A DNA stretch of 64,000 nucleotides from Ochrobactrum sp. RH2CCR150 (GTDB taxonomy: Bacteria > Pseudomonadota > Alphaproteobacteria > Rhizobiales > Rhizobiaceae), in the NCBI GenBank assembly GCA_014138095.1, contig JACGXE010000004.1, positions 372,001 through 436,000 on the forward strand, given 5' to 3'. Numbering within the stretch: position 1 is the stretch's first letter; every line of letters begins with the position of its first letter. Under the pieces are notes generated by a model, which worked only from the letters and a program-made list of their open reading frames with translations, was not told where the DNA came from and did not search any database. Shown here one piece after another: positions 1-64,000 of this stretch. The translations under genes were made by a program, and so were the position numbers.

Positions 1-533
1 ATCAGATTGATCAATAGTGGTCCGCCACCTGCCCGGCGACGCCAATCCACGTTGAAATAGTGCTCCGGCTTGTCGGTGAGCCACATGCCGTGCACGGCAA
101 CCAGTCGACCGATTGTTCCTTCGGCAAGCAATTGCCTGCTTTTCTGAATATCGGGGCTGTGCCGACGCTGATGCCCGACCAGCACAGGCACACCCGAACT
201 CTCGCTGGCCTGAACCAGTGCAATGGCGGATTCGAGCGTATCGGAAATCGGCTTTTCGACGAGACAGGCAATATTGCGCTCAACGCAGGCAAGCGCCGCC
301 TTAACATGCAGTGCATTTGGCGACGCGATGATGGCACCATCGGGGTTCACATCGTCCAGCATCGCTTCGAAATCAAGAAAATGACGAACGCCAATGGCAG
401 AAGCATAATGCACGCTTTCGTCCGATACATCGGAGATCGCAACCAGTTCCGCATTCGGATTTGCCGCTATCAACGTGACATGTTCACGGCCAATCAAGCC
501 TGCGCCAATCAGCGCGATACGAAGCGGCGCCAT
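1..533 (-). CDS. Gfo/Idh/MocA-family NAD(P)-dependent oxidoreductase (partial)
   Basis: The reading frame opens at the ATG at 533 (minus strand) and runs off the left edge, so only about 177 N-terminal residues are present. The start MAPLRIALIGAGLIGREHV carries the Rossmann GxGxxG nucleotide-binding loop. Further on, an EKP motif followed by DTLESA matches the conserved EKP segment of Gfo/Idh/MocA dehydrogenases (inositol 2-dehydrogenase-like). Such enzymes oxidise or reduce sugars, cyclitols and related polyols in the cytoplasm. It is divergent from the GntR gene at 765, with about 230 bases between them. The substrate cannot be told. Neighbouring aroQ and pca genes make a cyclitol or hydroaromatic substrate possible, which is inference only. 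Confidence 0.85.
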   Translation of the reverse strand, partial: MAPLRIALIGAGLIGREHVTLIAANPNAELVAISDVSDESVHYASAIGVRHFLDFEAMLDDVNPDGAIIASPNALHVKAALACVERNIACLVEKPISDTLESAIALVQASESSGVPVLVGHQRRHSPDIQKSRQLLAEGTIGRLVAVHGMWLTDKPEHYFNVDWRRRAGGGPLLINL

Positions 534-745
534 CAGCAAATGTCCTTTCGGCCAGGCAGACGTGTGATCTTCAAAGCACTCAATTTATCAAATGATCTGT
601 CTGTCATTGTTCCTCCCCAGGATATCTTCGGCAGCTCCCGCGATCAGGGACGATCAACAGATCATCCGAGAAAGTCTCAAACCTTGCCGCAAGACAGGAT
701 ATCACATTGTAACAGGAACGCGAGACATGTATGATAAAGTGTCGA

Positions 746-758
746 ATATCTGAGATAT
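746..758. promoter_or_regulatory. Perfect 13-bp palindrome just upstream of a GntR gene
   Basis: ATATCTGAGATAT is a perfect inverted repeat (6-bp arms around one base) ending six bases before the ATG at 765. The position fits an autoregulatory operator for the FCD-type GntR proteins encoded next to it. No experimental motif is known to me for these proteins; the assignment is inference. Confidence 0.35.
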
Positions 759-764
759 CCCCTA

Positions 765-1433
765 ATGCGTTACGAATCCACCAATGAGTCCATTGCTGAA
801 AGCTGCTATCGCCGCATTCGGACCGATATTATCTTCGGGCGTCTGGCGCCTGCGCAACGGTTGCGGCTGGAAAGCCTGAAGGATTCCTACGACACCAGCG
901 TCAGCACGCTGCGTGAAATTCTCAACCGGCTTTCGTCGGAAGGCTTTGTCGTCGCCGAGGGTCAGCGTGGCTTTGAAGTCGCCCCCATGTCGGATGCCGA
1001 TCTCAAGGAAATCGCCGCCCTGCGCCTGTTGCTGGAAACCCATGCGCTCGAACAATCCTTCGCTTTCGGCGGCATGGACTGGGAAGCGCAACTGGTCTCC
1101 TCGCACTATAAACTGGCGCGGATGGAGCAGATCATGGCGTCAGGTGACGCCAGCCGGGCAGAAGAATGGAAGCGCTATGACTGGGAGTTTCATCAGGCGC
1201 TGATTTCGGCCTGTGGTTCCCGGTTGCTGATGGAGACCCATGCCACCGTCTTCGACAAATATCTGCGTTATCAGATGGTTGCACTGTCCTATCGCGGCGA
1301 CGTCGCCGAAAAGGAACACAAGCAGTTGCTGGACGCTGCGCTGGCGCGCAATGCGACCGAGGCAAAAGCCATTCTAATCAAACACATAGATGGCGGCGTC
1401 CAACATGCACTGGCCGGCGGCACCCTGCCCTGA
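765..1433 (+). CDS. GntR family transcriptional regulator, FCD (FadR) subfamily
   Basis: 222 residues. An N-terminal winged helix (about residues 8-72) contains VSTLREILNRLSSEGFV, typical of the GntR recognition helix, followed by an all-helical FCD ligand domain with the WEFHQAL segment that supplies metal/ligand-binding histidines in this subfamily. Such proteins repress catabolic operons and are released by a carboxylate ligand. The next gene (1479) encodes a close paralogue in the same orientation, 45 bases away, so the pair looks like a tandem duplication. Both precede the ABC transporter/aroQ operon beginning at 2346, which they may control. The ligand is unknown. Confidence 0.88.
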   Translation: MRYESTNESIAESCYRRIRTDIIFGRLAPAQRLRLESLKDSYDTSVSTLREILNRLSSEGFVVAEGQRGFEVAPMSDADLKEIAALRLLLETHALEQSFAFGGMDWEAQLVSSHYKLARMEQIMASGDASRAEEWKRYDWEFHQALISACGSRLLMETHATVFDKYLRYQMVALSYRGDVAEKEHKQLLDAALARNATEAKAILIKHIDGGVQHALAGGTLP

Positions 1434-1478
1434 TTTGCCACTGCCGTTGATCGTGACCGCAACGAAAAAGGAAACGCC

Positions 1479-2153
1479 ATGCTGCGGGAAGACAGCGCAT
1501 CCACAGAAACCGTCAGCGATGTGGTTTTCCGGCAAATCCGCAAGGACATCATCTCTGGGACGTTGCCGCCACGGGCCAAGATCAAGCTGGAACAGGCGAA
1601 GGAGCGCTATTCGATTAGCGTTTCGTCACTGCGCGAAATCCTCAACCGTCTGACCACGGAAAATCTGGTTGTGGCCGAAGGGCAGCGCGGCTTTGAAGTC
1701 AGCCCAGCTTCCCGCAAGGAGCTGGAGGAACTGGCCGATCTGCGCTCGGTTCTCGAAACCCACGCCATTGCGCTTTCCTTCGCGGTCGGCGACCTGGAAT
1801 GGGAGGGGCGTATCGTTGCGGCCCACCACAAGCTCGCGGCGGCCGAAAGGGTTTTGCTTGCGGGCGATGCTTCGCGCACCATCGACTGGGTTCGTTACGA
1901 CTGGGAATTTCATCAAGCCATTGTATCGGCGTGCGATTCGGAAACACTGCTGACGGCGCTATCCTCGGTGTTTGACCGCTTTCTGCGCTATCACATGCTG
2001 GCACAGACATTCCGCGGGCGCCCTGTCGTGGACGACCACAAATTGCTGTTTGAACTGGCTGTTGCGCGCGATGTCGAAGGTGCGCAAACGGTTATACGCC
2101 ACCATATACAAAGCGGCGTAGACCACATCCTCAAAAGCGGGCGTATCGCCTGA
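1479..2153 (+). CDS. GntR family transcriptional regulator, FCD subfamily (paralogue of preceding gene)
   Basis: 224 residues, same architecture as the gene at 765. Shared blocks include REILNRL, VVAEGQRGFEV, LETHA and YDWEFHQA, so the two are obvious paralogues. The winged helix occupies about residues 13-80, with the FCD helical bundle behind it. The recognition region (SVSSLREIL) differs at few positions from that of its neighbour, so both may read similar operators while the ligand domains have diverged. It precedes the ABC transporter operon at 2346 by about 190 bases of AT-rich DNA that includes the palindrome TCATATGA at 2225-2232. Control of that operon is inferred from position. Confidence 0.88.
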   Translation: MLREDSASTETVSDVVFRQIRKDIISGTLPPRAKIKLEQAKERYSISVSSLREILNRLTTENLVVAEGQRGFEVSPASRKELEELADLRSVLETHAIALSFAVGDLEWEGRIVAAHHKLAAAERVLLAGDASRTIDWVRYDWEFHQAIVSACDSETLLTALSSVFDRFLRYHMLAQTFRGRPVVDDHKLLFELAVARDVEGAQTVIRHHIQSGVDHILKSGRIA

Positions 2154-2345
2154 TCCACCATACGCCCGATCACACCGGGTCTGGCGACGATCAGGAAAAT
2201 TTGTTTTATGTAAAATTCAAAATCTCATATGATTTCGATAAACTCGGTTGATTTGCCAAGCATCATCTGCCAAACATATAATCATACGGCCATCTGATCC
2301 ACGGGAGAGGATCGATAGAGCGCCAATTTTTGGGAGGAGGAACGA

Positions 2346-3176
2346 ATGTTTAAGTCCATGCTGACACGTCGTCACATGATGCTGGGCGCGGCAGCGCTGG
2401 TTGCAGCCGTTGGGCTCGCCAAGCCTGCATCAGCCATTACGCCAGAAGAAATCAAGGCGCGCGGCAAGCTCATCGTTGGCATTCAGGGCGACAATCCGCC
2501 ATGGGGTTTTGTGACGAGCGCAGGCCAGCAGGATGGTCTTGACGCCGATATCGCCACTTTGTTCGGCAAGGAACTCGGCGTGCCAGTCGAGTTCGTACCA
2601 CTCGAAGTCAACAACCGCATTCCCGCATTGACCACCGGTCGCGTCGACGTGCTGTTCGCAACCATGGCCATGCTGCCGGAGCGTGCCAAGGCCGTTCAGT
2701 TCAGCAAGCCTTATGTGGCCAATGCCATTGTGCTGATCGGCCCGAAATCCATGTCGATCAAGACCAATGACGACATGGCCAATCTCACCATTGGCGTTGC
2801 CAAAGGCGCTGCACAGGACACGCAGGTTACCAAAAACGCGCCATCCAGCGCCACCATCCGTCGTTATGATGGCGATGCACCGAGCGTGCAGGCTCTGGCT
2901 TCCGGTCAGGTGCAGGCGCTTGGCGGAAACATCTTCTATATGGATCGCGTCGAAAAGGCTCGTCCGGGTGAGTTCGAAAACAAGCTGGAATTCCAGAAGC
3001 TCTACAACGGCGCTTGCACGCGTCTGGGCGAAAAGGAACTCAATGCTTCGATCAACACCTTCATCGACAAGATCAAGGACAATGGCGAGCTGAAGAAAAT
3101 CTACGACAAGTGGATGAAAGTGCCCGTTCCGGAATTCCCGGAAAAGCTTGAAGGCGTTTCCTTCACCGCGAACTGA
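2346..3176 (+). CDS. ABC transporter substrate-binding protein, polar amino-acid (family 3) type
   Basis: 276 residues. Residues 1-30 form an export signal: a basic start with RRHMM, a hydrophobic stretch, and an AxA site at PASA. The mature protein has the family-3 solute-binding fold, with IVGIQGDNPPWGF at the N terminus and the conserved LPERAKAVQFSKPYV block whose arginine normally holds the ligand carboxylate. The start is supported by GGGAGGAGG just upstream. It is the first gene of an operon continuing with aroQ, two permeases and an ATPase. The family usually binds amino acids. The aroQ gene placed directly after it raises the possibility of a hydroaromatic acid (quinate/shikimate type) as ligand. 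Confidence 0.9.
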   Translation: MFKSMLTRRHMMLGAAALVAAVGLAKPASAITPEEIKARGKLIVGIQGDNPPWGFVTSAGQQDGLDADIATLFGKELGVPVEFVPLEVNNRIPALTTGRVDVLFATMAMLPERAKAVQFSKPYVANAIVLIGPKSMSIKTNDDMANLTIGVAKGAAQDTQVTKNAPSSATIRRYDGDAPSVQALASGQVQALGGNIFYMDRVEKARPGEFENKLEFQKLYNGACTRLGEKELNASINTFIDKIKDNGELKKIYDKWMKVPVPEFPEKLEGVSFTAN

Positions 3177-3269
3177 TAATTCAGCGCTCCTGATTGCAGA
3201 CGCTGGCTGACAGCATTTTCGGCAAAAGCGCGAAGCCGCTTTGCGTTCAAATGCATAAAAACGAGAATT

Positions 3270-3295
3270 GGAGAGGCTCCGGGGGGCGCCTCTCC
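3270..3295 (+). terminator. Stem-loop between binding-protein gene and aroQ
   Basis: Arms GGAGAGGC and GCCTCTCC (8 bp, perfect) enclose a 10-base G-rich loop. The hairpin is followed by an A-rich rather than T-rich stretch, so it is a poor intrinsic terminator. Placed after the first gene of an ABC operon, it more likely stabilises the upstream mRNA or partly attenuates downstream genes. Confidence 0.5.
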
Positions 3296-3369
3296 GATTA
3301 AAAAGCGCCAGCGTCTGCAACCGTTTCCTCATGTCGTAAGACGGCCTGCCCGCCGTTTCGGGAAGCACC

Positions 3370-3813
3370 ATGTCCAGAACCATCTTTATTTTGAACGGCC
3401 CCAATCTCAATCTGCTCGGTGAGCGCGAGCCGACAGTCTATGGCACCACGACGCTTGCCGATATTCGCGACCGCGCAACACAAGTGGCCGAAGGGCTTGG
3501 TTTTACGATCGACTTTCGCCAGACCAATTTTGAGGGCGAACTGGTAGAAAGCGTGCATCAGGCCCGTAAGGAAGCTTGCGGCATCATCGTCAATCCGGCG
3601 GGATATACATTCACATCGGTCGCCTTGCTTGACGCCTTGAAGATGTTCGACGGCCCGAAGATCGAGCTGCATATATCGAACGTCCATGCCCGGGAGAGCA
3701 TCTACCACAATTCCCTCATTTCACGGGTCGCGACCGGCATCCTGATCGGGTTCGGCGCAAACGGTTACGAGCTGGCCGTGCAAGCCATGGCAAAGATGGT
3801 CGAGAAGGACTGA
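3370..3813 (+). CDS. aroQ: Type II 3-dehydroquinate dehydratase
   Basis: 147 residues, the normal length for the small dodecameric type II dehydroquinase, which interconverts 3-dehydroquinate and 3-dehydroshikimate. The family signature NGPNLNLLGEREPTVYG is at residues 9-25, with the active-site arginine-bearing and tyrosine-bearing lid region. The HISNVHARE block (about 101-109) is also conserved. It lies between the binding protein and the permeases of an ABC transporter, 2.3 kb from pcaQ-pcaDCHGB. A biosynthetic aroQ in these bacteria normally sits next to accB-accC, so this copy is more likely catabolic (quinate/dehydroquinate to dehydroshikimate, then protocatechuate). The family call is firm; the catabolic role is inference. 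Confidence 0.93.
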   Translation: MSRTIFILNGPNLNLLGEREPTVYGTTTLADIRDRATQVAEGLGFTIDFRQTNFEGELVESVHQARKEACGIIVNPAGYTFTSVALLDALKMFDGPKIELHISNVHARESIYHNSLISRVATGILIGFGANGYELAVQAMAKMVEKD

Positions 3814-3931
3814 CCGACAGACATCTGGCCGCACCGGCCAATTGGAGCAAAGAGAACAACGGCGACCAAAAGACGACCCGTCGCCCAAGGCTCAGGACCT
3901 GTTGTTCAAAAGCAAACAGACAGAGCGAACG

Positions 3932-4600
3932 ATGAATTATACTCTGGATTTCACGCCGGTTATTGATGGCCTCCCCAACCTGCTGCTTGCCTGTTTGGGA
4001 ACCTTTACCATGGCAATATTCGGCATGTTGCTGGCAATCGTCATCGGCATTGGCGGCGTTCTGCTGCGCGGCTCACGCTACTGGTTTTTGCGCTGGCTGG
4101 TCATCGGATTTGTCGAACTCATCCGCAACACGCCATTTCTCGTCCAGATATTCTTCATCTATTTCGCTTTACCGCTTGCCGGTGTCCGGCTCGACCCGAC
4201 CCCAACCGCCATCATCGCGCTGGGCATCAATGGCGGAGCCTATGCGATCGAGATCATTCGCGGCGGGGTTCAATCCATTCCAAAGGGCCAGATCGAAGCG
4301 GGTATCGCGCTTGGCCTGCATAAGGCACAGGTCTTCCGGCTGATTGTGCTGAAACCGGCGTTGCGGGCGATTTTCCCGTCGCTGACAAGCCAGTTCATCC
4401 TGTTGACGCTGACAACCAGCATTGCCTCGGCAATCTCGGCCTATGAGCTTACTTCGGTTGCCCAGCGCATCGAATCCGACAGCTTCCGCAGCTTCGAAGT
4501 CTATTTTACCGTCACGGCGTTCTATCTGGTGATTTCCTGGGTCATGATGCGCCTCTTCTCCTTCATCTCGGCGCGCTATTTCGCCTATCCGGTCAAGTAG
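3932..4600 (+). CDS. ABC transporter permease, polar amino-acid (HisMQ/GlnP) type
   Basis: 222 residues from the ATG at 3932; an upstream TTG in frame would add 30 hydrophilic residues unlike the family. Hydrophobic segments and the EAA loop (QIEAGIALGLHKAQVFRLIVLKPA) mark a type I ABC inner-membrane subunit of the His/Glu/Gln/Arg family, and RNTPFLVQIFFIYF is the usual family segment. It forms a heterodimer with the permease at 4611 and is energised by the ATPase at 5281. It is third in the operon after the binding protein and aroQ, with 118 bases separating it from aroQ. Confidence 0.9.
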   Translation: MNYTLDFTPVIDGLPNLLLACLGTFTMAIFGMLLAIVIGIGGVLLRGSRYWFLRWLVIGFVELIRNTPFLVQIFFIYFALPLAGVRLDPTPTAIIALGINGGAYAIEIIRGGVQSIPKGQIEAGIALGLHKAQVFRLIVLKPALRAIFPSLTSQFILLTLTTSIASAISAYELTSVAQRIESDSFRSFEVYFTVTAFYLVISWVMMRLFSFISARYFAYPVK

Positions 4601-4610
4601 GAGTTTCCCC

Positions 4611-5252
4611 ATGGGTCACGATGAATTCGTCTTCCTGCTGATCGGATTGAAGTGGACGGTAGCGCTTTCGGCCGTTGGTTTTGTCTGCGGTTGCACGGCC
4701 GGTCTTGGCATTGCCTTGTTGCGCACATCGGGCATTCCAGCACTGGAACGGATGACCGCTGGCTATATCGCGGTCTTTCAAGGCACACCGCTTTTGATGC
4801 AGCTCTTTGTGGTCTATTACGGCCTCGCGCTCATCGGGCTGAAACTCGATGCATGGCTTGCCGTTGCCATCGGCCTGACGCTGCACGCCAGCGCCTATCT
4901 GGGCGAAATCTGGCGCGGCTCCATTGAAGCGGTTCCCAGGGGCCAGACGGAGGCTGCGAAAGCGCTCAGCCTTCGCTATTTCTGGCGCATGAAGGATGTG
5001 ATCCTGCCGCAGGCAATCCGCATTTCGCTGCCTGCCACCATCGGCTTTCTGGTGCAGCTGATCAAGGGAACCTCGCTTGCCTCCATTGTCGGCTTTACCG
5101 AGCTGACGCGGGCCGGAAACATCATCTCCAACCAGATTTTTGAACCGCTCACCGTCTTTGGCATCGTTGGCGCGCTCTATTTCCTGATGTGCTGCCCGCT
5201 GACGATTTTCGGTGCTCATCTTGAACGCAAATTTGCCGCGTCGAGCCGCTGA
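4611..5252 (+). CDS. ABC transporter permease, polar amino-acid type (second subunit)
   Basis: 213 residues, starting ten bases after the previous gene behind AGGAG. It contains the family block [19 protein letters not shown] and an EAA loop ([24 protein letters not shown]). It has about five predicted membrane segments and is the partner of the permease at 3932. Tight spacing indicates translational coupling and a heterodimeric membrane channel. Confidence 0.9.
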
Positions 5253-5280
5253 CCACCACGACACTGCCCGGAGTGACCCG

Positions 5281-6045
5281 ATGATCCACCAGCCCTCTGC
5301 CGAGACGCCCCATGCGATGATCCGCTTGCAGAATGTCGAGAAATGGTACGGCAATTTTCAAGCCTTGCACGACATCAATCTGGCGGTGCGCAAGGGAGAA
5401 AAGATCGTGCTCTGCGGGCCGTCCGGCAGCGGAAAATCCACGCTCATTCGCTGCATCAACCATCTGGAAACCTACCAGAAGGGCGAAATCCATGTCGGCG
5501 GCATTCTGCTCGGCCATGCGGGCAAATCCATCGATGCGGTGCGTCGCGAGGTTGGCATGGTGTTCCAGCAGTTCAATCTCTTCCCGCATCTCACCGTGCT
5601 GCAAAACTGCATGCTCGCGCCGATGCGCTCGCTGGGGGCCAGCAAGGCAGATGCGGAAAAGAGCGCCAGGGCGCTTTTGAACCGCGTGAAAATTTTGGAG
5701 CAAGCCGACAAATTTCCCTCGCAGCTTTCAGGCGGTCAGCAGCAACGTGTCGCCATCGCCCGGGCGCTGTGCATGAAGCCGAAGGTTATGCTCTTCGACG
5801 AACCAACCTCCGCGCTCGACCCGGAGATGGTCAAGGAAGTACTCGACACCATGGTCAGCCTTGCGGATGAAGGCATGACGATGATCTGCGTCACCCATGA
5901 AATGGGCTTTGCCCGGCAGGTGGCCGACCGCGTGATCTTCATGGCCGAAGGGGCGATTATCGAACAGGCATCTCCGGACGAATTCTTCGCCAATCCGAAG
6001 CAGGAACGCACGCGCAAGTTTCTGGGCGAGCTATTGCATCACTGA
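5281..6045 (+). CDS. ABC transporter ATP-binding protein, polar amino-acid (GlnQ/HisP) type
   Basis: 254 residues from the ATG at 5281; an in-frame ATG at 5212 would overlap the upstream permease and adds a non-family leader. Walker [10 protein letters not shown] is near residue 46, the Q-loop is in [11 protein letters not shown], the ABC signature is LSGGQQQR, Walker B is [14 protein letters not shown], and the switch histidine is in CVTHEMGFA. These are typical of GlnQ/HisP ATPases. It ends the operon and converges on pcaQ, with only five bases between the stop codons. Confidence 0.92.
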
Positions 6046-6050
6046 CCGTA

Positions 6051-7001
6051 TCAAAGCGTCGTTCCGCCTGCGCCGGGCATGGCGCGAAATAGTGAAGCGC
6101 CGGAAACATCGCGCAATATCTGGATGAGCATTTGCAGCGATCCCGAACTGACCGTGTCCGTCCGCATGGTCAGGCCCACCGGGCCAACAGTTTCGCTGGT
6201 ATCGATCGGCAACATGACCAGCTTGCCTTCTGCCACATCGCGCGCGACAACACCTTCGGAAATGATCCAGATCGCGTCGCTGTCGCGAACAAAAGCGCGC
6301 CCGAAAGCATCCGATACGGTTTCAACCTGAATGGGCAGCGCGCCGATGCCGTTGGCGATCAGCAGCCGTTCCACAAAGGGGCGGATGATCGAATTTTGCG
6401 TCGGCATCAGCACTGGATAATCCGCCAGATGATCGAAGACCGGTCGTCCGTCGGTCAGCGGGTGCCCTGCCCGGACCAGAAACCGCACCTGCTCGGAATA
6501 AAGATGCTCGAAGGAAAAGCCGGTCATCTTTTCCGGCGCGGCCAGACGCCCGACAACCAGATCGAGATCGCCAACGCGCAATTGCTCCAGCAGAACCGCG
6601 TTCTCGCCCGTAACGATCTTCACACGGCTACCCGCCTTTTCCGCCAGAAACAGGCTCATGGCCTTGGGCATGATACGCGTGGAAACTGTCGGCAAGGCAC
6701 CGATACGGATCGGCGGGCCGGAACCGTCCAGCTCGTGCGAGACGGAATCGAGCCCCTGCCGCAAGGCCGTCAACGCCGTCCCTGCATGGCGCAAAAACAC
6801 CTCGCCGAAGCGTGTGAGGCGGATACCACGACCGTCACGCTCCAGAACCGGAACACCCAGCACATCCTCCAGCTCGCGGATTGTCTTGGTGACGGCGGGC
6901 TGGCTGATATTCAAAATCTCAGACGCCTTGACCACGCTCTTCTGCCGCGCCACTTCAACGAAGGTGTGCAGATGGCGAAACTTGATCCTGTTCCCGATCA
7001 C
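6051..7001 (-). CDS. pcaQ: LysR-type regulator PcaQ, activator of protocatechuate catabolism
   Basis: 316 residues from GTG at 7001 (VIGNRIKFRHLHTFVEVARQ); an in-frame ATG at 7046 would add 15 residues but would read through the putative operator at 7010-7025. The winged helix (residues about 1-65) includes SEILNISQPAVTKTIRELEDVLG, followed by the periplasmic-binding-like effector domain. Family members in Agrobacterium and Sinorhizobium activate pcaDCHGB with beta-carboxy-cis,cis-muconate or its lactone as coinducer. It is divergent from pcaD with 96 bases between, the classic arrangement. The downstream frame continues antisense into pcaD without stops, but that extension is not coding. Confidence 0.92.
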   Translation of the reverse strand: MIGNRIKFRHLHTFVEVARQKSVVKASEILNISQPAVTKTIRELEDVLGVPVLERDGRGIRLTRFGEVFLRHAGTALTALRQGLDSVSHELDGSGPPIRIGALPTVSTRIMPKAMSLFLAEKAGSRVKIVTGENAVLLEQLRVGDLDLVVGRLAAPEKMTGFSFEHLYSEQVRFLVRAGHPLTDGRPVFDHLADYPVLMPTQNSIIRPFVERLLIANGIGALPIQVETVSDAFGRAFVRDSDAIWIISEGVVARDVAEGKLVMLPIDTSETVGPVGLTMRTDTVSSGSLQMLIQILRDVSGASLFRAMPGAGGTTL

Positions 7002-7009
7002 GTGATTAG

Positions 7010-7025
7010 ATAACCTATAAGTTAT
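7010..7025. promoter_or_regulatory. Candidate PcaQ-binding site
   Basis: ATAACCTATAAGTTAT is a perfect inverted repeat (every base pairs with its mirror). Its left half equals ATAACC of the reported PcaQ consensus ATAACC-N4-GGTTAA; the right half differs in two bases. It lies between pcaQ and pcaD, 73 bases upstream of the pcaD start, suited to divergent activation and autoregulation. Confidence 0.65.
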
Positions 7026-7097
7026 GATTTCGACTAATAATATCATTTTACTTAACCAATTGGAAAGCGCAACAGTGCTGATCAAGAGGAGAAAGCC

Positions 7098-7895
7098 GTG
7101 CAATTCGCCAACGTAAATGACGTCGTCCTTCACTATGATTTGCAGTGGAGCGGAGATGAAAAGCCAGTTCTGGTCTTCATCAATTCGCTGGGAACCGACT
7201 TGCGCATCTGGGATGATGTTCGGGCAAAGCTCGGCAACGATATCCCGACGCTGGTTTACGACAAGCGCGGACACGGCCTTTCCGATATCGGCAGCACCCC
7301 TTACACCATCGCGCTTCTGGCGCAGGACCTGATTGCGCTTCTCGAAAAGCTGTCGATCCGCCGCGTGGTGTTGTGCGGCCTTTCGGTTGGCGGACTGATT
7401 GCGCAGGGCGTTTATGCCGCCCGCCCTGATCTCGTCGCGGGTCTGATCCTGTCCAACACTGCCCACAAGATCGGCACGGCGGACATGTGGAACGCCCGCA
7501 TCGACGCTATTTTGCAGAACGGTCTGGCTAGCATTCTGGACGGCACCATGCCGCGCTGGTTCACCGATGATTTCCGCAAGCCGGACAATGATGCCTACCG
7601 CGCTTATTGTAACATGTTCGTGCGCCAGCCGCTCGATGGCTATGCGGCCACCTGCGCGGCCTTGCGTGATGCCGATTTCACGGAAGCGGCGAAGGCGATT
7701 TCCGTACCTGTGCTTTGTGTCGTCGGCGATCAGGATGGCGCAACGCCGCCTGCACTCGTCAAGGAACTGGCAGGCCTCGTGCCCGGTGCGACTTTCGCTG
7801 AAATTGCGCAGAGTGGCCACATACCCTGCGTGGAACAACCGGACGCCTATGTCTCGCTGTTGCGCGATTTTCTTTCAACCCGCCTTTCAAATTAA
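7098..7895 (+). CDS. pcaD: 3-oxoadipate enol-lactonase
   Basis: 265 residues, GTG start behind AGGAG. It is an alpha/beta-hydrolase: nucleophile elbow GLSVGG (Ser near residue 98), oxyanion region FINSLGTDLRIWD, acid in VVGDQDGATPP, and catalytic His in SGHIPCVEQPD. It hydrolyses 3-oxoadipate enol-lactone to 3-oxoadipate, the last step encoded in this operon. First gene of pcaDCHGB, divergent from pcaQ. Confidence 0.95.
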   Translation: MQFANVNDVVLHYDLQWSGDEKPVLVFINSLGTDLRIWDDVRAKLGNDIPTLVYDKRGHGLSDIGSTPYTIALLAQDLIALLEKLSIRRVVLCGLSVGGLIAQGVYAARPDLVAGLILSNTAHKIGTADMWNARIDAILQNGLASILDGTMPRWFTDDFRKPDNDAYRAYCNMFVRQPLDGYAATCAALRDADFTEAAKAISVPVLCVVGDQDGATPPALVKELAGLVPGATFAEIAQSGHIPCVEQPDAYVSLLRDFLSTRLSN

Positions 7896-7914
7896 GCTTC
7901 CAGGGAGAATAACC

Positions 7915-8322
7915 ATGGGTGACACTGCCGAGCGCTCCGAGCGTTACAAGCTTGGAATGAGCGTCCGTCGCTCGGTTCTTGGCGATGCGCATGTGGACCG
8001 GGCATCGAATGGTGCGACGGGTCTTGATGCGCCGTTCCAGGAGCTTATTACCGAAACGGCATGGGGAACGGTCTGGTCGCGTCCGCAATGGACCAAGCGC
8101 GAACGTTCCATGGTAACGATTGCGCTTCTGGCCGCACTTGGCCAGGACGATGAAGTTGCAATGCATATCCGCGCCACGAAGAATACCGGCGCGACCAAGG
8201 AAGACATCTGCGAAGCTCTGCTGCATGTTGCGATTTATGCGGGCGTGCCTGCATCGAACCACGCGTTCAAGATCGCCAAACAGACCTACGCACAGATGGA
8301 AGCGGAGGAAGCCGAGAAATGA
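7915..8322 (+). CDS. pcaC: 4-carboxymuconolactone decarboxylase
   Basis: 135 residues from ATG at 7915, with GGGAG upstream. The CMD fold segments TKRERSMVTIALLAALGQDDEVAMH and EALLHVAIYAGVPASNHAFK-like blocks identify PcaC, which decarboxylates 4-carboxymuconolactone to the enol-lactone used by PcaD. It begins 19 bases after pcaD and overlaps pcaH by four bases (ATGA), so it is translationally coupled. The frame is open for about 350 bases upstream, but inside pcaD, and that part is not coding. Confidence 0.95.
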   Translation: MGDTAERSERYKLGMSVRRSVLGDAHVDRASNGATGLDAPFQELITETAWGTVWSRPQWTKRERSMVTIALLAALGQDDEVAMHIRATKNTGATKEDICEALLHVAIYAGVPASNHAFKIAKQTYAQMEAEEAEK

Positions 8323-9059
8323 AAAATACACCGCCGGAAACGAGCCCCTTTTTCGCTCGCGATCTGACCATGCATCCACCGGCCTATACGCCGTGGTACA
8401 AGACATCCGTTCTGCGTTCGCCCACCCGCGCGCTGCTGTCGCTGGAAGGCACCAAGAGCGAGATTACCGGCCCGGTTTTCGGGCATGGCATGCTGAACGA
8501 ACTCGATAACGACCTGATCCGCAATTATGCGCGCCCCGGCGAAATGCCGGTCGGCCCGCGCATTCTGGTGCATGGTCGTGTGCTTGATGAAAGCAATCGC
8601 CCGGTTCCGGGTGCGCTGCTCGAATTCTGGCAGGCCAATGCCGGCGGTCGCTACCGCCACAAGAAAGAAACCTATCTCGCTGCAATCGATCCGAATTTCG
8701 GCGGTGTTGGCCGCACCATCACCGACGAGAACGGCTATTACTGGCTCAAGACGATCCAACCCGGCGCCTATCCCTGGCCGAATGGTGTCAATGACTGGCG
8801 TCCAGCCCATATCCACTTCTCGATCTTCGGGCATGGCTTCGCACAGCGTCTGATTACCCAGATGTATTTCGAAGGCGATCCGCTAATCTGGCGCTGCCCG
8901 ATCGTGAAAACCGTTCCCGACCGAAGCGCGGTTGAGCGCCTCGTAGCAGCGCTCGACATGAATGCGAGCCTGCCGATGGACATGCTGGCCTACAAGTTTG
9001 ACATTGTATTGCGCGGACGCCGCTCAACCTTCTTTGAAAACCGTCCGGAGGGCAACTGA
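8319..9059 (+). CDS. pcaH: Protocatechuate 3,4-dioxygenase beta subunit
   Basis: 246 residues. Intradiol ring-cleavage dioxygenase: the ALLEFWQANAGGRYRH block carries one iron-ligand tyrosine, NGYYWLKTIQPGAYPW and the WRPAHIHFSIFGHGF block carry the second tyrosine-adjacent core and the two iron-ligand histidines. The beta chain holds Fe(III) and, with PcaG, converts protocatechuate to 3-carboxy-cis,cis-muconate. Overlaps pcaC (four bases) and is one base from pcaG, so the two subunits are made together. Confidence 0.95.
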   Translation: MKNTPPETSPFFARDLTMHPPAYTPWYKTSVLRSPTRALLSLEGTKSEITGPVFGHGMLNELDNDLIRNYARPGEMPVGPRILVHGRVLDESNRPVPGALLEFWQANAGGRYRHKKETYLAAIDPNFGGVGRTITDENGYYWLKTIQPGAYPWPNGVNDWRPAHIHFSIFGHGFAQRLITQMYFEGDPLIWRCPIVKTVPDRSAVERLVAALDMNASLPMDMLAYKFDIVLRGRRSTFFENRPEGN

Positions 9060-9060
9060 T

Positions 9061-9678
9061 ATGGTACAGCCACTGGGTTATCTCAAGGAAAGCGCATCGC
9101 AGACTGCAGGCCCTTACGTCCATATCGGACTGACGCCGAATTTCGTCGGCATCAACGGCGTCTTTACGGAAGATCTCGGATCGACCCCGCTGACCAACGA
9201 CAAGACGCTGGGCGAGCGCGTAACCATCAAGGGTCGCGTTCTGGACGGCATAGGCGCGCCGCTGCGCGATGCGCTGTTGGAAATCTGGCAGGCCGACGCC
9301 AGCGGGCTTTATAACAGCCCTTCGGAAACGGGCGGCAAGGCCGATCCCAATTTCCGGGGATGGGGCCGCTGTCCAACCCATATGGAAACCGGCGAATTCA
9401 CCTTCGAGACGATCAAGCCCGGTCGTGTTCCCTTCCGGGACGGACGCCTGATGGCTCCGCATATCACGTTCTGGATCGTCGCACGTGGCATCAATCTCGG
9501 CTTGCACACACGGATGTATTTCTCCGACGAAGCTGACGCCAATGCGGAAGATCCGGTCCTCGCGCGGGTCGAGCACCGCCCACGCGTCCAGACCTTGATC
9601 GGCCAGCGCGAAGGTGACATCTATACTTTCGACATCCACTTGCAGGGCGAAAAAGAAACAGTCTTTTTCGATATTTGA
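9061..9678 (+). CDS. pcaG: Protocatechuate 3,4-dioxygenase alpha subunit
   Basis: 205 residues from the ATG at 9061, immediately after the pcaH stop; a longer open frame upstream lies inside pcaH. Shares the intradiol dioxygenase core with PcaH (GRVLDGIGAPLRDALLEIWQ) but lacks its iron-ligand HIHF motif, having PHITFWIVARGIN instead, as expected for the alpha chain. Forms the (alpha-beta) protomer with PcaH. Confidence 0.95.
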   Translation: MVQPLGYLKESASQTAGPYVHIGLTPNFVGINGVFTEDLGSTPLTNDKTLGERVTIKGRVLDGIGAPLRDALLEIWQADASGLYNSPSETGGKADPNFRGWGRCPTHMETGEFTFETIKPGRVPFRDGRLMAPHITFWIVARGINLGLHTRMYFSDEADANAEDPVLARVEHRPRVQTLIGQREGDIYTFDIHLQGEKETVFFDI

Positions 9679-9681
9679 CGC

Positions 9682-10731
9682 ATGAGCATTTCGGTATTCG
9701 AACATCCGTTTCTGGCCGGGCTTTTCGGCGATGACGAAGAGATATTAAGTCTCTTCACGGCTGCGGCTGACATCGCCGGAATGGTTCGCTTCGAGGTGGC
9801 ATTATCGGATGCCCAGGCTTCGCTCGGCATAATCCCGGTCGAAGCCGCCAATGCGATCAGGCTTGCAGCCGAGACGTTTGAACCGGACCTGTCCGTTCTT
9901 GAAAGCGGGACCGCACGGGATGGCGTCATCATCCCGGCGCTCGTCAAGGAACTGCGCCAGGCAACAGGTCCGGAATTTGCCGCACAACTCCACTTCGGCG
10001 CGACCAGCCAGGACGTCATCGATACGAGCCTGATGCTTCGACTACAGGAAGTAAACGCGATTTTACTCTGTCGGCTGCGGCACCTGACCGCCCGTTTCCA
10101 ATGGCTTGACGAGACCTTCGGCAAGAATGGCCTGACCGCCTATACCCGCATGCAGGCTGCCATACCCGTCACGGTTTCCGACCGGATCGCAAGCTGGCAG
10201 GCACCGCTGGGCGATTATGAGCAGATGCTTGCCGCCCTCGCCATCCCGCTGCAATTCGGTGGTGCAGCCGGAACGCTGGAAAAATTTGGCGACAAAGGCC
10301 CTGCGCTGCGCGCGCTTCTGGCGCAAAAACTTGGCCTGCATGACCGCCCGCAATGGCAAAGCCAGCGCGCATTCATCGCCGAGTTTGGCAGCCTTCTGTC
10401 GCTGATCACCGGGACGCTCGGCAAATTCGGGCAGGATATCGCGCTGATGGCAGAACTTGGCACAGAGCTTTCCCTGTCGGGCGGCGGGGCCTCGTCCGCC
10501 ATGCCGCACAAGCAAAACCCGGTCGGGGCCGAAGTGCTGGTCACTCTTGCCCGTTTCAACGCGGTGCAGGTTTCCGGCCTCCACCAGTCCATGGTGCATG
10601 AGCAGGAACGCTCAGGCGCGGCATGGATGCTGGAATGGATGATCCTGCCGCAGATCGTGGCCGCCACCGGCAGCGCACTCAATCTGGCCTCTTCACTCGT
10701 GGACAAGATCGTTCGTATCGGCACCGACTAA
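9682..10731 (+). CDS. pcaB: 3-carboxy-cis,cis-muconate cycloisomerase
   Basis: 349 residues. Member of the fumarase/aspartase superfamily: GATSQDVIDT and the signature loop GGGASSAMPHKQNPVG (about residues 270-285) with its catalytic serine. It lactonises 3-carboxy-cis,cis-muconate to 4-carboxymuconolactone. The length fits the short alphaproteobacterial PcaB. It starts three bases after pcaG and is the last gene of the operon. The 3-oxoadipate made here would need pcaIJ and pcaF, which are not in the window. Confidence 0.94.
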   Translation: MSISVFEHPFLAGLFGDDEEILSLFTAAADIAGMVRFEVALSDAQASLGIIPVEAANAIRLAAETFEPDLSVLESGTARDGVIIPALVKELRQATGPEFAAQLHFGATSQDVIDTSLMLRLQEVNAILLCRLRHLTARFQWLDETFGKNGLTAYTRMQAAIPVTVSDRIASWQAPLGDYEQMLAALAIPLQFGGAAGTLEKFGDKGPALRALLAQKLGLHDRPQWQSQRAFIAEFGSLLSLITGTLGKFGQDIALMAELGTELSLSGGGASSAMPHKQNPVGAEVLVTLARFNAVQVSGLHQSMVHEQERSGAAWMLEWMILPQIVAATGSALNLASSLVDKIVRIGTD

Positions 10732-10836
10732 GCCGCTCCCTTCATCGCATCAAATATTGGCCTGATCGCCGCCTGAATACGGAACCATTTGTGTTTTCAG
10801 GCGTTTAGATGCGTTGTTCCATACGGAGGGTTGCAC

Positions 10837-11364
10837 ATGAACATATTGAAAAAGGCATGCGCGGGGACCTTGGCGCTGGTCTTTGGTATCACATCCATTG
10901 TTCCGAGCATGGCTGCGCCGATGAACCTTGAGCGTCCTGCGCTTAATCAGAACGTTGAACAGATTCGCGATGATCGCCGTCCGCCGCGGGGTCATGCCCA
11001 GCGTCACAAACGTCCGCCGAACAATGCGCACAGGCCAGGTCGCCCGCCGCATCATGCCAACAGGCCGGGCCGTCCGCCACACAGCAGCCACCGGCCTTCG
11101 AACCGTCCCGGCTACTGGCACGGTCATCATGGCTCGCGTTACTATCGGAACGGTTATCGCCGCCACAGCGACGGCTGGTGGTATCCGCTGGCAGCCTTCA
11201 CCGCAGGTGCGATTGTCGGCGGTGCTCTGAACCAGCCCCGAGTTGTGCACAGCAACAACCACGTGCGGTGGTGCCAAAACCGTTATCGCACCTATCGCGT
11301 TTCGGATAACACCTTCCAGCCGAACAGCGGCCCGCGCAGGCAGTGCGCATCGCCTTATCGGTAA
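10837..11364 (+). CDS. BA14K-family secreted/lectin-like protein
   Basis: 175 residues from the ATG at 10837 behind GGAGGG. Residues 1-27 are a signal peptide ending SMAA. The middle is rich in Pro, Arg and His with a short repeat ([20 protein letters not shown]). A glycine-rich hydrophobic segment ([12 protein letters not shown]) follows, then a C-terminal BA14K-type domain with WCQNRYRTY and RRQCASPYR, whose two cysteines probably pair. BA14K proteins are known Brucella surface antigens with lectin-like activity. It stands alone, followed by a strong terminator. Confidence 0.85.
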
Positions 11365-11385
11365 CGAGTATAAATAGACCAATGG

Positions 11386-11410
11386 AAAGCGCCCTGCGGG
11401 GCGCTTTTTT
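11386..11410 (+). terminator. Intrinsic terminator after BA14K gene
   Basis: AAAGCGCC and GGCGCTTT arms around a short CTGCG-type loop, followed by a run of six T. It lies 22 bases after the stop codon. Confidence 0.85.
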
Positions 11411-11735
11411 ATTGCCTGTCGATATGCTGAAGGCGTTGTGGCAACAGTGACGGCAAAGCCGTCTGCCCGCTCATCTTTCTTCTGGACGCCTTGTTCAAAC
11501 AGGAATAAGCAAACTTGGCGTCTGTCGTGCCAGTAACTAAGAATTTCTATAATTCGGTTGCTTTGCGACATGACAGACGGTTTTGGAACATGCGTCGTAG
11601 AAGAAATATGCTGAATTCGCTCTGCAACGCCGGTTCATCTTTCGCATGTCGAACCTTATCCCTTGCCCGCAGCATCAATCATGCAGGCGGCTTTAGGCGT
11701 TCGGCACAAGAATGATTTTGACCCCGAGTTTGACA
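11411..11735. other. Intergenic stretch without recognisable features
   Basis: About 325 bases between the terminator and the EamA transporter gene. Only short open frames without a convincing ribosome-binding site are seen. It presumably holds the transporter promoter. Confidence 0.4.
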
Positions 11736-12671
11736 ATGTCGCAGACCACTGCCCCCGATCCGATAACAAGCCACTCAACGAGCCCAACCCCATCCAAAGC
11801 CCAGTCCTTTGGTCAGCGCTGGGCCATGCCAATTCTGGTGGCCGGTGGTTTTGCCATTGCCAGCTCGCCGATTTTCGTTCGCCTTTCGGAAGTGGGCCCG
11901 CTTGCCACCGGCTTCTGGCGTGTGGCGCTGGCAGTCATCCCGCTCATGCTGATGAGTGGACGTGAGCGCGGTGACGCCAAGGACAATGCCCGTCTCACCC
12001 TGACGGACTGTCTGCTGCTTGCCGTGCCCGGCCTGTTCATCGCTGCCGATCTTGGCGCATGGCACTTGTCGCTGCATTACACATCGGTCGCCAATGCGAC
12101 GCTGCTCGCCAATATGGCCCCCATCTTCGTAACACTCGCTGCATGGCTGCTCTACAAGGCGCATGTCAGCCAGTCGTTCATCATCGGGCTGGTTGTTGCC
12201 GTCCTCGGTGTGGTCGTGCTGAAAGGCGGCCCCGGCGAACTTCTGCATTCGCAATCGTCCGGCGATGCGCTCGCGCTGCTCGCGGCTGTCTTCTATGCCG
12301 GATATATTCTGTCGGTCGGTCGCCTGCGCAACCGGTTCTCTACCATGCGCATCATGCTCTGGAGCAGCGCCATTGCAGCAATCGTTTCGCTGCCGGTCGC
12401 CTATTTTGCGGAAGGGCAGATCATGCCCACCACGCTCTATGGCTGGCTCGTTCTGGCGGGGCTTGCATGGCTCACCCATGCCGCTGGGCAAAGCATGATC
12501 GCCTATGCGCTTGCGTTTCTGCCCGCGTCCTTCTCGTCGCTCACCTTGCTGCTTCAGCCGGTTGTGGCGGCGTTCCTCGCCTGGACCATACTGTCCGAGC
12601 CGCTCGGCATGATGCAGGGGCTTGGCGGCGCGATTGTCATTGCCGGTATTCTGATCGCCCGCAGGGGATAA
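11736..12671 (+). CDS. EamA/DMT family transporter
   Basis: 311 residues from ATG 11736 (MSQTTAPDP); an in-frame ATG at 11712 would add eight residues and neither start has a clear Shine-Dalgarno. Ten hydrophobic segments in two EamA repeats are evident, e.g. FAIASSPIFVRLSEVGPLATGFWR in repeat one and SSLTLLLQPVVAAFLAW in repeat two. Family members export amino acids, nucleosides or metabolites through the inner membrane; the substrate here is unknown. It is a single-gene unit, followed by a bidirectional terminator shared with the convergent proX. Confidence 0.85.
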   Translation: MSQTTAPDPITSHSTSPTPSKAQSFGQRWAMPILVAGGFAIASSPIFVRLSEVGPLATGFWRVALAVIPLMLMSGRERGDAKDNARLTLTDCLLLAVPGLFIAADLGAWHLSLHYTSVANATLLANMAPIFVTLAAWLLYKAHVSQSFIIGLVVAVLGVVVLKGGPGELLHSQSSGDALALLAAVFYAGYILSVGRLRNRFSTMRIMLWSSAIAAIVSLPVAYFAEGQIMPTTLYGWLVLAGLAWLTHAAGQSMIAYALAFLPASFSSLTLLLQPVVAAFLAWTILSEPLGMMQGLGGAIVIAGILIARRG

Positions 12672-12672
12672 A

Positions 12673-12698
12673 AAAAGCCCCGCATGTGCGGGGCTTTT
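12673..12698. terminator. Bidirectional terminator between EamA gene and proX
   Basis: GCCCCGCA and TGCGGGGC arms with a two-base loop, flanked by A run on the left and T run on the right, so it works on both strands. It lies between two convergent stop codons. Confidence 0.9.
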
Positions 12699-12716
12699 CC
12701 ATCTCCAGACTACCGA

Positions 12717-13583
12717 TTACTCGGCGAGCCATTCCTTGATGCGGTCCGGATGGTCGGCGATATATTTATCGACGGCCTTCTCGTAAGACGTCTGCTGTGC
12801 GTCGAACATTGCCGATTCAAGTTCGTTGATCGGAATGTCGATCTTGGTCAGCAACGATGCGACTTTCGGGTTCTCTTCCTTGAAACCCTTGCGGACGATA
12901 GCGTCCACATGCTCTGCACCGCCCAGCGCGCCTTCAGGATCGGCGATGTAGCGCAGCTTGTACTTGCCGAACATCCAGTGCGGGCTCCACGAGGTCGCCA
13001 CGAACCAGCCGTCCGAACGGGTTGCGCGGTCAACTGTGGTCAACATGGCCGCTTCACTCGAAATGTTGAGCTTGTAATCGAGCCCATATTTCTTGATCGC
13101 TTCCTGCGACAGACGTGTCAGACCGGCGCCCGGATCGATACCCTGAATTTCGCCCTTCAGCTTTTCCTTCACTTCGGGCTTCTTCAGATCGGCAATAGAG
13201 CTGATCTCGCTTTCCGGGATGTAATCCGGAACGATCCAGCCAAGCTTCGCACCCTCATAGAGAGGTCCGAGATTTTCGACCTTGCCCTCGATGCGCTTGT
13301 AGTAGTCAGCGTGGGTTTCCGGCAACCAGGCCATCAGCATGGCATCGATATCGCCACGGCTCACGCCCTGATAAAGCGGTGCAACATCGGTCTGCACCAG
13401 CTCGACCTTCTGGCCGAGATTGTCTTCGATCAGCTTCTTGGTCAGCTTGGTGACGAATTCGGCATCGGACCACGGGGCCCAGCCGATCTTCACCGTCTTA
13501 CCGTCCTGCGCAAAGGCCGCGCCCATTGTCATGGTACCCGCCACCACTGCAGCCAGACCGAAACCTGCAAGTTTCTTCAACAT
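12717..13583 (-). CDS. proX: Glycine betaine/proline betaine ABC transporter substrate-binding protein
   Basis: 288 residues from the ATG at 13583 (MLKKLAGFGLAAVVAG), with an AGGAG nearby; the frame remains open upstream but not with family sequence. Signal peptide to about residue 25 (AAFAQ). The mature protein has the OpuAC fold with GWAPWSDAEF and AMLMAWLPETHADY, tryptophans expected in the aromatic cage that binds quaternary ammonium groups. Last gene of proV-proW-proX on the minus strand, separated from proW by 116 bases holding a decayed repeat element. Confidence 0.92.
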   Translation of the reverse strand: MLKKLAGFGLAAVVAGTMTMGAAFAQDGKTVKIGWAPWSDAEFVTKLTKKLIEDNLGQKVELVQTDVAPLYQGVSRGDIDAMLMAWLPETHADYYKRIEGKVENLGPLYEGAKLGWIVPDYIPESEISSIADLKKPEVKEKLKGEIQGIDPGAGLTRLSQEAIKKYGLDYKLNISSEAAMLTTVDRATRSDGWFVATSWSPHWMFGKYKLRYIADPEGALGGAEHVDAIVRKGFKEENPKVASLLTKIDIPINELESAMFDAQQTSYEKAVDKYIADHPDRIKEWLAE

Positions 13584-13699
13584 GCCTACTCCTTTTCGAT
13601 TGGATTCAGTTCCCGTTTTATTATTCTTTGGAGCGCATTTTTGCCCGAAAACCGGTTCCCATTTTTCGGAATGCGCCGCCGTTATTTTATTGTTCTGTT

Positions 13700-14608
13700 T
13701 CATGCTTCCTGCTTGCGAAAGGATGAGGCAGACTGTGTGTCTGCCGCCTTTCTCATTGATGCCAGCCTCTTGAAGAAGCCGGTGCCATTTCCCTTGCCGA
13801 AGCTCTGGGTGATGCGGTCGAGAATGACCGCCAGAATGACCACGGCCAGACCGCCTTCGAAGCCAAGGCCCACATTGAGGCGCTGAATGCCGGTCAGGAC
13901 TGTATTGCCAAGACCGCCTGCGCCGATCATCGAAGCGATAACCACCATCGACAGCGACAGCATGATTGTCTGGTTCACGCCGGCCATGATCGACGGCATG
14001 GCGTTCGGCAGCTGCACCTTGAACAGGAGCTGTCGCGACGTGCAACCGAAGGCGAGACCCGCTTCAACAAATTCCGCGTGGACCTGACGAATGCCGAGAT
14101 TGGTCAGGCGAACCACTGGAGGCATGGCAAAGATTACCGTTGCAATCGTGCCGGGCACTGCGCCAAGGCCGAAGAACATCGCCGCCGGGATAAGATAGAC
14201 AAAGGCTGGCATTGTCTGCATCAGGTCGAGCACCGGGCGCACAATCGACGCCACCATGTCGCTTCGCGCCATGGCGATACCCAACGGGATGCCGATCACC
14301 ATCGCGATGACGGTCGATGCCAGCACCAGCGACAGGCTTTCCATTGTGCCACTCCACAATTCCATGTGGATGATGAGCGCCAATGCGAGAATAGTGAAAA
14401 TCGCGAACTTCCAGCCAACGCGCCACAGCGCGAGCAAGGTGAGGATGGCCACACCGGCGACAGGTGGAATAGCGATGAGAGCGTTTTGAATACCATCGGT
14501 CACAAAACCGATGGCCGCTGCGATTATGTCGAGTGCAGGCGTGAAATGGTCGAGAATATAATTGACCACCACATCAGCCGCACCACCAACACTGAAATTC
14601 AAATCCAT
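13700..14608 (-). CDS. proW: Glycine betaine ABC transporter permease
   Basis: 302 residues. Hydrophobic segments throughout, with the EAA loop VEAGLAFGCTSRQLLFKVQLPNA and GVNQTIMLSLSMVVIASMIGAGGLG, typical of ProW/OpuAB. Forms the inner-membrane channel for compatible-solute uptake with ProV and ProX. It lies 119 bases downstream of proV, with a partial repeat element between them (about 14648-14690). Confidence 0.92.
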   Translation of the reverse strand: MDLNFSVGGAADVVVNYILDHFTPALDIIAAAIGFVTDGIQNALIAIPPVAGVAILTLLALWRVGWKFAIFTILALALIIHMELWSGTMESLSLVLASTVIAMVIGIPLGIAMARSDMVASIVRPVLDLMQTMPAFVYLIPAAMFFGLGAVPGTIATVIFAMPPVVRLTNLGIRQVHAEFVEAGLAFGCTSRQLLFKVQLPNAMPSIMAGVNQTIMLSLSMVVIASMIGAGGLGNTVLTGIQRLNVGLGFEGGLAVVILAVILDRITQSFGKGNGTGFFKRLASMRKAADTQSASSFRKQEA

Positions 14609-14727
14609 GTTTTACCGTCCATTTCCGTATTTCTGGACTGGGTGAGAAGTATTTCCAGCAAAAGCGGGAACCGGTCTGGCTGGAAATACATCACACAAAG
14701 CGTGCGAGAGACGATTGGGGCGGGCAA

Positions 14728-15912
14728 TCAGCCCGCACGACCCAAAGTTTCAAGCAATGCCGACTTGCTGATCGCGCCAACATACCTGTTCTGCCGGTCG
14801 GTGACGGGCATCGGCCAGGGGCTGGTTGCAACCTGCGTCAACAGACCCGACAATGGTGCTTCCGCCTCGATGGCGGCCACGTCGTCAAGTCGCGTTCCGG
14901 CTTCGGCGACAGCGCCTTTGGCGAGCGCATCCCGGCTGACAAGGCCACGATAGGTGCGGTCGGCATCGACCAGCACGCCAAACAGCTTGCCGCTGGCGTC
15001 AAAACGCTCCAGCGCAGTTGCAAGCTGGTCCGGTTCGAACACGATCAGCTCATCTTCACGAGCAACATCAGCAGCCTTGAAGACACGCGACACATCCACA
15101 TTGCGGAAGAAGGACCGGACATAATCGTTGGCTGGCTCCGAGACGATCTCGTTCGGTGTGCCGACCTGTACGACCTTGCCGTGCTGCATGATGCAGATAC
15201 GGTCGCCAATGCGCATCGCTTCATCAAGGTCATGGCTGACGAAGATGATGGTGCGGCTGTGCTGGGCCTGAAGACGCTTCAACTCGTCCTGCATTTCCGT
15301 GCGGATCAGCGGATCGAGCGCGGAAAACGCTTCATCCATCAGCAGGATGGTCGGCTCGCTGGCCAAGGCCCGCGCCAGACCGACGCGCTGCTTCATGCCG
15401 CCGGAAAGCTGGTCCGGCATGCTGTTGGCATAAGGTTCAAGACCAACGGCTGCGAGCGCGCTCAGCGCCTTTGCGTGGCGCTCGGCTTCACCCATTCCGG
15501 CCACTTCAAGGCCGAAGGCGGCATTGTTCAGCACCGAACGGTTGGGCAACAGCGCGAATGACTGGAAAACCATGCTCATGTCGCGGCGGCGAAGGTCGAT
15601 CAGCTCGCGCTTCGTCATTTTGACGATATCGCGGCCTTCCACTTCGATGGAACCGGCGGTCGGTTCGATGAGACGATTGAGCAGGCGCAGGAGGGTCGAC
15701 TTGCCCGAGCCGGACAGACCCATGATGACGAATACTTCGCCTTCATAAATATCGAAACTAGCATCGTCGACGCCGATAGTGGCCCCGAGATCGCTGTAAA
15801 TCTGCGCTTTTGACTTGCCTGCGCGCAATGCTTCCATTGCACGCTCCGGGTCATCGCCGAAGACTTTAAACACGCCATTCAAGCTTATCTTTGTCTTAGC
15901 CGGCGACTTCAT
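14728..15912 (-). CDS. proV: Glycine betaine ABC transporter ATP-binding protein with CBS domains
   Basis: 394 residues from the ATG at 15912 (MKSPAKTKISL); an upstream in-frame ATG at 15942 adds ten residues. Walker A GLSGSGKST, signature LSGGMKQRVGLARAL, Walker B ILLMDEAFSALDP and switch SHDLDEAMR are intact. The family insert EALRAGKSKAQIYSDLGATIGV precedes Walker A. The C-terminal third holds two CBS domains, the ionic-strength or nucleotide sensor found in ProV/OpuAA. First gene of the operon; a perfect inverted repeat upstream (16031-16052) may be its operator. Confidence 0.93.
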   Translation of the reverse strand: MKSPAKTKISLNGVFKVFGDDPERAMEALRAGKSKAQIYSDLGATIGVDDASFDIYEGEVFVIMGLSGSGKSTLLRLLNRLIEPTAGSIEVEGRDIVKMTKRELIDLRRRDMSMVFQSFALLPNRSVLNNAAFGLEVAGMGEAERHAKALSALAAVGLEPYANSMPDQLSGGMKQRVGLARALASEPTILLMDEAFSALDPLIRTEMQDELKRLQAQHSRTIIFVSHDLDEAMRIGDRICIMQHGKVVQVGTPNEIVSEPANDYVRSFFRNVDVSRVFKAADVAREDELIVFEPDQLATALERFDASGKLFGVLVDADRTYRGLVSRDALAKGAVAEAGTRLDDVAAIEAEAPLSGLLTQVATSPWPMPVTDRQNRYVGAISKSALLETLGRAG

Positions 15913-16030
15913 ACTTTCATCCTTGTATAAAATACCATGCATTAAGTTTAACCCCGCTGTGCTGGCGGACTTAATCTCCTTTTCAAGATTGATAAAACTT
16001 CATTCCAGCGCAAATTGCGCACACACGATC

Positions 16031-16052
16031 TGCGTTCCGCGAACGGAACGCA
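16031..16052. promoter_or_regulatory. Perfect inverted repeat upstream of proVWX
   Basis: TGCGTTCC and GGAACGCA arms (8 bp, perfect) separated by six bases, about 120 bases upstream of the proV start. Its dyad shape and position suit a dimeric repressor. The cognate protein is not identifiable from sequence. Confidence 0.45.
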
Positions 16053-16399
16053 TGGAATGATTAGCGAAAGATTGCCTGATTCTATATAGGTCATTTCCCG
16101 ACATGTCCACCCACAGCCGTGAATTCATCCAAGCGCACCCATCCCCTTTAGTGATTTTTTGAAAGGTTGCGCGACGAAATATGCAGGCTGGCCGGGGCAT
16201 TTTTTAAGTAGGTCGAAGTCGGCCAGCATGAGGACAATAGTAGTCCTCCGCCACTCAATTGCACGAACGGCGTGCGACAAATATGCCATCAGCTGCGACA
16301 TCGGCCCGATGACTATAGATTGAAGACGAAATAGCTATAATTAGAGAAAAACAGTATGATTATACTTCTGATCGACATGTATTCGTCTATACATGAAAA
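16053..16399. other. AT-rich intergenic region between proV and the NTF2-like gene
   Basis: Roughly 350 bases with no convincing ORF. It is more AT-rich than its neighbours, and carries short inverted segments such as GAGGACAATAGTAGTCCTC (about 16228-16246), a near-perfect hairpin that might belong to a small RNA. No known RNA family was recognised. Confidence 0.35.
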
Positions 16400-16428
16400 T
16401 GGGCGCAAACCTGCCTCATTTGCGCCCA
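16400..16428 (-). terminator. Terminator of the NTF2-like gene
   Basis: TGGGCGCAAA and TTTGCGCCCA arms (10 bp, perfect) with a nine-base loop. On the minus strand the stem is followed by ATTTTC, and it starts 22 bases after the minus-strand stop codon. Confidence 0.75.
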
Positions 16429-16450
16429 AAAACACCTGAATCCGCTATTT

Positions 16451-16924
16451 TTAGCGATATCTCATATACCCGACGAAGCCGGTAATTTTCCAGCGCGCGC
16501 CATCCCGACGGCAGAAATAAAGCGTCTGCCAGTTGAGGCGATCAACCGAGCCATCTTTCTTCGCGATGGTGCCGTAAAATTTTTTCCGCGCAACTGCGAC
16601 ATCGCCCGTAATGTCGATAACGCTGAGATCGGTTGCGCGGAAAATGCCGTCTGAAAGAGATTCGGCAAACTCCGTCGCAGCGCTTTCCGCCGCCTGCCGC
16701 AGCCACTCCTCGCGATAGGCCGCCAATGTCGGAAATCCGGCATCCCATTTATCGGGGTCGGCATCATGATGCGCGTGAATGCCGAGAAACCGCATTCCAT
16801 CGAAATCGTCGGCTACCAATGCCCAGTCCTGATTGACGAAAGCCTCGATGTCACGCCGCACCAACATGTCCCAGATCTGCGCGCGATCCTGATCGCCATC
16901 GAACGGATTGATCGTTCCGGTCAT
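16451..16924 (-). CDS. NTF2/SnoaL-like domain protein
   Basis: 157 residues from the ATG at 16924, six bases behind AAGGGG; two earlier ATGs in frame (16930 and 16972) are less well placed. The sequence (DMLVRRDIEAFVNQDW early, then FYGTIAKKDGS and ARWKITGFVGYM at the end) matches the cone-shaped NTF2-like fold of the SnoaL/DUF4440 group. Such proteins include small isomerases, hydrolases and binding proteins. It follows the RpiR regulator gene by 58 bases and may be co-transcribed with it. No catalytic role can be assigned. Confidence 0.65.
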   Translation of the reverse strand: MTGTINPFDGDQDRAQIWDMLVRRDIEAFVNQDWALVADDFDGMRFLGIHAHHDADPDKWDAGFPTLAAYREEWLRQAAESAATEFAESLSDGIFRATDLSVIDITGDVAVARKKFYGTIAKKDGSVDRLNWQTLYFCRRDGARWKITGFVGYMRYR

Positions 16925-16982
16925 CTTCATCCCCTTGCTTGTCGCGGCTCTCTGTGCCTCGGCTATATGCATTACAATAATC

Positions 16983-17864
16983 TCAGTCGCCCAGCGGCAG
17001 ACGCGGATCGTCGATTTTAAGCGTATTCAGGCTGTGCTTGATCCGGCGCAGGTTTTCCAGCACTTTCGGCCCGCGCGCCTCGGCCGTCGCTGTGGCGATC
17101 ATGTCGAGAATAGCAAGCAGCGCAAAGCGCGAGGACGTCGGCTTGTAAATATTCCCGTCCTCATCCGCCTGAAACGGAATGATCCTGTCCGCCGCCCGGG
17201 CAAGATCGGAATCAGCCGCTGTAATAGCAATCGTCACGGCCCCATATTGCTTCGCCACCAGAACCGCCTCCACCACGGAGCGCGCAAAGCCCGAAACCGA
17301 AAAGGCGATCACCGTCGTTTCAGGCGTGGTGACCGCTGCATACATGGGCTGCAACTGGCCATCCACCTGCGCGCTGACCGGAATGCCGAGGCGAAACAGC
17401 CGGTTTTGCATTTCGGTCGCCAGCATGGAGGAGATACCGCCCGATCCCAGACACAGAACAGGGCCGCCAACGGCCAATCGCTCGGCTGTTTTCATGACCA
17501 CGGCCATATCCAGCCCATCGCTGGCGCGCTGGATCGCGGCAATCGCCGCATCCGTCACCGCTGTGGCGATGCGGTTCTCGCCGATGTCGCGAGCGGGAGG
17601 TTCAGCTGTCAGATACTGGCCGCCAATGGCCAGCGCCTGCGCCAGAAAAAACTTGAATTCACGCACCCCATCGCAACCGAGCGCACGACAAAAGCGCGTC
17701 ACCGTCGGTTCGCTCACACTGGCCCGTGCGGCGATGTCGGAGATCGCGGCTTTTGATGCATAATCCGGATCAGCCAGCACCAGCGCAGCCAGTTTGCGGT
17801 CGGATTTTGACCCGTCCTGCGCCACGACATGTAGCCGCGTTATGATGTCGGCAACCTTACTCAT
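16983..17864 (-). CDS. RpiR/MurR family transcriptional regulator
   Basis: 293 residues. An N-terminal HTH_6 domain (residues about 1-77, SEPTVTRFCRALGCDGVREFKFFLAQ) is followed by a SIS sugar-phosphate-binding domain (about 120-265) with LCLGSGGISSMLATEMQNRL and TVIAFSVSGFARSVVEAV. RpiR proteins sense phosphorylated sugars or keto-deoxy acids and control sugar catabolism. It lies 39 bases downstream of the SDR gene, in the sugar-acid locus, so control of that locus is likely. The ligand could be a 2-keto-3-deoxy acid phosphate (inference). Confidence 0.88.
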   Translation of the reverse strand: MSKVADIITRLHVVAQDGSKSDRKLAALVLADPDYASKAAISDIAARASVSEPTVTRFCRALGCDGVREFKFFLAQALAIGGQYLTAEPPARDIGENRIATAVTDAAIAAIQRASDGLDMAVVMKTAERLAVGGPVLCLGSGGISSMLATEMQNRLFRLGIPVSAQVDGQLQPMYAAVTTPETTVIAFSVSGFARSVVEAVLVAKQYGAVTIAITAADSDLARAADRIIPFQADEDGNIYKPTSSRFALLAILDMIATATAEARGPKVLENLRRIKHSLNTLKIDDPRLPLGD

Positions 17865-17903
17865 GGCAATCAGCGCGGCAAGCCGCTGCCCTTTCCCATC
17901 GGT

Positions 17904-18677
17904 CTAGTTCCCTCCGAGAATATCGTCGATGAAAGGCCTGCTGCCAGCGGTCAACCCGGCATCGACCGGCAGGATCGCGCCTGTAATCCCCGATGCGCGA
18001 TCAGAAGCCAGAAAGGCCACCGCCTCCGCCACCTCCCGCGTATCGACGATGCGCCCAAGCGGATAAAGGCGCTTCAAGCGTTCCAGCACGGCAGGGTTCT
18101 GCGCAATGCGATGATCCCAGGCCGGAGTGCGGATCGAACCCGGACACACAACATTGGCGCGCACGCCCTTTTGTCCGAACTCGACTGCTATGGCCTTGGC
18201 GAAAGCATTGATCCCGGCCTTCGCGGCTGCATAGGCCGGATTGCCGAAATGCAGGACGGCATTGACGGAAGAGATAAACACGAAGACGCCCCGCCCGCGT
18301 GCGGCCATAGCCTGCGCCATGACGTTGGAAAAGCCAGCCACGGCGGTAAGATTGAGGTCTATTTCCGCTTCGATCTTGCTCTGGACAAGACCGTCGAATG
18401 TTTCCGCGCGTGTCCAGCCCGCATTGTTAATGACGATATCCGGCAAACCGTCCGCAGCAATGATTTGCTCTGCCGCTGGCTCCAGCATGCTGCGGTCCAG
18501 CAGATCGAAGGCGTGGCGGCTATGAAGCTCTTCTGCCGTCAAATGGTCCAGCGCTGTATCGCAGCCGATGACGCGCGCGCCTTGCGCCGCAAACAGCTTC
18601 ACAAGCGCACTGCCGACCCCGCCGCCTGCGCCGGTGATCAGAACCGATTTTCCTGCAAATTCGCCCGCATGCTCCAT
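17904..18677 (-). CDS. SDR family oxidoreductase
   Basis: 257 residues. Classical short-chain dehydrogenase: TGAGGGVGSALVK glycine-rich loop near residue 16, NNAGW, catalytic Ser in FISSVNAV, YAAAKAGI (YxxxK), and C-terminal GAILPVDAGLTAG. Asp after the second strand (VIGCDTALD) favours NAD(H). The start ATG has GGGGAATGG just upstream. Located in a sugar-acid catabolic cluster with RpiR downstream; a keto-sugar-acid reductase or polyol dehydrogenase role is plausible but not shown. Confidence 0.85.
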   Translation of the reverse strand: MEHAGEFAGKSVLITGAGGGVGSALVKLFAAQGARVIGCDTALDHLTAEELHSRHAFDLLDRSMLEPAAEQIIAADGLPDIVINNAGWTRAETFDGLVQSKIEAEIDLNLTAVAGFSNVMAQAMAARGRGVFVFISSVNAVLHFGNPAYAAAKAGINAFAKAIAVEFGQKGVRANVVCPGSIRTPAWDHRIAQNPAVLERLKRLYPLGRIVDTREVAEAVAFLASDRASGITGAILPVDAGLTAGSRPFIDDILGGN

Positions 18678-18855
18678 GCCATTCCCCGTCGTGATGACGG
18701 CTTTTAACTGGTTTGCCGCCTTGATATTTGGAGCAGCGTAAGAGCCAGAATGTAAGTTTGCAACAGAGATTTTTGCTCAACAGAGCCAATAATGTAATAA
18801 AATAACATAGCCGCCTTTGGCGCGCCAGCAAGGGCGGCACTATGCGCCGTGAAAC

Positions 18856-18887
18856 GAAAAAGGGGAGCCAAACCGGCTCCCCTTTTC
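18856..18887. terminator. Strong bidirectional terminator downstream of the Zn dehydrogenase gene
   Basis: GGGGAGCC and GGCTCCCC arms flanked by A and T runs, so usable on either strand. On the minus strand it ends the GntR-uxaA-dehydrogenase unit 16 bases after its last stop, separating it from the SDR-RpiR unit. Confidence 0.85.
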
Positions 18888-18903
18888 TCGATAACGCGGC
18901 TTA

Positions 18904-19920
18904 TTAAGCCCGCTCGATCACGATTTTCAGCACATTGCGATCGCCGTCCCAATAGGGCAGCGCCTGTTCGGCTTCTTCGAATGGAAACACTTTTGAAATA
19001 AGCTTATCGGCATCCGCGCCCAGCTTTTCCAGATGTGCGACAACCGCCTCGAAATCGGTCAGCGTCGCATTGCGCGACCCCATAATGTCCAGTTCCTTCA
19101 GGTTGAAGAACTGGGTCTGGTAGGTCACCGGCGATTTCGAATAGCCGACATAGACCACGCGTCCCGCAAAGCAGGCAAGGTCGACCGCCTGCGTGAAGGT
19201 GATTGGCAGGCCAACCGCTTCGAAAGCGACATCCACGCCGTCGTCTCCGGTCAGTTCCATGACCTTTTGCACGACATCGTCACCGCTCTCCAGAACATGG
19301 GTTGCGCCGAATTGCAGCGCGAGCTCGCGCTTTTCGGCGCTCGGGTCAATGGCGATAACCTTGGCGCCACGCGCCACCGCGCCAATCAGCACGCCCATGC
19401 CAATCATGCCGCAGCCAAGCACAGCCACCGTATCGCCCGCCTCGACGCGACCGCGCGCCACAGCATGGAAGCCCACCGACAGTGGCTCGACCAGCGCCAG
19501 ATGGCGTGGCTCCAGCGTATCGTTCAGGATCAGCTTTTCGGCAGGCAGAACAATCTGGTCGGCGAGGCCGCCATTTTGCTGCACGCCGAGCGTCTTGTTA
19601 TAGCGACAGGCATTGAGCCGCCCCTTGCGGCAGGACGAGCACTCGCCGCAATTCGTATAGGGCAGCACGATGACCCGCTTGCCCGCAGCATAAGCCGCAT
19701 CGACGCCCGCACCGGCCTCGATGATTTCGCCGCCGATTTCATGCCCCGGAATACGCGGCAGCTCCACCAGCGGATTGAGACCCTTGAAGGTGTTCAGATC
19801 GCTGCCGCACAGGCCGACATGGCGCACCTTGACGCGTACATGACCGGGCAGCAGCGGCGCTTCATCGATCTCGGCGAAGCGGGTTACGTTTTCGCTCTCG
19901 ATACGCAGAGCTTTGACCAT
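18904..19920 (-). CDS. Zinc-dependent medium-chain alcohol/polyol dehydrogenase
   Basis: 338 residues from ATG 19920 (MVKALRIESENV). The MDR fold has the catalytic zinc site C-G-S-D and GHEIGGE, the structural zinc cluster CGECSSCRKGRLNAC with four cysteines, and VLGCGMIGMG nucleotide loop. Closest in character to the L-idonate/galactitol/sorbitol dehydrogenase group. It follows the UxaA-type dehydratase gene by 37 bases on the same strand. Oxidation of a sugar acid or polyol such as L-gulonate/idonate in the same pathway is the likely role; the exact substrate is unknown. Confidence 0.85.
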   Translation of the reverse strand: MVKALRIESENVTRFAEIDEAPLLPGHVRVKVRHVGLCGSDLNTFKGLNPLVELPRIPGHEIGGEIIEAGAGVDAAYAAGKRVIVLPYTNCGECSSCRKGRLNACRYNKTLGVQQNGGLADQIVLPAEKLILNDTLEPRHLALVEPLSVGFHAVARGRVEAGDTVAVLGCGMIGMGVLIGAVARGAKVIAIDPSAEKRELALQFGATHVLESGDDVVQKVMELTGDDGVDVAFEAVGLPITFTQAVDLACFAGRVVYVGYSKSPVTYQTQFFNLKELDIMGSRNATLTDFEAVVAHLEKLGADADKLISKVFPFEEAEQALPYWDGDRNVLKIVIERA

Positions 19921-19957
19921 CGGATATTCCTGTCGATTACATATTGAAAGATGCGGA

Positions 19958-21502
19958 TCAGGTAACGGCGCCCACCTGCCATGGCACGAATTCATTGTCG
20001 CCATAGTCGTAGATTTCGCTCAGCGTCTTTTCACCGGAGGCGGCCGCAATAATATATTCGAAGATGCGCGTGCCGGACTCTTCAATGGTTTCCGCGCCGG
20101 TGACGATGCCGCCGCAATTGATATCCATGTCTTCCTTCATGTGCTCGTACATTTCGGAATTCGTGGCGATCTTGATGCAAGGCGAAGGCTTGAAGCCGGA
20201 AACCGAACCACGGCCCGTTGTGAAGCAGATGACATTGCAACCGCCAGCCACCTGACCGGTCACGGCCACCGGATCATAGCCCGGCGTATCCATGAAAACG
20301 AAGCCCGGCTCGGTGACCGTTTCGGCAAATTCATAGACGGCCTTGAGCGGCATGGAGCCACCCTTGGCAACGGCACCGAGCGACTTTTCCAGAATGGTGG
20401 TCAGGCCGCCAAGCTTGTTGCCATGCGATGGATTGTTGTTGAGTTCATCGCCGTTGCGCGCGGTGTAATCGCGCCACCAGTCGATGCGCTGCAACAGCTT
20501 TTCGGCCACTGCTGGCGTCACGGCGCGGCGCGTCAGCAAATGTTCTGCGCCGTAGATTTCCGGCGTTTCCGCCAGAACGGTCGTGCCGCCATTGCGCACG
20601 ATAAGGTCCGAGGCATAGCCCAGCGCCGGATTGGCCGAAATGCCGGAATAGCCGTCCGAGCCGCCGCATTCCAGCGCCACTTTCAGCTTCGACAGCGGCT
20701 GTTTGGTGCGCACCGCGGAGTTGACCAGCGGCAGCATTTCCTTGATCTCGGAAATCGCATGATCGATGGTCTTGCGCGTGCCGCCATGCTGCTGGATCGT
20801 CATGGTGCGCAGGCGTGTGCCTTCTTCCATGCGATAATGTTCGAGGATCGGCGCGATCTGGTTGGTTTCACAGCCAAGGCCGATCAGCAGGATGCCGCCA
20901 AAATTCGGGTGCTTGGCATAGCCCTGAATGGTGCGGATCAACAGGCGATAGCCTTCCGACTTGGTGTTGATCGCGCAACCGCTGCCATGCGTCAACGCGA
21001 CGACGCCATCGACATTGTCGAAACCGTCAAGTCCGCCCATGCGATTGAAATAGTCGGCGATATAACGCGACACGGTGGCCGAGCAGTTCACCGACGAGAT
21101 GACGCCGATATAATTGCGCGTGCCGACACCGCCAGCGCCGCGATCATAGCCCATGAAATGGCGGCGTTCGGCTTCCGGCAGCATGCCGCGTTCTTCGATA
21201 TCGATGGAGAACTGGTGCTCGTGCTCGGAAGGCAGCATGGCGAGGTTTTGCAGATGCACATGCTCGCCAGCCTCGATGTCCTTGGTGGCGACGCCGATGA
21301 CCTGTCCGTATTTCAGAACTTCCTTGCCTTCGGGAATGGCGCGAATGGCAACCTTATGGCCACGACCGATCAGCTCGCGGGCATTGATGCCTTCCAGCCC
21401 GATGGGGTCGCCAGCGCGAACGGAAATGCGCGCAACCGCGACGTCGTCGGATGGATGCAGCAAGATGACCGGCGTTGCAGCCGGGGAAACGGAAATATTC
21501 AT
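19958..21502 (-). CDS. uxaA: UxaA-family altronate/galactarate-type dehydratase
   Basis: 514 residues, a full-length two-domain enzyme. The N-terminal SAF-like domain (about 1-100) contains LHPSDDVAVARISVRAGDPI. The large C-terminal domain includes GYDRGAGGVGTRNYIGVISSVNCSATV, HGSGCAINT, GLGCETNQI, ECGGSDGYSGISANPALG and GKPSPCIKI-like GFKPSPCIKIATNS, all typical of iron-dependent UxaA/GarD enzymes. It dehydrates an aldonate or aldarate to a 2-keto-3-deoxy acid. Altronate is the default, with galactarate or talarate as alternatives. It is 21 bases downstream of the GntR gene and in the same operon. Confidence 0.85.
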   Translation of the reverse strand: MNISVSPAATPVILLHPSDDVAVARISVRAGDPIGLEGINARELIGRGHKVAIRAIPEGKEVLKYGQVIGVATKDIEAGEHVHLQNLAMLPSEHEHQFSIDIEERGMLPEAERRHFMGYDRGAGGVGTRNYIGVISSVNCSATVSRYIADYFNRMGGLDGFDNVDGVVALTHGSGCAINTKSEGYRLLIRTIQGYAKHPNFGGILLIGLGCETNQIAPILEHYRMEEGTRLRTMTIQQHGGTRKTIDHAISEIKEMLPLVNSAVRTKQPLSKLKVALECGGSDGYSGISANPALGYASDLIVRNGGTTVLAETPEIYGAEHLLTRRAVTPAVAEKLLQRIDWWRDYTARNGDELNNNPSHGNKLGGLTTILEKSLGAVAKGGSMPLKAVYEFAETVTEPGFVFMDTPGYDPVAVTGQVAGGCNVICFTTGRGSVSGFKPSPCIKIATNSEMYEHMKEDMDINCGGIVTGAETIEESGTRIFEYIIAAASGEKTLSEIYDYGDNEFVPWQVGAVT

Positions 21503-21523
21503 ATGTCTGACCTCACTCCCAAT

Positions 21524-22249
21524 TCATGTCGCCGCGAATGACCTGTCACGCGGCTCGTTATCCATCCAACGCTGTTTGGATTGCTCCAGATGCGTTCGCA
21601 TGGCTGCCTGCGCCTGAAGCGGATCCCTCGCCTCCAGCGCCGCATAGATGATTTCGTGTTCTGCCAAAGCCAGAACCCACGTATCGTTATTCTCAAACCG
21701 CGTCCTGATCTGCGACGTCAGCGGGCTGTGCCGCTCGTCGAAGAGGTCGCGGATGATCCGCACCACCACCGAATTGCCCGCCTGTTCGGCCAGCAACAGG
21801 TGAAACTGCCGGTCAAGCTCCATCGCCCGGCGGTCGACATGCACATTGGCCCGCATCTCGTCGAGCGTCGCGCGCAATGCGGCAAGCGGCTCCGGCGTCA
21901 TGCGCGCACAGGCCATCACCACCACGCTGCCTTCAATCAGCTCGCGCGCCTGCATGATTTCCAGCGGGCTTTCGCCAATGGATACACCTTGCGTAACGAC
22001 ACGCTTTTCCGGATCGGCATTGACATAAATGCCGGAACCCATCCGGATTTCGACATTGCCTGCAATCTCGAGAGCGATCAGCGCCTCACGCAGCGACGGG
22101 CGCGACACGCCCAGTTGCTGGGCAAGCTCGCGCTCAGCCGGAAGCCTGCTTCCCACCGGAAACTGCCCGGCCTGAATGAGACTTCTCACCCGGTCGGCAA
22201 TCTGCTGGTAAAGCCTGCGAGGTTCCGCTGTGGCCGCAAAGTCGCTCAT
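21524..22249 (-). CDS. GntR family regulator, FCD (UxuR/ExuR-like) subfamily
   Basis: 241 residues from ATG 22249 (MSDFAATAEPRR), the second of two adjacent ATGs and five bases from GGGAG. Winged helix at residues 12-80 (FPVGSRLPAERELAQQLGVSRPSLREALIALE), with the ADPEKR-type linker and FCD domain (about 95-220) behind it. UxuR/ExuR-like proteins repress hexuronate genes and are relieved by uronate intermediates. Encoded first in the minus-strand operon and divergent from the reductase gene at 22442. Two TTGG-N5-CCA dyads sit in the shared intergenic region. Confidence 0.88.
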   Translation of the reverse strand: MSDFAATAEPRRLYQQIADRVRSLIQAGQFPVGSRLPAERELAQQLGVSRPSLREALIALEIAGNVEIRMGSGIYVNADPEKRVVTQGVSIGESPLEIMQARELIEGSVVVMACARMTPEPLAALRATLDEMRANVHVDRRAMELDRQFHLLLAEQAGNSVVVRIIRDLFDERHSPLTSQIRTRFENNDTWVLALAEHEIIYAALEARDPLQAQAAMRTHLEQSKQRWMDNEPRDRSFAAT

Positions 22250-22262
22250 CATCACTCCCAAA

Positions 22263-22276
22263 TTGGCCTTACCATA
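22263..22276. promoter_or_regulatory. Second, imperfect GntR-type dyad
   Basis: ATTGG-N5-CCATA begins about 15 bases upstream of the GntR start codon, close to the spacing of the better site at 22380. It may be a second operator copy covering the minus-strand promoter. Confidence 0.35.
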
Positions 22277-22379
22277 ATTCCAGCCAACGGGAAGCGCAAT
22301 ATGCCTGAATCGGTGCGAAAATGCGGCAAATCGCGCAGCGCTCCAGAAAAATTCACCCCTATTTTTGCGGTCAGAACCT

Positions 22380-22394
22380 ATTGGCTTGACCAAT
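22380..22394. promoter_or_regulatory. Candidate hexuronate GntR operator
   Basis: ATTGGCTTGACCAAT has perfect ATTGG and CCAAT arms around five bases. It resembles the ATTGGTCNNACCAAT type of site used by UxuR/ExuR-like regulators. It lies 48 bases before the reductase start and 131 bases before the GntR start, so it could govern both. Confidence 0.6.
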
Positions 22395-22441
22395 TTGGCG
22401 CAGATCGCGTAGCACTACGGTTACAAATTCGGGAGCATGCC

Positions 22442-23563
22442 ATGCAAAACAAGCCAGCGATTCTTCAATTCGGCACCAGCCGTTTTCTGCTCGCCCATGC
22501 CGATTTCTTCATCGCCGAAGCGCTGGCGACAGGCGATGCAATCGGCACGATTGCCGTGGTGCAGACAACGTCCAACCCGCAGAGCGCGCAACGCATCGCC
22601 GCACTGAATGAAGGCAAGACCTATCCCGTCGTGATCCGCGGTCTGGTCGATGGCAAGCCGTCGGAAACGGAGCACAACGCCAAGGGCGTGACCGCCGCTT
22701 ATTCCGCCCATACCGACTGGGCCGAGATTCTCGATCTTGGCGCGACTGTTCAGGTTATCCTCTCGAACACCGGCGACAAGGGCTATGAGCTGGACGCGAG
22801 CGACGACGCTTCACTGCTCGCCAATCCGCAGGCCCTGCCGAAGAGCTTTCCCGCCAAGCTGCTCGTGCTTCTGCATCATCGCTGGCAGAACAACCCGGAT
22901 GCGCCGCTTTCGATTTTCCCGTGCGAGCTGATTTCCCGCAACGGCGACAAACTGCGCGCCATCCTGATCGGGCTGGCGCAGGAATGGAAGCTGCCGAACG
23001 GCTTTGTCGAATGGCTGGCAACGCGCTGCATCTTTGCCAATAGTCTGGTGGACCGCATCGTCTCCGAAGCAATTGAGCCGGTCGGCGCTATCGCCGAACC
23101 CTATGCGATCTGGGCTATCGAACAGGCGCAAGGCCTGACACTGCCATGCCGCCACAAGGATATTGTCGTCACCGACGATCTGGCGCGCTATGAGCGGCTG
23201 AAGCTTTATCTGCTCAATCTCGGCCATAGCTTCATTGCCGAACGGTGGGTGAAGGGCAATCGCCCCAAAGACGAAATCGTGCTGGAAGCTATGCAGGATG
23301 AAACCATTCGCAACGAGCTGGAAGCCCTGTGGCGCGAAGAAGTGCTGCCGGTATTTGCAGCCGATGGGCTAGGCGATGCGGCGGAAGCCTATGTGGTTTC
23401 CGTTCGCGAGCGTTTTCTCAACCCGTTCCTGAAGCACCGCATTGCCGACATTGCTTCCAATCACGAGGAAAAGAAGCAGCGCCGCTTTGCTCCGATCATC
23501 GCCCGCGCGGAAGAATTGGGGCTCGGACTGGAACAGCGCCGCTTGAAAGCCGCTTTAAACTAG
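22442..23563 (+). CDS. Mannitol dehydrogenase-family reductase (tagaturonate/fructuronate reductase type)
   Basis: 373 residues from ATG 22442 (MQNKPAILQFGTSRFLLAHADFF); the frame stays open upstream through the GntR gene, but that part is antisense. FGTSRFLLAHAD is the N-terminal dinucleotide-binding pattern of this family. SNTGDKGY, CIFANSLVDRIV and KLYLLNLGHSFIAE are conserved core segments, the last with the catalytic Lys/His region. It is shorter than E. coli UxaB or UxuB (about 480 residues). Probably reduces tagaturonate to altronate, feeding the UxaA-type enzyme encoded divergently. Its TAG stop is the first triplet of the palindromic repeat at 23561. Confidence 0.82.
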   Translation: MQNKPAILQFGTSRFLLAHADFFIAEALATGDAIGTIAVVQTTSNPQSAQRIAALNEGKTYPVVIRGLVDGKPSETEHNAKGVTAAYSAHTDWAEILDLGATVQVILSNTGDKGYELDASDDASLLANPQALPKSFPAKLLVLLHHRWQNNPDAPLSIFPCELISRNGDKLRAILIGLAQEWKLPNGFVEWLATRCIFANSLVDRIVSEAIEPVGAIAEPYAIWAIEQAQGLTLPCRHKDIVVTDDLARYERLKLYLLNLGHSFIAERWVKGNRPKDEIVLEAMQDETIRNELEALWREEVLPVFAADGLGDAAEAYVVSVRERFLNPFLKHRIADIASNHEEKKQRRFAPIIARAEELGLGLEQRRLKAALN

Positions 23564-23709
23564 CACTACAGTTGCAAATTCGTCAGGCCGCGGCGAAACG
23601 AGTGATTTTTGAGCACCGGAGCGGAGCGTACTTAAGGGTACGTGAGCACCGGAGCGCAGGAAATCGCTCGTTGCAGACCGGCATCACGAAGAATGCAACT
23701 ATAGTGCTA
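23561..23709. repeat. 149-bp palindromic repeat, copy 1 (Bru-RS-like)
   Basis: Ends are TAGCACTA on the left and its inverse TAGTGCTA on the right. Further paired segments are CAGTTGCA/TGCAACTA, ATTCGT/ACGAAG and AACGAGTGATTT/AAATCGCTCGTT. Inside are two direct copies of GAGCACCGGAGCG around a GTACTTAAGGGTAC centre. A second copy at 47487-47635 is nearly identical. Size, palindromy and intergenic site fit the Brucella Bru-RS repeats. Both ends provide stop codons: TAG for the reductase on the left, and TAG on the minus strand for btuD on the right. Confidence 0.85.
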
Positions 23710-24522
23710 AGCTGTACGCAGCTGCAGCACCGGCGCTTCATGCACATGCCCCGGTGCGCAATAGCGGATATGACAACCGCTGGCACCCATATGCTCGACC
23801 TCCACATCGACGCCAAATACGGAACGGATACGCTCCGCCGTCAACACGTCTCGCGGTGCGCCGAGCGCCGCCAGCCGTCCCTTGTCCATCACCGCAATGC
23901 GGTCGCAGAACATGGCGGCATGGTTGAGATCGTGCAGCGCTGCCACTACGGTCAGCCCGTTGCTCTGGCTCTGCCGACGGACGAGATCGAGAAGCCCGAT
24001 CTGGTGCCCGATATCGAGGTGATTGGTCGGCTCGTCCAGCAGCAAGATGCGCGGCTGCTGCGCCAAAGCGCGGGCAATATGCAGGCGCTGACGTTCACCG
24101 CCCGACAGCGTATGCCAGTTGCGTTTGGCCAGATGTGTCATATCCACATGCGCCAGCGCATGATCGACGATGGCGTCATCTTCAGCAGACCATGGTGACA
24201 GAGCGCCGAGATAGGGCGTGCGCCCTAGCTCCACCGCCTGGCGCGCCGTAATGCGCTCGGTCGTTTCCGCCTGTTGCTCGACCAGCGCCAGCAAGCGCGC
24301 AATCTCGCGGCGGTTGAAGCGTTCAATCGGCGCTTCGCCGAGTTGCACCGCACCGCTGCGCGGACGCTTCAGACCTGAAAGCAGCGACAGAAGTGTCGTC
24401 TTGCCGGAGCCGTTCGGCCCGATAATGCCGAGAAACTCGCCTTCAATCACCTCAAGCGAGACGCCGCTCAGGATTTCTGCGCCACCCGCCATCCAGGAAA
24501 CATTTTGCGCCGACAGCATCAT
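23707..24522 (-). CDS. btuD: Vitamin B12 (corrinoid) ABC transporter ATP-binding protein
   Basis: 271 residues from ATG 24522 (MMLSAQNVSW), overlapping btuC by four bases. FecE/BtuD-type ATPase: Walker A GPNGSGKTT, signature LSGGERQRLHIARALAQ, Walker B ILLLDEPTNHLDI, and switch VAALHDLNHA. An open frame continues upstream within btuC but is not coding. Last gene of btuF-btuC-btuD behind a cobalamin riboswitch, which makes corrinoid rather than iron the substrate. The TAG stop lies in the tip of the 149-bp repeat. Confidence 0.88.
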   Translation of the reverse strand: MMLSAQNVSWMAGGAEILSGVSLEVIEGEFLGIIGPNGSGKTTLLSLLSGLKRPRSGAVQLGEAPIERFNRREIARLLALVEQQAETTERITARQAVELGRTPYLGALSPWSAEDDAIVDHALAHVDMTHLAKRNWHTLSGGERQRLHIARALAQQPRILLLDEPTNHLDIGHQIGLLDLVRRQSQSNGLTVVAALHDLNHAAMFCDRIAVMDKGRLAALGAPRDVLTAERIRSVFGVDVEVEHMGASGCHIRYCAPGHVHEAPVLQLRTA

Positions 24523-25562
24523 GCGCGCGCCCTCCTCTGTCCGAGCAGCAGCGCAAAGGCCGGAGCGCCGACCAGCGCAGTCACAACCCCGATGGGCAGC
24601 ACCTGTCCCGGCACGATAATGCGCGACACGATATCGGCCGCGATCATGAAGATTGCGCCGATCAGCGCACTGACCGGCAATAGTGCGCCATGTCGCACGC
24701 CAACAATCATCCGCGCCGCATGGGGAATGACAAGGCCGATAAAGCCGATGGACCCGACGATGGAAACCATCACCGCCGTCATCATGGCGCTGGCGCCAAT
24801 CAGCACCGCATAGACGCGCCGCACCGGAATGCCGAGCGAAGCGGCGGATTCCGCACCAAACGTGAAAGCATCGAGCGCACGCGCATGCCACAGGCAGATG
24901 ACCAGGCCGATCAGGCAGGCAGGCAGCGCCAGCGTCACATCGGGCCAGCGCACGCCGGAAAGATTGCCGAGAAGCCAGAACATGATGCCCCGCGCCTGTT
25001 CGGCATTGGCGGCCTTTGTCACGATGAACGAGGTCAGCGCGTTGAAAAGCTGCGAGCCGGCTATACCAGCCAGAATGATGGCGCTGTTGCCGCGCCCGGC
25101 TTTCAGCGCCAGCAGTGAAACCAGAACGAAGGCAAGTATCGCCCCGATGAATGCGCCAAGCGAAAGGGTGAGAACGCCAGCGCCAATGCCAAGAATGGCA
25201 ACGCTGACAGCCCCGGTCGATGCCCCGGCGGAGATGCCCAGAATATATGGATCAGCGAGCGAATTGCGCAGCAGTGATTGCAGCACAACGCCGGAAAGCG
25301 CCAGCGCCGCGCCGCAGCATGCCGCGACCACGGCGCGGCTGAGACGATAGCTCCACACGATCCCCTCATCGATGGGATCGAGCACATAGCCTGCATGCCA
25401 CAGCCGGTTGGCGACGGTCTTCGCCACCACATCCAGCGGTATGGCGGTTTCACCAATCGCCGCGCCCAGCCACAGGGCAGCAAGCAGCAGAATGAGCGCC
25501 AGAACCCCGGCGCTCACCTTGTTGTTGAAAGGAAGCCTTCCTATGGCCACCAATGCCGTCAT
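24519..25562 (-). CDS. btuC: Vitamin B12 (corrinoid) ABC transporter permease, FecCD/BtuC type
   Basis: 347 residues. About ten hydrophobic segments, with GVVLQSLLRNSLADPYILGISAGAS and GSIGFIGLVIPHAARMIVGVRHGALLPVSALIGA, the hallmark blocks of FecCD/BtuC permeases. It overlaps btuF and btuD by four bases each (ATGA), so the three are translationally coupled. Corrinoid specificity is inferred from the riboswitch upstream of btuF. Confidence 0.9.
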   Translation of the reverse strand: MTALVAIGRLPFNNKVSAGVLALILLLAALWLGAAIGETAIPLDVVAKTVANRLWHAGYVLDPIDEGIVWSYRLSRAVVAACCGAALALSGVVLQSLLRNSLADPYILGISAGASTGAVSVAILGIGAGVLTLSLGAFIGAILAFVLVSLLALKAGRGNSAIILAGIAGSQLFNALTSFIVTKAANAEQARGIMFWLLGNLSGVRWPDVTLALPACLIGLVICLWHARALDAFTFGAESAASLGIPVRRVYAVLIGASAMMTAVMVSIVGSIGFIGLVIPHAARMIVGVRHGALLPVSALIGAIFMIAADIVSRIIVPGQVLPIGVVTALVGAPAFALLLGQRRARA

Positions 25563-26587
25563 TTGTTGAGGTCCGAAGCAGCGATTGCCGCCGCCAGCGT
25601 TTCAATGCCCTCAATCACCCGCAGCGATGTGCTCATCGACTGCGCATCCATGTCGAAGACATGACCGCCCTTGACGGCTGGCATCAGGCTTGTCACCGGA
25701 TCGCTTTCGAGGAACTTGTGCTTCACGGCAATATCGTCCGCCGGATAGCGGCGACGATCCAGCTTGGCAGCCACGATCATCGACGGGTTGGACTTTGCAA
25801 TCGTCTCCCAGCCGACCGTCGGCCACTCTTCTTCGCTGTCGACCACATTCTTGATGCCAAGCGCTGACAGAATATAGGCCGGAGCGCCGAACTTACCGGC
25901 GATATAGGGATCGGCATCGATCTGCGTGCTGGAGAACCAGACAGCCGCCGACAGCTTGCCGCCGCTGGCGCCAATCTTGCTGCGCGCCGCTTCTTCACGC
26001 CCTTTCAGTTCGGCAATGAGCTTTTCACCACGATCCTGCACATTGAAGATCGCGGCCAGCTCGCCGATTTCCTGGTAGACGACATCCATCGTGAAGGCCG
26101 CCGTGCGCACGCCATCGCCACCGCCGGAATTATCCTTGCCGACGCAATCCGAAGGCGACGTATAGGCTGGTATGCCCAGTTCCTCGAATTGTTCCGGCTT
26201 GGCGACGATGCCGTTCGGACCGACATGCCACTGGAAATCCGCCGTCACGATATCGGGCTTCTGCGCCAGAACGCTTTCAAAGCTCGGATCGTTATCGGCC
26301 AGCCGCTTGACCTTGGCATTGACCTCTTCAAAACCCTTGAGCACCGGGCCAAACCACACTGCCGTGCCGACCACCTTATCGCCGAGACCGAGGCTGTACA
26401 GAATTTCCGTGCTGCTTTGGCCAACAGCCACCGCGCGCGTCGGGGCCTGTTTGAAAGTAACGTCGCGTCCGCAGTTCTTCAGCGTCAGCGGATATTGCGT
26501 TTCTGCAGCCTGAAGTGCCGGCACGCCTGCAAACAATGAAAGAGCGCATAAAGCTGCGCGGAACGACGTCTTGCCGTGGAATGTCAT
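25559..26587 (-). CDS. btuF: Vitamin B12 (corrinoid) ABC transporter periplasmic binding protein
   Basis: 342 residues from ATG 26587 (MTFHGKTSFRAALCAL); an upstream in-frame ATG at 26620 would spoil the signal peptide. Signal peptide cleaved near LQAAE. Class III solute-binding protein with TRAVAVGQSSTEILYSLGLGDKVVGTA, DIVTADFQWHV and a VSFSS-like AVWFSS segment. First gene of the operon, about 200 bases downstream of the cobalamin riboswitch aptamer. Siderophore and heme binders share the fold, but the riboswitch argues for cobalamin or cobinamide. Confidence 0.87.
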   Translation of the reverse strand: MTFHGKTSFRAALCALSLFAGVPALQAAETQYPLTLKNCGRDVTFKQAPTRAVAVGQSSTEILYSLGLGDKVVGTAVWFGPVLKGFEEVNAKVKRLADNDPSFESVLAQKPDIVTADFQWHVGPNGIVAKPEQFEELGIPAYTSPSDCVGKDNSGGGDGVRTAAFTMDVVYQEIGELAAIFNVQDRGEKLIAELKGREEAARSKIGASGGKLSAAVWFSSTQIDADPYIAGKFGAPAYILSALGIKNVVDSEEEWPTVGWETIAKSNPSMIVAAKLDRRRYPADDIAVKHKFLESDPVTSLMPAVKGGHVFDMDAQSMSTSLRVIEGIETLAAAIAASDLNK

Positions 26588-26783
26588 GAGAATCCCCGAA
26601 ATAATGAAAGATGTGGCCACGTCAGCGGACGGCAGCGATAAGGCACCGTGAGCAAACGGAGATATCCGGGGATATGAATGACGATGTAAAAAAGCGCTTT
26701 GCAGCGCGATGTGCTGTCATAACCTGCTCCTGCTCCGGGCATCCCCGCCCGTGACAATGGATGATGGTGGGCTCAAAGCCCTA

Positions 26784-27010
26784 TGACGGCAGGTCTCCTG
26801 GCTTGCGGATAATCGCTCCCATCTGCCTTCCCGTGTCTCTCAGCTTTTGCCGGTGGAACACAGTGGCATGACGCCTGTTGGCGTCACGAGGATGGACAGC
26901 AATCCGCTTACAGTTGCGGGGGCAGCCACGGTCTCGGTCCCTTTTCGGGTCGTCCTCACCGTGTTCCCTATTAATCCCCTTCACTCTCGGTCGGGGAACC
27001 GTCGTAACAC
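26784..27010 (-). ncRNA. Cobalamin (AdoCbl) riboswitch upstream of btuFCD
   Basis: Read on the minus strand, the order is GGAACACGGTGAGGACGACC (L-P motif), then CCCCCGCAACTGTAAGC (about 26905-26925), then GCCACTG near 26860, then the B12 box AGCCAGGAGACCTGCC at 26788-26803. All match the cobalamin riboswitch core. Flanking GACGG and CCGTC form a P1-like closing helix. It should shut down the uptake operon when adenosylcobalamin is plentiful. Edges are approximate. Confidence 0.95.
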
Positions 27011-27085
27011 TATTACGTTCCGATGCCCGACCGGTCAAGTGTTTCCATCCTGATCGAACAGGTTTCGACACACATAAAGCCATGG

Positions 27086-27100
27086 TTAACAAAGCGTTAA
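27086..27100. promoter_or_regulatory. CtrA-type box
   Basis: TTAACAAAGCGTTAA fits the full CtrA site TTAA-N7-TTAA exactly; read on the minus strand it also has the TTAAC end. It lies about 95 bases before the RcnB-like gene and about 75 bases upstream of the riboswitch on the other strand. Confidence 0.5.
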
Positions 27101-27194
27101 TATCACATTGATTTTATTTAATGTTTCAAAATGCTGCCATTCATCTTCCGTTCACTCGTCTCCCAATAGTGTCCACCCCACAGCAAAGGAGAAC

Positions 27195-27548
27195 ATGATG
27201 TTCAAAAAAGTCATTCTTGCAGCCGTAGCCCTTTCCTTCATCGGCGCGCCGCTGGCAGCACAAGCACAGGATTATCAGCGCAAGCCGGGTCCGCACCGCA
27301 TGGAGCAGAAGCCACGCCCGTCGCATGGCAAGGAATTTGGCCGTAATGATCGTCGTGATCATGGCCGTCAGCATTGGTCCAAGGGTCAGCGTTACAATGA
27401 CTGGCGTCGTCATCCGGAAGTACGCGACTACAATCGCTACGGCCTCCGCCGTCCGGGTCCAGGCCAGCGCTGGGTGAAAGTCGACAACCAGTTCCTGCTG
27501 GTCACCACGGCAACGGGCATCATCGCTGGCATTCTCGCTGGCCGGTAA
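27195..27548 (+). CDS. RcnB-family periplasmic protein
   Basis: 117 residues from ATG 27195 behind AAAGGAG; an ATG three bases later is equally possible. Signal peptide to about residue 24 (AQAQ). The mature protein is strongly basic and His/Arg-rich, then has the RcnB-type end RYGLRRPGPGQRWVKVDNQFLLV followed by a small hydrophobic glycine segment. E. coli RcnB influences nickel/cobalt homeostasis in the periplasm, but many alphaproteobacterial members have no known role. Monocistronic, with its own terminator; a CtrA-type box precedes it. Confidence 0.8.
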   Translation: MMFKKVILAAVALSFIGAPLAAQAQDYQRKPGPHRMEQKPRPSHGKEFGRNDRRDHGRQHWSKGQRYNDWRRHPEVRDYNRYGLRRPGPGQRWVKVDNQFLLVTTATGIIAGILAGR

Positions 27549-27582
27549 GCCCAGCCAGATTTGACCTCCAGTATTTAAAAGC

Positions 27583-27615
27583 AAAGGCCAGAGCTCAGCT
27601 CTGGCCTTTGTTGTT
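27583..27615 (+). terminator. Terminator after RcnB-like gene
   Basis: AAAGGCCAGAGCT and AGCTCTGGCCTTT arms make a very long, nearly loop-free stem followed by GTTGTTTT. It lies about 35 bases after the stop. Confidence 0.88.
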
Positions 27616-27698
27616 TTCCTGGAAAACTGCGACCGGAATTGGCTTACCAAACGTACATACGTCGATAAAACTCACTCGTAGCGGTCGGGTAAAGCGGC

Positions 27699-27953
27699 CT
27701 ATCGATTGCGGGCTTTCATCAATATCCATATAAGAATGACCATCACAACAAGCCCAATGGCCAGACCAATAAGCCCACCATAAACCGCATCGGTGCTGCC
27801 ACCGATCAATGCGCCAATGCCAGCCCCCAAAATCAGCAGGATAAGCGGTGGCATGCATCCGATCATTGCGAGGTCCTTGAATATAGCCTTCAAAGCCGCG
27901 AATGTAGCCAAGTTTGCTGCAAGCGACAACGGCGTCACGGCGAGATTGTCCAA
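27699..27953 (-). CDS. Small membrane protein of unknown function
   Basis: 84 residues from ATG 27953; internal ATGs could give a shorter product beginning MIGCMPPLILL. Two hydrophobic segments are evident: PPLILLILGAGIGALIGG and GGLIGLAIGLVVMVILIWIL, with a basic tail (KARNR). Glycine-rich small membrane proteins of this kind occur widely without assigned function. It faces the RcnB-like gene convergently. Start and coding status are moderately certain. Confidence 0.5.
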   Translation of the reverse strand: MDNLAVTPLSLAANLATFAALKAIFKDLAMIGCMPPLILLILGAGIGALIGGSTDAVYGGLIGLAIGLVVMVILIWILMKARNR

Positions 27954-27999
27954 TCCCGCAGTAAACTCAATGTGTTAGTGAAATGGCCTGGGAGAGAAA

Positions 28000-28076
28000 T
28001 GGTACGGTCGGTTGGAGTTGAACCAACGACCTCAGGAGCCACAATCCTGCGCTCTAACCAACTGAGCTACGACCGC
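28000..28076 (-). tRNA. tRNA-His (GTG anticodon)
   Basis: Read on the minus strand: acceptor GCGGTCG, T8-A9, D arm GCTC, anticodon loop TTGTGGC giving GTG, T arm GTTGG-TTCAACT, then CGACCGT, A73 and an encoded CCA. Position 1 G faces T72, and the base before it is C, so there is no encoded G-1 and no C73. That is the atypical alphaproteobacterial tRNA-His form. Confidence 0.97.
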
Positions 28077-28369
28077 GTACCTTTGCCGGTGTTAGCGCCT
28101 CAGCGCCGCCGACAGGGGGTCACATACGGAGAATCGATCCATATTGCAAGCGATTATAGCGCTCTTTTTTCATAAATTCCCAATTGTCGGATTCAATGTC
28201 GAATTCCACCCATATTCTACAGAGACTGGTAACCATTGCAGGCGGCTGGCTGTGAACAACCGAAATATCGGGCACAACCTGTAAAATTGCCATTCCGGCA
28301 TTAACTAATGAAACAGAAAATCGGGCTCATACCGTATGGGAATATGGACCCGCGGCCTCAGTGAGCTTA
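28077..28369. other. Intergenic region between tRNA-His and pdhS
   Basis: About 290 bases without a convincing ORF; AT-richer towards pdhS, with a TTAACTAATG half-site near 28297. It presumably contains the tRNA-His promoter (minus) and the pdhS promoter (plus). Confidence 0.4.
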
Positions 28370-28384
28370 TTAACAGGCGGTTAA
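28370..28384. promoter_or_regulatory. CtrA-type box in front of pdhS
   Basis: TTAACAGGCGGTTAA fits TTAA-N7-TTAA exactly and ends 41 bases before the pdhS start codon. Confidence 0.55.
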
Positions 28385-28425
28385 TGGCTACGACGGGGCG
28401 GTCGAAAGAACAGATAAGGACCGGT

Positions 28426-31400
28426 ATGTCTGGATCATACCCATTCATCGATATTGCCGCGCTGGACGCTATCCGCGAAGGCTTTGCCAAAGGCGATGCG
28501 CAGATCGTGCTGACACGCGATCTGTCGGCTGTGCTTTGGGTAAACGGCGCCGGAGCCAGACTGTTCGGCTTCGACCGTATCGAGGATATGATCGGCAGCG
28601 CAATCGATCTGCCTGTCGCCGCGCGCCGTCAGATCGCAGCCGCCAGCGACGATAACAGCGCAGAACCCCGCGCTGTGTCGGTGCGCCTTGGCGGCGGCCT
28701 GCGTTCGGAACTGACGCGCCTTTGGATTTCTCACATTGTTTTGCCTGATGGGGTGGCCGGTCTCGTGATCACCACCAGCGGCGTATCGAGCAATGCGGAA
28801 GATATCATCGCCGGTCTGAGCGATGACGACACACATGTCGCGCTGATCGATGACGACTGCAAGGTCATAGCGGCAAGCAAGCGCTTCGCCGCGCTCGATA
28901 TTTCCGCCGCAACGCTTGAAGATCTGGTCGTGGAAGCAGCTGATACGTCTGACCGTATCGTCAAGCGTCGCATCCGTGCTGGCCGCCAGTCTGTACCGGG
29001 CGCAATCGCCCGGCTGATCGATGAACCCGCGCTGCATCTTCTGTGCATCGTCGCCGAAGCCCCCGCGCAGGTCGCGACGAAACCTGTTGTCCAGCAGCCT
29101 GAAGGCGCGGAAGAAATTCTTGAAGAGATGCTTCCTGAACAGGAAGCAACCGTTCAGGAAGAGACGGTCGCTGCGCCAGTGGCTGAAACCGTCAGCGAGC
29201 CTGCAGCGGAAACGCAAAAGCCGCAGGGCTTCCAGTTCGACCGCGATGCACCGCCTGCCCGCTTCATCTGGAAGACCAGTGCCGATGGCGTTTTCAGCGA
29301 AATTTCGCCGGAGTTCGGCATTACCGTCGGCCCCAATTCGGCGGATGTAACCGGACGCCGTTTCAGCGACGTCGCCAATGTGTTCGGCTTCGATCACGAT
29401 GGCAGCATTGCCTCGCTGCTCAGCAAGCGCGACACATGGTCGGGCAAACGCCTGATGTGGCCGGTCGAAGGCACCAATCTGCGCGTGCCGGTGGAACTGG
29501 CCGCTCTGCCGGTCTATTCCCGCGATCGCGTGTTCATCGGCTTCCGCGGCTTTGGTCTGGTGCGCCCTGACGAAGCAGTGGAAGACCCGGAAGAGATCGG
29601 CCTCGCGCTGGCTGGCGGGATTCCGCAAAAGCGTAAGCCTGAAATTCAGGAAGCCGTCAACAACGATAGCTCTGACGACGATGTGCTGGCGCTGACCGAA
29701 GAAATCGCCAATGACGATCATCCCGGCGATACGCTGCCGAAGCCGCCTCTCAACATCGCGCCAACAGCCGGACGCCGCGATTCAGACAAGGTGATCAACC
29801 TTCTGAATACGGCTGCACAGGAAAAGGTCGCGGCTGATCAGGCGAAACTCCTGAAAGTCAGAGAGCGCGAACAACGTCCGGAAGGTGGACTGACCAAAAC
29901 CGAGCGTAATGCGTTCCGCGAAATCGCAGACCGCCTGCGCAAGCAGGGTCTTTCCAGCTCGCAGGCTGACGCGGCTTCCAATGTGGTTGCTGACACTCCT
30001 GTCGCGGCACCGGAAGAAGTCGCCGCTGAATCAGCCCCGGCGGCACCAATTATCGAACCTGCCGTTCCGATTGCAGAAATTCCCGTTGAGCAGTCCACGG
30101 TTTCGCAGCGCGAAGAGCAGCAGGTCGAAAGCCCTGCCGACAACGATGCTCATGAACCGGCTGCCATCGACGAGACGGCCCTGCTTGCCAATCTGCCGGT
30201 TCCCGTAATCATTCATTCCGGCGACGAAGTGCATTACGTCAATCAGGCGCTGCTTGATCTCACCGGCTATGATGCCATTGAAGACATCCGCCATGCGGGC
30301 GGTGTGGAAGCGCTGTTCAACAGTGAAAGCGACGACCATGCGCCGCGTCAGGGCATGGTGTTGCGTCATGCCGATGGCAGCGAACAGCCGGTCGACGCAC
30401 ATCTGAATGCGATTGCATGGCAGGGCGGTCGCGCCTTGTTGCTGAGCCTCATGCCTGTTGTCGAGACGCCAGCCGCAATTGCGCCTGTCGAAGCAACCGT
30501 TCCGCAATCCGTCACCGATGATGAGGAAAAGCAGGCGCTGGAAGCCCATGTGGATGAGCTGAAAACCATCCTCGACACAGCGACCGATGGCGTCGTGCTG
30601 ATCGACCCGGAAGGGCGCATCCGCTCCATGAACCATTCGGCATCCGCTCTCTTCGGCTATGATCGTGACGAGACGGAAGGCAAGTTCTTCTCCATGCTGT
30701 TCGCCATCGAAAGCCAGCGCGCGGCAATGGATTATCTGAGCGGACTATCCGGCAATGGCGTCTTGAGCGTGCTCAATGATGGACGCGAAGTGATCGGTCG
30801 TGAAGCCAAGGGCGGTTTCATCCCGCTCTTCATGACCATCGGCAAGCTGCCGCAGAAGCGGGGTTTCTGCGCCGTGCTGCGCGACATCACGCAGTGGAAG
30901 CGCACGGAAGAAGAACTGACAAATGCGCGCAAGGAGGCCGAACGCGCCTCCAACCAGAAAACCGATTTTCTGGCGCGTATCAGCCATGAAATCCGCACGC
31001 CGCTGAATGCCATTATCGGCTTTTCCGAGCTGATGGCTGACGAGAAATTCGGCCCCATCGGCAATGATCGCTATCGTGATTATCTGCGGGATATCAACCG
31101 CTCCGGCAATCATGTGCTGGCGCTCGTCAATGACCTGCTGGATATCTCCAAGATCGAGGCCGGTGGGCTTGAAATGCAGTTTGAAGCGGTGTCGCTCAAC
31201 GATGCAATTGCCGAGGCCATTGCGCTGATGCAGCCGCAGGCAAACCGTGAGCGCATCATCATTCGCTCCAGCTTCCAGTCCAATCTGCCGGACATCGTCG
31301 CGGATGCGCGTTCGATCAAGCAGGTGGCGCTCAATCTCCTGTCCAATGCCGTGCGGTTTACCGCACCCGGCGGTCAGGTCATTGTCTCGACCAGCTATGA

Positions 31401-31680
31401 AATGAATGGCGACGTGGCAATGCGGGTGCGCGATACGGGCATCGGCATGACCAAGTCGGAAGTCGAGCAGGCGCTAAAGCCGTTCCGTCAGGTCAACGCT
31501 TCGCAGCGCCGCCAAAATGAACAGGCGCGCGACTGGCGCAATGAAGGCACCGGCCTCGGATTGCCGCTCACCAAGGCGATGGTTGAAGCCAACCGCGCCC
31601 AGTTCGCAATCGACTCGACGCCCGGTCGCGGCACTGTTGTGGAAATTCTTTTCCCGCCGACACGGGTTCTGGCTGACTGA
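28426..31680 (+). CDS. pdhS: Cell-cycle PAS sensor histidine kinase PdhS (PleC/DivJ family)
   Basis: 1084 residues from ATG 28426, five bases behind AAGGA; the start MSGSYPFIDIAALDAIREGF matches the family and an upstream ATG at 28336 would read across the CtrA-type box. No signal peptide or membrane segment is seen. PAS-like regions: residues about 15-60, 581-640 and 705-825, with Pro/Glu/Ala-rich linkers. Then HisKA with FLARISHEIRTPLNAI (phospho-acceptor His854), HATPase_c N box SNAVRF and G box DTGIGMT near 1003. In Brucella, PdhS is a soluble old-pole kinase acting with DivK. Monocistronic. The length is close to, slightly above, the Brucella protein as I remember it. Confidence 0.92.
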   Translation: MSGSYPFIDIAALDAIREGFAKGDAQIVLTRDLSAVLWVNGAGARLFGFDRIEDMIGSAIDLPVAARRQIAAASDDNSAEPRAVSVRLGGGLRSELTRLWISHIVLPDGVAGLVITTSGVSSNAEDIIAGLSDDDTHVALIDDDCKVIAASKRFAALDISAATLEDLVVEAADTSDRIVKRRIRAGRQSVPGAIARLIDEPALHLLCIVAEAPAQVATKPVVQQPEGAEEILEEMLPEQEATVQEETVAAPVAETVSEPAAETQKPQGFQFDRDAPPARFIWKTSADGVFSEISPEFGITVGPNSADVTGRRFSDVANVFGFDHDGSIASLLSKRDTWSGKRLMWPVEGTNLRVPVELAALPVYSRDRVFIGFRGFGLVRPDEAVEDPEEIGLALAGGIPQKRKPEIQEAVNNDSSDDDVLALTEEIANDDHPGDTLPKPPLNIAPTAGRRDSDKVINLLNTAAQEKVAADQAKLLKVREREQRPEGGLTKTERNAFREIADRLRKQGLSSSQADAASNVVADTPVAAPEEVAAESAPAAPIIEPAVPIAEIPVEQSTVSQREEQQVESPADNDAHEPAAIDETALLANLPVPVIIHSGDEVHYVNQALLDLTGYDAIEDIRHAGGVEALFNSESDDHAPRQGMVLRHADGSEQPVDAHLNAIAWQGGRALLLSLMPVVETPAAIAPVEATVPQSVTDDEEKQALEAHVDELKTILDTATDGVVLIDPEGRIRSMNHSASALFGYDRDETEGKFFSMLFAIESQRAAMDYLSGLSGNGVLSVLNDGREVIGREAKGGFIPLFMTIGKLPQKRGFCAVLRDITQWKRTEEELTNARKEAERASNQKTDFLARISHEIRTPLNAIIGFSELMADEKFGPIGNDRYRDYLRDINRSGNHVLALVNDLLDISKIEAGGLEMQFEAVSLNDAIAEAIALMQPQANRERIIIRSSFQSNLPDIVADARSIKQVALNLLSNAVRFTAPGGQVIVSTSYEMNGDVAMRVRDTGIGMTKSEVEQALKPFRQVNASQRRQNEQARDWRNEGTGLGLPLTKAMVEANRAQFAIDSTPGRGTVVEILFPPTRVLAD

Positions 31681-31708
31681 TCAGCTCCATCCCGATTTCC
31701 AAAAAAAA

Positions 31709-31730
31709 GCGCCGGGCAAAGCCGGCGCTA
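31709..31730. terminator. Stem-loop after pdhS
   Basis: AGCGCCGG and CCGGCGCT arms, perfect 8 bp with a six-base loop, 28 bases after the pdhS stop. It is preceded by eight A and lacks a following T run on the plus strand, so it may be a weak terminator or a 3-prime stabiliser. Confidence 0.5.
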
Positions 31731-31834
31731 CAAGAATCTCAGAGACAAAGACACAAAAGCAACTTGCAAGAGGATGCCGGAAACGGCGGCTCGATCATCA
31801 CCCGTTGTGTTAACGCTTTCTCGCATAATGCCAG

Positions 31835-31849
31835 TTAATGCGACCTTAA
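31835..31849. promoter_or_regulatory. CtrA-type box between pdhS and the AsmA gene
   Basis: TTAATGCGACCTTAA fits TTAA-N7-TTAA exactly, about 250 bases upstream of the AsmA gene. Nearby extra half-sites (TTAACG near 31810, TTAACC near 31919) enrich the region. Confidence 0.45.
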
Positions 31850-31931
31850 TTTCGTCGTTCAGAATTTACACATTCGTAGCGACTGTAAAATCAGGGTTAA
31901 ATTTCAGACAGCAATTGATTAACCATAGCGC

Positions 31932-32017
31932 GTTGCCAGCAAAATTGTGACACGGTTTTGCGTCAGGAACGACGCGAAAGCAATTTCAGCGATTCCATTA
32001 AAGGAAGAACCGTTCTA
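31932..32017. repeat. Decayed copy of the RPE-like repeat
   Basis: The order GCCAGCAAAATTGTGACACG, GGTTTTGCGTC, GATTCC and GAACCGTTCT follows the intact element at 34082-34183 with many substitutions. It lies just upstream of the AsmA gene. Confidence 0.55.
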
Positions 32018-32098
32018 AACCGAATCTGCGAAGGCGGCTTTGCTTTGTGGTGCTGCTCGTTTAAACCGGATTAAGAGGAATTAGGGATCGGATGGTTG

Positions 32099-34066
32099 AT
32101 GCGCTGGCCTAAGTTCGCACGCCTTGTCATCGCGCTCGTCATTCTTTGTGCCGCGGCTGCAGCGACCTTGCTGGCCGTGGTGCCTTTCATCGTCTCGACC
32201 GATGCAATCCGCGTGCGCGTGGCGCAGGAAATCAGCGCCTGGACCGGCTATAGCGTCGAGCTGCGCGAAGCGCCTCGCCTGAAAGTCTTCCCCGTGCTGC
32301 GCGCATCGCTGAATGGCGTCACCTTGAGCAAGATGACCGAACAGGGCCAGAAGCCCTTCATGAGTGCGGCCCGCATTGACGTGGAACTGTCGCCACTCGA
32401 TGCGATCATGGGGCATATTTCCTTCTCGGAAACGCAGATCGTGCGCCCGCATGTCAATCTCGACGGGCCGGTTTCCAATTTCCCTGCGCTGCTCGACGCC
32501 ATTGCCAATTCCAACGGCCGTCTCGGTACGGCGATCCGTGCACAGCGCGCCTTGCAGCAGCGCGGCACAAACAACAACACGCAGGCCGCTGAACAGGCAT
32601 CGCAGCCTTTCGGCCGCGTGGTGGTACGCGATGGAACGGTTTCATTTCCGCGCCCTGAAAATGGCGGCGGGAACGGTGGCGACCCCGCCAAGGATGAACA
32701 GCTGACCAATGTGAACATGACGCTGGAATGGCCCCAGACGTCGAGCGCGGCGACGCTGCGCGGCAGCGGTAAATGGCGCAATGAAGCCTCGCAGTTCAGC
32801 ATCACAGCGGCACAGGCCCTGCCGCTTCTGGCAGGCGGCACCTCGGATGTGACGGCGAGCTTTACCGCCAATCCGCTGAGCCTTACCTTTCAGGGCAAGG
32901 CAAATATTTCGGAAGACCGCTTCTTCGAAGGCGATCTGAGCGCCAAGACGCCGTCTTTGAGCGGAGCGGTGCGCTGGCTGAGCCTGCCGCCTATCGCGGG
33001 CAGCTCACAGGTTGGTGCGTTTTCGCTCGATTCCACCATCACAGCCACGCCGAAACGCTGGAAATTTGCCGATGTGGAGATGAACGCTGGCGACAGTCCT
33101 GCCAAGGGCGTGATTGAAATCGGCCTCGAACAGGACCAGCCCGCTGTCACCGGCACGCTTGCCTTCGACAAGCTGGACCTTCGCAGCCTGTTCGCCGCTT
33201 TTGTGCCCCTGCCGGACACAACTGCGCGTGCGCCCAATGATCGTGGCAATACGGACGCCATCGATACGAGTTTCTTCGACCGTTCGGAGTTTGACCTTCG
33301 TCTTTCCGCCCAGAACGCCACGGCAGGCCCCGTCACGCTGACAGGCGTTGCAGCCGCGATCCAGATTCGCGGAGGTCGTGCGATTTTCGATATTGGTGAT
33401 GCCAAGGGGTTCAACGGAACCTTGCAGGCCAATGTACAGATCGTCCGCGATCTCAAGAGCGCCACGGGCGAGCTGCGTTTTAACGCGAGCGACATCGAGA
33501 GCACGCAGTTCCTGACGACGCTTGGTTTCGACAAGCCGTTTATCAGCGGCAAAGGCAATGTCTCGCTGTTCATGAAAGGACCGGTCAATCGCTGGTCCGG
33601 CCTGCTTTCGAATGCGCAGGGCAATGTGTCCGTGCAGTTGAACAACGGTCAGATGCAGGGCTTTGCGGTTCAGGATTTTCTGACCAAGGCGCAGAGCGAG
33701 CGCTTCTTCGCGCTGGAGCGGAAAGACAATGTTGCGCTGGCTTTCAACCGGCTTGACCTCAAGGCCAATCTTTCCGACGGCGTGGCATCGCTGGAAAGCG
33801 CACGCCTCGACACATCGGACGGGACGCTCAATCTTGCTGGCATCGTGCCTTTCGTGGATCGCAGTCTTGCGCTGAGCGGCGAAGTCATCTTCCCCAACAG
33901 CCAGCCTGAAACGCCAGAACAGCAGCCGCAGGCCGGAGCGGAAGGTCAGCCAGCGCCAGCGCCCGCCGAGAATGAAACGCCCGCCAAGCCGCCATTGCAT
34001 TTCTTCGTTGGCGGCTCGTGGGATCGCCCCTTCATCTCGCCATCGACAACCGGATTGGGGCAGTAA
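32099..34066 (+). CDS. AsmA family envelope protein
   Basis: 655 residues from ATG 32099, directly after an in-frame TTG. One N-terminal membrane anchor (RLVIALVILCAAAAATLLAVVPFIV) is followed by a large periplasmic part with the AsmA start VAQEISAWTGYSVELREAP. The C-terminal AsmA_2 part has LRFNASDIESTQFLTTLGFDKPFISGKGNVSL-type beta repeats and DGTLNLAGIVPF. The tail is Pro/Glu/Ala-rich. AsmA-like proteins take part in outer-membrane assembly and phospholipid transport. It stands alone between pdhS and the pot operon. Confidence 0.88.
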   Translation: MRWPKFARLVIALVILCAAAAATLLAVVPFIVSTDAIRVRVAQEISAWTGYSVELREAPRLKVFPVLRASLNGVTLSKMTEQGQKPFMSAARIDVELSPLDAIMGHISFSETQIVRPHVNLDGPVSNFPALLDAIANSNGRLGTAIRAQRALQQRGTNNNTQAAEQASQPFGRVVVRDGTVSFPRPENGGGNGGDPAKDEQLTNVNMTLEWPQTSSAATLRGSGKWRNEASQFSITAAQALPLLAGGTSDVTASFTANPLSLTFQGKANISEDRFFEGDLSAKTPSLSGAVRWLSLPPIAGSSQVGAFSLDSTITATPKRWKFADVEMNAGDSPAKGVIEIGLEQDQPAVTGTLAFDKLDLRSLFAAFVPLPDTTARAPNDRGNTDAIDTSFFDRSEFDLRLSAQNATAGPVTLTGVAAAIQIRGGRAIFDIGDAKGFNGTLQANVQIVRDLKSATGELRFNASDIESTQFLTTLGFDKPFISGKGNVSLFMKGPVNRWSGLLSNAQGNVSVQLNNGQMQGFAVQDFLTKAQSERFFALERKDNVALAFNRLDLKANLSDGVASLESARLDTSDGTLNLAGIVPFVDRSLALSGEVIFPNSQPETPEQQPQAGAEGQPAPAPAENETPAKPPLHFFVGGSWDRPFISPSTTGLGQ

Positions 34067-34081
34067 AGCCCCAATCAAAGC

Positions 34082-34183
34082 CAAGCATTTCCAGCAAAAG
34101 TGCGAAACGGTTTTGCGTAGGATAATGCGTCAAAACAAATAGATAGAGCGGTTCCAAGATTCCGTTTTAACCGGAACCGCTCT
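34082..34183. repeat. RPE-like palindromic repeat, intact copy
   Basis: Starts CAAGCATTTCCAGCAAAAG, continues with GCGAAACGGTTTTGCG and GATAATGCGT, and ends in a hairpin with AGAGCGGTTCC (34145-34155) and GGAACCGCTCT (34173-34183). Related copies are at 52042-52133 and 55924-56072, and partial ones near 3208, 13620, 14648, 31932 and 37150. The right tip supplies the TAG stop of potI on the minus strand. Confidence 0.85.
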
Positions 34184-35003
34184 AACCCATACGGAATGCT
34201 GCCTGCTCATCGCGACGGCGCTGCACTTCGCGGCGCTTGTTGACGATAGATGCGATGATGACGCCTGTGGTTACCAGCGCAATCAGGATCGTACAGACCG
34301 CATTGATTTCCGGCGTCACGCCAAGGCGCACCTGACTGTAGATTTTCATCGGCAGCGTGGTGGCGCCCGGTCCGGAGGTGAAGCTTGCAATCACCAGATC
34401 GTCGAGCGACAGGGTAAAGGCCAGCATCCAGCCGGAAACCACGGCAGGCAGGATCACCGGCAGTGTGATCTTCATGAAGGTGGTGACCGGCGGCGCGCCG
34501 AGATCCATCGCCGCTTCCTCAAGTGAGCGATCAAAGCTGACCAGACGCGACTGCACCACGACCGCCACGAAACACATTGCGAATGTGATATGGGCCAGCG
34601 TGACCGTCCAGAAACCACGGTCGAAATTCATCGCCACGAAAAGCAGCAGCAGCGACAGACCGGTGATCACATCCGGCATGACCAGCGGTGCGTAGACCAT
34701 GCCTGAAAACAGGATGCGACCGCGAAAGCGTGTATAGCGCGTCAGCGCCAGCGCCGCGAGCGTGCCCAGCACGGTTGCAATGGTGGCCGACAGGAAGGCG
34801 ACACGGATCGTCACCCACGCCGCATCCATCAGCGCCTGATTGCGGAACAGCTCAACATACCATTTGGTCGAGAACCCCGCCCAGACCGTCACCAGCCGGG
34901 ATTCATTGAACGAATAGATCACCAGCAGCACGATGGGCAGATAGAGGAAGGCGAAGCCCACAACCACCGATGCGATATTGAAACGGGACCAGGTGTTGTT
35001 CAT
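34182..35003 (-). CDS. potI: Putrescine/spermidine ABC transporter permease
   Basis: 273 residues. PotC/PotI-type permease: YLPIVLLVIYSFNESR near the N terminus, the EAA loop EEAAMDLGAPPVTTFMKITLPVILPAVVSG, and about six membrane segments. Last gene of potFGHI. The stop TAG overlaps the tip of the repeat element ending at 34183, giving a protein that ends RMG. Confidence 0.9.
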   Translation of the reverse strand: MNNTWSRFNIASVVVGFAFLYLPIVLLVIYSFNESRLVTVWAGFSTKWYVELFRNQALMDAAWVTIRVAFLSATIATVLGTLAALALTRYTRFRGRILFSGMVYAPLVMPDVITGLSLLLLFVAMNFDRGFWTVTLAHITFAMCFVAVVVQSRLVSFDRSLEEAAMDLGAPPVTTFMKITLPVILPAVVSGWMLAFTLSLDDLVIASFTSGPGATTLPMKIYSQVRLGVTPEINAVCTILIALVTTGVIIASIVNKRREVQRRRDEQAAFRMG

Positions 35004-35006
35004 CGC

Positions 35007-35918
35007 TTATTTCCCCTTTTCCTGCGCGCGTGCCTGCACCTGCTGGAAGATCACAATCGGCATGATCAGCAGGATCAGCAGCACCACCGCCACAGCGGAC
35101 GATACCGGCCAGTCACGGTTGGAGAAGAACTCGCTCCAGATCGTTTTGCCGATCATCAATGTCTGCGATCCACCAAGAAGATCGGGGATCACGAACTCAC
35201 CGACAGCCGGGATGAAGACAAGGAAACAGCCTGCCAGCACACCGGCAAGCGACAGCGGAAACGTGATTTTCCAGAACGCGGCAAACGGCGTGCAGCCCAG
35301 ATCCTGCGCCGCTTCGATCAGCGAATAGTCCATCTTTTCCAGCGACGAATAGATCGGCAGCACCATGAAGGGCAGATAGGAATAGACGATACCGATAAAG
35401 ACCGCCGTATCGGTGTTCAGAATGTTGAGCGGTGTATCGATTACGTTGAGCCACATCAGAAACTGGTTCAGCAGCCCTTCGGGCTTCAGAATACCGATCC
35501 ACGCATAGACGCGGATCAGGAACGACGTCCAGAACGGCAGGATCACCAGCATCAGCAGCGTCGGGCGGATTGTCGTCGGCGCGCGCGCAATGCCATAGGC
35601 CATCGGATAGGCCACCAGCAGCGTCAGGAATGTCGAAATGGCCGCAATGCGAACGCTCGACAGATAGGCCTTGTAGTAAAGCGGGTCATCCAGCAGCCAG
35701 AGATAATTGGCGAATGAAAGCTGCTTGATCTTCTCCCAATTGGACGCAAAGCCCTGAGCCAGATCGAATGTCGGCATATAGGCCGGGATCGCCATCGCGA
35801 CTTCCGACAGGGAAATCTTGAAGACGATGAAGAACGGGACGAGGAAGAATACCAGCAGCCAGAAATAGGGTATCGCAATGACGAGGCGGCTGGCGATGGA
35901 AGCAATCAGCTTCTGCAT
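35007..35918 (-). CDS. potH: Putrescine/spermidine ABC transporter permease
   Basis: 303 residues from ATG 35918 (MQKLIASIASRL); an upstream in-frame ATG (35987) lies within potG. PotB/PotH type: FLVPFFIVFKISLSE, LPFWTSFLIRVYAWIGIL and EAAQDLGCTPFAAFWKITFPLSLAGV (EAA loop). Three bases separate it from potI, ten from potG, so translation is coupled. Confidence 0.9.
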   Translation of the reverse strand: MQKLIASIASRLVIAIPYFWLLVFFLVPFFIVFKISLSEVAMAIPAYMPTFDLAQGFASNWEKIKQLSFANYLWLLDDPLYYKAYLSSVRIAAISTFLTLLVAYPMAYGIARAPTTIRPTLLMLVILPFWTSFLIRVYAWIGILKPEGLLNQFLMWLNVIDTPLNILNTDTAVFIGIVYSYLPFMVLPIYSSLEKMDYSLIEAAQDLGCTPFAAFWKITFPLSLAGVLAGCFLVFIPAVGEFVIPDLLGGSQTLMIGKTIWSEFFSNRDWPVSSAVAVVLLILLIMPIVIFQQVQARAQEKGK

Positions 35919-35928
35919 GGGGCAATCC

Positions 35929-37074
35929 TCACGCTGTGAGCACCAGACCGGCGTCGGTATCGAAGGAAACCCAGACGCGCTCGTCATAGGTCAGCGGATT
36001 TTCGGTCTTGCGCACCGCGTTGAGGCTGGCAGCCTTGATGGTGCGGCCATTGTCGAGGCGCACGTGGAAAACCGTCATATCGCCGAAATAGGCGATATCC
36101 CACAACTCACCTTCCACCGCGTTGACTGACGCTTCTTCCGGCTTGGTGCGCGAAATGCGGGTCTTTTCCGGGCGCACCGCATACCAGACCTTCTGGCCGG
36201 GATTGAGCTGCTCGCGGGTTTCGGTCTGGATATGGAAGCCGAATTTTTCGGTGGCGATTTCCGCCTCGCCATTGGCGGACTTCACCACTTCGCCTTCGAT
36301 GATATTCACATTGCCGATGAAGTCGGCCACGAATTTGGAACGCGGCGCTTCATAGACTTCGGCTGGCGTCGCCACCTGCTTGATGCGGCCCTTGTCCATG
36401 ACCGCAATACGGTCGGACATGGTCATGGCTTCTTCCTGGTCGTGGGTCACGACCATGAAGGTCATGCCAAGCTTGACCTGCAAATCCATCAGTTCGAACT
36501 GGGTTTCTTCGCGCAGCTTCTTGTCGAGCGCACCAAGCGGTTCGTCCAGCAGCAGCACCTTGGGGCGCTTGGCGACAGAGCGGGCGAGCGCGACGCGCTG
36601 GCGCTGGCCGCCCGACAACTGATGCGGCTTGCGCTTGCCATATTGCTCCAGCTTCACGAGCTTGAGCATTTCCGCAACGCGCGCATCGATTTCCGATTTC
36701 GCCATGCCATCCTGCTTGAGGCCGAAGGCGATATTGCTCTCAACCGTCATATGCGGAAACAGAGCATAGGACTGGAACATCATGTTGACGGGGCGTTTAT
36801 AGGGCGGGATGCCGCGCATATCCTGACCGTCCAGCGTGATACGGCCCGATGTCGGCTCCTCGAAGCCTGCCAGCATGCGCATCAGCGTGGTCTTGCCACA
36901 GCCGGACGCACCGAGCAGCGCAAAGAACTCGCGGTTGAAAACATTCAGCGACAGATCATCGACAGCGGTGAAATCGCCGAAGATTTTCGTCACATTCTCG
37001 AAAGAAATGTAGGGCTTGGCCGCCGCGTCATTCCAAGGCGCAAATTTGCGGCGAAAGCTGCCAAAAGATTCCAT
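35929..37074 (-). CDS. potG: Putrescine/spermidine ABC transporter ATP-binding protein
   Basis: 381 residues. Walker A GASGCGKTT, Q loop MFQSYALFPHMTV, signature LSGGQRQRVALARSVAKRP, Walker B VLLLDEPLGALDKKLR and switch VVTHDQEEAM. A C-terminal TOBE domain (about 300-375) includes VWYAVRPEK. The N-terminal extension before KPYISFENVTKIFG resembles PotG. It is 164 bases downstream of potF; the gap carries part of a repeat (GAGCGGCCCTC... GAGCCGCTC near 37160-37197). Confidence 0.92.
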   Translation of the reverse strand: MESFGSFRRKFAPWNDAAAKPYISFENVTKIFGDFTAVDDLSLNVFNREFFALLGASGCGKTTLMRMLAGFEEPTSGRITLDGQDMRGIPPYKRPVNMMFQSYALFPHMTVESNIAFGLKQDGMAKSEIDARVAEMLKLVKLEQYGKRKPHQLSGGQRQRVALARSVAKRPKVLLLDEPLGALDKKLREETQFELMDLQVKLGMTFMVVTHDQEEAMTMSDRIAVMDKGRIKQVATPAEVYEAPRSKFVADFIGNVNIIEGEVVKSANGEAEIATEKFGFHIQTETREQLNPGQKVWYAVRPEKTRISRTKPEEASVNAVEGELWDIAYFGDMTVFHVRLDNGRTIKAASLNAVRKTENPLTYDERVWVSFDTDAGLVLTA

Positions 37075-37238
37075 ACCGTTCCCCTATCCGATCTACCCGG
37101 AACCAAAAGCCACCTCAAAACGAGACTGCTTTCGATGATTATGCAGCATTTACAAGACGTAGAGCGGCCCTCTGTCCAACAGTGAGCCGCTCTTCACAAT
37201 GTCATATGCGGGTCATACCCCGGCATAGCGTTCGATTA

Positions 37239-38342
37239 TTACTGGCCTGTGACGATCTTGGTCCAGGCGCGGGTCACCACGCGCTGGGTCTTGGTGTCAT
37301 AAGGCGTCGGCACGAACAGCTTCTTCATGACGTCTGCGGTCGGGTAGATCGCCGGATCTTCAAGGATGTCCTTGTTGATGAATTCCTGCGAAGCCTTGTT
37401 GCCGTTCGCGTAGAACACATAATCCGAAGCCTTGGCCGCCACTTCCGGACGCATGATATAATTCATGAATTCCAGCGCTTCCGGCACGTGCTTGGCATCG
37501 GCCGGGATTGCCATCTGGTCGAACCACATCAAAGCGCCTTCCTTCGGGATCGAATAGCCGATCTCGACGCCCTGCTTGGCCTTCTCGGCGCGATCACGTG
37601 CCTGGAAAATGTCACCCGAATAGCCGATGGCCATGCAGATATCGCCATTGGCCAGTGCATTGATATATTCCGACGAGTGGAACTTGCGAATATTCGGGCG
37701 GATCTTGAGATAGAGATCCTGCGCCTTCTGCAAGTCGTCCGGCGACGGAGAATTCGGATCAAGGCCGAGATAGTTCAAAGCCGGACGCAGCATTTCGCTG
37801 GCGGAATCCAGAAGATAGATGCCGCAATCCTTCAGCTTTGCCGACTTTTCCGGATCAAACAGCACGTCCCACGAATCGATAGTGTCGGTGCCCAGCGCTT
37901 CCTTGATCTTGGCCTTGTTATAGCCAATGCCGGTCGTGCCCCACATATAATTGACCGAGTATTCGTTGCCCGGATCGTAGGTTGCGGCGCGGCTCGAAAT
38001 CTCGTCCCACATATTCTTGAGGTTCGGCAGCTTGTCCTTGTCGAGCTTCAGGAACACGCCAGCGGGAATCTGGCGACCGAGAAATTCGCCCGACGGAACA
38101 ACGAGATCATAGCCGCTGCCACCGGCCAGAAGCTTGGTTTCGAGGATTTCGTTGGAATCATAGACGTCATAGACGACCTTGATCCCGGTTTCCTTGGTGA
38201 AATCCTTCAGGATGGAGTCGTCGATATAATCCGACCAGTTGTAGATATTGACCACCCGCTCCTGTGCGCTGGCGGAGAATGTGGCGGCGGCAACAACGCT
38301 CGTCACGACGGTGGTGGCCAGAAGGAAGGATTTGATCCCCAT
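37239..38342 (-). CDS. potF: Putrescine-type ABC transporter periplasmic binding protein
   Basis: 367 residues from ATG 38342 (MGIKSFLLATTVV), preceded by GGAG at good spacing; an ATG twelve bases earlier is possible. Signal peptide ends near FSASAQ. The mature part begins VVNIYNWSDYID, the PotD/PotF hallmark, with YDLVVPSGEFL and NYMWGTTGIGYN further on. First gene of the potFGHI operon. Putrescine is the likely ligand, in line with puuA-puuB at 44.2 kb, though spermidine or related amines are possible. Confidence 0.9.
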   Translation of the reverse strand: MGIKSFLLATTVVTSVVAAATFSASAQERVVNIYNWSDYIDDSILKDFTKETGIKVVYDVYDSNEILETKLLAGGSGYDLVVPSGEFLGRQIPAGVFLKLDKDKLPNLKNMWDEISSRAATYDPGNEYSVNYMWGTTGIGYNKAKIKEALGTDTIDSWDVLFDPEKSAKLKDCGIYLLDSASEMLRPALNYLGLDPNSPSPDDLQKAQDLYLKIRPNIRKFHSSEYINALANGDICMAIGYSGDIFQARDRAEKAKQGVEIGYSIPKEGALMWFDQMAIPADAKHVPEALEFMNYIMRPEVAAKASDYVFYANGNKASQEFINKDILEDPAIYPTADVMKKLFVPTPYDTKTQRVVTRAWTKIVTGQ

Positions 38343-38532
38343 TATTTGCTCCATTCTACACGCTCATTTCCGGTGCAGGTACAGGTTGGATATACTATTC
38401 CTTGATTGCACTTTTTTAGATTGCACCGGTTTCGTCAACCGCCTCCGGCCACGACGAACATAAAAAATTGCAACCTGAACGCTGCTAGGGGGTGATGAGA
38501 TTTTGGCTGTGCTGAGCCGAAATATCGCGCCT

Positions 38533-39945
38533 CTACTGGAAATCGAAGGCCGATAGCCCCGCCACCATTTCATCCAGCCCCAAAGGGCGGGTCAAAGGCG
38601 GCTCGGCACGGGTGACGCAGCCTTGCCGCTCGCACAGACGACAAGCCGGACCAATCTCGGTATTGCCCGCCGTTGCGATCGCTGCGCCGTAAACGGTTTC
38701 CTCCCCCGCCTCCAGCGCGCAGCCCAGCAGGATAGCGGTGCGGCGCGGACGCTCATTGAATGCGCCTTGCGGCCCTTCCAAAGTGCGCGCGACGGTCAGA
38801 AATGCGGTGCCGTCCGGCAGTTCCGTTGGTTCGACCAGCACCTGACCAGCCTGCGCGAAAGCCGCATAGACCGGCAGTTTGGGACATTGCCCGCCAAAGC
38901 GCGTCGGAAAGCCCTCGGCGCCTGCGACGCGCAACCGGTTACCGGCATGGTCGATTTCCATCACAAAAAACGGCAGAGCGCTCGCCCCCTGCCTCTGCAA
39001 GGTGGTGAGACGGCTCGCCGCCTGCTGGAACGAGACCCCGAACCGCGAGCGCAATGCATCGACATCATAGCGCATCCGCACTGCGGCATCGCGAAACTGG
39101 CGATAGGGCATCATCAACGCCTGAGCGGCATAACGCGCCAGCTCGAACCGGGCGATACGCTTTGCTTCACCGGACGATAGTTTCAGCCCTTCCGTCTCCG
39201 CGCCGATCACCACCTGCATACGGATGAGCGCCGCTTCCATGGCGATCTCCTGCAACTGATCGAAGGGCGACAGACGTTCTGAAATGAACAGGCGTTGCGA
39301 ATGGCGATCATAGCGCCTGCGCCAGTTGGGCATGGTCGCGACCGGCAATGTGCGCACTGTAATGCCATGTTCGCGCCGCAGCCATTCTTTCAAGGCTGCC
39401 GACAGATCGCCATCCGGTTTCAACAGCGCGAAAAAGCTCTCCGCCTCTTCTTCGATACGTGGATAGTGATTGGGACGTCGCGCCATGACATCGCGCACTT
39501 CATCCAGCGGCAGGCGTGTGGCGGATAGCTGCGCCGCACTTCCCTCATGAGACAGCAATTGCGACAGATCAGACAGGCGCTGCTGCTGCTCGCGATAGGC
39601 CCGGTAGAGCTTGATGATGCCAACTGCGGCGTTGGGCGCGGCTTCGCCGATTTCCACCAGCTCCTGATCGCCCGGCAATTCGCCGGTCAAAAGCGGATCG
39701 GAAAATACTTCCTTCAATCCGGTGATCGTCGCGCCGCTTTCGGCCTGCAAACTATCCAGATCGAGCTTGTAAACGCTGGCGAGCCGCAACAACAGCTGCA
39801 CCGTCAAGGGCCGCTGGTTGCGCTCGATCAGATTGAGATAAGACGGCGAAATGCCAAGCGCCTCGGCCATGGCCGTCTGCGTCAGGGACCGCTCGTTGCG
39901 AATGCGCCTGATGCGCGGCCCGGCAAAAATCTTGCGTTCGCTCAA
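38533..39945 (-). CDS. ScfR/RamB-like XRE transcriptional regulator (short-chain acyl sensing)
   Basis: 470 residues from TTG 39945, six bases behind GGAGG; an ATG 42 bases earlier has no such signal. Xre-type helix-turn-helix at about 10-65 (LTQTAMAEALGISPSYLNLIERNQRPLT), an IrrE/ImmA-like middle with an imperfect metalloprotease motif (ISERLSPFDQLQEIAMEAAL, lacking HExxH), then the ScfR C-terminal domain with cysteines CRLCERQGC. Relatives (RamB, PrpC/MccR types) sense acyl-CoA and control glyoxylate or methylcitrate genes. Divergent from aceA, so isocitrate lyase is the probable target. Confidence 0.85.
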   Translation of the reverse strand: MSERKIFAGPRIRRIRNERSLTQTAMAEALGISPSYLNLIERNQRPLTVQLLLRLASVYKLDLDSLQAESGATITGLKEVFSDPLLTGELPGDQELVEIGEAAPNAAVGIIKLYRAYREQQQRLSDLSQLLSHEGSAAQLSATRLPLDEVRDVMARRPNHYPRIEEEAESFFALLKPDGDLSAALKEWLRREHGITVRTLPVATMPNWRRRYDRHSQRLFISERLSPFDQLQEIAMEAALIRMQVVIGAETEGLKLSSGEAKRIARFELARYAAQALMMPYRQFRDAAVRMRYDVDALRSRFGVSFQQAASRLTTLQRQGASALPFFVMEIDHAGNRLRVAGAEGFPTRFGGQCPKLPVYAAFAQAGQVLVEPTELPDGTAFLTVARTLEGPQGAFNERPRRTAILLGCALEAGEETVYGAAIATAGNTEIGPACRLCERQGCVTRAEPPLTRPLGLDEMVAGLSAFDFQ

Positions 39946-40000
39946 CTCCGTCCTCCCAAACCCGCAATGGCGAGTTTTACAATTCATGACAAAATAGCTG

Positions 40001-40015
40001 CAAAGTCACGCTTTG
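40001..40015. promoter_or_regulatory. Candidate operator between ScfR-like gene and aceA
   Basis: CAAAGTCACGCTTTG has perfect CAAAG and CTTTG arms around five bases. RamB sites of actinobacteria contain a similar TTTGCAAA/AAAGTTTGC core. It sits 180 bases before aceA and 56 before the regulator start. Confidence 0.45.
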
Positions 40016-40194
40016 ACAATCTTTACAAATTTACAGAGTGCCTTCGTCAAATATCCGACAGCTTAACTTCAATTTTTGAGCGCTTTTGCTGCTTTTTCTG
40101 GCTCACCACTCAATGCGAATGTAAATTCAGTCACAGAAAGAGCAGCGACTAACCGCTCTTCGAGAACCAGTGACAAGTGTGAGGAGACACCGAA

Positions 40195-41484
<1,290 letters not shown>

Positions 41485-41515
41485 CAGTCAGTAATCAAAC
41501 AGGAGGAACAGTTCC

Positions 41516-41752
41516 ATGAATTCGCCAGCACGCGTCAAGGAAAGAGCAGAAGAACAATCGTCAAGCATGTCCACGGATCAGCAGACCGTTATCCGTATGC
41601 TCGCCAACGATCTGCATCGCCTCAACTACACCGTCATGAAGGCGGTCGAGGCAGGCGTTTCGGTGGAACTGGTCCGCTCCGCACGGCATCATGGTGGAGA
41701 CGGCAACTGGGGTGATCTTCTGATCCCCGTTATCGTCACCCACGACAAATGA
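41516..41752 (+). CDS. Small conserved protein downstream of aceA
   Basis: 78 residues behind AGGAGGAA. The N-terminal 20 residues are polar, then QTVIRMLANDLHRLNYTVMKAVEAGVSVELVRSARHH forms a likely helical pair, ending GDGNWGDLLIPVIVTHDK. No domain recognised. Its 31-base distance from aceA suggests co-transcription and a link to glyoxylate metabolism or to regulation of AceA. Confidence 0.7.
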   Translation: MNSPARVKERAEEQSSSMSTDQQTVIRMLANDLHRLNYTVMKAVEAGVSVELVRSARHHGGDGNWGDLLIPVIVTHDK

Positions 41753-41769
41753 TCACGATCCTGACAATC

Positions 41770-41811
41770 GCCGTCGCCACCGTGCTTCTTGATCTTGCCG
41801 TTGGCGACGGC
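41770..41811 (+). terminator. Hairpin after the aceA unit
   Basis: GCCGTCGCCA and TGGCGACGGC arms, ten perfect pairs with a 22-base loop, 17 bases after the small gene. There is no T run, so the termination role is uncertain. Confidence 0.5.
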
Positions 41812-42062
41812 AGACAACCCATCCCGGTCATTGCTTTCAAAAGGCTTTGACCACCCTCACCCAATGCCTTCTTCGTCTTCACTCCGCTCCCTGGCTGCCC
41901 CTTCAGCCGGGGATTTTTTTAGACCGCGCGTCCGTTTCAAAAAATCCTTCATTCTCCAAATTTCGCATAATTGCGAATATAAAATTAATTCAATATTGGA
42001 TATCGAAGTATAATTTAATCCATGTTTTTAATAAAAGCGCAGAAATACAAATGGAGAGGAAA

Positions 42063-42245
42063 ATGAAGAAATACATATTACTTGTTTCAATTGTCTATAT
42101 TGCGACAATTACACAAGCCAATCATTCGATTGCGCAAGAATTGACCTCGATCAACCATCACGAACAATCTTCCCGCGGCCTTATCAACGATTTTTTCTGT
42201 TTTTACGATAATGGCTTCTTCGATCCCGCTTGCTGGATCTCATAA
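42063..42245 (+). CDS. Small secreted peptide candidate (AT-rich)
   Basis: 60 residues from ATG 42063 behind GAGAGGA; an in-frame upstream start exists but lacks a ribosome site. Residues 1-24 look like a signal peptide (MKKYILLVSIVYIATITQ, then NHSIAQ). The mature part, about 35 residues, has two cysteines and aromatic residues near the end (FFCFYDNGFFDPACWIS). The DNA around it is clearly more AT-rich than its neighbours, suggesting foreign origin. A hairpin follows. No homologue recognised. Confidence 0.45.
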   Translation: MKKYILLVSIVYIATITQANHSIAQELTSINHHEQSSRGLINDFFCFYDNGFFDPACWIS

Positions 42246-42258
42246 CAGCTGACAATCG

Positions 42259-42284
42259 GGAAAGCCGCCATAAGGGGGCTTTCC
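42259..42284 (+). terminator. Hairpin after the small secreted peptide ORF
   Basis: GGAAAGCC and GGCTTTCC arms around ten bases, 14 bases after the stop; followed by TGTTGC, so a weak terminator at best. Confidence 0.5.
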
Positions 42285-42340
42285 TGTTGCATCAGCGCGT
42301 AGATGTTCCGACACACCGAACAAAACTCAAGGATAGCCAT

Positions 42341-42535
42341 TTGAACGCCCTGCTCGTATTTCTTACAATAGTGCTCATACCCTTGGCATTCGGCTCAGAA
42401 TTTTCTGTTGTTCAAAACGCTGCTGCGGGCCAAGCGGGGATGCGGCAAGCATCTGCTCCAGACTCTGTCGATCTGAAACTTCCAATCTGCATCACTGATC
42501 GGGAACTATGCGATCCGCGCAAATCGGGACGATAA
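42341..42535 (+). CDS. Possible small secreted protein
   Basis: 64 residues from TTG 42341 with AAGGA seven bases before. The first 28 residues look like a signal peptide (LNALLVFLTIVLIPLAFGSEF), and the rest (DSVDLKLPICITDRELCDP) has two cysteines seven apart. Non-ATG start, small size and lack of known relatives make coding status uncertain. It follows another small secreted ORF, so the two may be a pair. Confidence 0.3.
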   Translation: MNALLVFLTIVLIPLAFGSEFSVVQNAAAGQAGMRQASAPDSVDLKLPICITDRELCDPRKSGR

Positions 42536-42557
42536 CGAAGCACCGAAAGCACCGATC

Positions 42558-43481
42558 TCACATCAGCAGATAATCGACAGGCCGCGGGAGGTCCGGCAGA
42601 TTGACCTCCCCCAGGGCTTCCCGCAGGTTGATTTCAATCGTATCGGCAATTGCCTCTATCGGCAGAACATTTGGCAAGACACCGAAAGGCTCTTCCAGTT
42701 CATCGCCCAGCGCATCGAGGCCGAAGAATGTATAGGCCACCAGCGTCGTCGCAAAAGGTGTGCCCCAGCCCAGCATGTCGGCAAAGCCGAACGGAATGAA
42801 GAAACAGAACAGATAAGCCGTGCGGTGCAAAAGCAGCGTATAGCCGAAAGGCACAGGCGTGAAGCGCAACCGCTCGCATGCCGCCTGTATCTCCGCCAGC
42901 GCACTGACCGAATTGTCGAGGGTCTGGAAATCGATCGGCTGGATATCGCCTTTTGCCCGCAGACCGGCCAGCACACCACCGAGCTTGCGCAGGATGAAGT
43001 CAGGTCCGTTGCGGCTCGCGGCCACGGCGGCACGTTCATCCGCTGACAGCCATTTATCCCGCTTTGCGGTGCTGTTGCCCGGACGAAGATGGACAACCAT
43101 CGCCTGAGAAAACCCTATGCTGTAATGCAGCAATCTGGCGCGTGCGCCTTCTGCACCCGGCACGACATCCAGAAACATCGTCTGGCGCGCGAGATTACGC
43201 GTCGTATAGACCAACTTGCCCCAGATTTTGCGCGCTTCCCACCAGCGGTCGTAACAAGCATTGTTGCGAAAGCCGAGAAAGATCGAGAGCGCAATACCCA
43301 GCAAGGCGAAAGGCGTACCGTTGTTGAATGCGGGCACCCAGCCCGGAAAGGCATGATGCCCCGCCACAACGAGCATCGACAGCAGAAATACTGCGCATAT
43401 CTGCGGCAGTATACGCACCACAATGGAGCCTTTGACGATAAAGAAGAGCTGCCACAAGGGCGGGCGCGGGCGAACGATCAT
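42558..43481 (-). CDS. Bestrophin/UPF0187 family anion-channel protein
   Basis: 307 residues. The N-terminal part has FALLGIALSIFLGFRNNACYDRWWEARKIWG, the bestrophin family hallmark with the neck-lining aromatic region. Several hydrophobic segments follow (LLLHRTAYLFCFFIPFGFAD), then the PFG...PIEAIADTIEINLREALG block. Bacterial members such as KpBest form pentameric channels, cation- or anion-selective. Monocistronic; the physiological ion is unknown. Confidence 0.88.
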   Translation of the reverse strand: MIVRPRPPLWQLFFIVKGSIVVRILPQICAVFLLSMLVVAGHHAFPGWVPAFNNGTPFALLGIALSIFLGFRNNACYDRWWEARKIWGKLVYTTRNLARQTMFLDVVPGAEGARARLLHYSIGFSQAMVVHLRPGNSTAKRDKWLSADERAAVAASRNGPDFILRKLGGVLAGLRAKGDIQPIDFQTLDNSVSALAEIQAACERLRFTPVPFGYTLLLHRTAYLFCFFIPFGFADMLGWGTPFATTLVAYTFFGLDALGDELEEPFGVLPNVLPIEAIADTIEINLREALGEVNLPDLPRPVDYLLM

Positions 43482-43664
43482 AGTATTTCAGTCCGGGAGC
43501 AAAGCGATCCGCAAATAAAGCGGGACTAAACAGGCTATACACCCTTCTGACCGCGAATGGCGAGCAGGAAGACCATCACAATCCTGTATTTTCTGCCCGT
43601 AGAATGCTGCACCGATCCCGATCATCTTGTGCGTTCAACACAGCCATGATCGCGCAGGATAAAA

Positions 43665-44084
43665 ATGACGGTTCAGTCTTTCATTGATAGTGTCGCTCTA
43701 AAGACCGGCATCGACCCTGCGGTCGCCGAACGCGTTGCAGGGATCATGTTTTCCGTCGTTCAGCACGAAAGACCTGATCTTGGCGCACGCCTGTTCGCCA
43801 AAATTCCGGGCGCTGAAGAACTGGCTAACACCAATGACGTCATGACCAAAAACGCGGAAGGCGGCCTGCTGAGCTGGGTTGCCAATGCCGCCAGCAATTT
43901 GGCGGGCGAGAGAATCGGCGCTTTGTTGAAAGGCCTCGCGGCACTCAAAGCGAGCGGCCTGACGATGGAACAGATCAAGCAGGTTGGCTTGCAGGCGCTC
44001 AGCCATGTTCGGGAACTGGACAGCCTTCTCGCTGACGAGCTTAAAGCCCATTTTCGCAGTTTGAAGGCACGGTTCGGCCTTTGA
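43665..44084 (+). CDS. Conserved hypothetical protein
   Basis: 139 residues, predicted mostly helical. MTVQSFIDSVALKTGIDPAVAERVAGIMFSVVQHERPDLG resembles the start of DUF2267/DUF2780-like helical proteins with a helix-turn-helix-like hairpin; the middle is small and glycine/alanine-rich (GGLLSWVANAASNLAG), and the end is basic. No signal peptide. It stands between the bestrophin gene and puuA without clear operon partners. Confidence 0.6.
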   Translation: MTVQSFIDSVALKTGIDPAVAERVAGIMFSVVQHERPDLGARLFAKIPGAEELANTNDVMTKNAEGGLLSWVANAASNLAGERIGALLKGLAALKASGLTMEQIKQVGLQALSHVRELDSLLADELKAHFRSLKARFGL

Positions 44085-44208
44085 AAGCAGAGCCCTGTTG
44101 CCCAAATAGCGGCAGTTTTCCGATATCCAAAAAAGCCTGCTGCCCCCATTTGTCAACCACAGCCGACGCAGCTATCATGCGTATATCGAAATCATTTTCT
44201 GGTGATGG

Positions 44209-45639
44209 ATGTCTGCTGATACGACGGAAAAGAAGGTTACGCGTGCGCCGCGTCGCCGTACGCCTGCCTATGTCAAATCCCTGCGCGGGGTGAAGAACTG
44301 GAAGCAGGCAACCGAATGGCTAGCCTGGCGGGATATCGAAGACATCGAATGCATCACCCCCGATCAAGCGGGGGTTGCGCGCGGCAAGATGATGCCGTCC
44401 AAGAAATTCACGTCCAACACATCGCTGGCGCTGCCGTCGGCTGTCTTCATGACGACAATTTCCGGCGACTACCCCGAAGACGGCTACGGCTTCCATTATC
44501 CGGAAGACGATGGCGATCTGCGACTATTGCCCGACCTTTCCACCCTGTCGGCTGTTCCTTGGGAAAGCGATCCGACAGCGCAGGTGATCTGCGATCTGGT
44601 CTATCAGGACGGGCGCGCCGTTGAATTCACCCCGCGCAACGTGCTGCGCAATGTCGTTGCAGCTTACAACAAGCGCGGCCTGAAGCCGGTCGTGGCACCG
44701 GAAATCGAATTCTATCTGGTGCGCAAGAACCCCGACCCGGATTATCCGCTGACCCCGCCGGTCGGCCGGTCGGGCCGCGCCATCGGCGGCGGACAAGGCT
44801 ATTCGATTGCGGGCGTCAACGAATTTGACGAACTCATCGACGATATCTACCACTTCTCCGAAGGTCAGGGTCTGGAGATCGACACGCTGATCCACGAAGA
44901 AGGCGCCGGTCAGCTGGAAATCAACCTGCGCCACGGCGATCCTGTCGAACTGGCCGATCAGGTTTTCCTGTTCAAGCGCACGATCCGCGAGGCGGCGCTC
45001 AAACATGACATGTATGCCACCTTCATGGCCAAGCCCATTCAGGGTCAGCCAGGCTCGGCGATGCATATCCACCAGTCGATCATCGACAAGAAGACGGGCC
45101 GCAACATTTTCACCAATGAAGATGGCAGCGAAAGCGAGGCGTTCCGCCACTTTATCGGCGGCATGCAGCGCCACGTGCCGAATGCTCTGGTGATGTTTGC
45201 GCCCTATGTGAATTCCTATCGTCGCCTGACGCCGGATGCCTCCGCGCCGGTCAACGTCAAATGGGGCTACGACAACCGCACGACAGCGTTCCGCGTTCCG
45301 CGCTCCGACCCCAATGCGCGCCGCGTGGAAAACCGCATCCCCTCCTCCGACGCCAATCCTTATCTGGCGCTGGCGGCTTCGCTGGCCTGCGGCCTGATCG
45401 GTCTCGTCAACAAGGTCGAGGCGGAACAACCCGCAACGACAAGCGTCAACACCAAGGAAGTGGAACTGCCGCGCGGCCTGATCGATGCTGTGGAATTGTT
45501 CGAAAAGGACGACGAACTGCGCAATCTGATCGGCAGTTCCTTCGTCACGACCTATGCCGCCATCAAGCGCGCCGAGTTCGAAACCTTCATGGAAGTCATC
45601 AGCCCGTGGGAACGTGAGTTCCTGTTGCTCAATGTGTAG
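44209..45639 (+). CDS. puuA: Glutamine synthetase-family enzyme, gamma-glutamylputrescine synthetase type
   Basis: 476 residues. Glutamine synthetase fold: APEIEFYLV (metal glutamates), EEGAGQLEINLRHGDPVELAD, FMAKPIQGQPGSAMHIHQS, and VKWGYDNRTTAFRVPRSDPNARRVENRIPSSDANPYLALAA. Positions of the blocks match PuuA/GlnA-like amine ligases rather than assimilatory GlnA (no adenylylation tyrosine block NLY..P). It would glutamylate putrescine or another amine. The oxidase gene puuB follows, with a four-helix-bundle gene inserted between. Fits with potFGHI at 34-38 kb. Confidence 0.85.
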   Translation: MSADTTEKKVTRAPRRRTPAYVKSLRGVKNWKQATEWLAWRDIEDIECITPDQAGVARGKMMPSKKFTSNTSLALPSAVFMTTISGDYPEDGYGFHYPEDDGDLRLLPDLSTLSAVPWESDPTAQVICDLVYQDGRAVEFTPRNVLRNVVAAYNKRGLKPVVAPEIEFYLVRKNPDPDYPLTPPVGRSGRAIGGGQGYSIAGVNEFDELIDDIYHFSEGQGLEIDTLIHEEGAGQLEINLRHGDPVELADQVFLFKRTIREAALKHDMYATFMAKPIQGQPGSAMHIHQSIIDKKTGRNIFTNEDGSESEAFRHFIGGMQRHVPNALVMFAPYVNSYRRLTPDASAPVNVKWGYDNRTTAFRVPRSDPNARRVENRIPSSDANPYLALAASLACGLIGLVNKVEAEQPATTSVNTKEVELPRGLIDAVELFEKDDELRNLIGSSFVTTYAAIKRAEFETFMEVISPWEREFLLLNV

Positions 45640-45642
45640 GTT

Positions 45643-45666
45643 AGGGGAGTAGGGGAGTAGGGGAGT
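45643..45666. repeat. Three tandem AGGGGAGT octamers (left flank of inserted gene)
   Basis: AGGGGAGT occurs three times head to tail, starting five bases after the puuA stop. Its inverse ACTCCCCT/ACTCCCTT occurs twice at 46056-46071, beyond the four-helix-bundle gene, so the pair brackets that gene. Confidence 0.8.
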
Positions 45667-45671
45667 AGGAA

Positions 45672-45687
45672 ATATGCGGGGGCATAT
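45672..45687 (+). promoter_or_regulatory. Hairpin covering the ribosome-binding site of the inserted gene
   Basis: ATATGC and GCATAT arms around GGGG, three bases before the ATG at 45690. The only Shine-Dalgarno-like purines (GGGGG) sit in the loop and adjoining stem, so structure could limit translation. Confidence 0.35.
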
Positions 45688-45689
45688 AT

Positions 45690-46052
45690 ATGACAATCAA
45701 TTCATATCGCGATATTCTTGCATGGCAGCAAGCAATGGAGCTGGTAACGGCAGTCTATAAATCTACGGAGATATGGCCGAAAGAAGAGATCTATGGACTG
45801 ACAAGTCAGGTGCGTCGCGCTGCAGTATCAGTTCCGGCGAATATAGCGGAAGGTTACGGGCGGGATACACGTGGCGCTTATCAGCAGTTTTTGCGCATTG
45901 CGCAAGGTTCGTTGAAAGAAGTGGAAACCCACATACTGATTGCTGAGAGATTGGGATTTATCAAACAAGATACCATCGATCCAATTATGGCGAAGAGTGA
46001 GAGTATTGGAAAATTGCTTAGACTTCTCATTCGCAAACTATCGGACGGCTAA
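45690..46052 (+). CDS. Four-helix bundle protein (23S rRNA intervening-sequence protein family)
   Basis: 120 residues. SYRDILAWQQAMELVTAVYKST, LTSQVRRAAVSVPANIAEGYGR, YQQFLRIAQGSLKEVETHILIAERLGFI are the signature blocks of the family first seen in intervening sequences of 23S rRNA genes and now found widely in intergenic sites. Function is unknown; members form pentameric helical bundles. It lies between puuA and puuB, flanked by inverted AGGGGAGT repeats, and its base composition is more AT-rich than either neighbour. That suggests a mobile insertion. Confidence 0.9.
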   Translation: MTINSYRDILAWQQAMELVTAVYKSTEIWPKEEIYGLTSQVRRAAVSVPANIAEGYGRDTRGAYQQFLRIAQGSLKEVETHILIAERLGFIKQDTIDPIMAKSESIGKLLRLLIRKLSDG

Positions 46053-46055
46053 CAT

Positions 46056-46071
46056 ACTCCCCTACTCCCTT
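46056..46071. repeat. Inverted copies of the flanking octamer (right flank)
   Basis: ACTCCCCT followed by ACTCCCTT, the reverse complement of the AGGGGAGT units at 45643-45666 (second copy with one change), starting three bases after the stop of the four-helix-bundle gene. Confidence 0.75.
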
Positions 46072-46098
46072 AATCCCTTAAAGCACGCGGAATCGCCG

Positions 46099-47385
46099 AT
46101 GCCCTACCAGTCCCCAATCTCCCCCGGCCTCTCGTGGTATGAAGCGAGTGTGCCGGAGCGGCCTGAATATTCAGAGCTTGACGGTTCGCGGCAGGCCGAT
46201 GTCGTCATCATCGGCGGCGGCTATACGGGACTTTCCGCTGCCTACCAACTGGCGAAACAGGGCGCGGATGTGGTTCTGATCGAAGCCGAACGTTTCGGCG
46301 ACGGCGCATCGGGCCGCAATGGCGGCCAGTTCGGCACCGGCCAGCGCACATGGGCAGAAGAGCTGGAAGCCGAATATGGCTTTGAGCGCGCCAAGGCCCT
46401 GTTCGACGTTGCCGAAGAGGCGAAAGCCCATCTGCTGGCCTTCGCGAGCGAGCACCAGATTGATATGGACTATGTGCCCGGCCAAATCTCCGTCGTGCAC
46501 AAGCCGCGCTATCTCAAGCAATATGAGCGCCACGCGGAACTGATGCAGAGCCGCTTCAACTACCCGCATTTGCGTTTCATCGGGCGCGATGAAACGGCAG
46601 CCTTGCTGGGGTCCAGCCGCTATCACGGCGGCGTCTACGATGCCGGAACCGGCCACATACACCCGCTGAAGCTGCTCATCGGCACCGCCAAGGCGGCAAA
46701 AGCCGCTGGCGCGAAGCTCTATGAGAATACCAGGGCAACCGGGATAACCACGACCAGCGGGCGCGTGGAAGTCGCGACGACACGCGGCACGATTGTTGCG
46801 AAAAACGCCTTCATCGCCGTCAATGCCTATGGCGGCACGCTGGAGCCGATCAGCGCATCGCATGTCATGCCGATCCGCTCCTTCATCGGCGCGACAGTGC
46901 CGCTTGGCGATGACAGCCCGGTCATACCAGGTGGCGAGTCGATCGACGATTCCCGCTTTGTGGTCCGCTATTTCCGCCGCTCGAAAGACGGACGCCTGCT
47001 GTTTGGCGGTCGCGAAGCCTATACGGCAGACAATCCGCGTGAAATCAGCACGCATATTCGCCGCCAGATCGCGGAAATCTATCCCGCGCTTGCCAATGTC
47101 GAGATCACCCATGCCTGGGGCGGTTCGGTCGGCATAACCATGCCGCGCCAGCCTTTTGTCCGCGAAGTCATGCCGGGCGTCATTTCGGCAGGCGGCTATT
47201 CCGGCCATGGTGTGATGCTGGCGAATTTCATGGGTAAGCTCTATGCGGACAGCATTTCCGGCAAGCTCGAGAAGCTCAAACTGTTTGAAGAACTGCGCAT
47301 TCCGGCCTTCCCCGGCGGACGCACACTCCGCGCGCCGCTCCTCTTCCTTGCGCTGTCATGGTACGCACTGATGGATCGTCTATAA
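46099..47385 (+). CDS. puuB: FAD-dependent oxidoreductase, gamma-glutamylputrescine oxidase type
   Basis: 428 residues from ATG 46099 (MPYQSPISPG); an earlier open frame overlaps the four-helix-bundle gene and is not family sequence. DAO-type flavoprotein: VVIIGGGYTGLSAAYQLAKQGADVVLIEAE (FAD-binding GxGxxG), GASGRNGGQ, and the C-terminal GGYSGHGVMLANFMGKLYAD. Catalyses oxidative deamination of gamma-glutamylputrescine or a similar amine. Probably once directly followed puuA; the insertion adds about 430 bases. Ends before a strong terminator. Confidence 0.88.
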   Translation: MPYQSPISPGLSWYEASVPERPEYSELDGSRQADVVIIGGGYTGLSAAYQLAKQGADVVLIEAERFGDGASGRNGGQFGTGQRTWAEELEAEYGFERAKALFDVAEEAKAHLLAFASEHQIDMDYVPGQISVVHKPRYLKQYERHAELMQSRFNYPHLRFIGRDETAALLGSSRYHGGVYDAGTGHIHPLKLLIGTAKAAKAAGAKLYENTRATGITTTSGRVEVATTRGTIVAKNAFIAVNAYGGTLEPISASHVMPIRSFIGATVPLGDDSPVIPGGESIDDSRFVVRYFRRSKDGRLLFGGREAYTADNPREISTHIRRQIAEIYPALANVEITHAWGGSVGITMPRQPFVREVMPGVISAGGYSGHGVMLANFMGKLYADSISGKLEKLKLFEELRIPAFPGGRTLRAPLLFLALSWYALMDRL

Positions 47386-47391
47386 AAATAG

Positions 47392-47425
47392 AGGCGAGGC
47401 GCCAATGGGCGCCTCGCCTTTCTTC
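47392..47425 (+). terminator. Terminator after puuB
   Basis: AGGCGAGGCGCC and GGCGCCTCGCCT arms, twelve perfect pairs with a four-base loop, then TTCTTC. A second short hairpin (GGCCTGCA/TGCAGGCC around TTTT) follows at about 47427-47445. Confidence 0.88.
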
Positions 47426-47486
47426 GGCCTGCATTTTTGCAGGCCGCTCCCCTAAAAGCACATCCCGAAAAGTGTGAAACACGCTC

Positions 47487-47635
47487 TCACACTACAATTG
47501 CAAATTCGTCAGGCCGTGGCGAAACGAGTGATTTTCGAGCACCGGCGCGGAGCGTACTTTTGGGTACGTGAGCACCGGCGCGCAGGAAATTGCTCGTTGC
47601 AGCCCGGCATGGCGAAGAATGCAACTGTAGTGCTA
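47487..47635. repeat. 149-bp palindromic repeat, copy 2 (Bru-RS-like)
   Basis: Nearly identical to the element at 23561-23709: CACTACAATTGCAAATTCG at the left, GAGCACCGGCGCG in two direct copies, GTACTTTTGGGTAC centre, and GCAACTGTAGTGCTA at the right. Covarying changes (GGAGCG to GGCGCG in both internal copies) suggest pairing or gene-conversion constraint. Its right tip provides the TAG stop of the Hint-domain gene. Confidence 0.85.
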
Positions 47636-48454
47636 AGCAGCGCGCTCCCCGGCCCTCAAAGCCAGACGCTGATAGGTCTCTTCCACCACATCACGCATCG
47701 GCAACATGCCGCTGAGACACAACAATGCGCGCATATGTTCACGTCCGCCCTCGTAACCCATGATCGGCGCGAAGGGCTGCATCACGATGTTCGGCTCGTC
47801 TGCATAGAGCTGCTGATACTCGGCAAAATTCATGAAGCTCTTATAGCTGTCGCCAAGCTGCAGATAGGTTTCAACCGCAGCCCCTTCGGCAAATATCGCC
47901 TCATGGCTGTCGAGGAGAACATTGTAGTAATCGATGGATTGATCCATCGCCACACGGGTAATCGATCGTCCATTCACCAGATCCTTGGCGCGGATCAAAA
48001 CGCCGTCGATGAAAAGCGCATGATTGGGTGATAGATAAAGATCGCGACGCGGTGTCATGCGGTCGAGCGCATGGCTGGCAATGCGGATCGGCATCACGTC
48101 TTCACCCCATTCGGCACCGCCCTTTCTGTATCGCTGCCAGCCGACCCATTTCACCGGCACGACCTTGCAATCAGCAGTCACGACAAGGTCGCCAACGGCG
48201 AGGTTTTCCACGGCAACCGGTCCGCTCATGGTTTCAACCAGCGTCCCCTTCAGCAGACAATTGGTGCCGCCGCTACCGCCGTCGCTACCGCCATCCTCCC
48301 ACCATTTGGTTCCCAAGGCGCGGGCTGGCGTTGTTAGCGACGACGCGAGTGCGCCAATCGCTGCGGCCCTTGCGGCGGCAGCCCCCGCCACGCCCAGAAA
48401 ATGGCGTCGCGCTCGGTTGCGCGGTGAATGCCTGTTTTGTTGTTCTGTCGACAT
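47633..48454 (-). CDS. Tat-exported Hint-domain protein
   Basis: 273 residues. A twin-arginine signal (RARRHFLGVAGAAAA) and an alanine-rich stretch run to about residue 46, followed by a Gly/Ser/Asp linker. A Hint (hedgehog/intein) domain of the Hint_2 type follows: Cys66 in NCLLKGTLVET, VENLAVGDLVVTAD, VGWQRYR, then LYLSPNHALFIDGVLIRAKDLVNG with the block His. The last 80 residues (YLQLGDSYKSFMNF onwards) have no recognised domain. Hint domains self-cleave at the cysteine; here almost no N-terminal partner would be released. The stop TAG lies in the repeat tip. Confidence 0.85.
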   Translation of the reverse strand: MSTEQQNRHSPRNRARRHFLGVAGAAAARAAAIGALASSLTTPARALGTKWWEDGGSDGGSGGTNCLLKGTLVETMSGPVAVENLAVGDLVVTADCKVVPVKWVGWQRYRKGGAEWGEDVMPIRIASHALDRMTPRRDLYLSPNHALFIDGVLIRAKDLVNGRSITRVAMDQSIDYYNVLLDSHEAIFAEGAAVETYLQLGDSYKSFMNFAEYQQLYADEPNIVMQPFAPIMGYEGGREHMRALLCLSGMLPMRDVVEETYQRLALRAGERAA

Positions 48455-48589
48455 AAATCCCTCCGCTCCATCTGTCTGTTACGACGCATCGTCAGCGAAG
48501 CGCCGCGCGCTTTTGCCGGAAATGCGGTTGAACATCGGCCTGAAAACCAGTGCGGAGTTTTGCAAAGCACGATGCGCAGATTGAAAACC

Positions 48590-48629
48590 CGAAACGACGC
48601 TCGCCATTGCGTGGAAATTCGTCGTTTCG
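48590..48629. other. Inverted repeat upstream of the Hint-domain gene
   Basis: CGAAACGACG and CGTCGTTTCG arms, ten perfect pairs with a 20-base spacer, about 135 bases upstream of the Hint gene start. The remaining intergenic sequence (48455-48848) shows no convincing ORF. Operator or RNA hairpin; role unknown. Confidence 0.4.
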
Positions 48630-48848
48630 ATCGCTTTGCCCCAAGACTACGGTTCTGATCTTAGCTGATCATTCCGCGCTGAATATTCCGGCAAAACGGA
48701 CGAAATCCTCGGCAAACAGGCGTAGAGCCTACCTCCAAAGGGGGAGATTTTCGGCGTTTTCTCGTGTGCCACAAAGCTTCGCGAACTGATCGAGATTAAG
48801 TGGCGCCGCTTGCAGCCCACGATTCTGCCGCTTGTCTAAACTCCAAAA

Positions 48849-48866
48849 ATAGTATACCCCCCTATT
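48849..48866. promoter_or_regulatory. Candidate DmeR/RcnR-type operator
   Basis: TAGTATACCCCCCTATT has a C6 tract between A/T-rich flanks (ATAC...TAT), the pattern bound by RcnR/DmeR/CsoR-family repressors. It ends about 20 bases before the dmeF start and overlaps the expected promoter. Confidence 0.65.
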
Positions 48867-48884
48867 TTATTAGGAGGCGGCAAC

Positions 48885-49856
48885 ATGAGCACGCATCATC
48901 CGCACGGCGATCATAATCATTCGCACAGACACCCTCATCCGCACCCGCATGAACGTCAGTTAGAAGCGCGGCACGAGCATGTGTTTCTGGGTGATAACCA
49001 CCAGCGCAACGAGCGGCGCACGTGGATCGTCATTGCCATTACCGCTGCGATGATGGTGATCGAGATCGTTGCCGGGAACCTCTATGGTTCCATGGCACTG
49101 GTTGCCGATGGCTGGCACATGTCCACCCATGCGGCGGCGATGCTCATTGCAGCGCTGGCCTATCTCTATGCCCGCAAGCATGCCAACAATCCGCGCTTCA
49201 CCTTCGGCACCGGCAAGCTCGGCGATCTGGCAGGCTTTGCCAGCGCCATCGTTCTGGCCCTGATCGCACTGCTCATCGGCTGGGAAAGTTTCCAGCGCTT
49301 CAGTGCTCCGGTGAGCATCGATTTCCATGAAGCCATTCTGGTCGCCTGTGTCGGCCTCGCGGTCAATCTCGTCTGCGCATGGTTGTTGAAGGACGATCAC
49401 GCGCACCACCACCACGGGAATGAAAAGGGTCACGACCAGAACCTGCGCGCCGCTTATGTCCACGTGCTGGCCGACGCGCTGACCTCGGTACTGGCGATTG
49501 TCGCCCTTCTTCTCGGCAGCCTTTACGGCTGGTTATGGCTCGACCCGGCGATTGGCATTGTCGGCGCATTGGTGATTGCGCGCTGGTCATGGGGCCTCAT
49601 TCGCGATGCGGGTGCAACGCTTCTCGACTACATTCCCGAAGGCGAGGACCTGCCCGAAGAGATCAGCGAAATCATTGCGAAGGAAGGCGGCGAGATTGCC
49701 GACCTGCATGTCTGGCAGCTTGGACCGGGGCATCACGGCGCCATCGTATCGATTGTCACTGCAAGCCCGAAGGCGCCGTCCTATTACCGCAAGAAGCTTG
49801 CAGCGATCCACGATTTGTCGCATGTGACGGTGGAGGTGGAAGCCCGCCCCGCCTGA
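48885..49856 (+). CDS. dmeF: Cation diffusion facilitator, Ni/Co efflux transporter DmeF
   Basis: 323 residues behind AGGAGG. The first 35 residues are His-rich (HHPHGDHNHSHRHPHPHPHE), and a second His cluster (HAHHHHGN) sits in the cytoplasmic loop after the fourth membrane segment. Six membrane segments; metal-site motifs HMSTHAAAM (HxxxH type) and HVLADALTS (HxxxD). DmeF in Cupriavidus, Agrobacterium and Rhizobium exports cobalt and nickel. The operator upstream and the DmeR-type regulator 24 bases downstream support the same role. Confidence 0.9.
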   Translation: MSTHHPHGDHNHSHRHPHPHPHERQLEARHEHVFLGDNHQRNERRTWIVIAITAAMMVIEIVAGNLYGSMALVADGWHMSTHAAAMLIAALAYLYARKHANNPRFTFGTGKLGDLAGFASAIVLALIALLIGWESFQRFSAPVSIDFHEAILVACVGLAVNLVCAWLLKDDHAHHHHGNEKGHDQNLRAAYVHVLADALTSVLAIVALLLGSLYGWLWLDPAIGIVGALVIARWSWGLIRDAGATLLDYIPEGEDLPEEISEIIAKEGGEIADLHVWQLGPGHHGAIVSIVTASPKAPSYYRKKLAAIHDLSHVTVEVEARPA

Positions 49857-49880
49857 CCGATCGACTATTCAGGAGCAGCC

Positions 49881-50156
49881 ATGACCCATACCATCCGCGA
49901 AAAGCAGAAGCTTATCAACCGCGTGCGCCGCATTCGCGGGCAGCTTGAGGGTGTGGAGCGGATGCTTGAAGAGGAAAAGGGTTGTTCTGAAGTCATGCAG
50001 GTGATTGCCGGTGTGCGCGGCGCGGTGAACGGGCTGATGGCGGAGGTGATCGAGGATCACATTCTGATGCATGTCGCCGATGGTGACCTGCAGCAGAAAG
50101 AGCGCGACGAAGGCGCTGGCGAACTAGTGGATGTGGTTCGCGCCTACCTCAAATAA
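49881..50156 (+). CDS. dmeR: RcnR/CsoR-family metal-sensing repressor DmeR
   Basis: 91 residues. All four RcnR Ni/Co ligand positions are present: His3, Cys35, His60 and His64. It has the all-helical fold (KLINRVRRIRGQLEGVERMLEEEKGCSEVMQVIAGVRGAVNG). His3 separates it from CsoR (Cu) and fits RcnR/DmeR over the formaldehyde sensor FrmR, although His60 is shared by several groups. Here dmeR follows dmeF by 24 bases, so it would be autoregulated through the operator at 48849. Confidence 0.9.
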   Translation: MTHTIREKQKLINRVRRIRGQLEGVERMLEEEKGCSEVMQVIAGVRGAVNGLMAEVIEDHILMHVADGDLQQKERDEGAGELVDVVRAYLK

Positions 50157-50231
50157 TGTGAGACTGTCGCTCATATTTGATCGAACTGTGTTATCTGGCT
50201 GATAGTCCTTCGACAGATTCGGATTTTCTGC

Positions 50232-51434
50232 ATGGCGACCGGTTCAGCTTCCACCGACAAGAAAACCGCAATCCCCTCGACTGTGTGGATTTTGGGTTTC
50301 GTCAGCCTGTTGATGGATATTTCGTCGGAAATGGTACAGACACTGCTACCGCTTTATCTGGTGGCGGGATTGGGTGCGTCCGCGATGATGGTCGGGTTTA
50401 TCGAAGGACTGTCGGTCGCCATCGCCACGATGACCAAGCTTTTCTCCGGCGTCATATCCGACTGGACAGGCCGCCGAAAGCCCCTTGCCGTGGCGGGTTA
50501 TGGGCTCGCTGCCCTCTCCAAGCTGATCTTTCCACTTGCCACGACTGCAGGCGGCATCGCGACCGCCAAAGCCATTGACCGTGTCGGCAAGGGCATACGC
50601 GGCACACCGCGCGATGCCCTCATTGCCGACGTTACGCCGCCGGAAATTCGCGGCGCAGCATTCGGCTTGCGCAAGTCGCTTGATACAGTCGGCGGCTTTG
50701 TCGGTCCGCTTGTCGCTATCGGCTTGATGCTCGCAACAGGCGGCAGCATCGTCACGATCTTCTGGATTGCCGCCATCCCGGCCTTCATCGCCGTCGCACT
50801 TCTGATCGTCGGCATTCGCGAACCGGAAACACCGCCTGCGCGTTCGAAAGGCTTTCCCCGCTTTGCCGATACAGGGAAACTCAATGCCGCCGTGTGGATC
50901 GTCATCGCTGTCGCGTCGATCCTGACGCTTGCGCGGTTCAGTGAAGCATTTCTGCTGCTCAAAGCGCAGGAAGCCGGTTTTGCCGCGGCTTGGGTGCCAA
51001 TCACCATGGTTGTCATGCATGCGGTCTATGGGCTGACCGCCTATCCCGTCGGCAATCTGTCGGACAGGATGGGTCGCAAGGGCCTGCTTGCCGCAAGCCT
51101 TGGCTTTCTTGTCGCCGCCGATCTGGTGATCGCCCATTCGACGTCGATTTACCCGTTTCTGGCGGGCATTGTCCTGTGGGGGCTGCATATGGGCTTTTCG
51201 CAAGGCATTCTGGCGACGCTTATCGCCGATACCGCACCCGCCCATCTCAAGGGCACCGCCTTCGGCATATTCAACGTAATCACCGGCTTTGTCATGCTGG
51301 CGGGAAATGTCGGCGCTGGCTGGCTATGGGAAGCCTATGGCTCGTCGTCAACCTTCCTCGCCGGAGCGTTCCTCTCCGCAGTCGCGCTTTTAAGCCTGCT
51401 GCTGCTTCCTGAACCGCGCACCAGGAATGCCTGA
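50232..51434 (+). CDS. MFS transporter
   Basis: 400 residues, about twelve membrane segments. ISDWTGRRKPLAVAGYGL and NLSDRMGRKGLLAASLG are the duplicated MFS cytoplasmic loops; DRVGKGIRGTPRDALIAD is the characteristic block of this subgroup. 75 bases after dmeR in the same direction, so it may belong to the metal-responsive unit; substrate unknown. Confidence 0.85.
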   Translation: MATGSASTDKKTAIPSTVWILGFVSLLMDISSEMVQTLLPLYLVAGLGASAMMVGFIEGLSVAIATMTKLFSGVISDWTGRRKPLAVAGYGLAALSKLIFPLATTAGGIATAKAIDRVGKGIRGTPRDALIADVTPPEIRGAAFGLRKSLDTVGGFVGPLVAIGLMLATGGSIVTIFWIAAIPAFIAVALLIVGIREPETPPARSKGFPRFADTGKLNAAVWIVIAVASILTLARFSEAFLLLKAQEAGFAAAWVPITMVVMHAVYGLTAYPVGNLSDRMGRKGLLAASLGFLVAADLVIAHSTSIYPFLAGIVLWGLHMGFSQGILATLIADTAPAHLKGTAFGIFNVITGFVMLAGNVGAGWLWEAYGSSSTFLAGAFLSAVALLSLLLLPEPRTRNA

Positions 51435-51451
51435 AGCGGTCCTAGAGTGCC

Positions 51452-51910
51452 CTAGAGTGGCATTGCAGAGGTCTGCTTGACGGTCTGGCTGGGGACGTCC
51501 GTCTTGAGGTTCTGCACACCCTTGATGCGGCTTAGATATTCCGACTGAAACCGCCGATATTCCTCAATATCAGCGGCGACCACACGGATCATCGCGTCGT
51601 AATCGCCCAACATGAAATAGCATTCGAGCACCTGCGGCAACTTCAATATCTCGCGCGCAAATTCCTGAAGCGTCTCCTCGTCCTGCCTGTCCAGCCGAAT
51701 GCGGGTGAAGAAGGTCAGCCCCTTGCCGATCTTGGCCGGATTGAGCACCGCGACATAGCGGTCGATCACGCCCGCTTCTTCCAGAAGCTTCACCCGCCGG
51801 AGACAGGGCGACGGCGACAGGCCGACCTCTCGAGCCAGATCATTGTTGGCGATACGCCCGTCGCGTTGCAGTACGCGCAGAATCCGCTTGTCGATCTCGT
51901 CCAGCTTCAT
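51452..51910 (-). CDS. Lrp/AsnC family transcriptional regulator
   Basis: 152 residues. Winged helix MKLDEIDKRILRVLQRDGRIANNDLAREVGLSPSPCLRRVKLLEEAGVIDRYVAVLNP followed by an AsnC/RAM domain (ECYFMLGDYDAMIRVVAADIEEY). Members sense amino acids. It is divergent from azlCD across 270 bases that include a repeat element, so control of branched-chain amino acid export is likely. Confidence 0.9.
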   Translation of the reverse strand: MKLDEIDKRILRVLQRDGRIANNDLAREVGLSPSPCLRRVKLLEEAGVIDRYVAVLNPAKIGKGLTFFTRIRLDRQDEETLQEFAREILKLPQVLECYFMLGDYDAMIRVVAADIEEYRRFQSEYLSRIKGVQNLKTDVPSQTVKQTSAMPL

Positions 51911-52041
51911 TGGCCATCAATTCCATTTATGCCCATATTGTTGGCATTAACTGCCAAATATTGCTGCAATTGACCAATCTTTGCAACCCGATTGCTCAAG
52001 ACATTGGCTATATTCTCGTTCGCTCTCAGGCAAAGATGCTC

Positions 52042-52133
52042 AAGCATTTCCAGCAAAAGTACGAAGCGGTTTCGCGTCGGATAATGCGTGAAAAAAATGG
52101 ACAGAGCGGTTTCGTAAAAACGGGAACCGCTCT
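52042..52133. repeat. RPE-like palindromic repeat, intact copy
   Basis: AAGCATTTCCAGCAAAAG, GCGAAGCGG-like and GATAATGCGT order as at 34082, ending in a hairpin with AGAGCGGTTTC and GGGAACCGCTCT. Lies between the Lrp gene and azlC, 48 bases before azlC. Confidence 0.8.
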
Positions 52134-52180
52134 GGAGTAACAGACAAGGGGCAGCCGCGAGGCCCCCCAACGGGAATTTT

Positions 52181-52921
52181 ATGGATATTTCACAGGCCTA
52201 TGCGCCTCAACAAAGCAAATCCGGACACAGATCTGAATTCTGGCGGGGTGCAGCCGCCGGACTGCCGGTTTTGCTTGGCATTATTCCCTATGCTCTGGTT
52301 CTGGGCGCGCAGGCTGCACAGAAGGGTCTCAGCGTCGTTGAAGTGCCGTTGATGACCGGTCTGAATTTCGCAGGCGGCTCGGAATTTGCGGCCATCCAGC
52401 TTTGGACCTCGCCGCCGCACGTCCTGCTCATCGTCGCGATCACGCTTCTGGTCAACAGCCGCCATCTGCTGATGGGCGCCGCGCTTGCACCTTTCATCCG
52501 CCATCTGCCGAAGCGCAAGGCTTTCGCCAGCCTGTTTCTGATGTGCGATGAAAGCTGGGCGCTCGGCCTCGCCGATGCGAAGCGCCGTCAGGCGAAGGGT
52601 GTCAATCCGGCGCTGAGTCTTAAATTTTATGCGGGCGTCGCCATCCCGTTCTACATCGCGTGGGTGCTTTTCACCACGCTTGGCGCGGCCTTTGGCCCGA
52701 TGATGGGCGATTTACGCCCCTATGGTTTCGACATGGCGTTTCCGGCAGTGTTTCTGGTGCTGCTGGCAGGCATGTGGAAGGGCTTTGCCGCAGCGCGCCC
52801 CTGGCTGGTCAGCCTTGTCGTCGCCGCCGTTACCTATCTCACCATTCCCGGCGCATGGTATGTCGCCGCTGGCGCATTGTCCGGCCTCGTTGCCGCCTAT
52901 CTTCTGGCAGGTGAAGAATGA
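52181..52921 (+). CDS. azlC: AzlC family branched-chain amino acid exporter, large subunit
   Basis: 246 residues. EFWRGAAAGLPVLLGIIPYALVLGAQA at the start, then FAGGSEFAAIQLW and LVNSRHLLMGAALAPFIRHL, the AzlC hallmarks; six to seven membrane segments. It exports branched-chain and other amino acids together with AzlD, whose gene overlaps by four bases. A Lrp-type regulator lies divergently. Confidence 0.92.
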   Translation: MDISQAYAPQQSKSGHRSEFWRGAAAGLPVLLGIIPYALVLGAQAAQKGLSVVEVPLMTGLNFAGGSEFAAIQLWTSPPHVLLIVAITLLVNSRHLLMGAALAPFIRHLPKRKAFASLFLMCDESWALGLADAKRRQAKGVNPALSLKFYAGVAIPFYIAWVLFTTLGAAFGPMMGDLRPYGFDMAFPAVFLVLLAGMWKGFAAARPWLVSLVVAAVTYLTIPGAWYVAAGALSGLVAAYLLAGEE

Positions 52922-53217
52922 TCGATCCGTTAGCCGTTCTCACCATCGTTTTGATGGCCAGCGTCACCTATCTCACCCGCATCGGCGGCTATGTGCTGCT
53001 GCGCAATCGCACGCTCAGCAAACGGGCCACGGCTGTGATGGAAGCCGCACCCGGCTGCGTGCTGATATCAGTCATCGCACCGGATTTTGTGTCCGACAAA
53101 CCCGCCGATCTTCTGGCGCTGGCGATCACCATTCTTGCCGCCACGCGCTTCTCCATGCTGCCGACCGTAATCATCGGCATCAGCGCTGCCGGTCTTTGCC
53201 GCTACCTGATCGGCTAG
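52918..53217 (+). CDS. azlD: AzlD family amino acid exporter, small subunit
   Basis: 99 residues, four membrane segments (LTIVLMASVTYLTRIGGYVLL; GCVLISVIAPDF; LLALAITILAATRF; TVIIGISAAGLCRYLIG). Overlaps azlC by four bases (ATGA), giving coupled translation of the two exporter subunits. Confidence 0.9.
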   Translation: MIDPLAVLTIVLMASVTYLTRIGGYVLLRNRTLSKRATAVMEAAPGCVLISVIAPDFVSDKPADLLALAITILAATRFSMLPTVIIGISAAGLCRYLIG

Positions 53218-53229
53218 CGGCAACGCACT

Positions 53230-54093
53230 TCAATGCAGGTGCTGTAACTTGTCGGGATTGCGGACGACATAGATAGCCGCAATCTTTCCGTCTTCGATAT
53301 CGAGCGCAGTGGTCTGGATCTGGCCATCCGATTCAAGCGAGATGAAGCCCGGCAGACCATTAATAAAGGTGGTGCGCAAAAGCTTCGAACCGTTGGCGCT
53401 GAAATAGCCAGCAAGCTTCACGTGAATTTCCATCACATCGGTAAATCCGAAAATCGGCTTCGGGAAGGCCGGGCGTTTTCCGCCGCCATCCGCATGCATG
53501 TGCACATCGGCGGCCAACATGGTGCCCAGCGCATTCATGTCGCCGCTGCGTGAAGCCGTGAAAAAAGCCTGCGCCAGTTCAAGACCGTGCTGCTTGTCGA
53601 CCTGAAATCGCGGGCGTTCCTCGCGAACATGTTTGCGCGCGCGGGCCGCGAGTTGTCGGCAGGCCGCCACATCACGCTGGATTGTTTTCGAGATTTCGTC
53701 GAAGTCGAGACCGAAGACATCGTGCAGCAGAAAGGCCGCGCGCTCCAGCGGTGAAAGCCGCTCCAGCGCCAGCATCAGCGGCAAGGTCACATCCTCGTCT
53801 TCCTCTTCCTCCTCGATCACCGGATCTGGGATCCATGGGCCGAAATAGGTTTCGCGCTGCCGCTGGCCGGATTTAAGCCGGTCAAGACAAAGCCGCGTCA
53901 CCGTGCGCCGCATGAAGGCTTCCGGCTCGCGCACTTCGCTGCGATCGGCGTTCATCCAGCGGATGAACGCCTCCTGCACCATATCCTCCGCATCGGCCAC
54001 CGAGCCGAGCATGCGATAGGCGACGCGGATCAGTTTCGAACGCAGCGGATCGAAAATCTCCGCTGCGTCGTCATGAGCCTGCTTGCCCACCAT
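53230..54093 (-). CDS. ECF41 (SigJ-like) RNA polymerase sigma factor
   Basis: 287 residues. Sigma region 2 (residues 10-80: LIRVAYRMLGSVADAEDMVQEAFIRW) and region 4 (115-170: RLSPLERAAFLLHDVFGLDFDEISKTIQ) with a WIPDP linker, plus a C-terminal SnoaL-like extension with DGGGK and the terminal NPDKL motif. The extension and motifs are the defining ECF41 features; it takes the place of an anti-sigma factor. The start codon overlaps the stop of the AhpD/CMD-like gene by one base, as is typical of the ECF41 module. Confidence 0.93.
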   Translation of the reverse strand: MVGKQAHDDAAEIFDPLRSKLIRVAYRMLGSVADAEDMVQEAFIRWMNADRSEVREPEAFMRRTVTRLCLDRLKSGQRQRETYFGPWIPDPVIEEEEEDEDVTLPLMLALERLSPLERAAFLLHDVFGLDFDEISKTIQRDVAACRQLAARARKHVREERPRFQVDKQHGLELAQAFFTASRSGDMNALGTMLAADVHMHADGGGKRPAFPKPIFGFTDVMEIHVKLAGYFSANGSKLLRTTFINGLPGFISLESDGQIQTTALDIEDGKIAAIYVVRNPDKLQHLH

Positions 54094-54578
54094 CAGGCGA
54101 CCGCCTCGGCGGCGGCCTTCTGGGCGGTGGCCTTTGCTGCCGCCGGATCGAACCAGAGGCTGAAGCCAACGGCCATGCGGTTCCAGCCATTGATAATATT
54201 GATCATCAGCGTGAGATTCACCTGTTCCCCCTCCGTAAACTGCGCCTGCAAGGCCTTGCGCGCTTCGGCGAGATCGTGCCCCTGCGAAAGGCGTGTCAGC
54301 GCGTCCACCCAGCCAAGCGCAGCGCGCTCGCGGTCAGAATAGCACGGCGCTTCCTGCCAGGCCGAGAGCAAATAAATGCGCTGTTCGGTTTCACCCAGCG
54401 AACGAGCCTCAATCGTATGCATGTTGATGCAGTTTGCGCAGGAATTGATCTGCGATGAGCGGATTTTGACCAGTTCGATCAGGCTTCCTTCCAGACTGGA
54501 GGCGACGGCCTGCGAGGTGTTCATCCAGGACTTCATCAGGGCAGGAGCAACATTGAATGGGTTCAGCGTAGCAGTCAT
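54093..54578 (-). CDS. Carboxymuconolactone decarboxylase/AhpD-like protein, ECF41 partner
   Basis: 161 residues. CMD/AhpD fold with the redox motif CANCINMH (CxxC followed by His), suggesting peroxide or thiol-disulfide chemistry. Genes for such proteins are the usual, and often only, targets of ECF41 sigma factors. An exact ECF41 promoter lies 44 bases upstream (54622-54648). It is co-transcribed with and overlaps the sigma gene. Confidence 0.92.
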   Translation of the reverse strand: MTATLNPFNVAPALMKSWMNTSQAVASSLEGSLIELVKIRSSQINSCANCINMHTIEARSLGETEQRIYLLSAWQEAPCYSDRERAALGWVDALTRLSQGHDLAEARKALQAQFTEGEQVNLTLMINIINGWNRMAVGFSLWFDPAAAKATAQKAAAEAVA

Positions 54579-54621
54579 GGTCTCGTTCCTTTCGGGTTTA
54601 ATTTGGCGGTTCGAAAGACAT

Positions 54622-54648
54622 GACGAGCCAGCAACGCTGAATGTGACA
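54622..54648 (-). promoter_or_regulatory. ECF41-type promoter
   Basis: TGTCACA, 16 bases, then CGTC, read on the minus strand, equals the ECF41 -35/-10 consensus with its spacing. It is 44 bases from the AhpD-like start codon. Confidence 0.8.
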
Positions 54649-54677
54649 TGCGGGCAAAAAAATTTTGCCAGCAGCCG

Positions 54678-55562
54678 TTATTTTCCAAGTTCTCCCAATA
54701 TCCATTCCCGAAAAGCCCGGATTTTCGGCATGTTGCGGCGGGATTCCGGATAGACCAGCCAATAGGAACGCCCATCGTCGTGCAAAAGATCAAATGGCTG
54801 GAGCAACAGTCCGGCCTCTATTTCCACGGTGTGAAAAGCGGGCGTCAGGATGCCCACGCCGAGTCCGGCTATGGCCGCCCGCCCTTCCAGAAGCTGGGTG
54901 CCCAGGCGGTTCTGCGCATGGCCCTGCAATTGCGGATCGGGAACGCCAGCGGCTTCGAACCACTGCCTCCACCACGGATCGCCCGCATCAATGAGGGGCA
55001 GGCGCAACAGGTCGGCCGGTTCGCGCACCCCGCCAATGCTCGCCGCAAGCTTCGGGCTCAACATGGGTGTGAACTGCGCCTTGATCAGCTCATGACTGAC
55101 CAGTCCCGGCCAGTCGCCAGTGCCGGTGCGGACCGCCAGATCAACCTCGCTCTGGGTGAAATCGACCAGTCTGTCGTTGGAGTCGAGCCGCACGGCCAGA
55201 AGCGGATGCTCCATCTGGAACGAGCCAAGGCGCTGCACCAGCCAGTTGGCTGCGAAAGTGGCCACGACGCTGATCGAGAGAACACCTTCCGTATCCTCCC
55301 GCAAGGTCGCGAAAGCCGTGCGCATTGTTTCAAAGGCTTCGGTGATGGACGGCGCCAGTCGCTCGCCAAGTTCGGTCAGTTTCACTTGTCGCGGCATGCG
55401 GAGGAACAAGGGGGCGCCGACCCGCTCCTCCAGCATCTTGATCTGATAGCTGACAGCAGCCTGCGTCATGCCAAGCTCTTCCGCAGCCTTGGTAAAGCTC
55501 GCATGCCGGGATGCGGATTCAAAGACGCGAATGGCGGATAAAGGGGGAAGCGACGACACCAT
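54678..55562 (-). CDS. LysR family regulator, GcvA-like
   Basis: 294 residues from ATG 55562 (MVSSLPPLSAIRVFESASRH); an ATG 24 bases earlier is possible but no start has ideal spacing. Winged helix with FTKAAEELGMTQAAVSYQIKMLEERVG, then the effector-binding domain. SLPPLSAIRVFE and the TQ(A/S)AVSYQIK region are those of GcvA/AmpR relatives. Divergent from the small gene at 55690. Target unknown. Confidence 0.87.
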   Translation of the reverse strand: MVSSLPPLSAIRVFESASRHASFTKAAEELGMTQAAVSYQIKMLEERVGAPLFLRMPRQVKLTELGERLAPSITEAFETMRTAFATLREDTEGVLSISVVATFAANWLVQRLGSFQMEHPLLAVRLDSNDRLVDFTQSEVDLAVRTGTGDWPGLVSHELIKAQFTPMLSPKLAASIGGVREPADLLRLPLIDAGDPWWRQWFEAAGVPDPQLQGHAQNRLGTQLLEGRAAIAGLGVGILTPAFHTVEIEAGLLLQPFDLLHDDGRSYWLVYPESRRNMPKIRAFREWILGELGK

Positions 55563-55689
55563 GATACATAAGTTCTCCTTATGCATGGTAATCGACGTTC
55601 AATTGGAAAACAACAGCTTTTCCGGCCATATCTATAGGCAGAATTGAACTGAGCTACCTCCCACAGCTCACAAAAGCAAAGCCGGAACC

Positions 55690-55926
55690 ATGCAAAACAT
55701 CGAGATAAATGCACCAGCCCTTGCAGGGGTCTGCACTGCGTCTGGCCCTGCCGATAAAGCAGCCACTGGCTGGCACCACCTTTTCACGCGCCTGTTTCAG
55801 CGCAAACCAGCGCCCTATGTCGTCAGCGAACACTCACCTGATTATCTGCTGCGCGACCTTGGCCTCATGGAAGGGCGTCAGTCACGCTTGCCGCGCGGCG
55901 GACACAAACTGCCTGACTGGCGCTAG
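55690..55926 (+). CDS. Small DUF1127-like protein
   Basis: 78 residues. The C-terminal half (YLLRDLGLMEGRQSRLPRGG) resembles the conserved end of DUF1127/YjiS-like proteins (LRDIGL), which in alphaproteobacteria are linked to phosphate, RNA and carbon metabolism. Divergent from the LysR gene, 127 bases apart. The stop TAG is the tip of the RPE-like repeat that follows. Confidence 0.55.
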   Translation: MQNIEINAPALAGVCTASGPADKAATGWHHLFTRLFQRKPAPYVVSEHSPDYLLRDLGLMEGRQSRLPRGGHKLPDWR

Positions 55927-56072
55927 AACGGTTCCGGTTAAAACGGAATCGTGGAACCGCTCTATCCATTTGTTTTTACGCATTGTCCTACGTATCGAAG
56001 CGGGATCAGAAATCAATCCAGTGGACTGATTTCCCCGCGTAGACGCTTCGCACTTTTGCTGGAAATGCTTTA
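55924..56072. repeat. RPE-like repeat with a nested palindrome
   Basis: In reverse orientation to the copy at 34082: AGAACGGTTCC... GGAACCGCTCT hairpin at the left, then ACGCATTGTCCTACG, and CACTTTTGCTGGAAATGCTT at the right. Between the last two blocks about 50 bases (55993-56043) have replaced the usual ten; they include GAAATCAATCCA and TGGACTGATTTC (56009-56033), a separate palindrome. The left tip gives the TAG stop of the gene ending at 55926. Confidence 0.8.
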
Positions 56073-56074
56073 GT

Positions 56075-56740
56075 TCACGCGCTGATAACCGCAAAGCCCC
56101 GCGCCTTCAGGCCGCGACGGTCTTCGTGCAAACTGCTGACGAGACGGTCGCGGCTGCCGCCCAGATGGGCGCTCAACAGCCTTGCCGCCTCATCCGCATC
56201 GCCATTGCGTACCGCATCAAGGATCGCGTGATGTTCGCGCCAGGCGCGGGCAAGTGCCGCTTCATCGCGCACTTCCAGCCAGCGCGCCCGCGACAGGCGC
56301 TGCATTGCATCGCGCACCCCGCGGCTTAGAAACTCATTGCCTGACAGCCGCGCCAGTTCGATATGAAAATCCATGCCGACCCTATGCCATTCCTCACGCG
56401 AGGTTTCGGCATCGCAACTGTCCAGCATGGCGTCAATCGGCTCGACGCCGCTGCGGTCTTCAAGCGCAGCGGTGAGCCGGATCGCCGCCACCTCCAGCGC
56501 TTCGCGATAGACGCCAATCTGTTCGATCTCGTTGAGATTGATCGGCGAAACCGTCCAGCCGCGCCCTTCCCGACAGACAAGCCCTTCCGCTTCCAGCCGC
56601 AGCAGCGCTGCACGGATCGGCGTACGGGAAGCGGCAAACTGCGCCTCCACCCAGCGCTCCGTCACGCGTTCACCCGGTCCAAGTTCAAGCCCCAGGATCA
56701 TGTCGCGGAGTTGCTCTTCCACTTGCCTCATCTGTGACAT
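56075..56740 (-). CDS. GntR family regulator, FCD subfamily
   Basis: 221 residues from ATG 56740 (MSQMRQVEEQLRD). Winged helix at about 1-70 (ERWVEAQFAASRTPIRAALLRLEAEGLV), FCD domain from 80 to 205. Divergent from an MFS exporter gene, with a 32-bp palindrome between; regulator and transporter are very probably a pair. Ligand unknown. Confidence 0.87.
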   Translation of the reverse strand: MSQMRQVEEQLRDMILGLELGPGERVTERWVEAQFAASRTPIRAALLRLEAEGLVCREGRGWTVSPINLNEIEQIGVYREALEVAAIRLTAALEDRSGVEPIDAMLDSCDAETSREEWHRVGMDFHIELARLSGNEFLSRGVRDAMQRLSRARWLEVRDEAALARAWREHHAILDAVRNGDADEAARLLSAHLGGSRDRLVSSLHEDRRGLKARGFAVISA

Positions 56741-56824
56741 TGCCGACCAGTCTCCTTTTTCATCCCGCCGCGAATGCCTTGTTCCTGACGGGAGTTGACA
56801 AGGCGAAGCAACAGGCGCATGCAT

Positions 56825-56856
56825 GTATACCGTTTTGGTATCCCAAAATGGAATAC
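56825..56856. promoter_or_regulatory. 32-bp palindromic operator
   Basis: Arms GTATACCGTTTTGG and CCAAAATGGAATAC, each 14 bases with two mismatches, around TATC. The inner TTTTGG-N4-CCAAAA is perfect. It lies midway between the divergent GntR and MFS genes, 84 and 60 bases from their starts. Confidence 0.75.
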
Positions 56857-56916
56857 AAGACAATCCCATTCCCGCATCGTCCATTCACACATCAAGATGC
56901 AATCGCAGGACATGAC

Positions 56917-58200
56917 ATGAGTACGACCCAAGCTGCCGCCAGGGACGCCGTCGCTTTAGACGGCTCCGCTGGCCCTATGGCTGGCCCGAAACAGGCTGAG
57001 GAAAACCACGAGCGCTACTGGAAACAGAACCTGCTCATTTGCCTCCTCGGTTCGTTCACCACGCTGATCGCCATGTCGCTCTTGCTCCCTTTCCTGCCGC
57101 TTTACGTGGAACAGCTTGGCGTGTCCGATCATGCAGCCATCGTGCAGTGGTCTGGCATCGCCTATGGCGCCACCTTTCTCGCCGCCGCCTTCGTCGCGCC
57201 GCTCTGGGGCAAGCTTGGCGACCGTTATGGCCGCAAGCTGATGCTGATCCGCGCCAGTCTCGGCATGGCCATCGCCATGTCGCTGATCGGCATGGTGACG
57301 AGCGTCTGGCAGCTGGTCGCGCTGCGCCTGTTCGTCGGCATTGCGGGCGGCTACTCCTCCGGCTCGATGATCCTCGTCGCGACACAGACCCCGAAAGACA
57401 AGACCGGCTGGGCGCTGGGTGCGCTTTCGGCGGGCATCATGGCGGGTAATCTGGCCGGGCCGCTGCTCGGCGGCGCATTGCCGCCATTGATCGGCATCCG
57501 TGCCACATTCTGGCTGGCGGGCGGCGTGATTTTCCTGACCTTCCTCGCCACGACTTTCCTGATCCGCGAAGAGCGCAAGCCGCCGAAACCGACCAAGGAG
57601 CAGAAGGCGGAATCCATCTGGGCGGCCATCCCCGACAGAAAGCCGGTTCTGGCCATGCTGGTGACGGGCATGCTGCTGCTGTTCGCCAATATGTCGATCG
57701 AGCCGATCATCACTGTCTATGTCATGCAACTGATGGACGACCAGACCAAGGTCACGTTGATTTCCGGCGTTGTAATGGCTGCGGCTGCACTGGGCAGCAT
57801 CCTGTCTTCGTCGCGTCTCGGTCGGCTGGCCGACCGCGTCGGGCACAGATATGTCATCATCGGTGCGCTGGCGGTTTCCGCATTGTTGCTGATCCCGCAG
57901 GCTTTCGTCACGCAAGCATGGCAACTGATCGGCCTGCGCTTCCTGATGGGGCTGGCGCTGGGCGGCCTCCTGCCCTGCATCACCAGCGTCATCCGGCACA
58001 ATGTGCCCGACCGTGTCGCCGGCGGCATCCTCGGCTATTCGGTCTCGGCGCAATATGTCGGACAGGTCGCAGGCCCGGTAGCAGGTGGCTTTGTCGGCGG
58101 CCATTTCGGCATGCGCGCCGTCTTTCTCGGCACCTGCCTGATGATGGCGTTCGGCGCTCTTTATAACTGGATAGTGCTGCGCCGCGCTTCACAGAACTGA
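56917..58200 (+). CDS. MFS multidrug-type exporter (MdtG-like)
   Basis: 427 residues from ATG 56917 (MSTTQAAARD) behind GCAGGA; an earlier open frame crosses the operator. Twelve membrane segments; PLWGKLGDRYGRKLMLIRASLGMAIAM and SSRLGRLADRVGHRYVIIG are the MFS loops. The closest character is DHA1/MdtG drug efflux. Controlled in all likelihood by the divergent GntR protein. Confidence 0.85.
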   Translation: MSTTQAAARDAVALDGSAGPMAGPKQAEENHERYWKQNLLICLLGSFTTLIAMSLLLPFLPLYVEQLGVSDHAAIVQWSGIAYGATFLAAAFVAPLWGKLGDRYGRKLMLIRASLGMAIAMSLIGMVTSVWQLVALRLFVGIAGGYSSGSMILVATQTPKDKTGWALGALSAGIMAGNLAGPLLGGALPPLIGIRATFWLAGGVIFLTFLATTFLIREERKPPKPTKEQKAESIWAAIPDRKPVLAMLVTGMLLLFANMSIEPIITVYVMQLMDDQTKVTLISGVVMAAAALGSILSSSRLGRLADRVGHRYVIIGALAVSALLLIPQAFVTQAWQLIGLRFLMGLALGGLLPCITSVIRHNVPDRVAGGILGYSVSAQYVGQVAGPVAGGFVGGHFGMRAVFLGTCLMMAFGALYNWIVLRRASQN

Positions 58201-58258
58201 CGTAACGAGGGGATACTGGCTGTCACTCCATCGTTTCCTTGATTCTCTGAGACCTTGA

Positions 58259-58909
58259 ATGACAGACCATATCTTCGCGCCCTTCGAAACGCTTGCCGCT
58301 GAACTTCTGCCGCATGCATTGGAACATGGTGAGGACGGATCGCACGACCTGTCCCACCTCGCCCGGGTTTGGAAAAATGCCTCGGCTATTCACAGCGCGG
58401 AAGGCGGCGACGCCGAAATTCTCTGCGCGGCGGCAATTTTGCACGATTGCGTGAGTGTGGAGAAAAATTCACCCGACCGGCATAAGGCCTCGCGCCTTGC
58501 TGCCGACAAGGCATCCGCGCTGCTGCGCAGCCTCGGCTGGGACGACGACCGCATTGCCCGCGTCGCTCATGCAATTGAGGCACACAGTTTTTCCGCCAAT
58601 ATCGAGCCCGTGACTATCGAGGCGCAGACCTTGCAGGATGCCGACAGGCTCGACGCAATTGGCGTCATCGGCGCAGCACGCTGTTTTTATATTGCAGGCC
58701 GCATGGGAAGCGCCCTTTATGACTGGCGCGACCCGCGCGCTGAAGACCGTGCGCTTGACGATAAAACCTATGCGCTCGACCACTTCCGCACGAAGCTGTT
58801 CAAGCTTGCTTCCGGGTTCAGGACGGAAACCGGAAGGCGCATGGCCGCTGAACGCCATAAGCGGCTGGAAGCCATTTATGACGACTTCCTCGCCGAAGCA
58901 GGCAGCTAA
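58259..58909 (+). CDS. HD-domain hydrolase
   Basis: 216 residues. HD superfamily (YedJ-like) with metal-binding HDLSH, AAILHDCV and DADRLDAIG. Members hydrolyse phosphomonoesters or nucleotides. It starts 58 bases after the MFS gene and its end overlaps the convergent SDR stop by four bases. No specific substrate. Confidence 0.82.
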   Translation: MTDHIFAPFETLAAELLPHALEHGEDGSHDLSHLARVWKNASAIHSAEGGDAEILCAAAILHDCVSVEKNSPDRHKASRLAADKASALLRSLGWDDDRIARVAHAIEAHSFSANIEPVTIEAQTLQDADRLDAIGVIGAARCFYIAGRMGSALYDWRDPRAEDRALDDKTYALDHFRTKLFKLASGFRTETGRRMAAERHKRLEAIYDDFLAEAGS

Positions 58910-59655
58910 ATAGAGTAGCCGCCGTCAACGCTGAGCGCCGTCCCCGTCACCATCGAGGCGGAGTCGGATGCGAGCCAAAGGGCGGCTTCGGCCACATCTT
59001 CCGGCGTCGAAAACCGATCAAGCGGGATCGTCGCCTTCAGGTCCTGACGCGCTTCCGGCGTATCGTCTTCCAGAAACAGCTTCAGCGCTTCGCTGTCGCT
59101 TTCCGCCGGGCATATGCAATTGACGCGAATGTTCTTCTCGGCCAGCTCCAGCGCCATCGCCTTGGTGGCGCTGATAATCCAGCCCTTGGATGCGCTATAC
59201 CAGACCAGCCCCTTGCGCGGACGCAGCGCGGTGGCGGAAGCGGTGTTGATGATGACACCGCCGCCCTGATGCTCCATGATCGGCACAACGATCTGCGTCG
59301 AATAATAAAGCGCCTTCATATTCACGGCATTGATGAGATCGAAATTGTGTTCGTCCACCTCGGTCAACGGCATGTTGCGATGGGTGAACCCGGCATTATT
59401 GACCATGATGTCGATGCGCCCGAAAGCCTCGAAGGCTGCACGCGCCACGCGCTCGACATCATCCTTGCGTGATACATCCGCCTGAACGGAGAGTGCATTC
59501 TTGCCGATATGCGCCAGCTCGTCTTCCACGCGCTTCACATTCACGTCAGCCAGTACGACTTTCGCGCCTTCGGCTGCAAATCGGTGCGCCATGCCTGAAC
59601 CGAAACCCGATCCGGCGCCGGTGATGATTGCGACCTTATCCTGCAGCCTCTTCAT
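58906..59655 (-). CDS. SDR family oxidoreductase
   Basis: 249 residues from ATG 59655, six bases behind AAGGAG. TGAGSGFGSGMAHRF nucleotide loop, VVLADVNVKR (Asp favours NAD), NNAGF, catalytic YSASKGW and final ALSVDGGYSI. Typical for sugar/alcohol dehydrogenases such as glucose 1-dehydrogenase or 3-oxoacyl-ACP reductase-like enzymes. Proximity to zwf-pgl-edd (divergent) is compatible with sugar oxidation but not proof. Confidence 0.85.
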   Translation of the reverse strand: MKRLQDKVAIITGAGSGFGSGMAHRFAAEGAKVVLADVNVKRVEDELAHIGKNALSVQADVSRKDDVERVARAAFEAFGRIDIMVNNAGFTHRNMPLTEVDEHNFDLINAVNMKALYYSTQIVVPIMEHQGGGVIINTASATALRPRKGLVWYSASKGWIISATKAMALELAEKNIRVNCICPAESDSEALKLFLEDDTPEARQDLKATIPLDRFSTPEDVAEAALWLASDSASMVTGTALSVDGGYSI

Positions 59656-59981
59656 GTCATTCTCCTTTGACAAAGTCGTTTCAGACTTTGTGTGCAAATC
59701 ACTTGAAACACGATTGTTTGTTCCAATATGGCTTTAAGATGAACATGTCATGTGTGCATAAGCGGTTAACCCGCCAAAACCGACAGGCTGCCTCCGCGCG
59801 CGGTCTAATCCCTTCACTTTGCCGACATTTGCCCCCGAGTTCAAATTCACGAGAATGCGGCAATCGGACGGTTGAATTTAAATCGATTAAATTATAAAGA
59901 TGGGCCGCGCATATGGCACCGTTGTCATAGTAGGCTATGACTGACAGACTGATTTGCGCGAACGAAAGAAGAGAGCGACAG
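59656..59981. other. Intergenic region between SDR and zwf
   Basis: About 325 bases, moderately AT-rich, holding the divergent promoters. The main feature is the dyad at 59875-59893, listed separately. Confidence 0.5.
59875..59893. promoter_or_regulatory. Dyad upstream of the Entner-Doudoroff operon
   Basis: AATTTAA and TTAAATT arms around five bases (ATCGA), 88 bases before the zwf start. It resembles the AT-rich palindromes recognised by HexR-type RpiR regulators of zwf-edd genes in other bacteria. Confidence 0.45.
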
Positions 59982-61457
59982 ATGACCAGCCAGACTATTC
60001 CGGTAGAGCCTTTCGACTGCATCGTTTTTGGCGGCTCGGGCGACCTAGCCGAACGCAAACTGATCCCGGCATTGTATCAGCGCCAGCGTGCAGGCCAGCT
60101 CTCCGACCCGACGCGCATTATCGGCGCTTCACGCAGCCCCATGACCGATGACGAGTATCGCAAGTTTGCACGCGATGCCATTCATGAGCACGTCAAGCCT
60201 GCGGAAGTCGACGAAAAGCAGGTGGAAGAATTTCTGACCCGCCTCAGCTATGTTGCCGTCGACGCCAAGTCCGAAGAAGGCTGGGATGCGCTCAAGACGC
60301 TGATCGGCAAGAAGCCGGAAAAGATTCGCGCTTTTTATCTCGCAGTCAGCCCGACCCTGTTCGGCGATATTGCCACGCGCCTGAAGAGCCATGGCCTCAT
60401 CACCCGCGACACGCGCATCATCGTTGAAAAGCCGATTGGCCGCGATCTGGATTCGGCAATGGCGCTCAACGACACGCTGGGCAGCGTGTTCCGCGAAGAC
60501 CAGATTTTCCGTATCGACCACTATCTGGGCAAGGAAACGGTGCAGAACCTGATGGCGCTGCGCTTTGCCAATGCGCTTTATGAGCCGCTCTGGAACTCCG
60601 CCCATATCGACCATGTCCAGATCACCGTCGCCGAAGCGGTCGGCCTTGAAGGTCGCGCCGGTTATTACAACACGGCGGGCGCACTGCGCGACATGGTGCA
60701 GAACCATATCCTCCAGCTGCTCTGCCTCGTTGCCATGGAACCGCCATCGTCGATTGAAGCGGATGCCGTGCATGACGAAAAGGTCAAGGTGCTGCGCTCG
60801 CTGAAGCCCATCACCAATGCCAATGTCGAAGATGTAACGGTTCGCGGCCAGTATCGCGCGGGCGCATCCGCCGGCGGCCCGGTTCGCGGTTATCTTGAAG
60901 ACCTCGAAAACGACAACAGCAACACGGAAACCTTCGTGGCGCTGAAAGCCGAAATCGCCAACTGGCGTTGGGCGGGCGTGCCGTTCTACCTGCGCACAGG
61001 CAAGCGTCTGGCGACCCGCGTTTCGGAAATCGTCGTGACCTTCAAGCCGATCCCGCATTCGATCTTCGGTGAAAGCGCTGGCAAGGTCATTGCCAACCAG
61101 CTCGTCATCCGCCTGCAGCCCGATGAGGGCGTCAAGCAGTGGCTGATGATCAAGGATCCGGGCCCGGGCGGCATGCGCCTGCGTCACGTTCCGCTCGACA
61201 TGAGCTTTGCCGAATCCTTCAGCGAACGCAATCCGGATGCCTATGAACGGCTGATCATGGACGTGGTTCGCGGCAATCAGACCCTGTTTATGCGTCGCGA
61301 CGAAGTCGAGGCCGCATGGCGCTGGGTCGATCCGATCCTTCAGGGATGGGAGTTGAACAGTCAGCCGGTCCAGGGTTACACCGCAGGGACGTGGGGACCA
61401 TCGTCGTCCATCGCGTTGATAGAACGCGACGGTCGCACATGGCACGAAACGTTGTAA
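59982..61457 (+). CDS. zwf: Glucose-6-phosphate 1-dehydrogenase
   Basis: 491 residues from ATG 59982 (MTSQTIPVEPF), the normal length; an ATG 45 bases earlier is possible. FGGSGDLAERKLIPALYQRQ nucleotide site, and the active-site FRIDHYLGKETVQNL (residues about 181-195) with catalytic His. Oxidises glucose 6-phosphate to the lactone with NADP. First gene of zwf-pgl-edd; 19 bases to pgl. Confidence 0.96.
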   Translation: MTSQTIPVEPFDCIVFGGSGDLAERKLIPALYQRQRAGQLSDPTRIIGASRSPMTDDEYRKFARDAIHEHVKPAEVDEKQVEEFLTRLSYVAVDAKSEEGWDALKTLIGKKPEKIRAFYLAVSPTLFGDIATRLKSHGLITRDTRIIVEKPIGRDLDSAMALNDTLGSVFREDQIFRIDHYLGKETVQNLMALRFANALYEPLWNSAHIDHVQITVAEAVGLEGRAGYYNTAGALRDMVQNHILQLLCLVAMEPPSSIEADAVHDEKVKVLRSLKPITNANVEDVTVRGQYRAGASAGGPVRGYLEDLENDNSNTETFVALKAEIANWRWAGVPFYLRTGKRLATRVSEIVVTFKPIPHSIFGESAGKVIANQLVIRLQPDEGVKQWLMIKDPGPGGMRLRHVPLDMSFAESFSERNPDAYERLIMDVVRGNQTLFMRRDEVEAAWRWVDPILQGWELNSQPVQGYTAGTWGPSSSIALIERDGRTWHETL

Positions 61458-61476
61458 GGACCCTGAAAGGAACAGC

Positions 61477-62175
61477 ATGACTATCGAACGGCACGACTTC
61501 ACCAGCGGAACGGAACTGGCGCAATCGCTTTCTGAGGCAATTGCAATCAAGCTGGCAGCCGCAATCGCTGAGCGGGGACAGGCCACACTGGCCGTCTCCG
61601 GCGGCACCACGCCGCTGAAACTGTTCGAGGTGCTGTCGCGCAAGATGATCGACTGGAACCTCGTCACGATTACCCTCGTTGACGAGCGTTTCGTGGCCGT
61701 CGACAGTGATCGTTCCAACGAAAAGCTGGTCCGCGACCATCTTTTGCGCGATCATGCGGGCGTGGCTCGGTTCATCGGCCTCTATAATCCGGCGGCGACG
61801 GCCGAAACGGCGGCGCTTGCCGCCGCCAGCCGCATCGACGCATTGCGCCGTCCTTTCGACGTGGTGGTGCTTGGCATGGGTAATGACGGTCATACCGCAT
61901 CATTCTTCCCGAATGCCGACCGGCTCGATCAGGCGATCGACCCGGCAACACGGGCGCTCGTTCTGCCAATCCATGCCGAAGGTGCGGGCGAAAAGCGCCT
62001 GACACTGACCTTGCCGCTCATCGCCGAGGCCGACATGCTCGTGCTTCACATCGAAGGCGCGGCCAAGCAGGCAACGCTTGAAAAGGCGCTGTCCGGCGAC
62101 GACGAACTTGAAATGCCGGTACGGGCCGTCTTCCACCATGCCCGCACCCCCATCCAGCTTTACTGGACCAGTTAA
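61477..62175 (+). CDS. pgl: 6-phosphogluconolactonase
   Basis: 232 residues behind [28 protein letters not shown] and ITLVDERFV are the DevB/Pgl hallmarks, and [16 protein letters not shown] holds the active-site Asn/Asp/His. Hydrolyses the lactone to 6-phosphogluconate. Between zwf and edd. Confidence 0.95.
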
Positions 62176-62210
62176 ATTCCATTCAGGCCAGATTGGCACA
62201 GGTGATACCC

Positions 62211-64000
62211 ATGCCCATGCAGTCCGCTCACAAACGCATTCAGGAAATCACCGAGCGCATCCGTGAACGCTCCAAACCAACCCGCGAGGCCTATATTGGC
62301 CGCGTGCGCGAGGCGGCCTTGAAAAAGCCGAACCGCACGGTTCTGGCCTGCGCCAATCTCGCCCATGGTTTTGCGGCCTGCGGACCGCATGACAAGGCTG
62401 CGCTGACCGGCGACGAAGTGCTGAATCTGGGCATCATCACCGCCTATAACGACATGCTCTCGGCGCATCAGCCGTTCGAGACCTTTCCGCAACTCATCAA
62501 GCAGGCTGCCCGCGATGCGGGCGGCGTTGCACAGGTGGCGGGCGGCGTGCCAGCGATGTGCGATGGCGTCACCCAGGGTTTCGCCGGGATGGAACTTTCG
62601 CTGTTCTCGCGTGAAGTCATTGCCATGGCTGCTGCTGTCGGCCTGTCGCACGACATGTTCGATGCCGCCGTTTATCTCGGGGTCTGCGACAAGATCGTGC
62701 CGGGCCTGATCATTGGCGCGCTGACCTTCGGTCACTTGCCTGCAATCTTCGTGCCTGCCGGTCCGATGACCAGCGGCCTGCCGAATGACGAGAAGGCAAA
62801 GACCCGCCAGCTCTATGCAGAAGGCAAGGTCGGGCGCGAGGAACTGCTGATTTCGGAATCCAAGTCCTATCACGGCCCTGGCACCTGCACGTTCTATGGC
62901 ACCGCCAATTCCAACCAGATGCTGATGGAAATCATGGGCCTGCATTTGCCGGGCGCGTCCTTCATCAATCCGGGCACACCGCTGCGCGATGCGCTGACGC
63001 GCGAAGCCGCCAAGCGGGCGCTGGCGATCACGGCCTGCGGTAATGAATATACGCCTGTCGGCGAAATGCTGGACGAACGGTCTTTCGTCAATGGCATCAT
63101 CGGCCTCAATGCCACCGGCGGTTCAACCAACCATACGATCCATCTGATCGCGATGGCTGCGGCAGCTGGCATCAAGCTGACCTGGCACGATATTTCCGAG
63201 ATTTCGGACGTGGTGCCGCTGCTTGCCCGCGTCTATCCGAACGGTCTTGCCGATGTGAACCATTTCCATGCCGCAGGCGGCATGGGCTTCCTCATCCGCG
63301 AGCTTCTCGACGGCGGCATTCTTCATGAAGATGTGCGCACCGTCTGGGGCGAAGGACTGCGCCCTTACGCCATCGAGCCAAAGCTTGGCGCTGACGGCAC
63401 CGTCATACGCGAGCCGGTTCCTGAAAAGAGCGGCGACGACAAGGTGCTGGCGAAAATCCATTCGCCATTCCAGCCGAGCGGCGGTCTCAAGGTACTGACG
63501 GGCAATATTGGCAATGCGATTATCAAGGTTTCCGCCGTGAAGCCGGAGCGTCAAGTGATCGAAGCACCTGCAAAGGTGTTCAATGATCAGGCCGAATTGC
63601 AGGCTGCCTTCAAGGCAGGCGATCTGACCGGTGATTTCGTCGCGGTGGTTCGCTATCAGGGACCGAAAGCCAATGGCATGCCGGAACTGCACAAGCTGAT
63701 GACCGTTCTCGGCATCCTGCAGGATCGCGGCCAGCGCGTGGCCCTCGTCACCGATGGTCGTTTGTCGGGCGCATCGGGCAAGGTTCCTTCCGCGATCCAT
63801 GTCACGCCGGAAGCGCTCGATGGCGGCGCCATCGGAAAAATCCGCAATGGCGATGTTATCCGCGTGGATGCGGTCAATGGTACGCTGGAAGTTTTGATCA
63901 ATCAGGCGACACTCGACGCCCGACTTCAAGAGCGCCCCGACCTTTCTGCCAACGAACACGGCATGGGTCGCGAATTGTTCCGCGCCTTCCGGCAGATCGC
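62211..64000 (+). CDS. edd: 6-phosphogluconate dehydratase (partial)
   Basis: About 596 residues are present before the window edge; the family is about 605, so only the last few residues are missing. Start ATG 62211 ([13 protein letters not shown]), with an alternative ATG two codons on. IlvD/Edd fold: [51 protein letters not shown] and [17 protein letters not shown]. Its cysteines bind a [4Fe-4S] cluster. Makes KDPG in the Entner-Doudoroff pathway; eda is not seen. Confidence 0.95.

What the first reader, a model, noticed from the sequence alone, without database searches (positions are those of the whole stretch)
45643..46071. Four-helix-bundle gene bracketed by inverted octamer arrays inside puuA-puuB
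The gene lies between AGGGGAGT x3 and its inverse x2, so the whole segment can fold as one long stem with the gene in the loop, the same layout as intervening sequences in 23S rRNA genes where this protein family was first found. It interrupts a metabolic pair, is more AT-rich than its neighbours, and its ribosome site sits in a small hairpin (45672-45687). This suggests a minimal mobile unit, with the protein or the RNA fold involved in movement or processing.
Basis: partly seen in the sequence, partly recalled or inferred. Interest (0 to 1): 0.7.

Follow-up and report, generated by a model that had tools for sequence, protein, structure and literature searches.

The report
Four-helix gene tied to dispersed arrays
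A tiny gene of unknown function sits inside an inverted pair of short DNA repeat arrays, and the same arrays are scattered through genomes that carry the gene but are mostly missing or decayed in relatives that lack it, which points to an unrecognised kind of selfish DNA behind several long-known bacterial repeats.

Summary
A 120-aa PF05635 gene lies between three AGGGGAGT octamers and their inverse, between puuA-like and puuB-like genes. Of 30 orthologous loci read, 17 gene-less ones have exactly 10 bp there and 12 carriers 458-539 bp. The flanks are a family hallmark: of 78 homologous loci, 48 have strict tandem arrays on both sides, always of equal period, 45 inverted and none direct (588 control windows: none inverted). 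The arrays are also dispersed: 13 of 13 gene-bearing genomes of the genus have at least 15 hits, against 1 of 22 without the gene. The dispersed unit matches the gene's own unit, with partial exceptions. At 15 sites chosen in the window's genome, arrays are exact in gene-bearing relatives but mostly empty or decayed in two gene-less ones. Cores are copied between sites and replaced at sites. Y1 transposases and reverse transcriptases do not track the arrays. I read the gene as the coding member of a short-array element family and its Avd-like protein as the cognate trans-acting factor: it works like RAYT/REPIN without a known transposase. The biochemical step is inferred. Ten full-text searches showed no paper making the link.

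The parts
44209..45639 (+). upstream host gene, glutamine-synthetase-like (puuA-like)
   Evidence: Gln-synt_C E 1.3e-105; NCBIfam equivalogs below cut-off
45641..45669 (+). left array, three AGGGGAGT octamers and a bit
45672..45687 (+). small hairpin just before the start codon
   Evidence: predicted RNA fold only
45690..46052 (+). PF05635 four-helix-bundle gene, 120 aa
   Evidence: Pfam E 1.2e-36, NF008911 and TIGR02436 over cut-off, model pLDDT 94.2, purifying selection
46055..46081 (-). right array, inverse units (one exact, two degenerate)
46099..47385 (+). downstream host gene, FAD-dependent oxidoreductase (puuB-like)
   Evidence: DAO E 1.3e-69; NCBIfam equivalogs below cut-off

Best explanation
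The segment is the gene-bearing member of a family of short elements whose ends are inverted tandem arrays of a 7-8-nt purine-rich unit, and its four-helix-bundle protein is the cognate trans-acting factor of those arrays. Shown by sequence: homologues are usually framed by such arrays; the same unit is dispersed in the genome as small gene-less inverted pairs; different gene copies have different units and the dispersed units match them; dispersed arrays are exact where the gene is present and mostly empty or decayed in the two gene-less genomes compared; cores are copied to other sites and replaced at existing ones; the gene is under strong purifying selection. Inferred: the protein, probably a pentamer, binds a run of units as single- or double-stranded nucleic acid, and host replication, repair or recombination enzymes then extend, homogenise and copy the arrays, which keeps the family alive as a selfish system.
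For: Framing: (48 of 78 strict, 45 of 48 inverted, 0 direct, 0 of 588 control windows inverted). Dispersal with the gene: (13 of 13 against 1 of 22 with at least 10 hits). Matched units; de novo scan of a four-copy genome 12 of 16 pairs within one mismatch of a gene-flank unit, reversed-unit control 0; single-base co-change of protein and both arms at one site. Renewal: (15/15, 14/14, 11/12, 9/11 sites with exact tandem pairs in gene-bearing genomes; 1/12 and 0/4 in gene-less ones), relics. Copying and replacement. Purifying selection, median dN/dS 0.06. Kin of Avd. Solved relatives with five chains each. Other candidate drivers do not track.
Against: No binding or movement was observed and no catalytic domain is known in the family. 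G027 has 50 array hits and no gene or PuuB match was found in it. The gene-bearing genomes of the genus lie in roughly one clade, so counts are not independent. The 15 compared sites were chosen because they are fresh in G000, and only two gene-less genomes were compared. G082 has 5 octamer hits with a heptamer gene. One of six plasmid copies read has direct, not inverted, arrays. Gene-less genomes were searched with one protein, not with the family profile, so a distant copy may have been missed. Positions are stable among close relatives, which fits slow movement at best. In Coxiella the intervening-sequence protein is probably not made (PMC4990558), and Nostoc was reported to have few paired repeats (PMC4692102).
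Confidence: 0.6

Rival explanations
1. The gene is a passenger. The arrays are spread and kept by another protein (a RAYT-type Y1 transposase, an insertion sequence or an unknown host factor), and the gene merely rides in one of them.
For: The gene has no recognised catalytic domain; G027 has arrays without a gene match.
Against: Unit matches the particular gene copy; Y1 transposase found in only 4 of 35 genomes and not in the window's genome.
Confidence: 0.13
2. The system works at the RNA level: arrays fold transcripts into stems that are cut or stabilised, and the protein binds these stems; dispersal is a by-product.
For: Strong predicted stem with the gene in the loop; 23S intervening sequences of this family are cut by RNase III (PMC4990558); arrays sit close to stop codons.
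Against: Does not by itself explain copying of cores between sites or empty sites.
Confidence: 0.12
3. The protein acts as an Avd-like partner of a reverse transcriptase, and the arrays are copied through RNA.
For: 42 of 45 members match the Avd profile of PHROGs, best E 3.1e-12.
Against: No RVT_1 match in array-rich G012, G024, G027, G029 and G030.
Confidence: 0.07
4. The arrays are plain slippage repeats with no cognate protein, and the gene lies among them by chance.
For: Array lengths vary between relatives; PMC4692102 cites polymerase slippage as a hypothesis for heptamers (Discussion).
Against: Inverted arms with the same unit, match of unit to paralogue, decay without the gene.
Confidence: 0.05

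Closest known systems
23S rRNA intervening sequences with an S23p/IVP gene (PMC4990558)
   Same: Same protein family; gene in the loop of a long terminal stem; low GC; the Coxiella element also has tandem heptamers before its gene (passage)
   Different: This copy lies between two protein genes, not in rRNA; dispersed gene-less partners with the same unit are described here and not in the passages or Discussion I read
RAYT transposases and their REPINs (PMC3116915, passages)
   Same: One gene framed by the repeat, many gene-less inverted doublets of the same repeat elsewhere, paralogue-specific repeats
   Different: No Y1 transposase; four-helix-bundle protein; ends are tandem arrays of 7-8-nt units and not single palindromes
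G-rich heptamer repeats of Xanthomonas and Nostoc, GGGNATC type (PMC4692102)
   Same: Dispersed, intergenic, often near stop codons; 70 and 75 convergent inverted pairs in two Xanthomonas genomes; Xanthomonas has a member of the protein family (2gsc)
   Different: That paper reports no association with mobile elements and its text has no hit for S23 or helix bundle; octamer here
Brucella HOOF-Print octamer VNTRs (AGGGCAGT; PMC7589603, passages)
   Same: The same octamer occurs in dispersed arrays of this genus
   Different: The typing loci themselves were not compared
Avd of diversity-generating retroelements
   Same: Sequence similarity to the Avd PHROG profile, four-helix fold
   Different: Reverse transcriptase not required by distribution; no template or variable repeat was looked for

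Membership tests
PF05635 / TIGR02436 four-helix-bundle (IVP) proteins | profile score over curated cut-off | tested here: met
   125.5 bits against 33.8; 122.8 against 24
23S rRNA intervening sequence | lies inside a 23S rRNA gene | tested here: not met
   lies between two protein genes; no rRNA match in the window
23S rRNA intervening sequence | terminal inverted repeats forming a stem with the gene in the loop | tested here: met
23S rRNA intervening sequence | excision from the transcript by RNase III | not testable with these tools
   needs RNA work
RAYT/REPIN | Y1 tyrosine transposase encoded by the framed gene | tested here: not met
   gene matches only the IVP family in Pfam; Y1_Tnp in 4 of 35 genomes, none in G000
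RAYT/REPIN | dispersed inverted doublets of the repeat that frames the gene | tested here: met
   14 of 15 extracted elements of G000 have both arms
Insertion sequence / MITE | known transposase and target-site duplication | tested here: inconclusive
   no transposase domain in the gene; no target duplication recognisable at old insertions
Diversity-generating retroelement | reverse transcriptase acting with Avd | tested here: not met
   RVT_1 in 19 of 35 genomes, absent from five array-rich ones
Brucella HOOF-Print VNTR | AGGGCAGT arrays at the eight typing loci | not tested
   unit occurs in this genus; typing loci not compared

The most novel reading that the evidence does not exclude
A new class of bacterial mobile element: its only gene encodes a non-transposase, Avd-like four-helix-bundle protein that reads a 7-8-nt unit and, with host enzymes, keeps, copies and re-seeds inverted tandem arrays of that unit. 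Different paralogues read different units, and the class underlies cyanobacterial heptamer repeats, Xanthomonas GGGNATC arrays, Brucella HOOF-Print octamers and 23S intervening sequences.
Probability: 0.42. Interest if true: 0.95.

Novelty: new variant of a known kind. Interest (0 to 1): 0.84.

Why it matters
The protein family is named after rRNA intervening sequences, whose function and origin a 2016 paper still calls unclear (PMC4990558, Discussion). The role of G-rich heptamer arrays of Xanthomonas and Nostoc was left to be elucidated in 2015 (PMC4692102, Discussion), and an octamer of the same kind is used for strain typing in Brucella (PMC7589603, passages). If one protein family is the cognate factor of all of them, separate puzzles become one testable system, and the behaviour of such repeats as strain markers would depend on whether the gene is present.

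Tried and rejected
RAYT or other Y1 transposase as the driver: distribution does not fit. Reverse transcriptase as the driver: no match in five array-rich genomes. Anti-phage defence or phage gene: no PADLOC match, no tblastn match in 50,697 phage records. A strict exact-array version of the de novo scan gave 0 pairs in all three genomes, although the window's genome holds known ones, and was replaced by a tolerant version. In the tolerant scan the number of pairs in G000 (4) hardly exceeds Markov controls (0 to 3 in ten runs); only the match of their units (4 of 4, controls 0) is informative. In G060 a 2-mismatch rule gave 15 of 16 but also let the reversed units match 7 of 16, so I rely on the 1-mismatch rule, 12 of 16 against 0. 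A first locus tree was spoiled because minus-strand loci are not turned round; I discard that tree, and use from that call only the printed junctions. The hairpin before the start codon was not followed further. Fold comparison with PDB structures could not be run. Literature: ten searches were answered; no listing showed a paper that links PF05635/S23 to the dispersed arrays. I saw listings for most papers and passages, abstracts or one section of those named; most subscription journals are not held, so this is weak evidence of absence.

Full report
WHAT IS THERE. A 120-aa gene at 45690-46052 (PF05635, E 1.2e-36; TIGR02436 and NF008911 over cut-off) lies between a left array of three AGGGGAGT octamers (45642-45669, the only tandem array that Tandem Repeats Finder reports in the 64-kb window) and an inverted right array (46055-46081; 27-nt arms, 89% complementary). 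The segment sits between a glutamine-synthetase-like gene and an FAD oxidoreductase gene and breaks neither. As RNA the arrays pair and leave the gene in the loop (z -5.68). The gene is poorer in GC (45.7%) than its neighbours (59.5 and 61.1%). AlphaFold2 gives a confident four-helix bundle (pLDDT 94.2), and the profile matches two solved structures, 2gsc (Xanthomonas XCC0516, E 6.8e-33) and 2rld (1.3e-10), each with five chains in its entry. I infer a pentamer from the five chains. Many polar residues are invariant in 45 aligned members (E33, Q40, R42, N51, E54, R58, Q72, S74, K76, E77, E79, T80).

EMPTY SITES. Orthologous loci were read for 30 of the 35 genomes of the genus: 12 carry the element (458-539 bp between the two host genes), 17 have exactly 10 bp there, and one (G004) was not resolved by my script. 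In the filled sites the array begins at, or within about 3 nt of, the upstream stop codon. No target duplication is recognisable.

THE FLANKS ARE A HALLMARK OF THE FAMILY. By eye most rows that were shown have purine-rich tandem units upstream and their inverse downstream (the middle of that output was cut). By a strict rule (two exact units within 130 bp), of 78 loci with enough flank 62 have an upstream array, 58 a downstream array and 48 both. In those 48 the period is equal in all (28 with 7 nt, 20 with 8 nt), the unit is inverted within one mismatch in 45 and direct in none; shuffled partners reach a mean of 18.7 and at most 30 of 48; of 588 shifted control windows 2 have arrays on both sides and none of these is inverted. 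The 30 loci that fail include some with plain but imperfect arrays, such as L017, and some where my start codon may be misplaced. Of 23 plasmid records with a homologue I read six. Four show inverted arrays of their own units, two of them measured: a Gemmatimonadota copy with 43-nt arms, and an Azospirillum copy that lies inside a 23S rRNA gene (Rfam match over the whole stretch) and has 36-nt arms readable as heptamers. One (Trichormus) is imperfect, and one (Pseudanabaena, between cas6 and cas4) has arrays in direct order.

SITES. By simple text rules the 80 loci fall into three recurrent operon sites in Alphaproteobacteria, puuA-puuB (34), acyl-CoA dehydrogenase-mmsB (19) and nuoC-nuoD (14), with 13 others. 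The protein tree groups by site (5 changes against a shuffled mean of 40; few columns, many forks open), so the gene copy itself seems to jump rarely and then to be inherited.

THE ARRAYS ARE DISPERSED AND TRACK THE GENE. Pattern AGGGSARTAGGGSART was counted in 35 genomes of the genus. All 13 genomes with the gene have 15 to 67 hits. Of 22 without a match to the gene, 16 have none, five have 1, 2, 2, 3 and 9, and one (G027) has 50. The pattern read backwards gives 0 throughout. Fisher's test gives 9.5e-9, but on an rpoB-region tree of 30 of these genomes the gene-bearers lie in roughly one clade, with G010, G015 and G027 inside it, so the counts are not independent. In the window's own genome the dispersed copies are small inverted pairs: a G-rich array, 21-141 bp of spacer, and the inverse array; 14 of 15 extracted elements have both arms. 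Their inner edges often read AGTATGTT and AACATACT, and the right inner edge of the gene element reads AACATACT too.

EACH GENE COPY HAS ITS OWN UNIT. Twenty-four further genomes, all chosen because they hold a homologue, were searched with the family (1-15 matches each) and with octamer and heptamer patterns. For the eight with a single match, hits as 8-mer/7-mer are: 8-mer genes G064 41/0 and G065 59/4; 7-mer genes G069 0/22, G070 0/71, G076 0/63, G072 0/6 and G082 5/12; a GGGCTTA gene, G075, 0/0. G082 is a partial exception, and the heptamer pattern has background in its own backward control in some genomes (43 and 35 in G071, 6 and 1 in G070). Phyllobacterium G060 has four copies with four different flanking units. 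A tolerant de novo scan of 400 kb of it found 16 inverted array pairs, 12 with both arms within one mismatch of one of these four units and none within one mismatch of the reversed units. The same scan found one unrelated pair in 400 kb of gene-less G020 and four, all octamer type, in 400 kb of the window's genome; ten Markov controls gave 0-5, 0-3 and 0-3 pairs in G060, G020 and G000, of which one in all matched a unit. Within the genus, at one and the same site, three related proteins (G006, G024, G030) have mainly AGGGCAGT-type units in both arms and the other ten mainly units with G at that position in both arms, although the downstream host gene of G024 and G030 is 96-97% identical to that of G000 and their four-helix proteins only 76-78%.

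WITHOUT THE GENE THE ARRAYS ARE EMPTY OR DECAYED. For 15 element sites chosen because they are fresh in G000, orthologous places were fetched from three gene-bearing and two gene-less genomes. Exact tandem unit pairs are present at 15 of 15 sites in G000, 14 of 14 resolved sites in G016, 11 of 12 in G021 and 9 of 11 in G012, but at 1 of 12 in G020 and 0 of 4 in G014. In the three misses among gene-bearers other sequence lies between the flanks (848-2757 bp). The choice of sites favours G000; the fair comparison is G012 with G020, whose flanks are about equally diverged from G000. Gene-less sites are empty (19 bp in G014 and 28 bp in G020 at site 10), hold unrelated sequence, or hold mutated relics, for example sites 4 and 12 of G020, the latter with a spacer still like that of G000.

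MOVEMENT LOOKS LIKE COPYING AND REPLACEMENT. Among 56 elements with distinct flanks, 15 pairs at different sites have similar cores (for example sites 5 and 9 of G016, 94% over 69 bp; site 5 was placed by its right flank only); of 74 same-site pairs 26 have similar cores and 48 do not. G012 carries near-identical arrays and core at sites 1 and 11, where its relatives have other cores. Positions are otherwise stable: sites that could be placed in G016 and G021 are mostly occupied.

SELECTION AND OTHER CANDIDATES. Nei-Gojobori dN/dS among 16 gene copies has a median of 0.06 over the 76 of 120 pairs that could be computed, with 14 synonymous and 1 non-synonymous change between G000 and G016. Y1 transposases (4 of 35 genomes) and reverse transcriptases (19 of 35, without a match in array-rich G012, G024, G027, G029 and G030) do not track the arrays. 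The protein is related to Avd of diversity-generating retroelements (42 of 45 members, best E 3.1e-12; the window protein 5.8e-5). No defence-library match was found.

READING. I take the gene as the coding member and its protein as the cognate factor of a family of short array-ended elements. That it binds the unit is my inference from matched units; that it then works through host replication or recombination is a further inference, from the lack of any recognised catalytic domain and from the replacement pattern. It works like a RAYT with its REPINs (PMC3116915, passages) but is not one, and it is kin to 23S intervening sequences (PMC4990558, start of abstract, passages and Discussion) without being one. 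The Coxiella element has tandem heptamers before its gene, but its protein is probably not made. The paper that describes the dispersed heptamers in Xanthomonas and Nostoc (PMC4692102, abstract, passages and Discussion) reports 70 and 75 convergent pairs in two Xanthomonas genomes, only a few pairs in Nostoc, and no mobile-element link. No listing of my ten searches showed a paper that makes the link.

Noticed in passing
window 26771-27018 (-): Cobalamin riboswitch, full-length Rfam match.
   Followed up: no
window 28003-28076 (-): tRNA gene by Rfam.
   Followed up: no
window 47633-48454 (-): ORF of 273 aa whose middle reads like a Hint/intein-type domain (my reading, not searched).
   Followed up: no
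L319 and L320 (G021), L300 and L307 (G012): At four element sites 848-2757 bp of other sequence with open frames lie between the flanks; one of them (L319) keeps a long array on one side.
   Followed up: partly
L407 (Pseudanabaena galeata plasmid) 430-1170: A four-helix-bundle gene between cas6 and cas4, with long heptamer arrays in direct and not inverted order.
   Followed up: partly
L403 (Azospirillum lipoferum plasmid AZO_p2) 548-1016: A family member inside a 23S rRNA gene with heptamer-like inverted arms, not annotated in the record's table.
   Followed up: partly
G027 (genome of the same genus): 50 octamer-array hits but no four-helix gene and no PuuB match found; recent loss, a distant copy or an assembly gap are all possible.
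   Followed up: no
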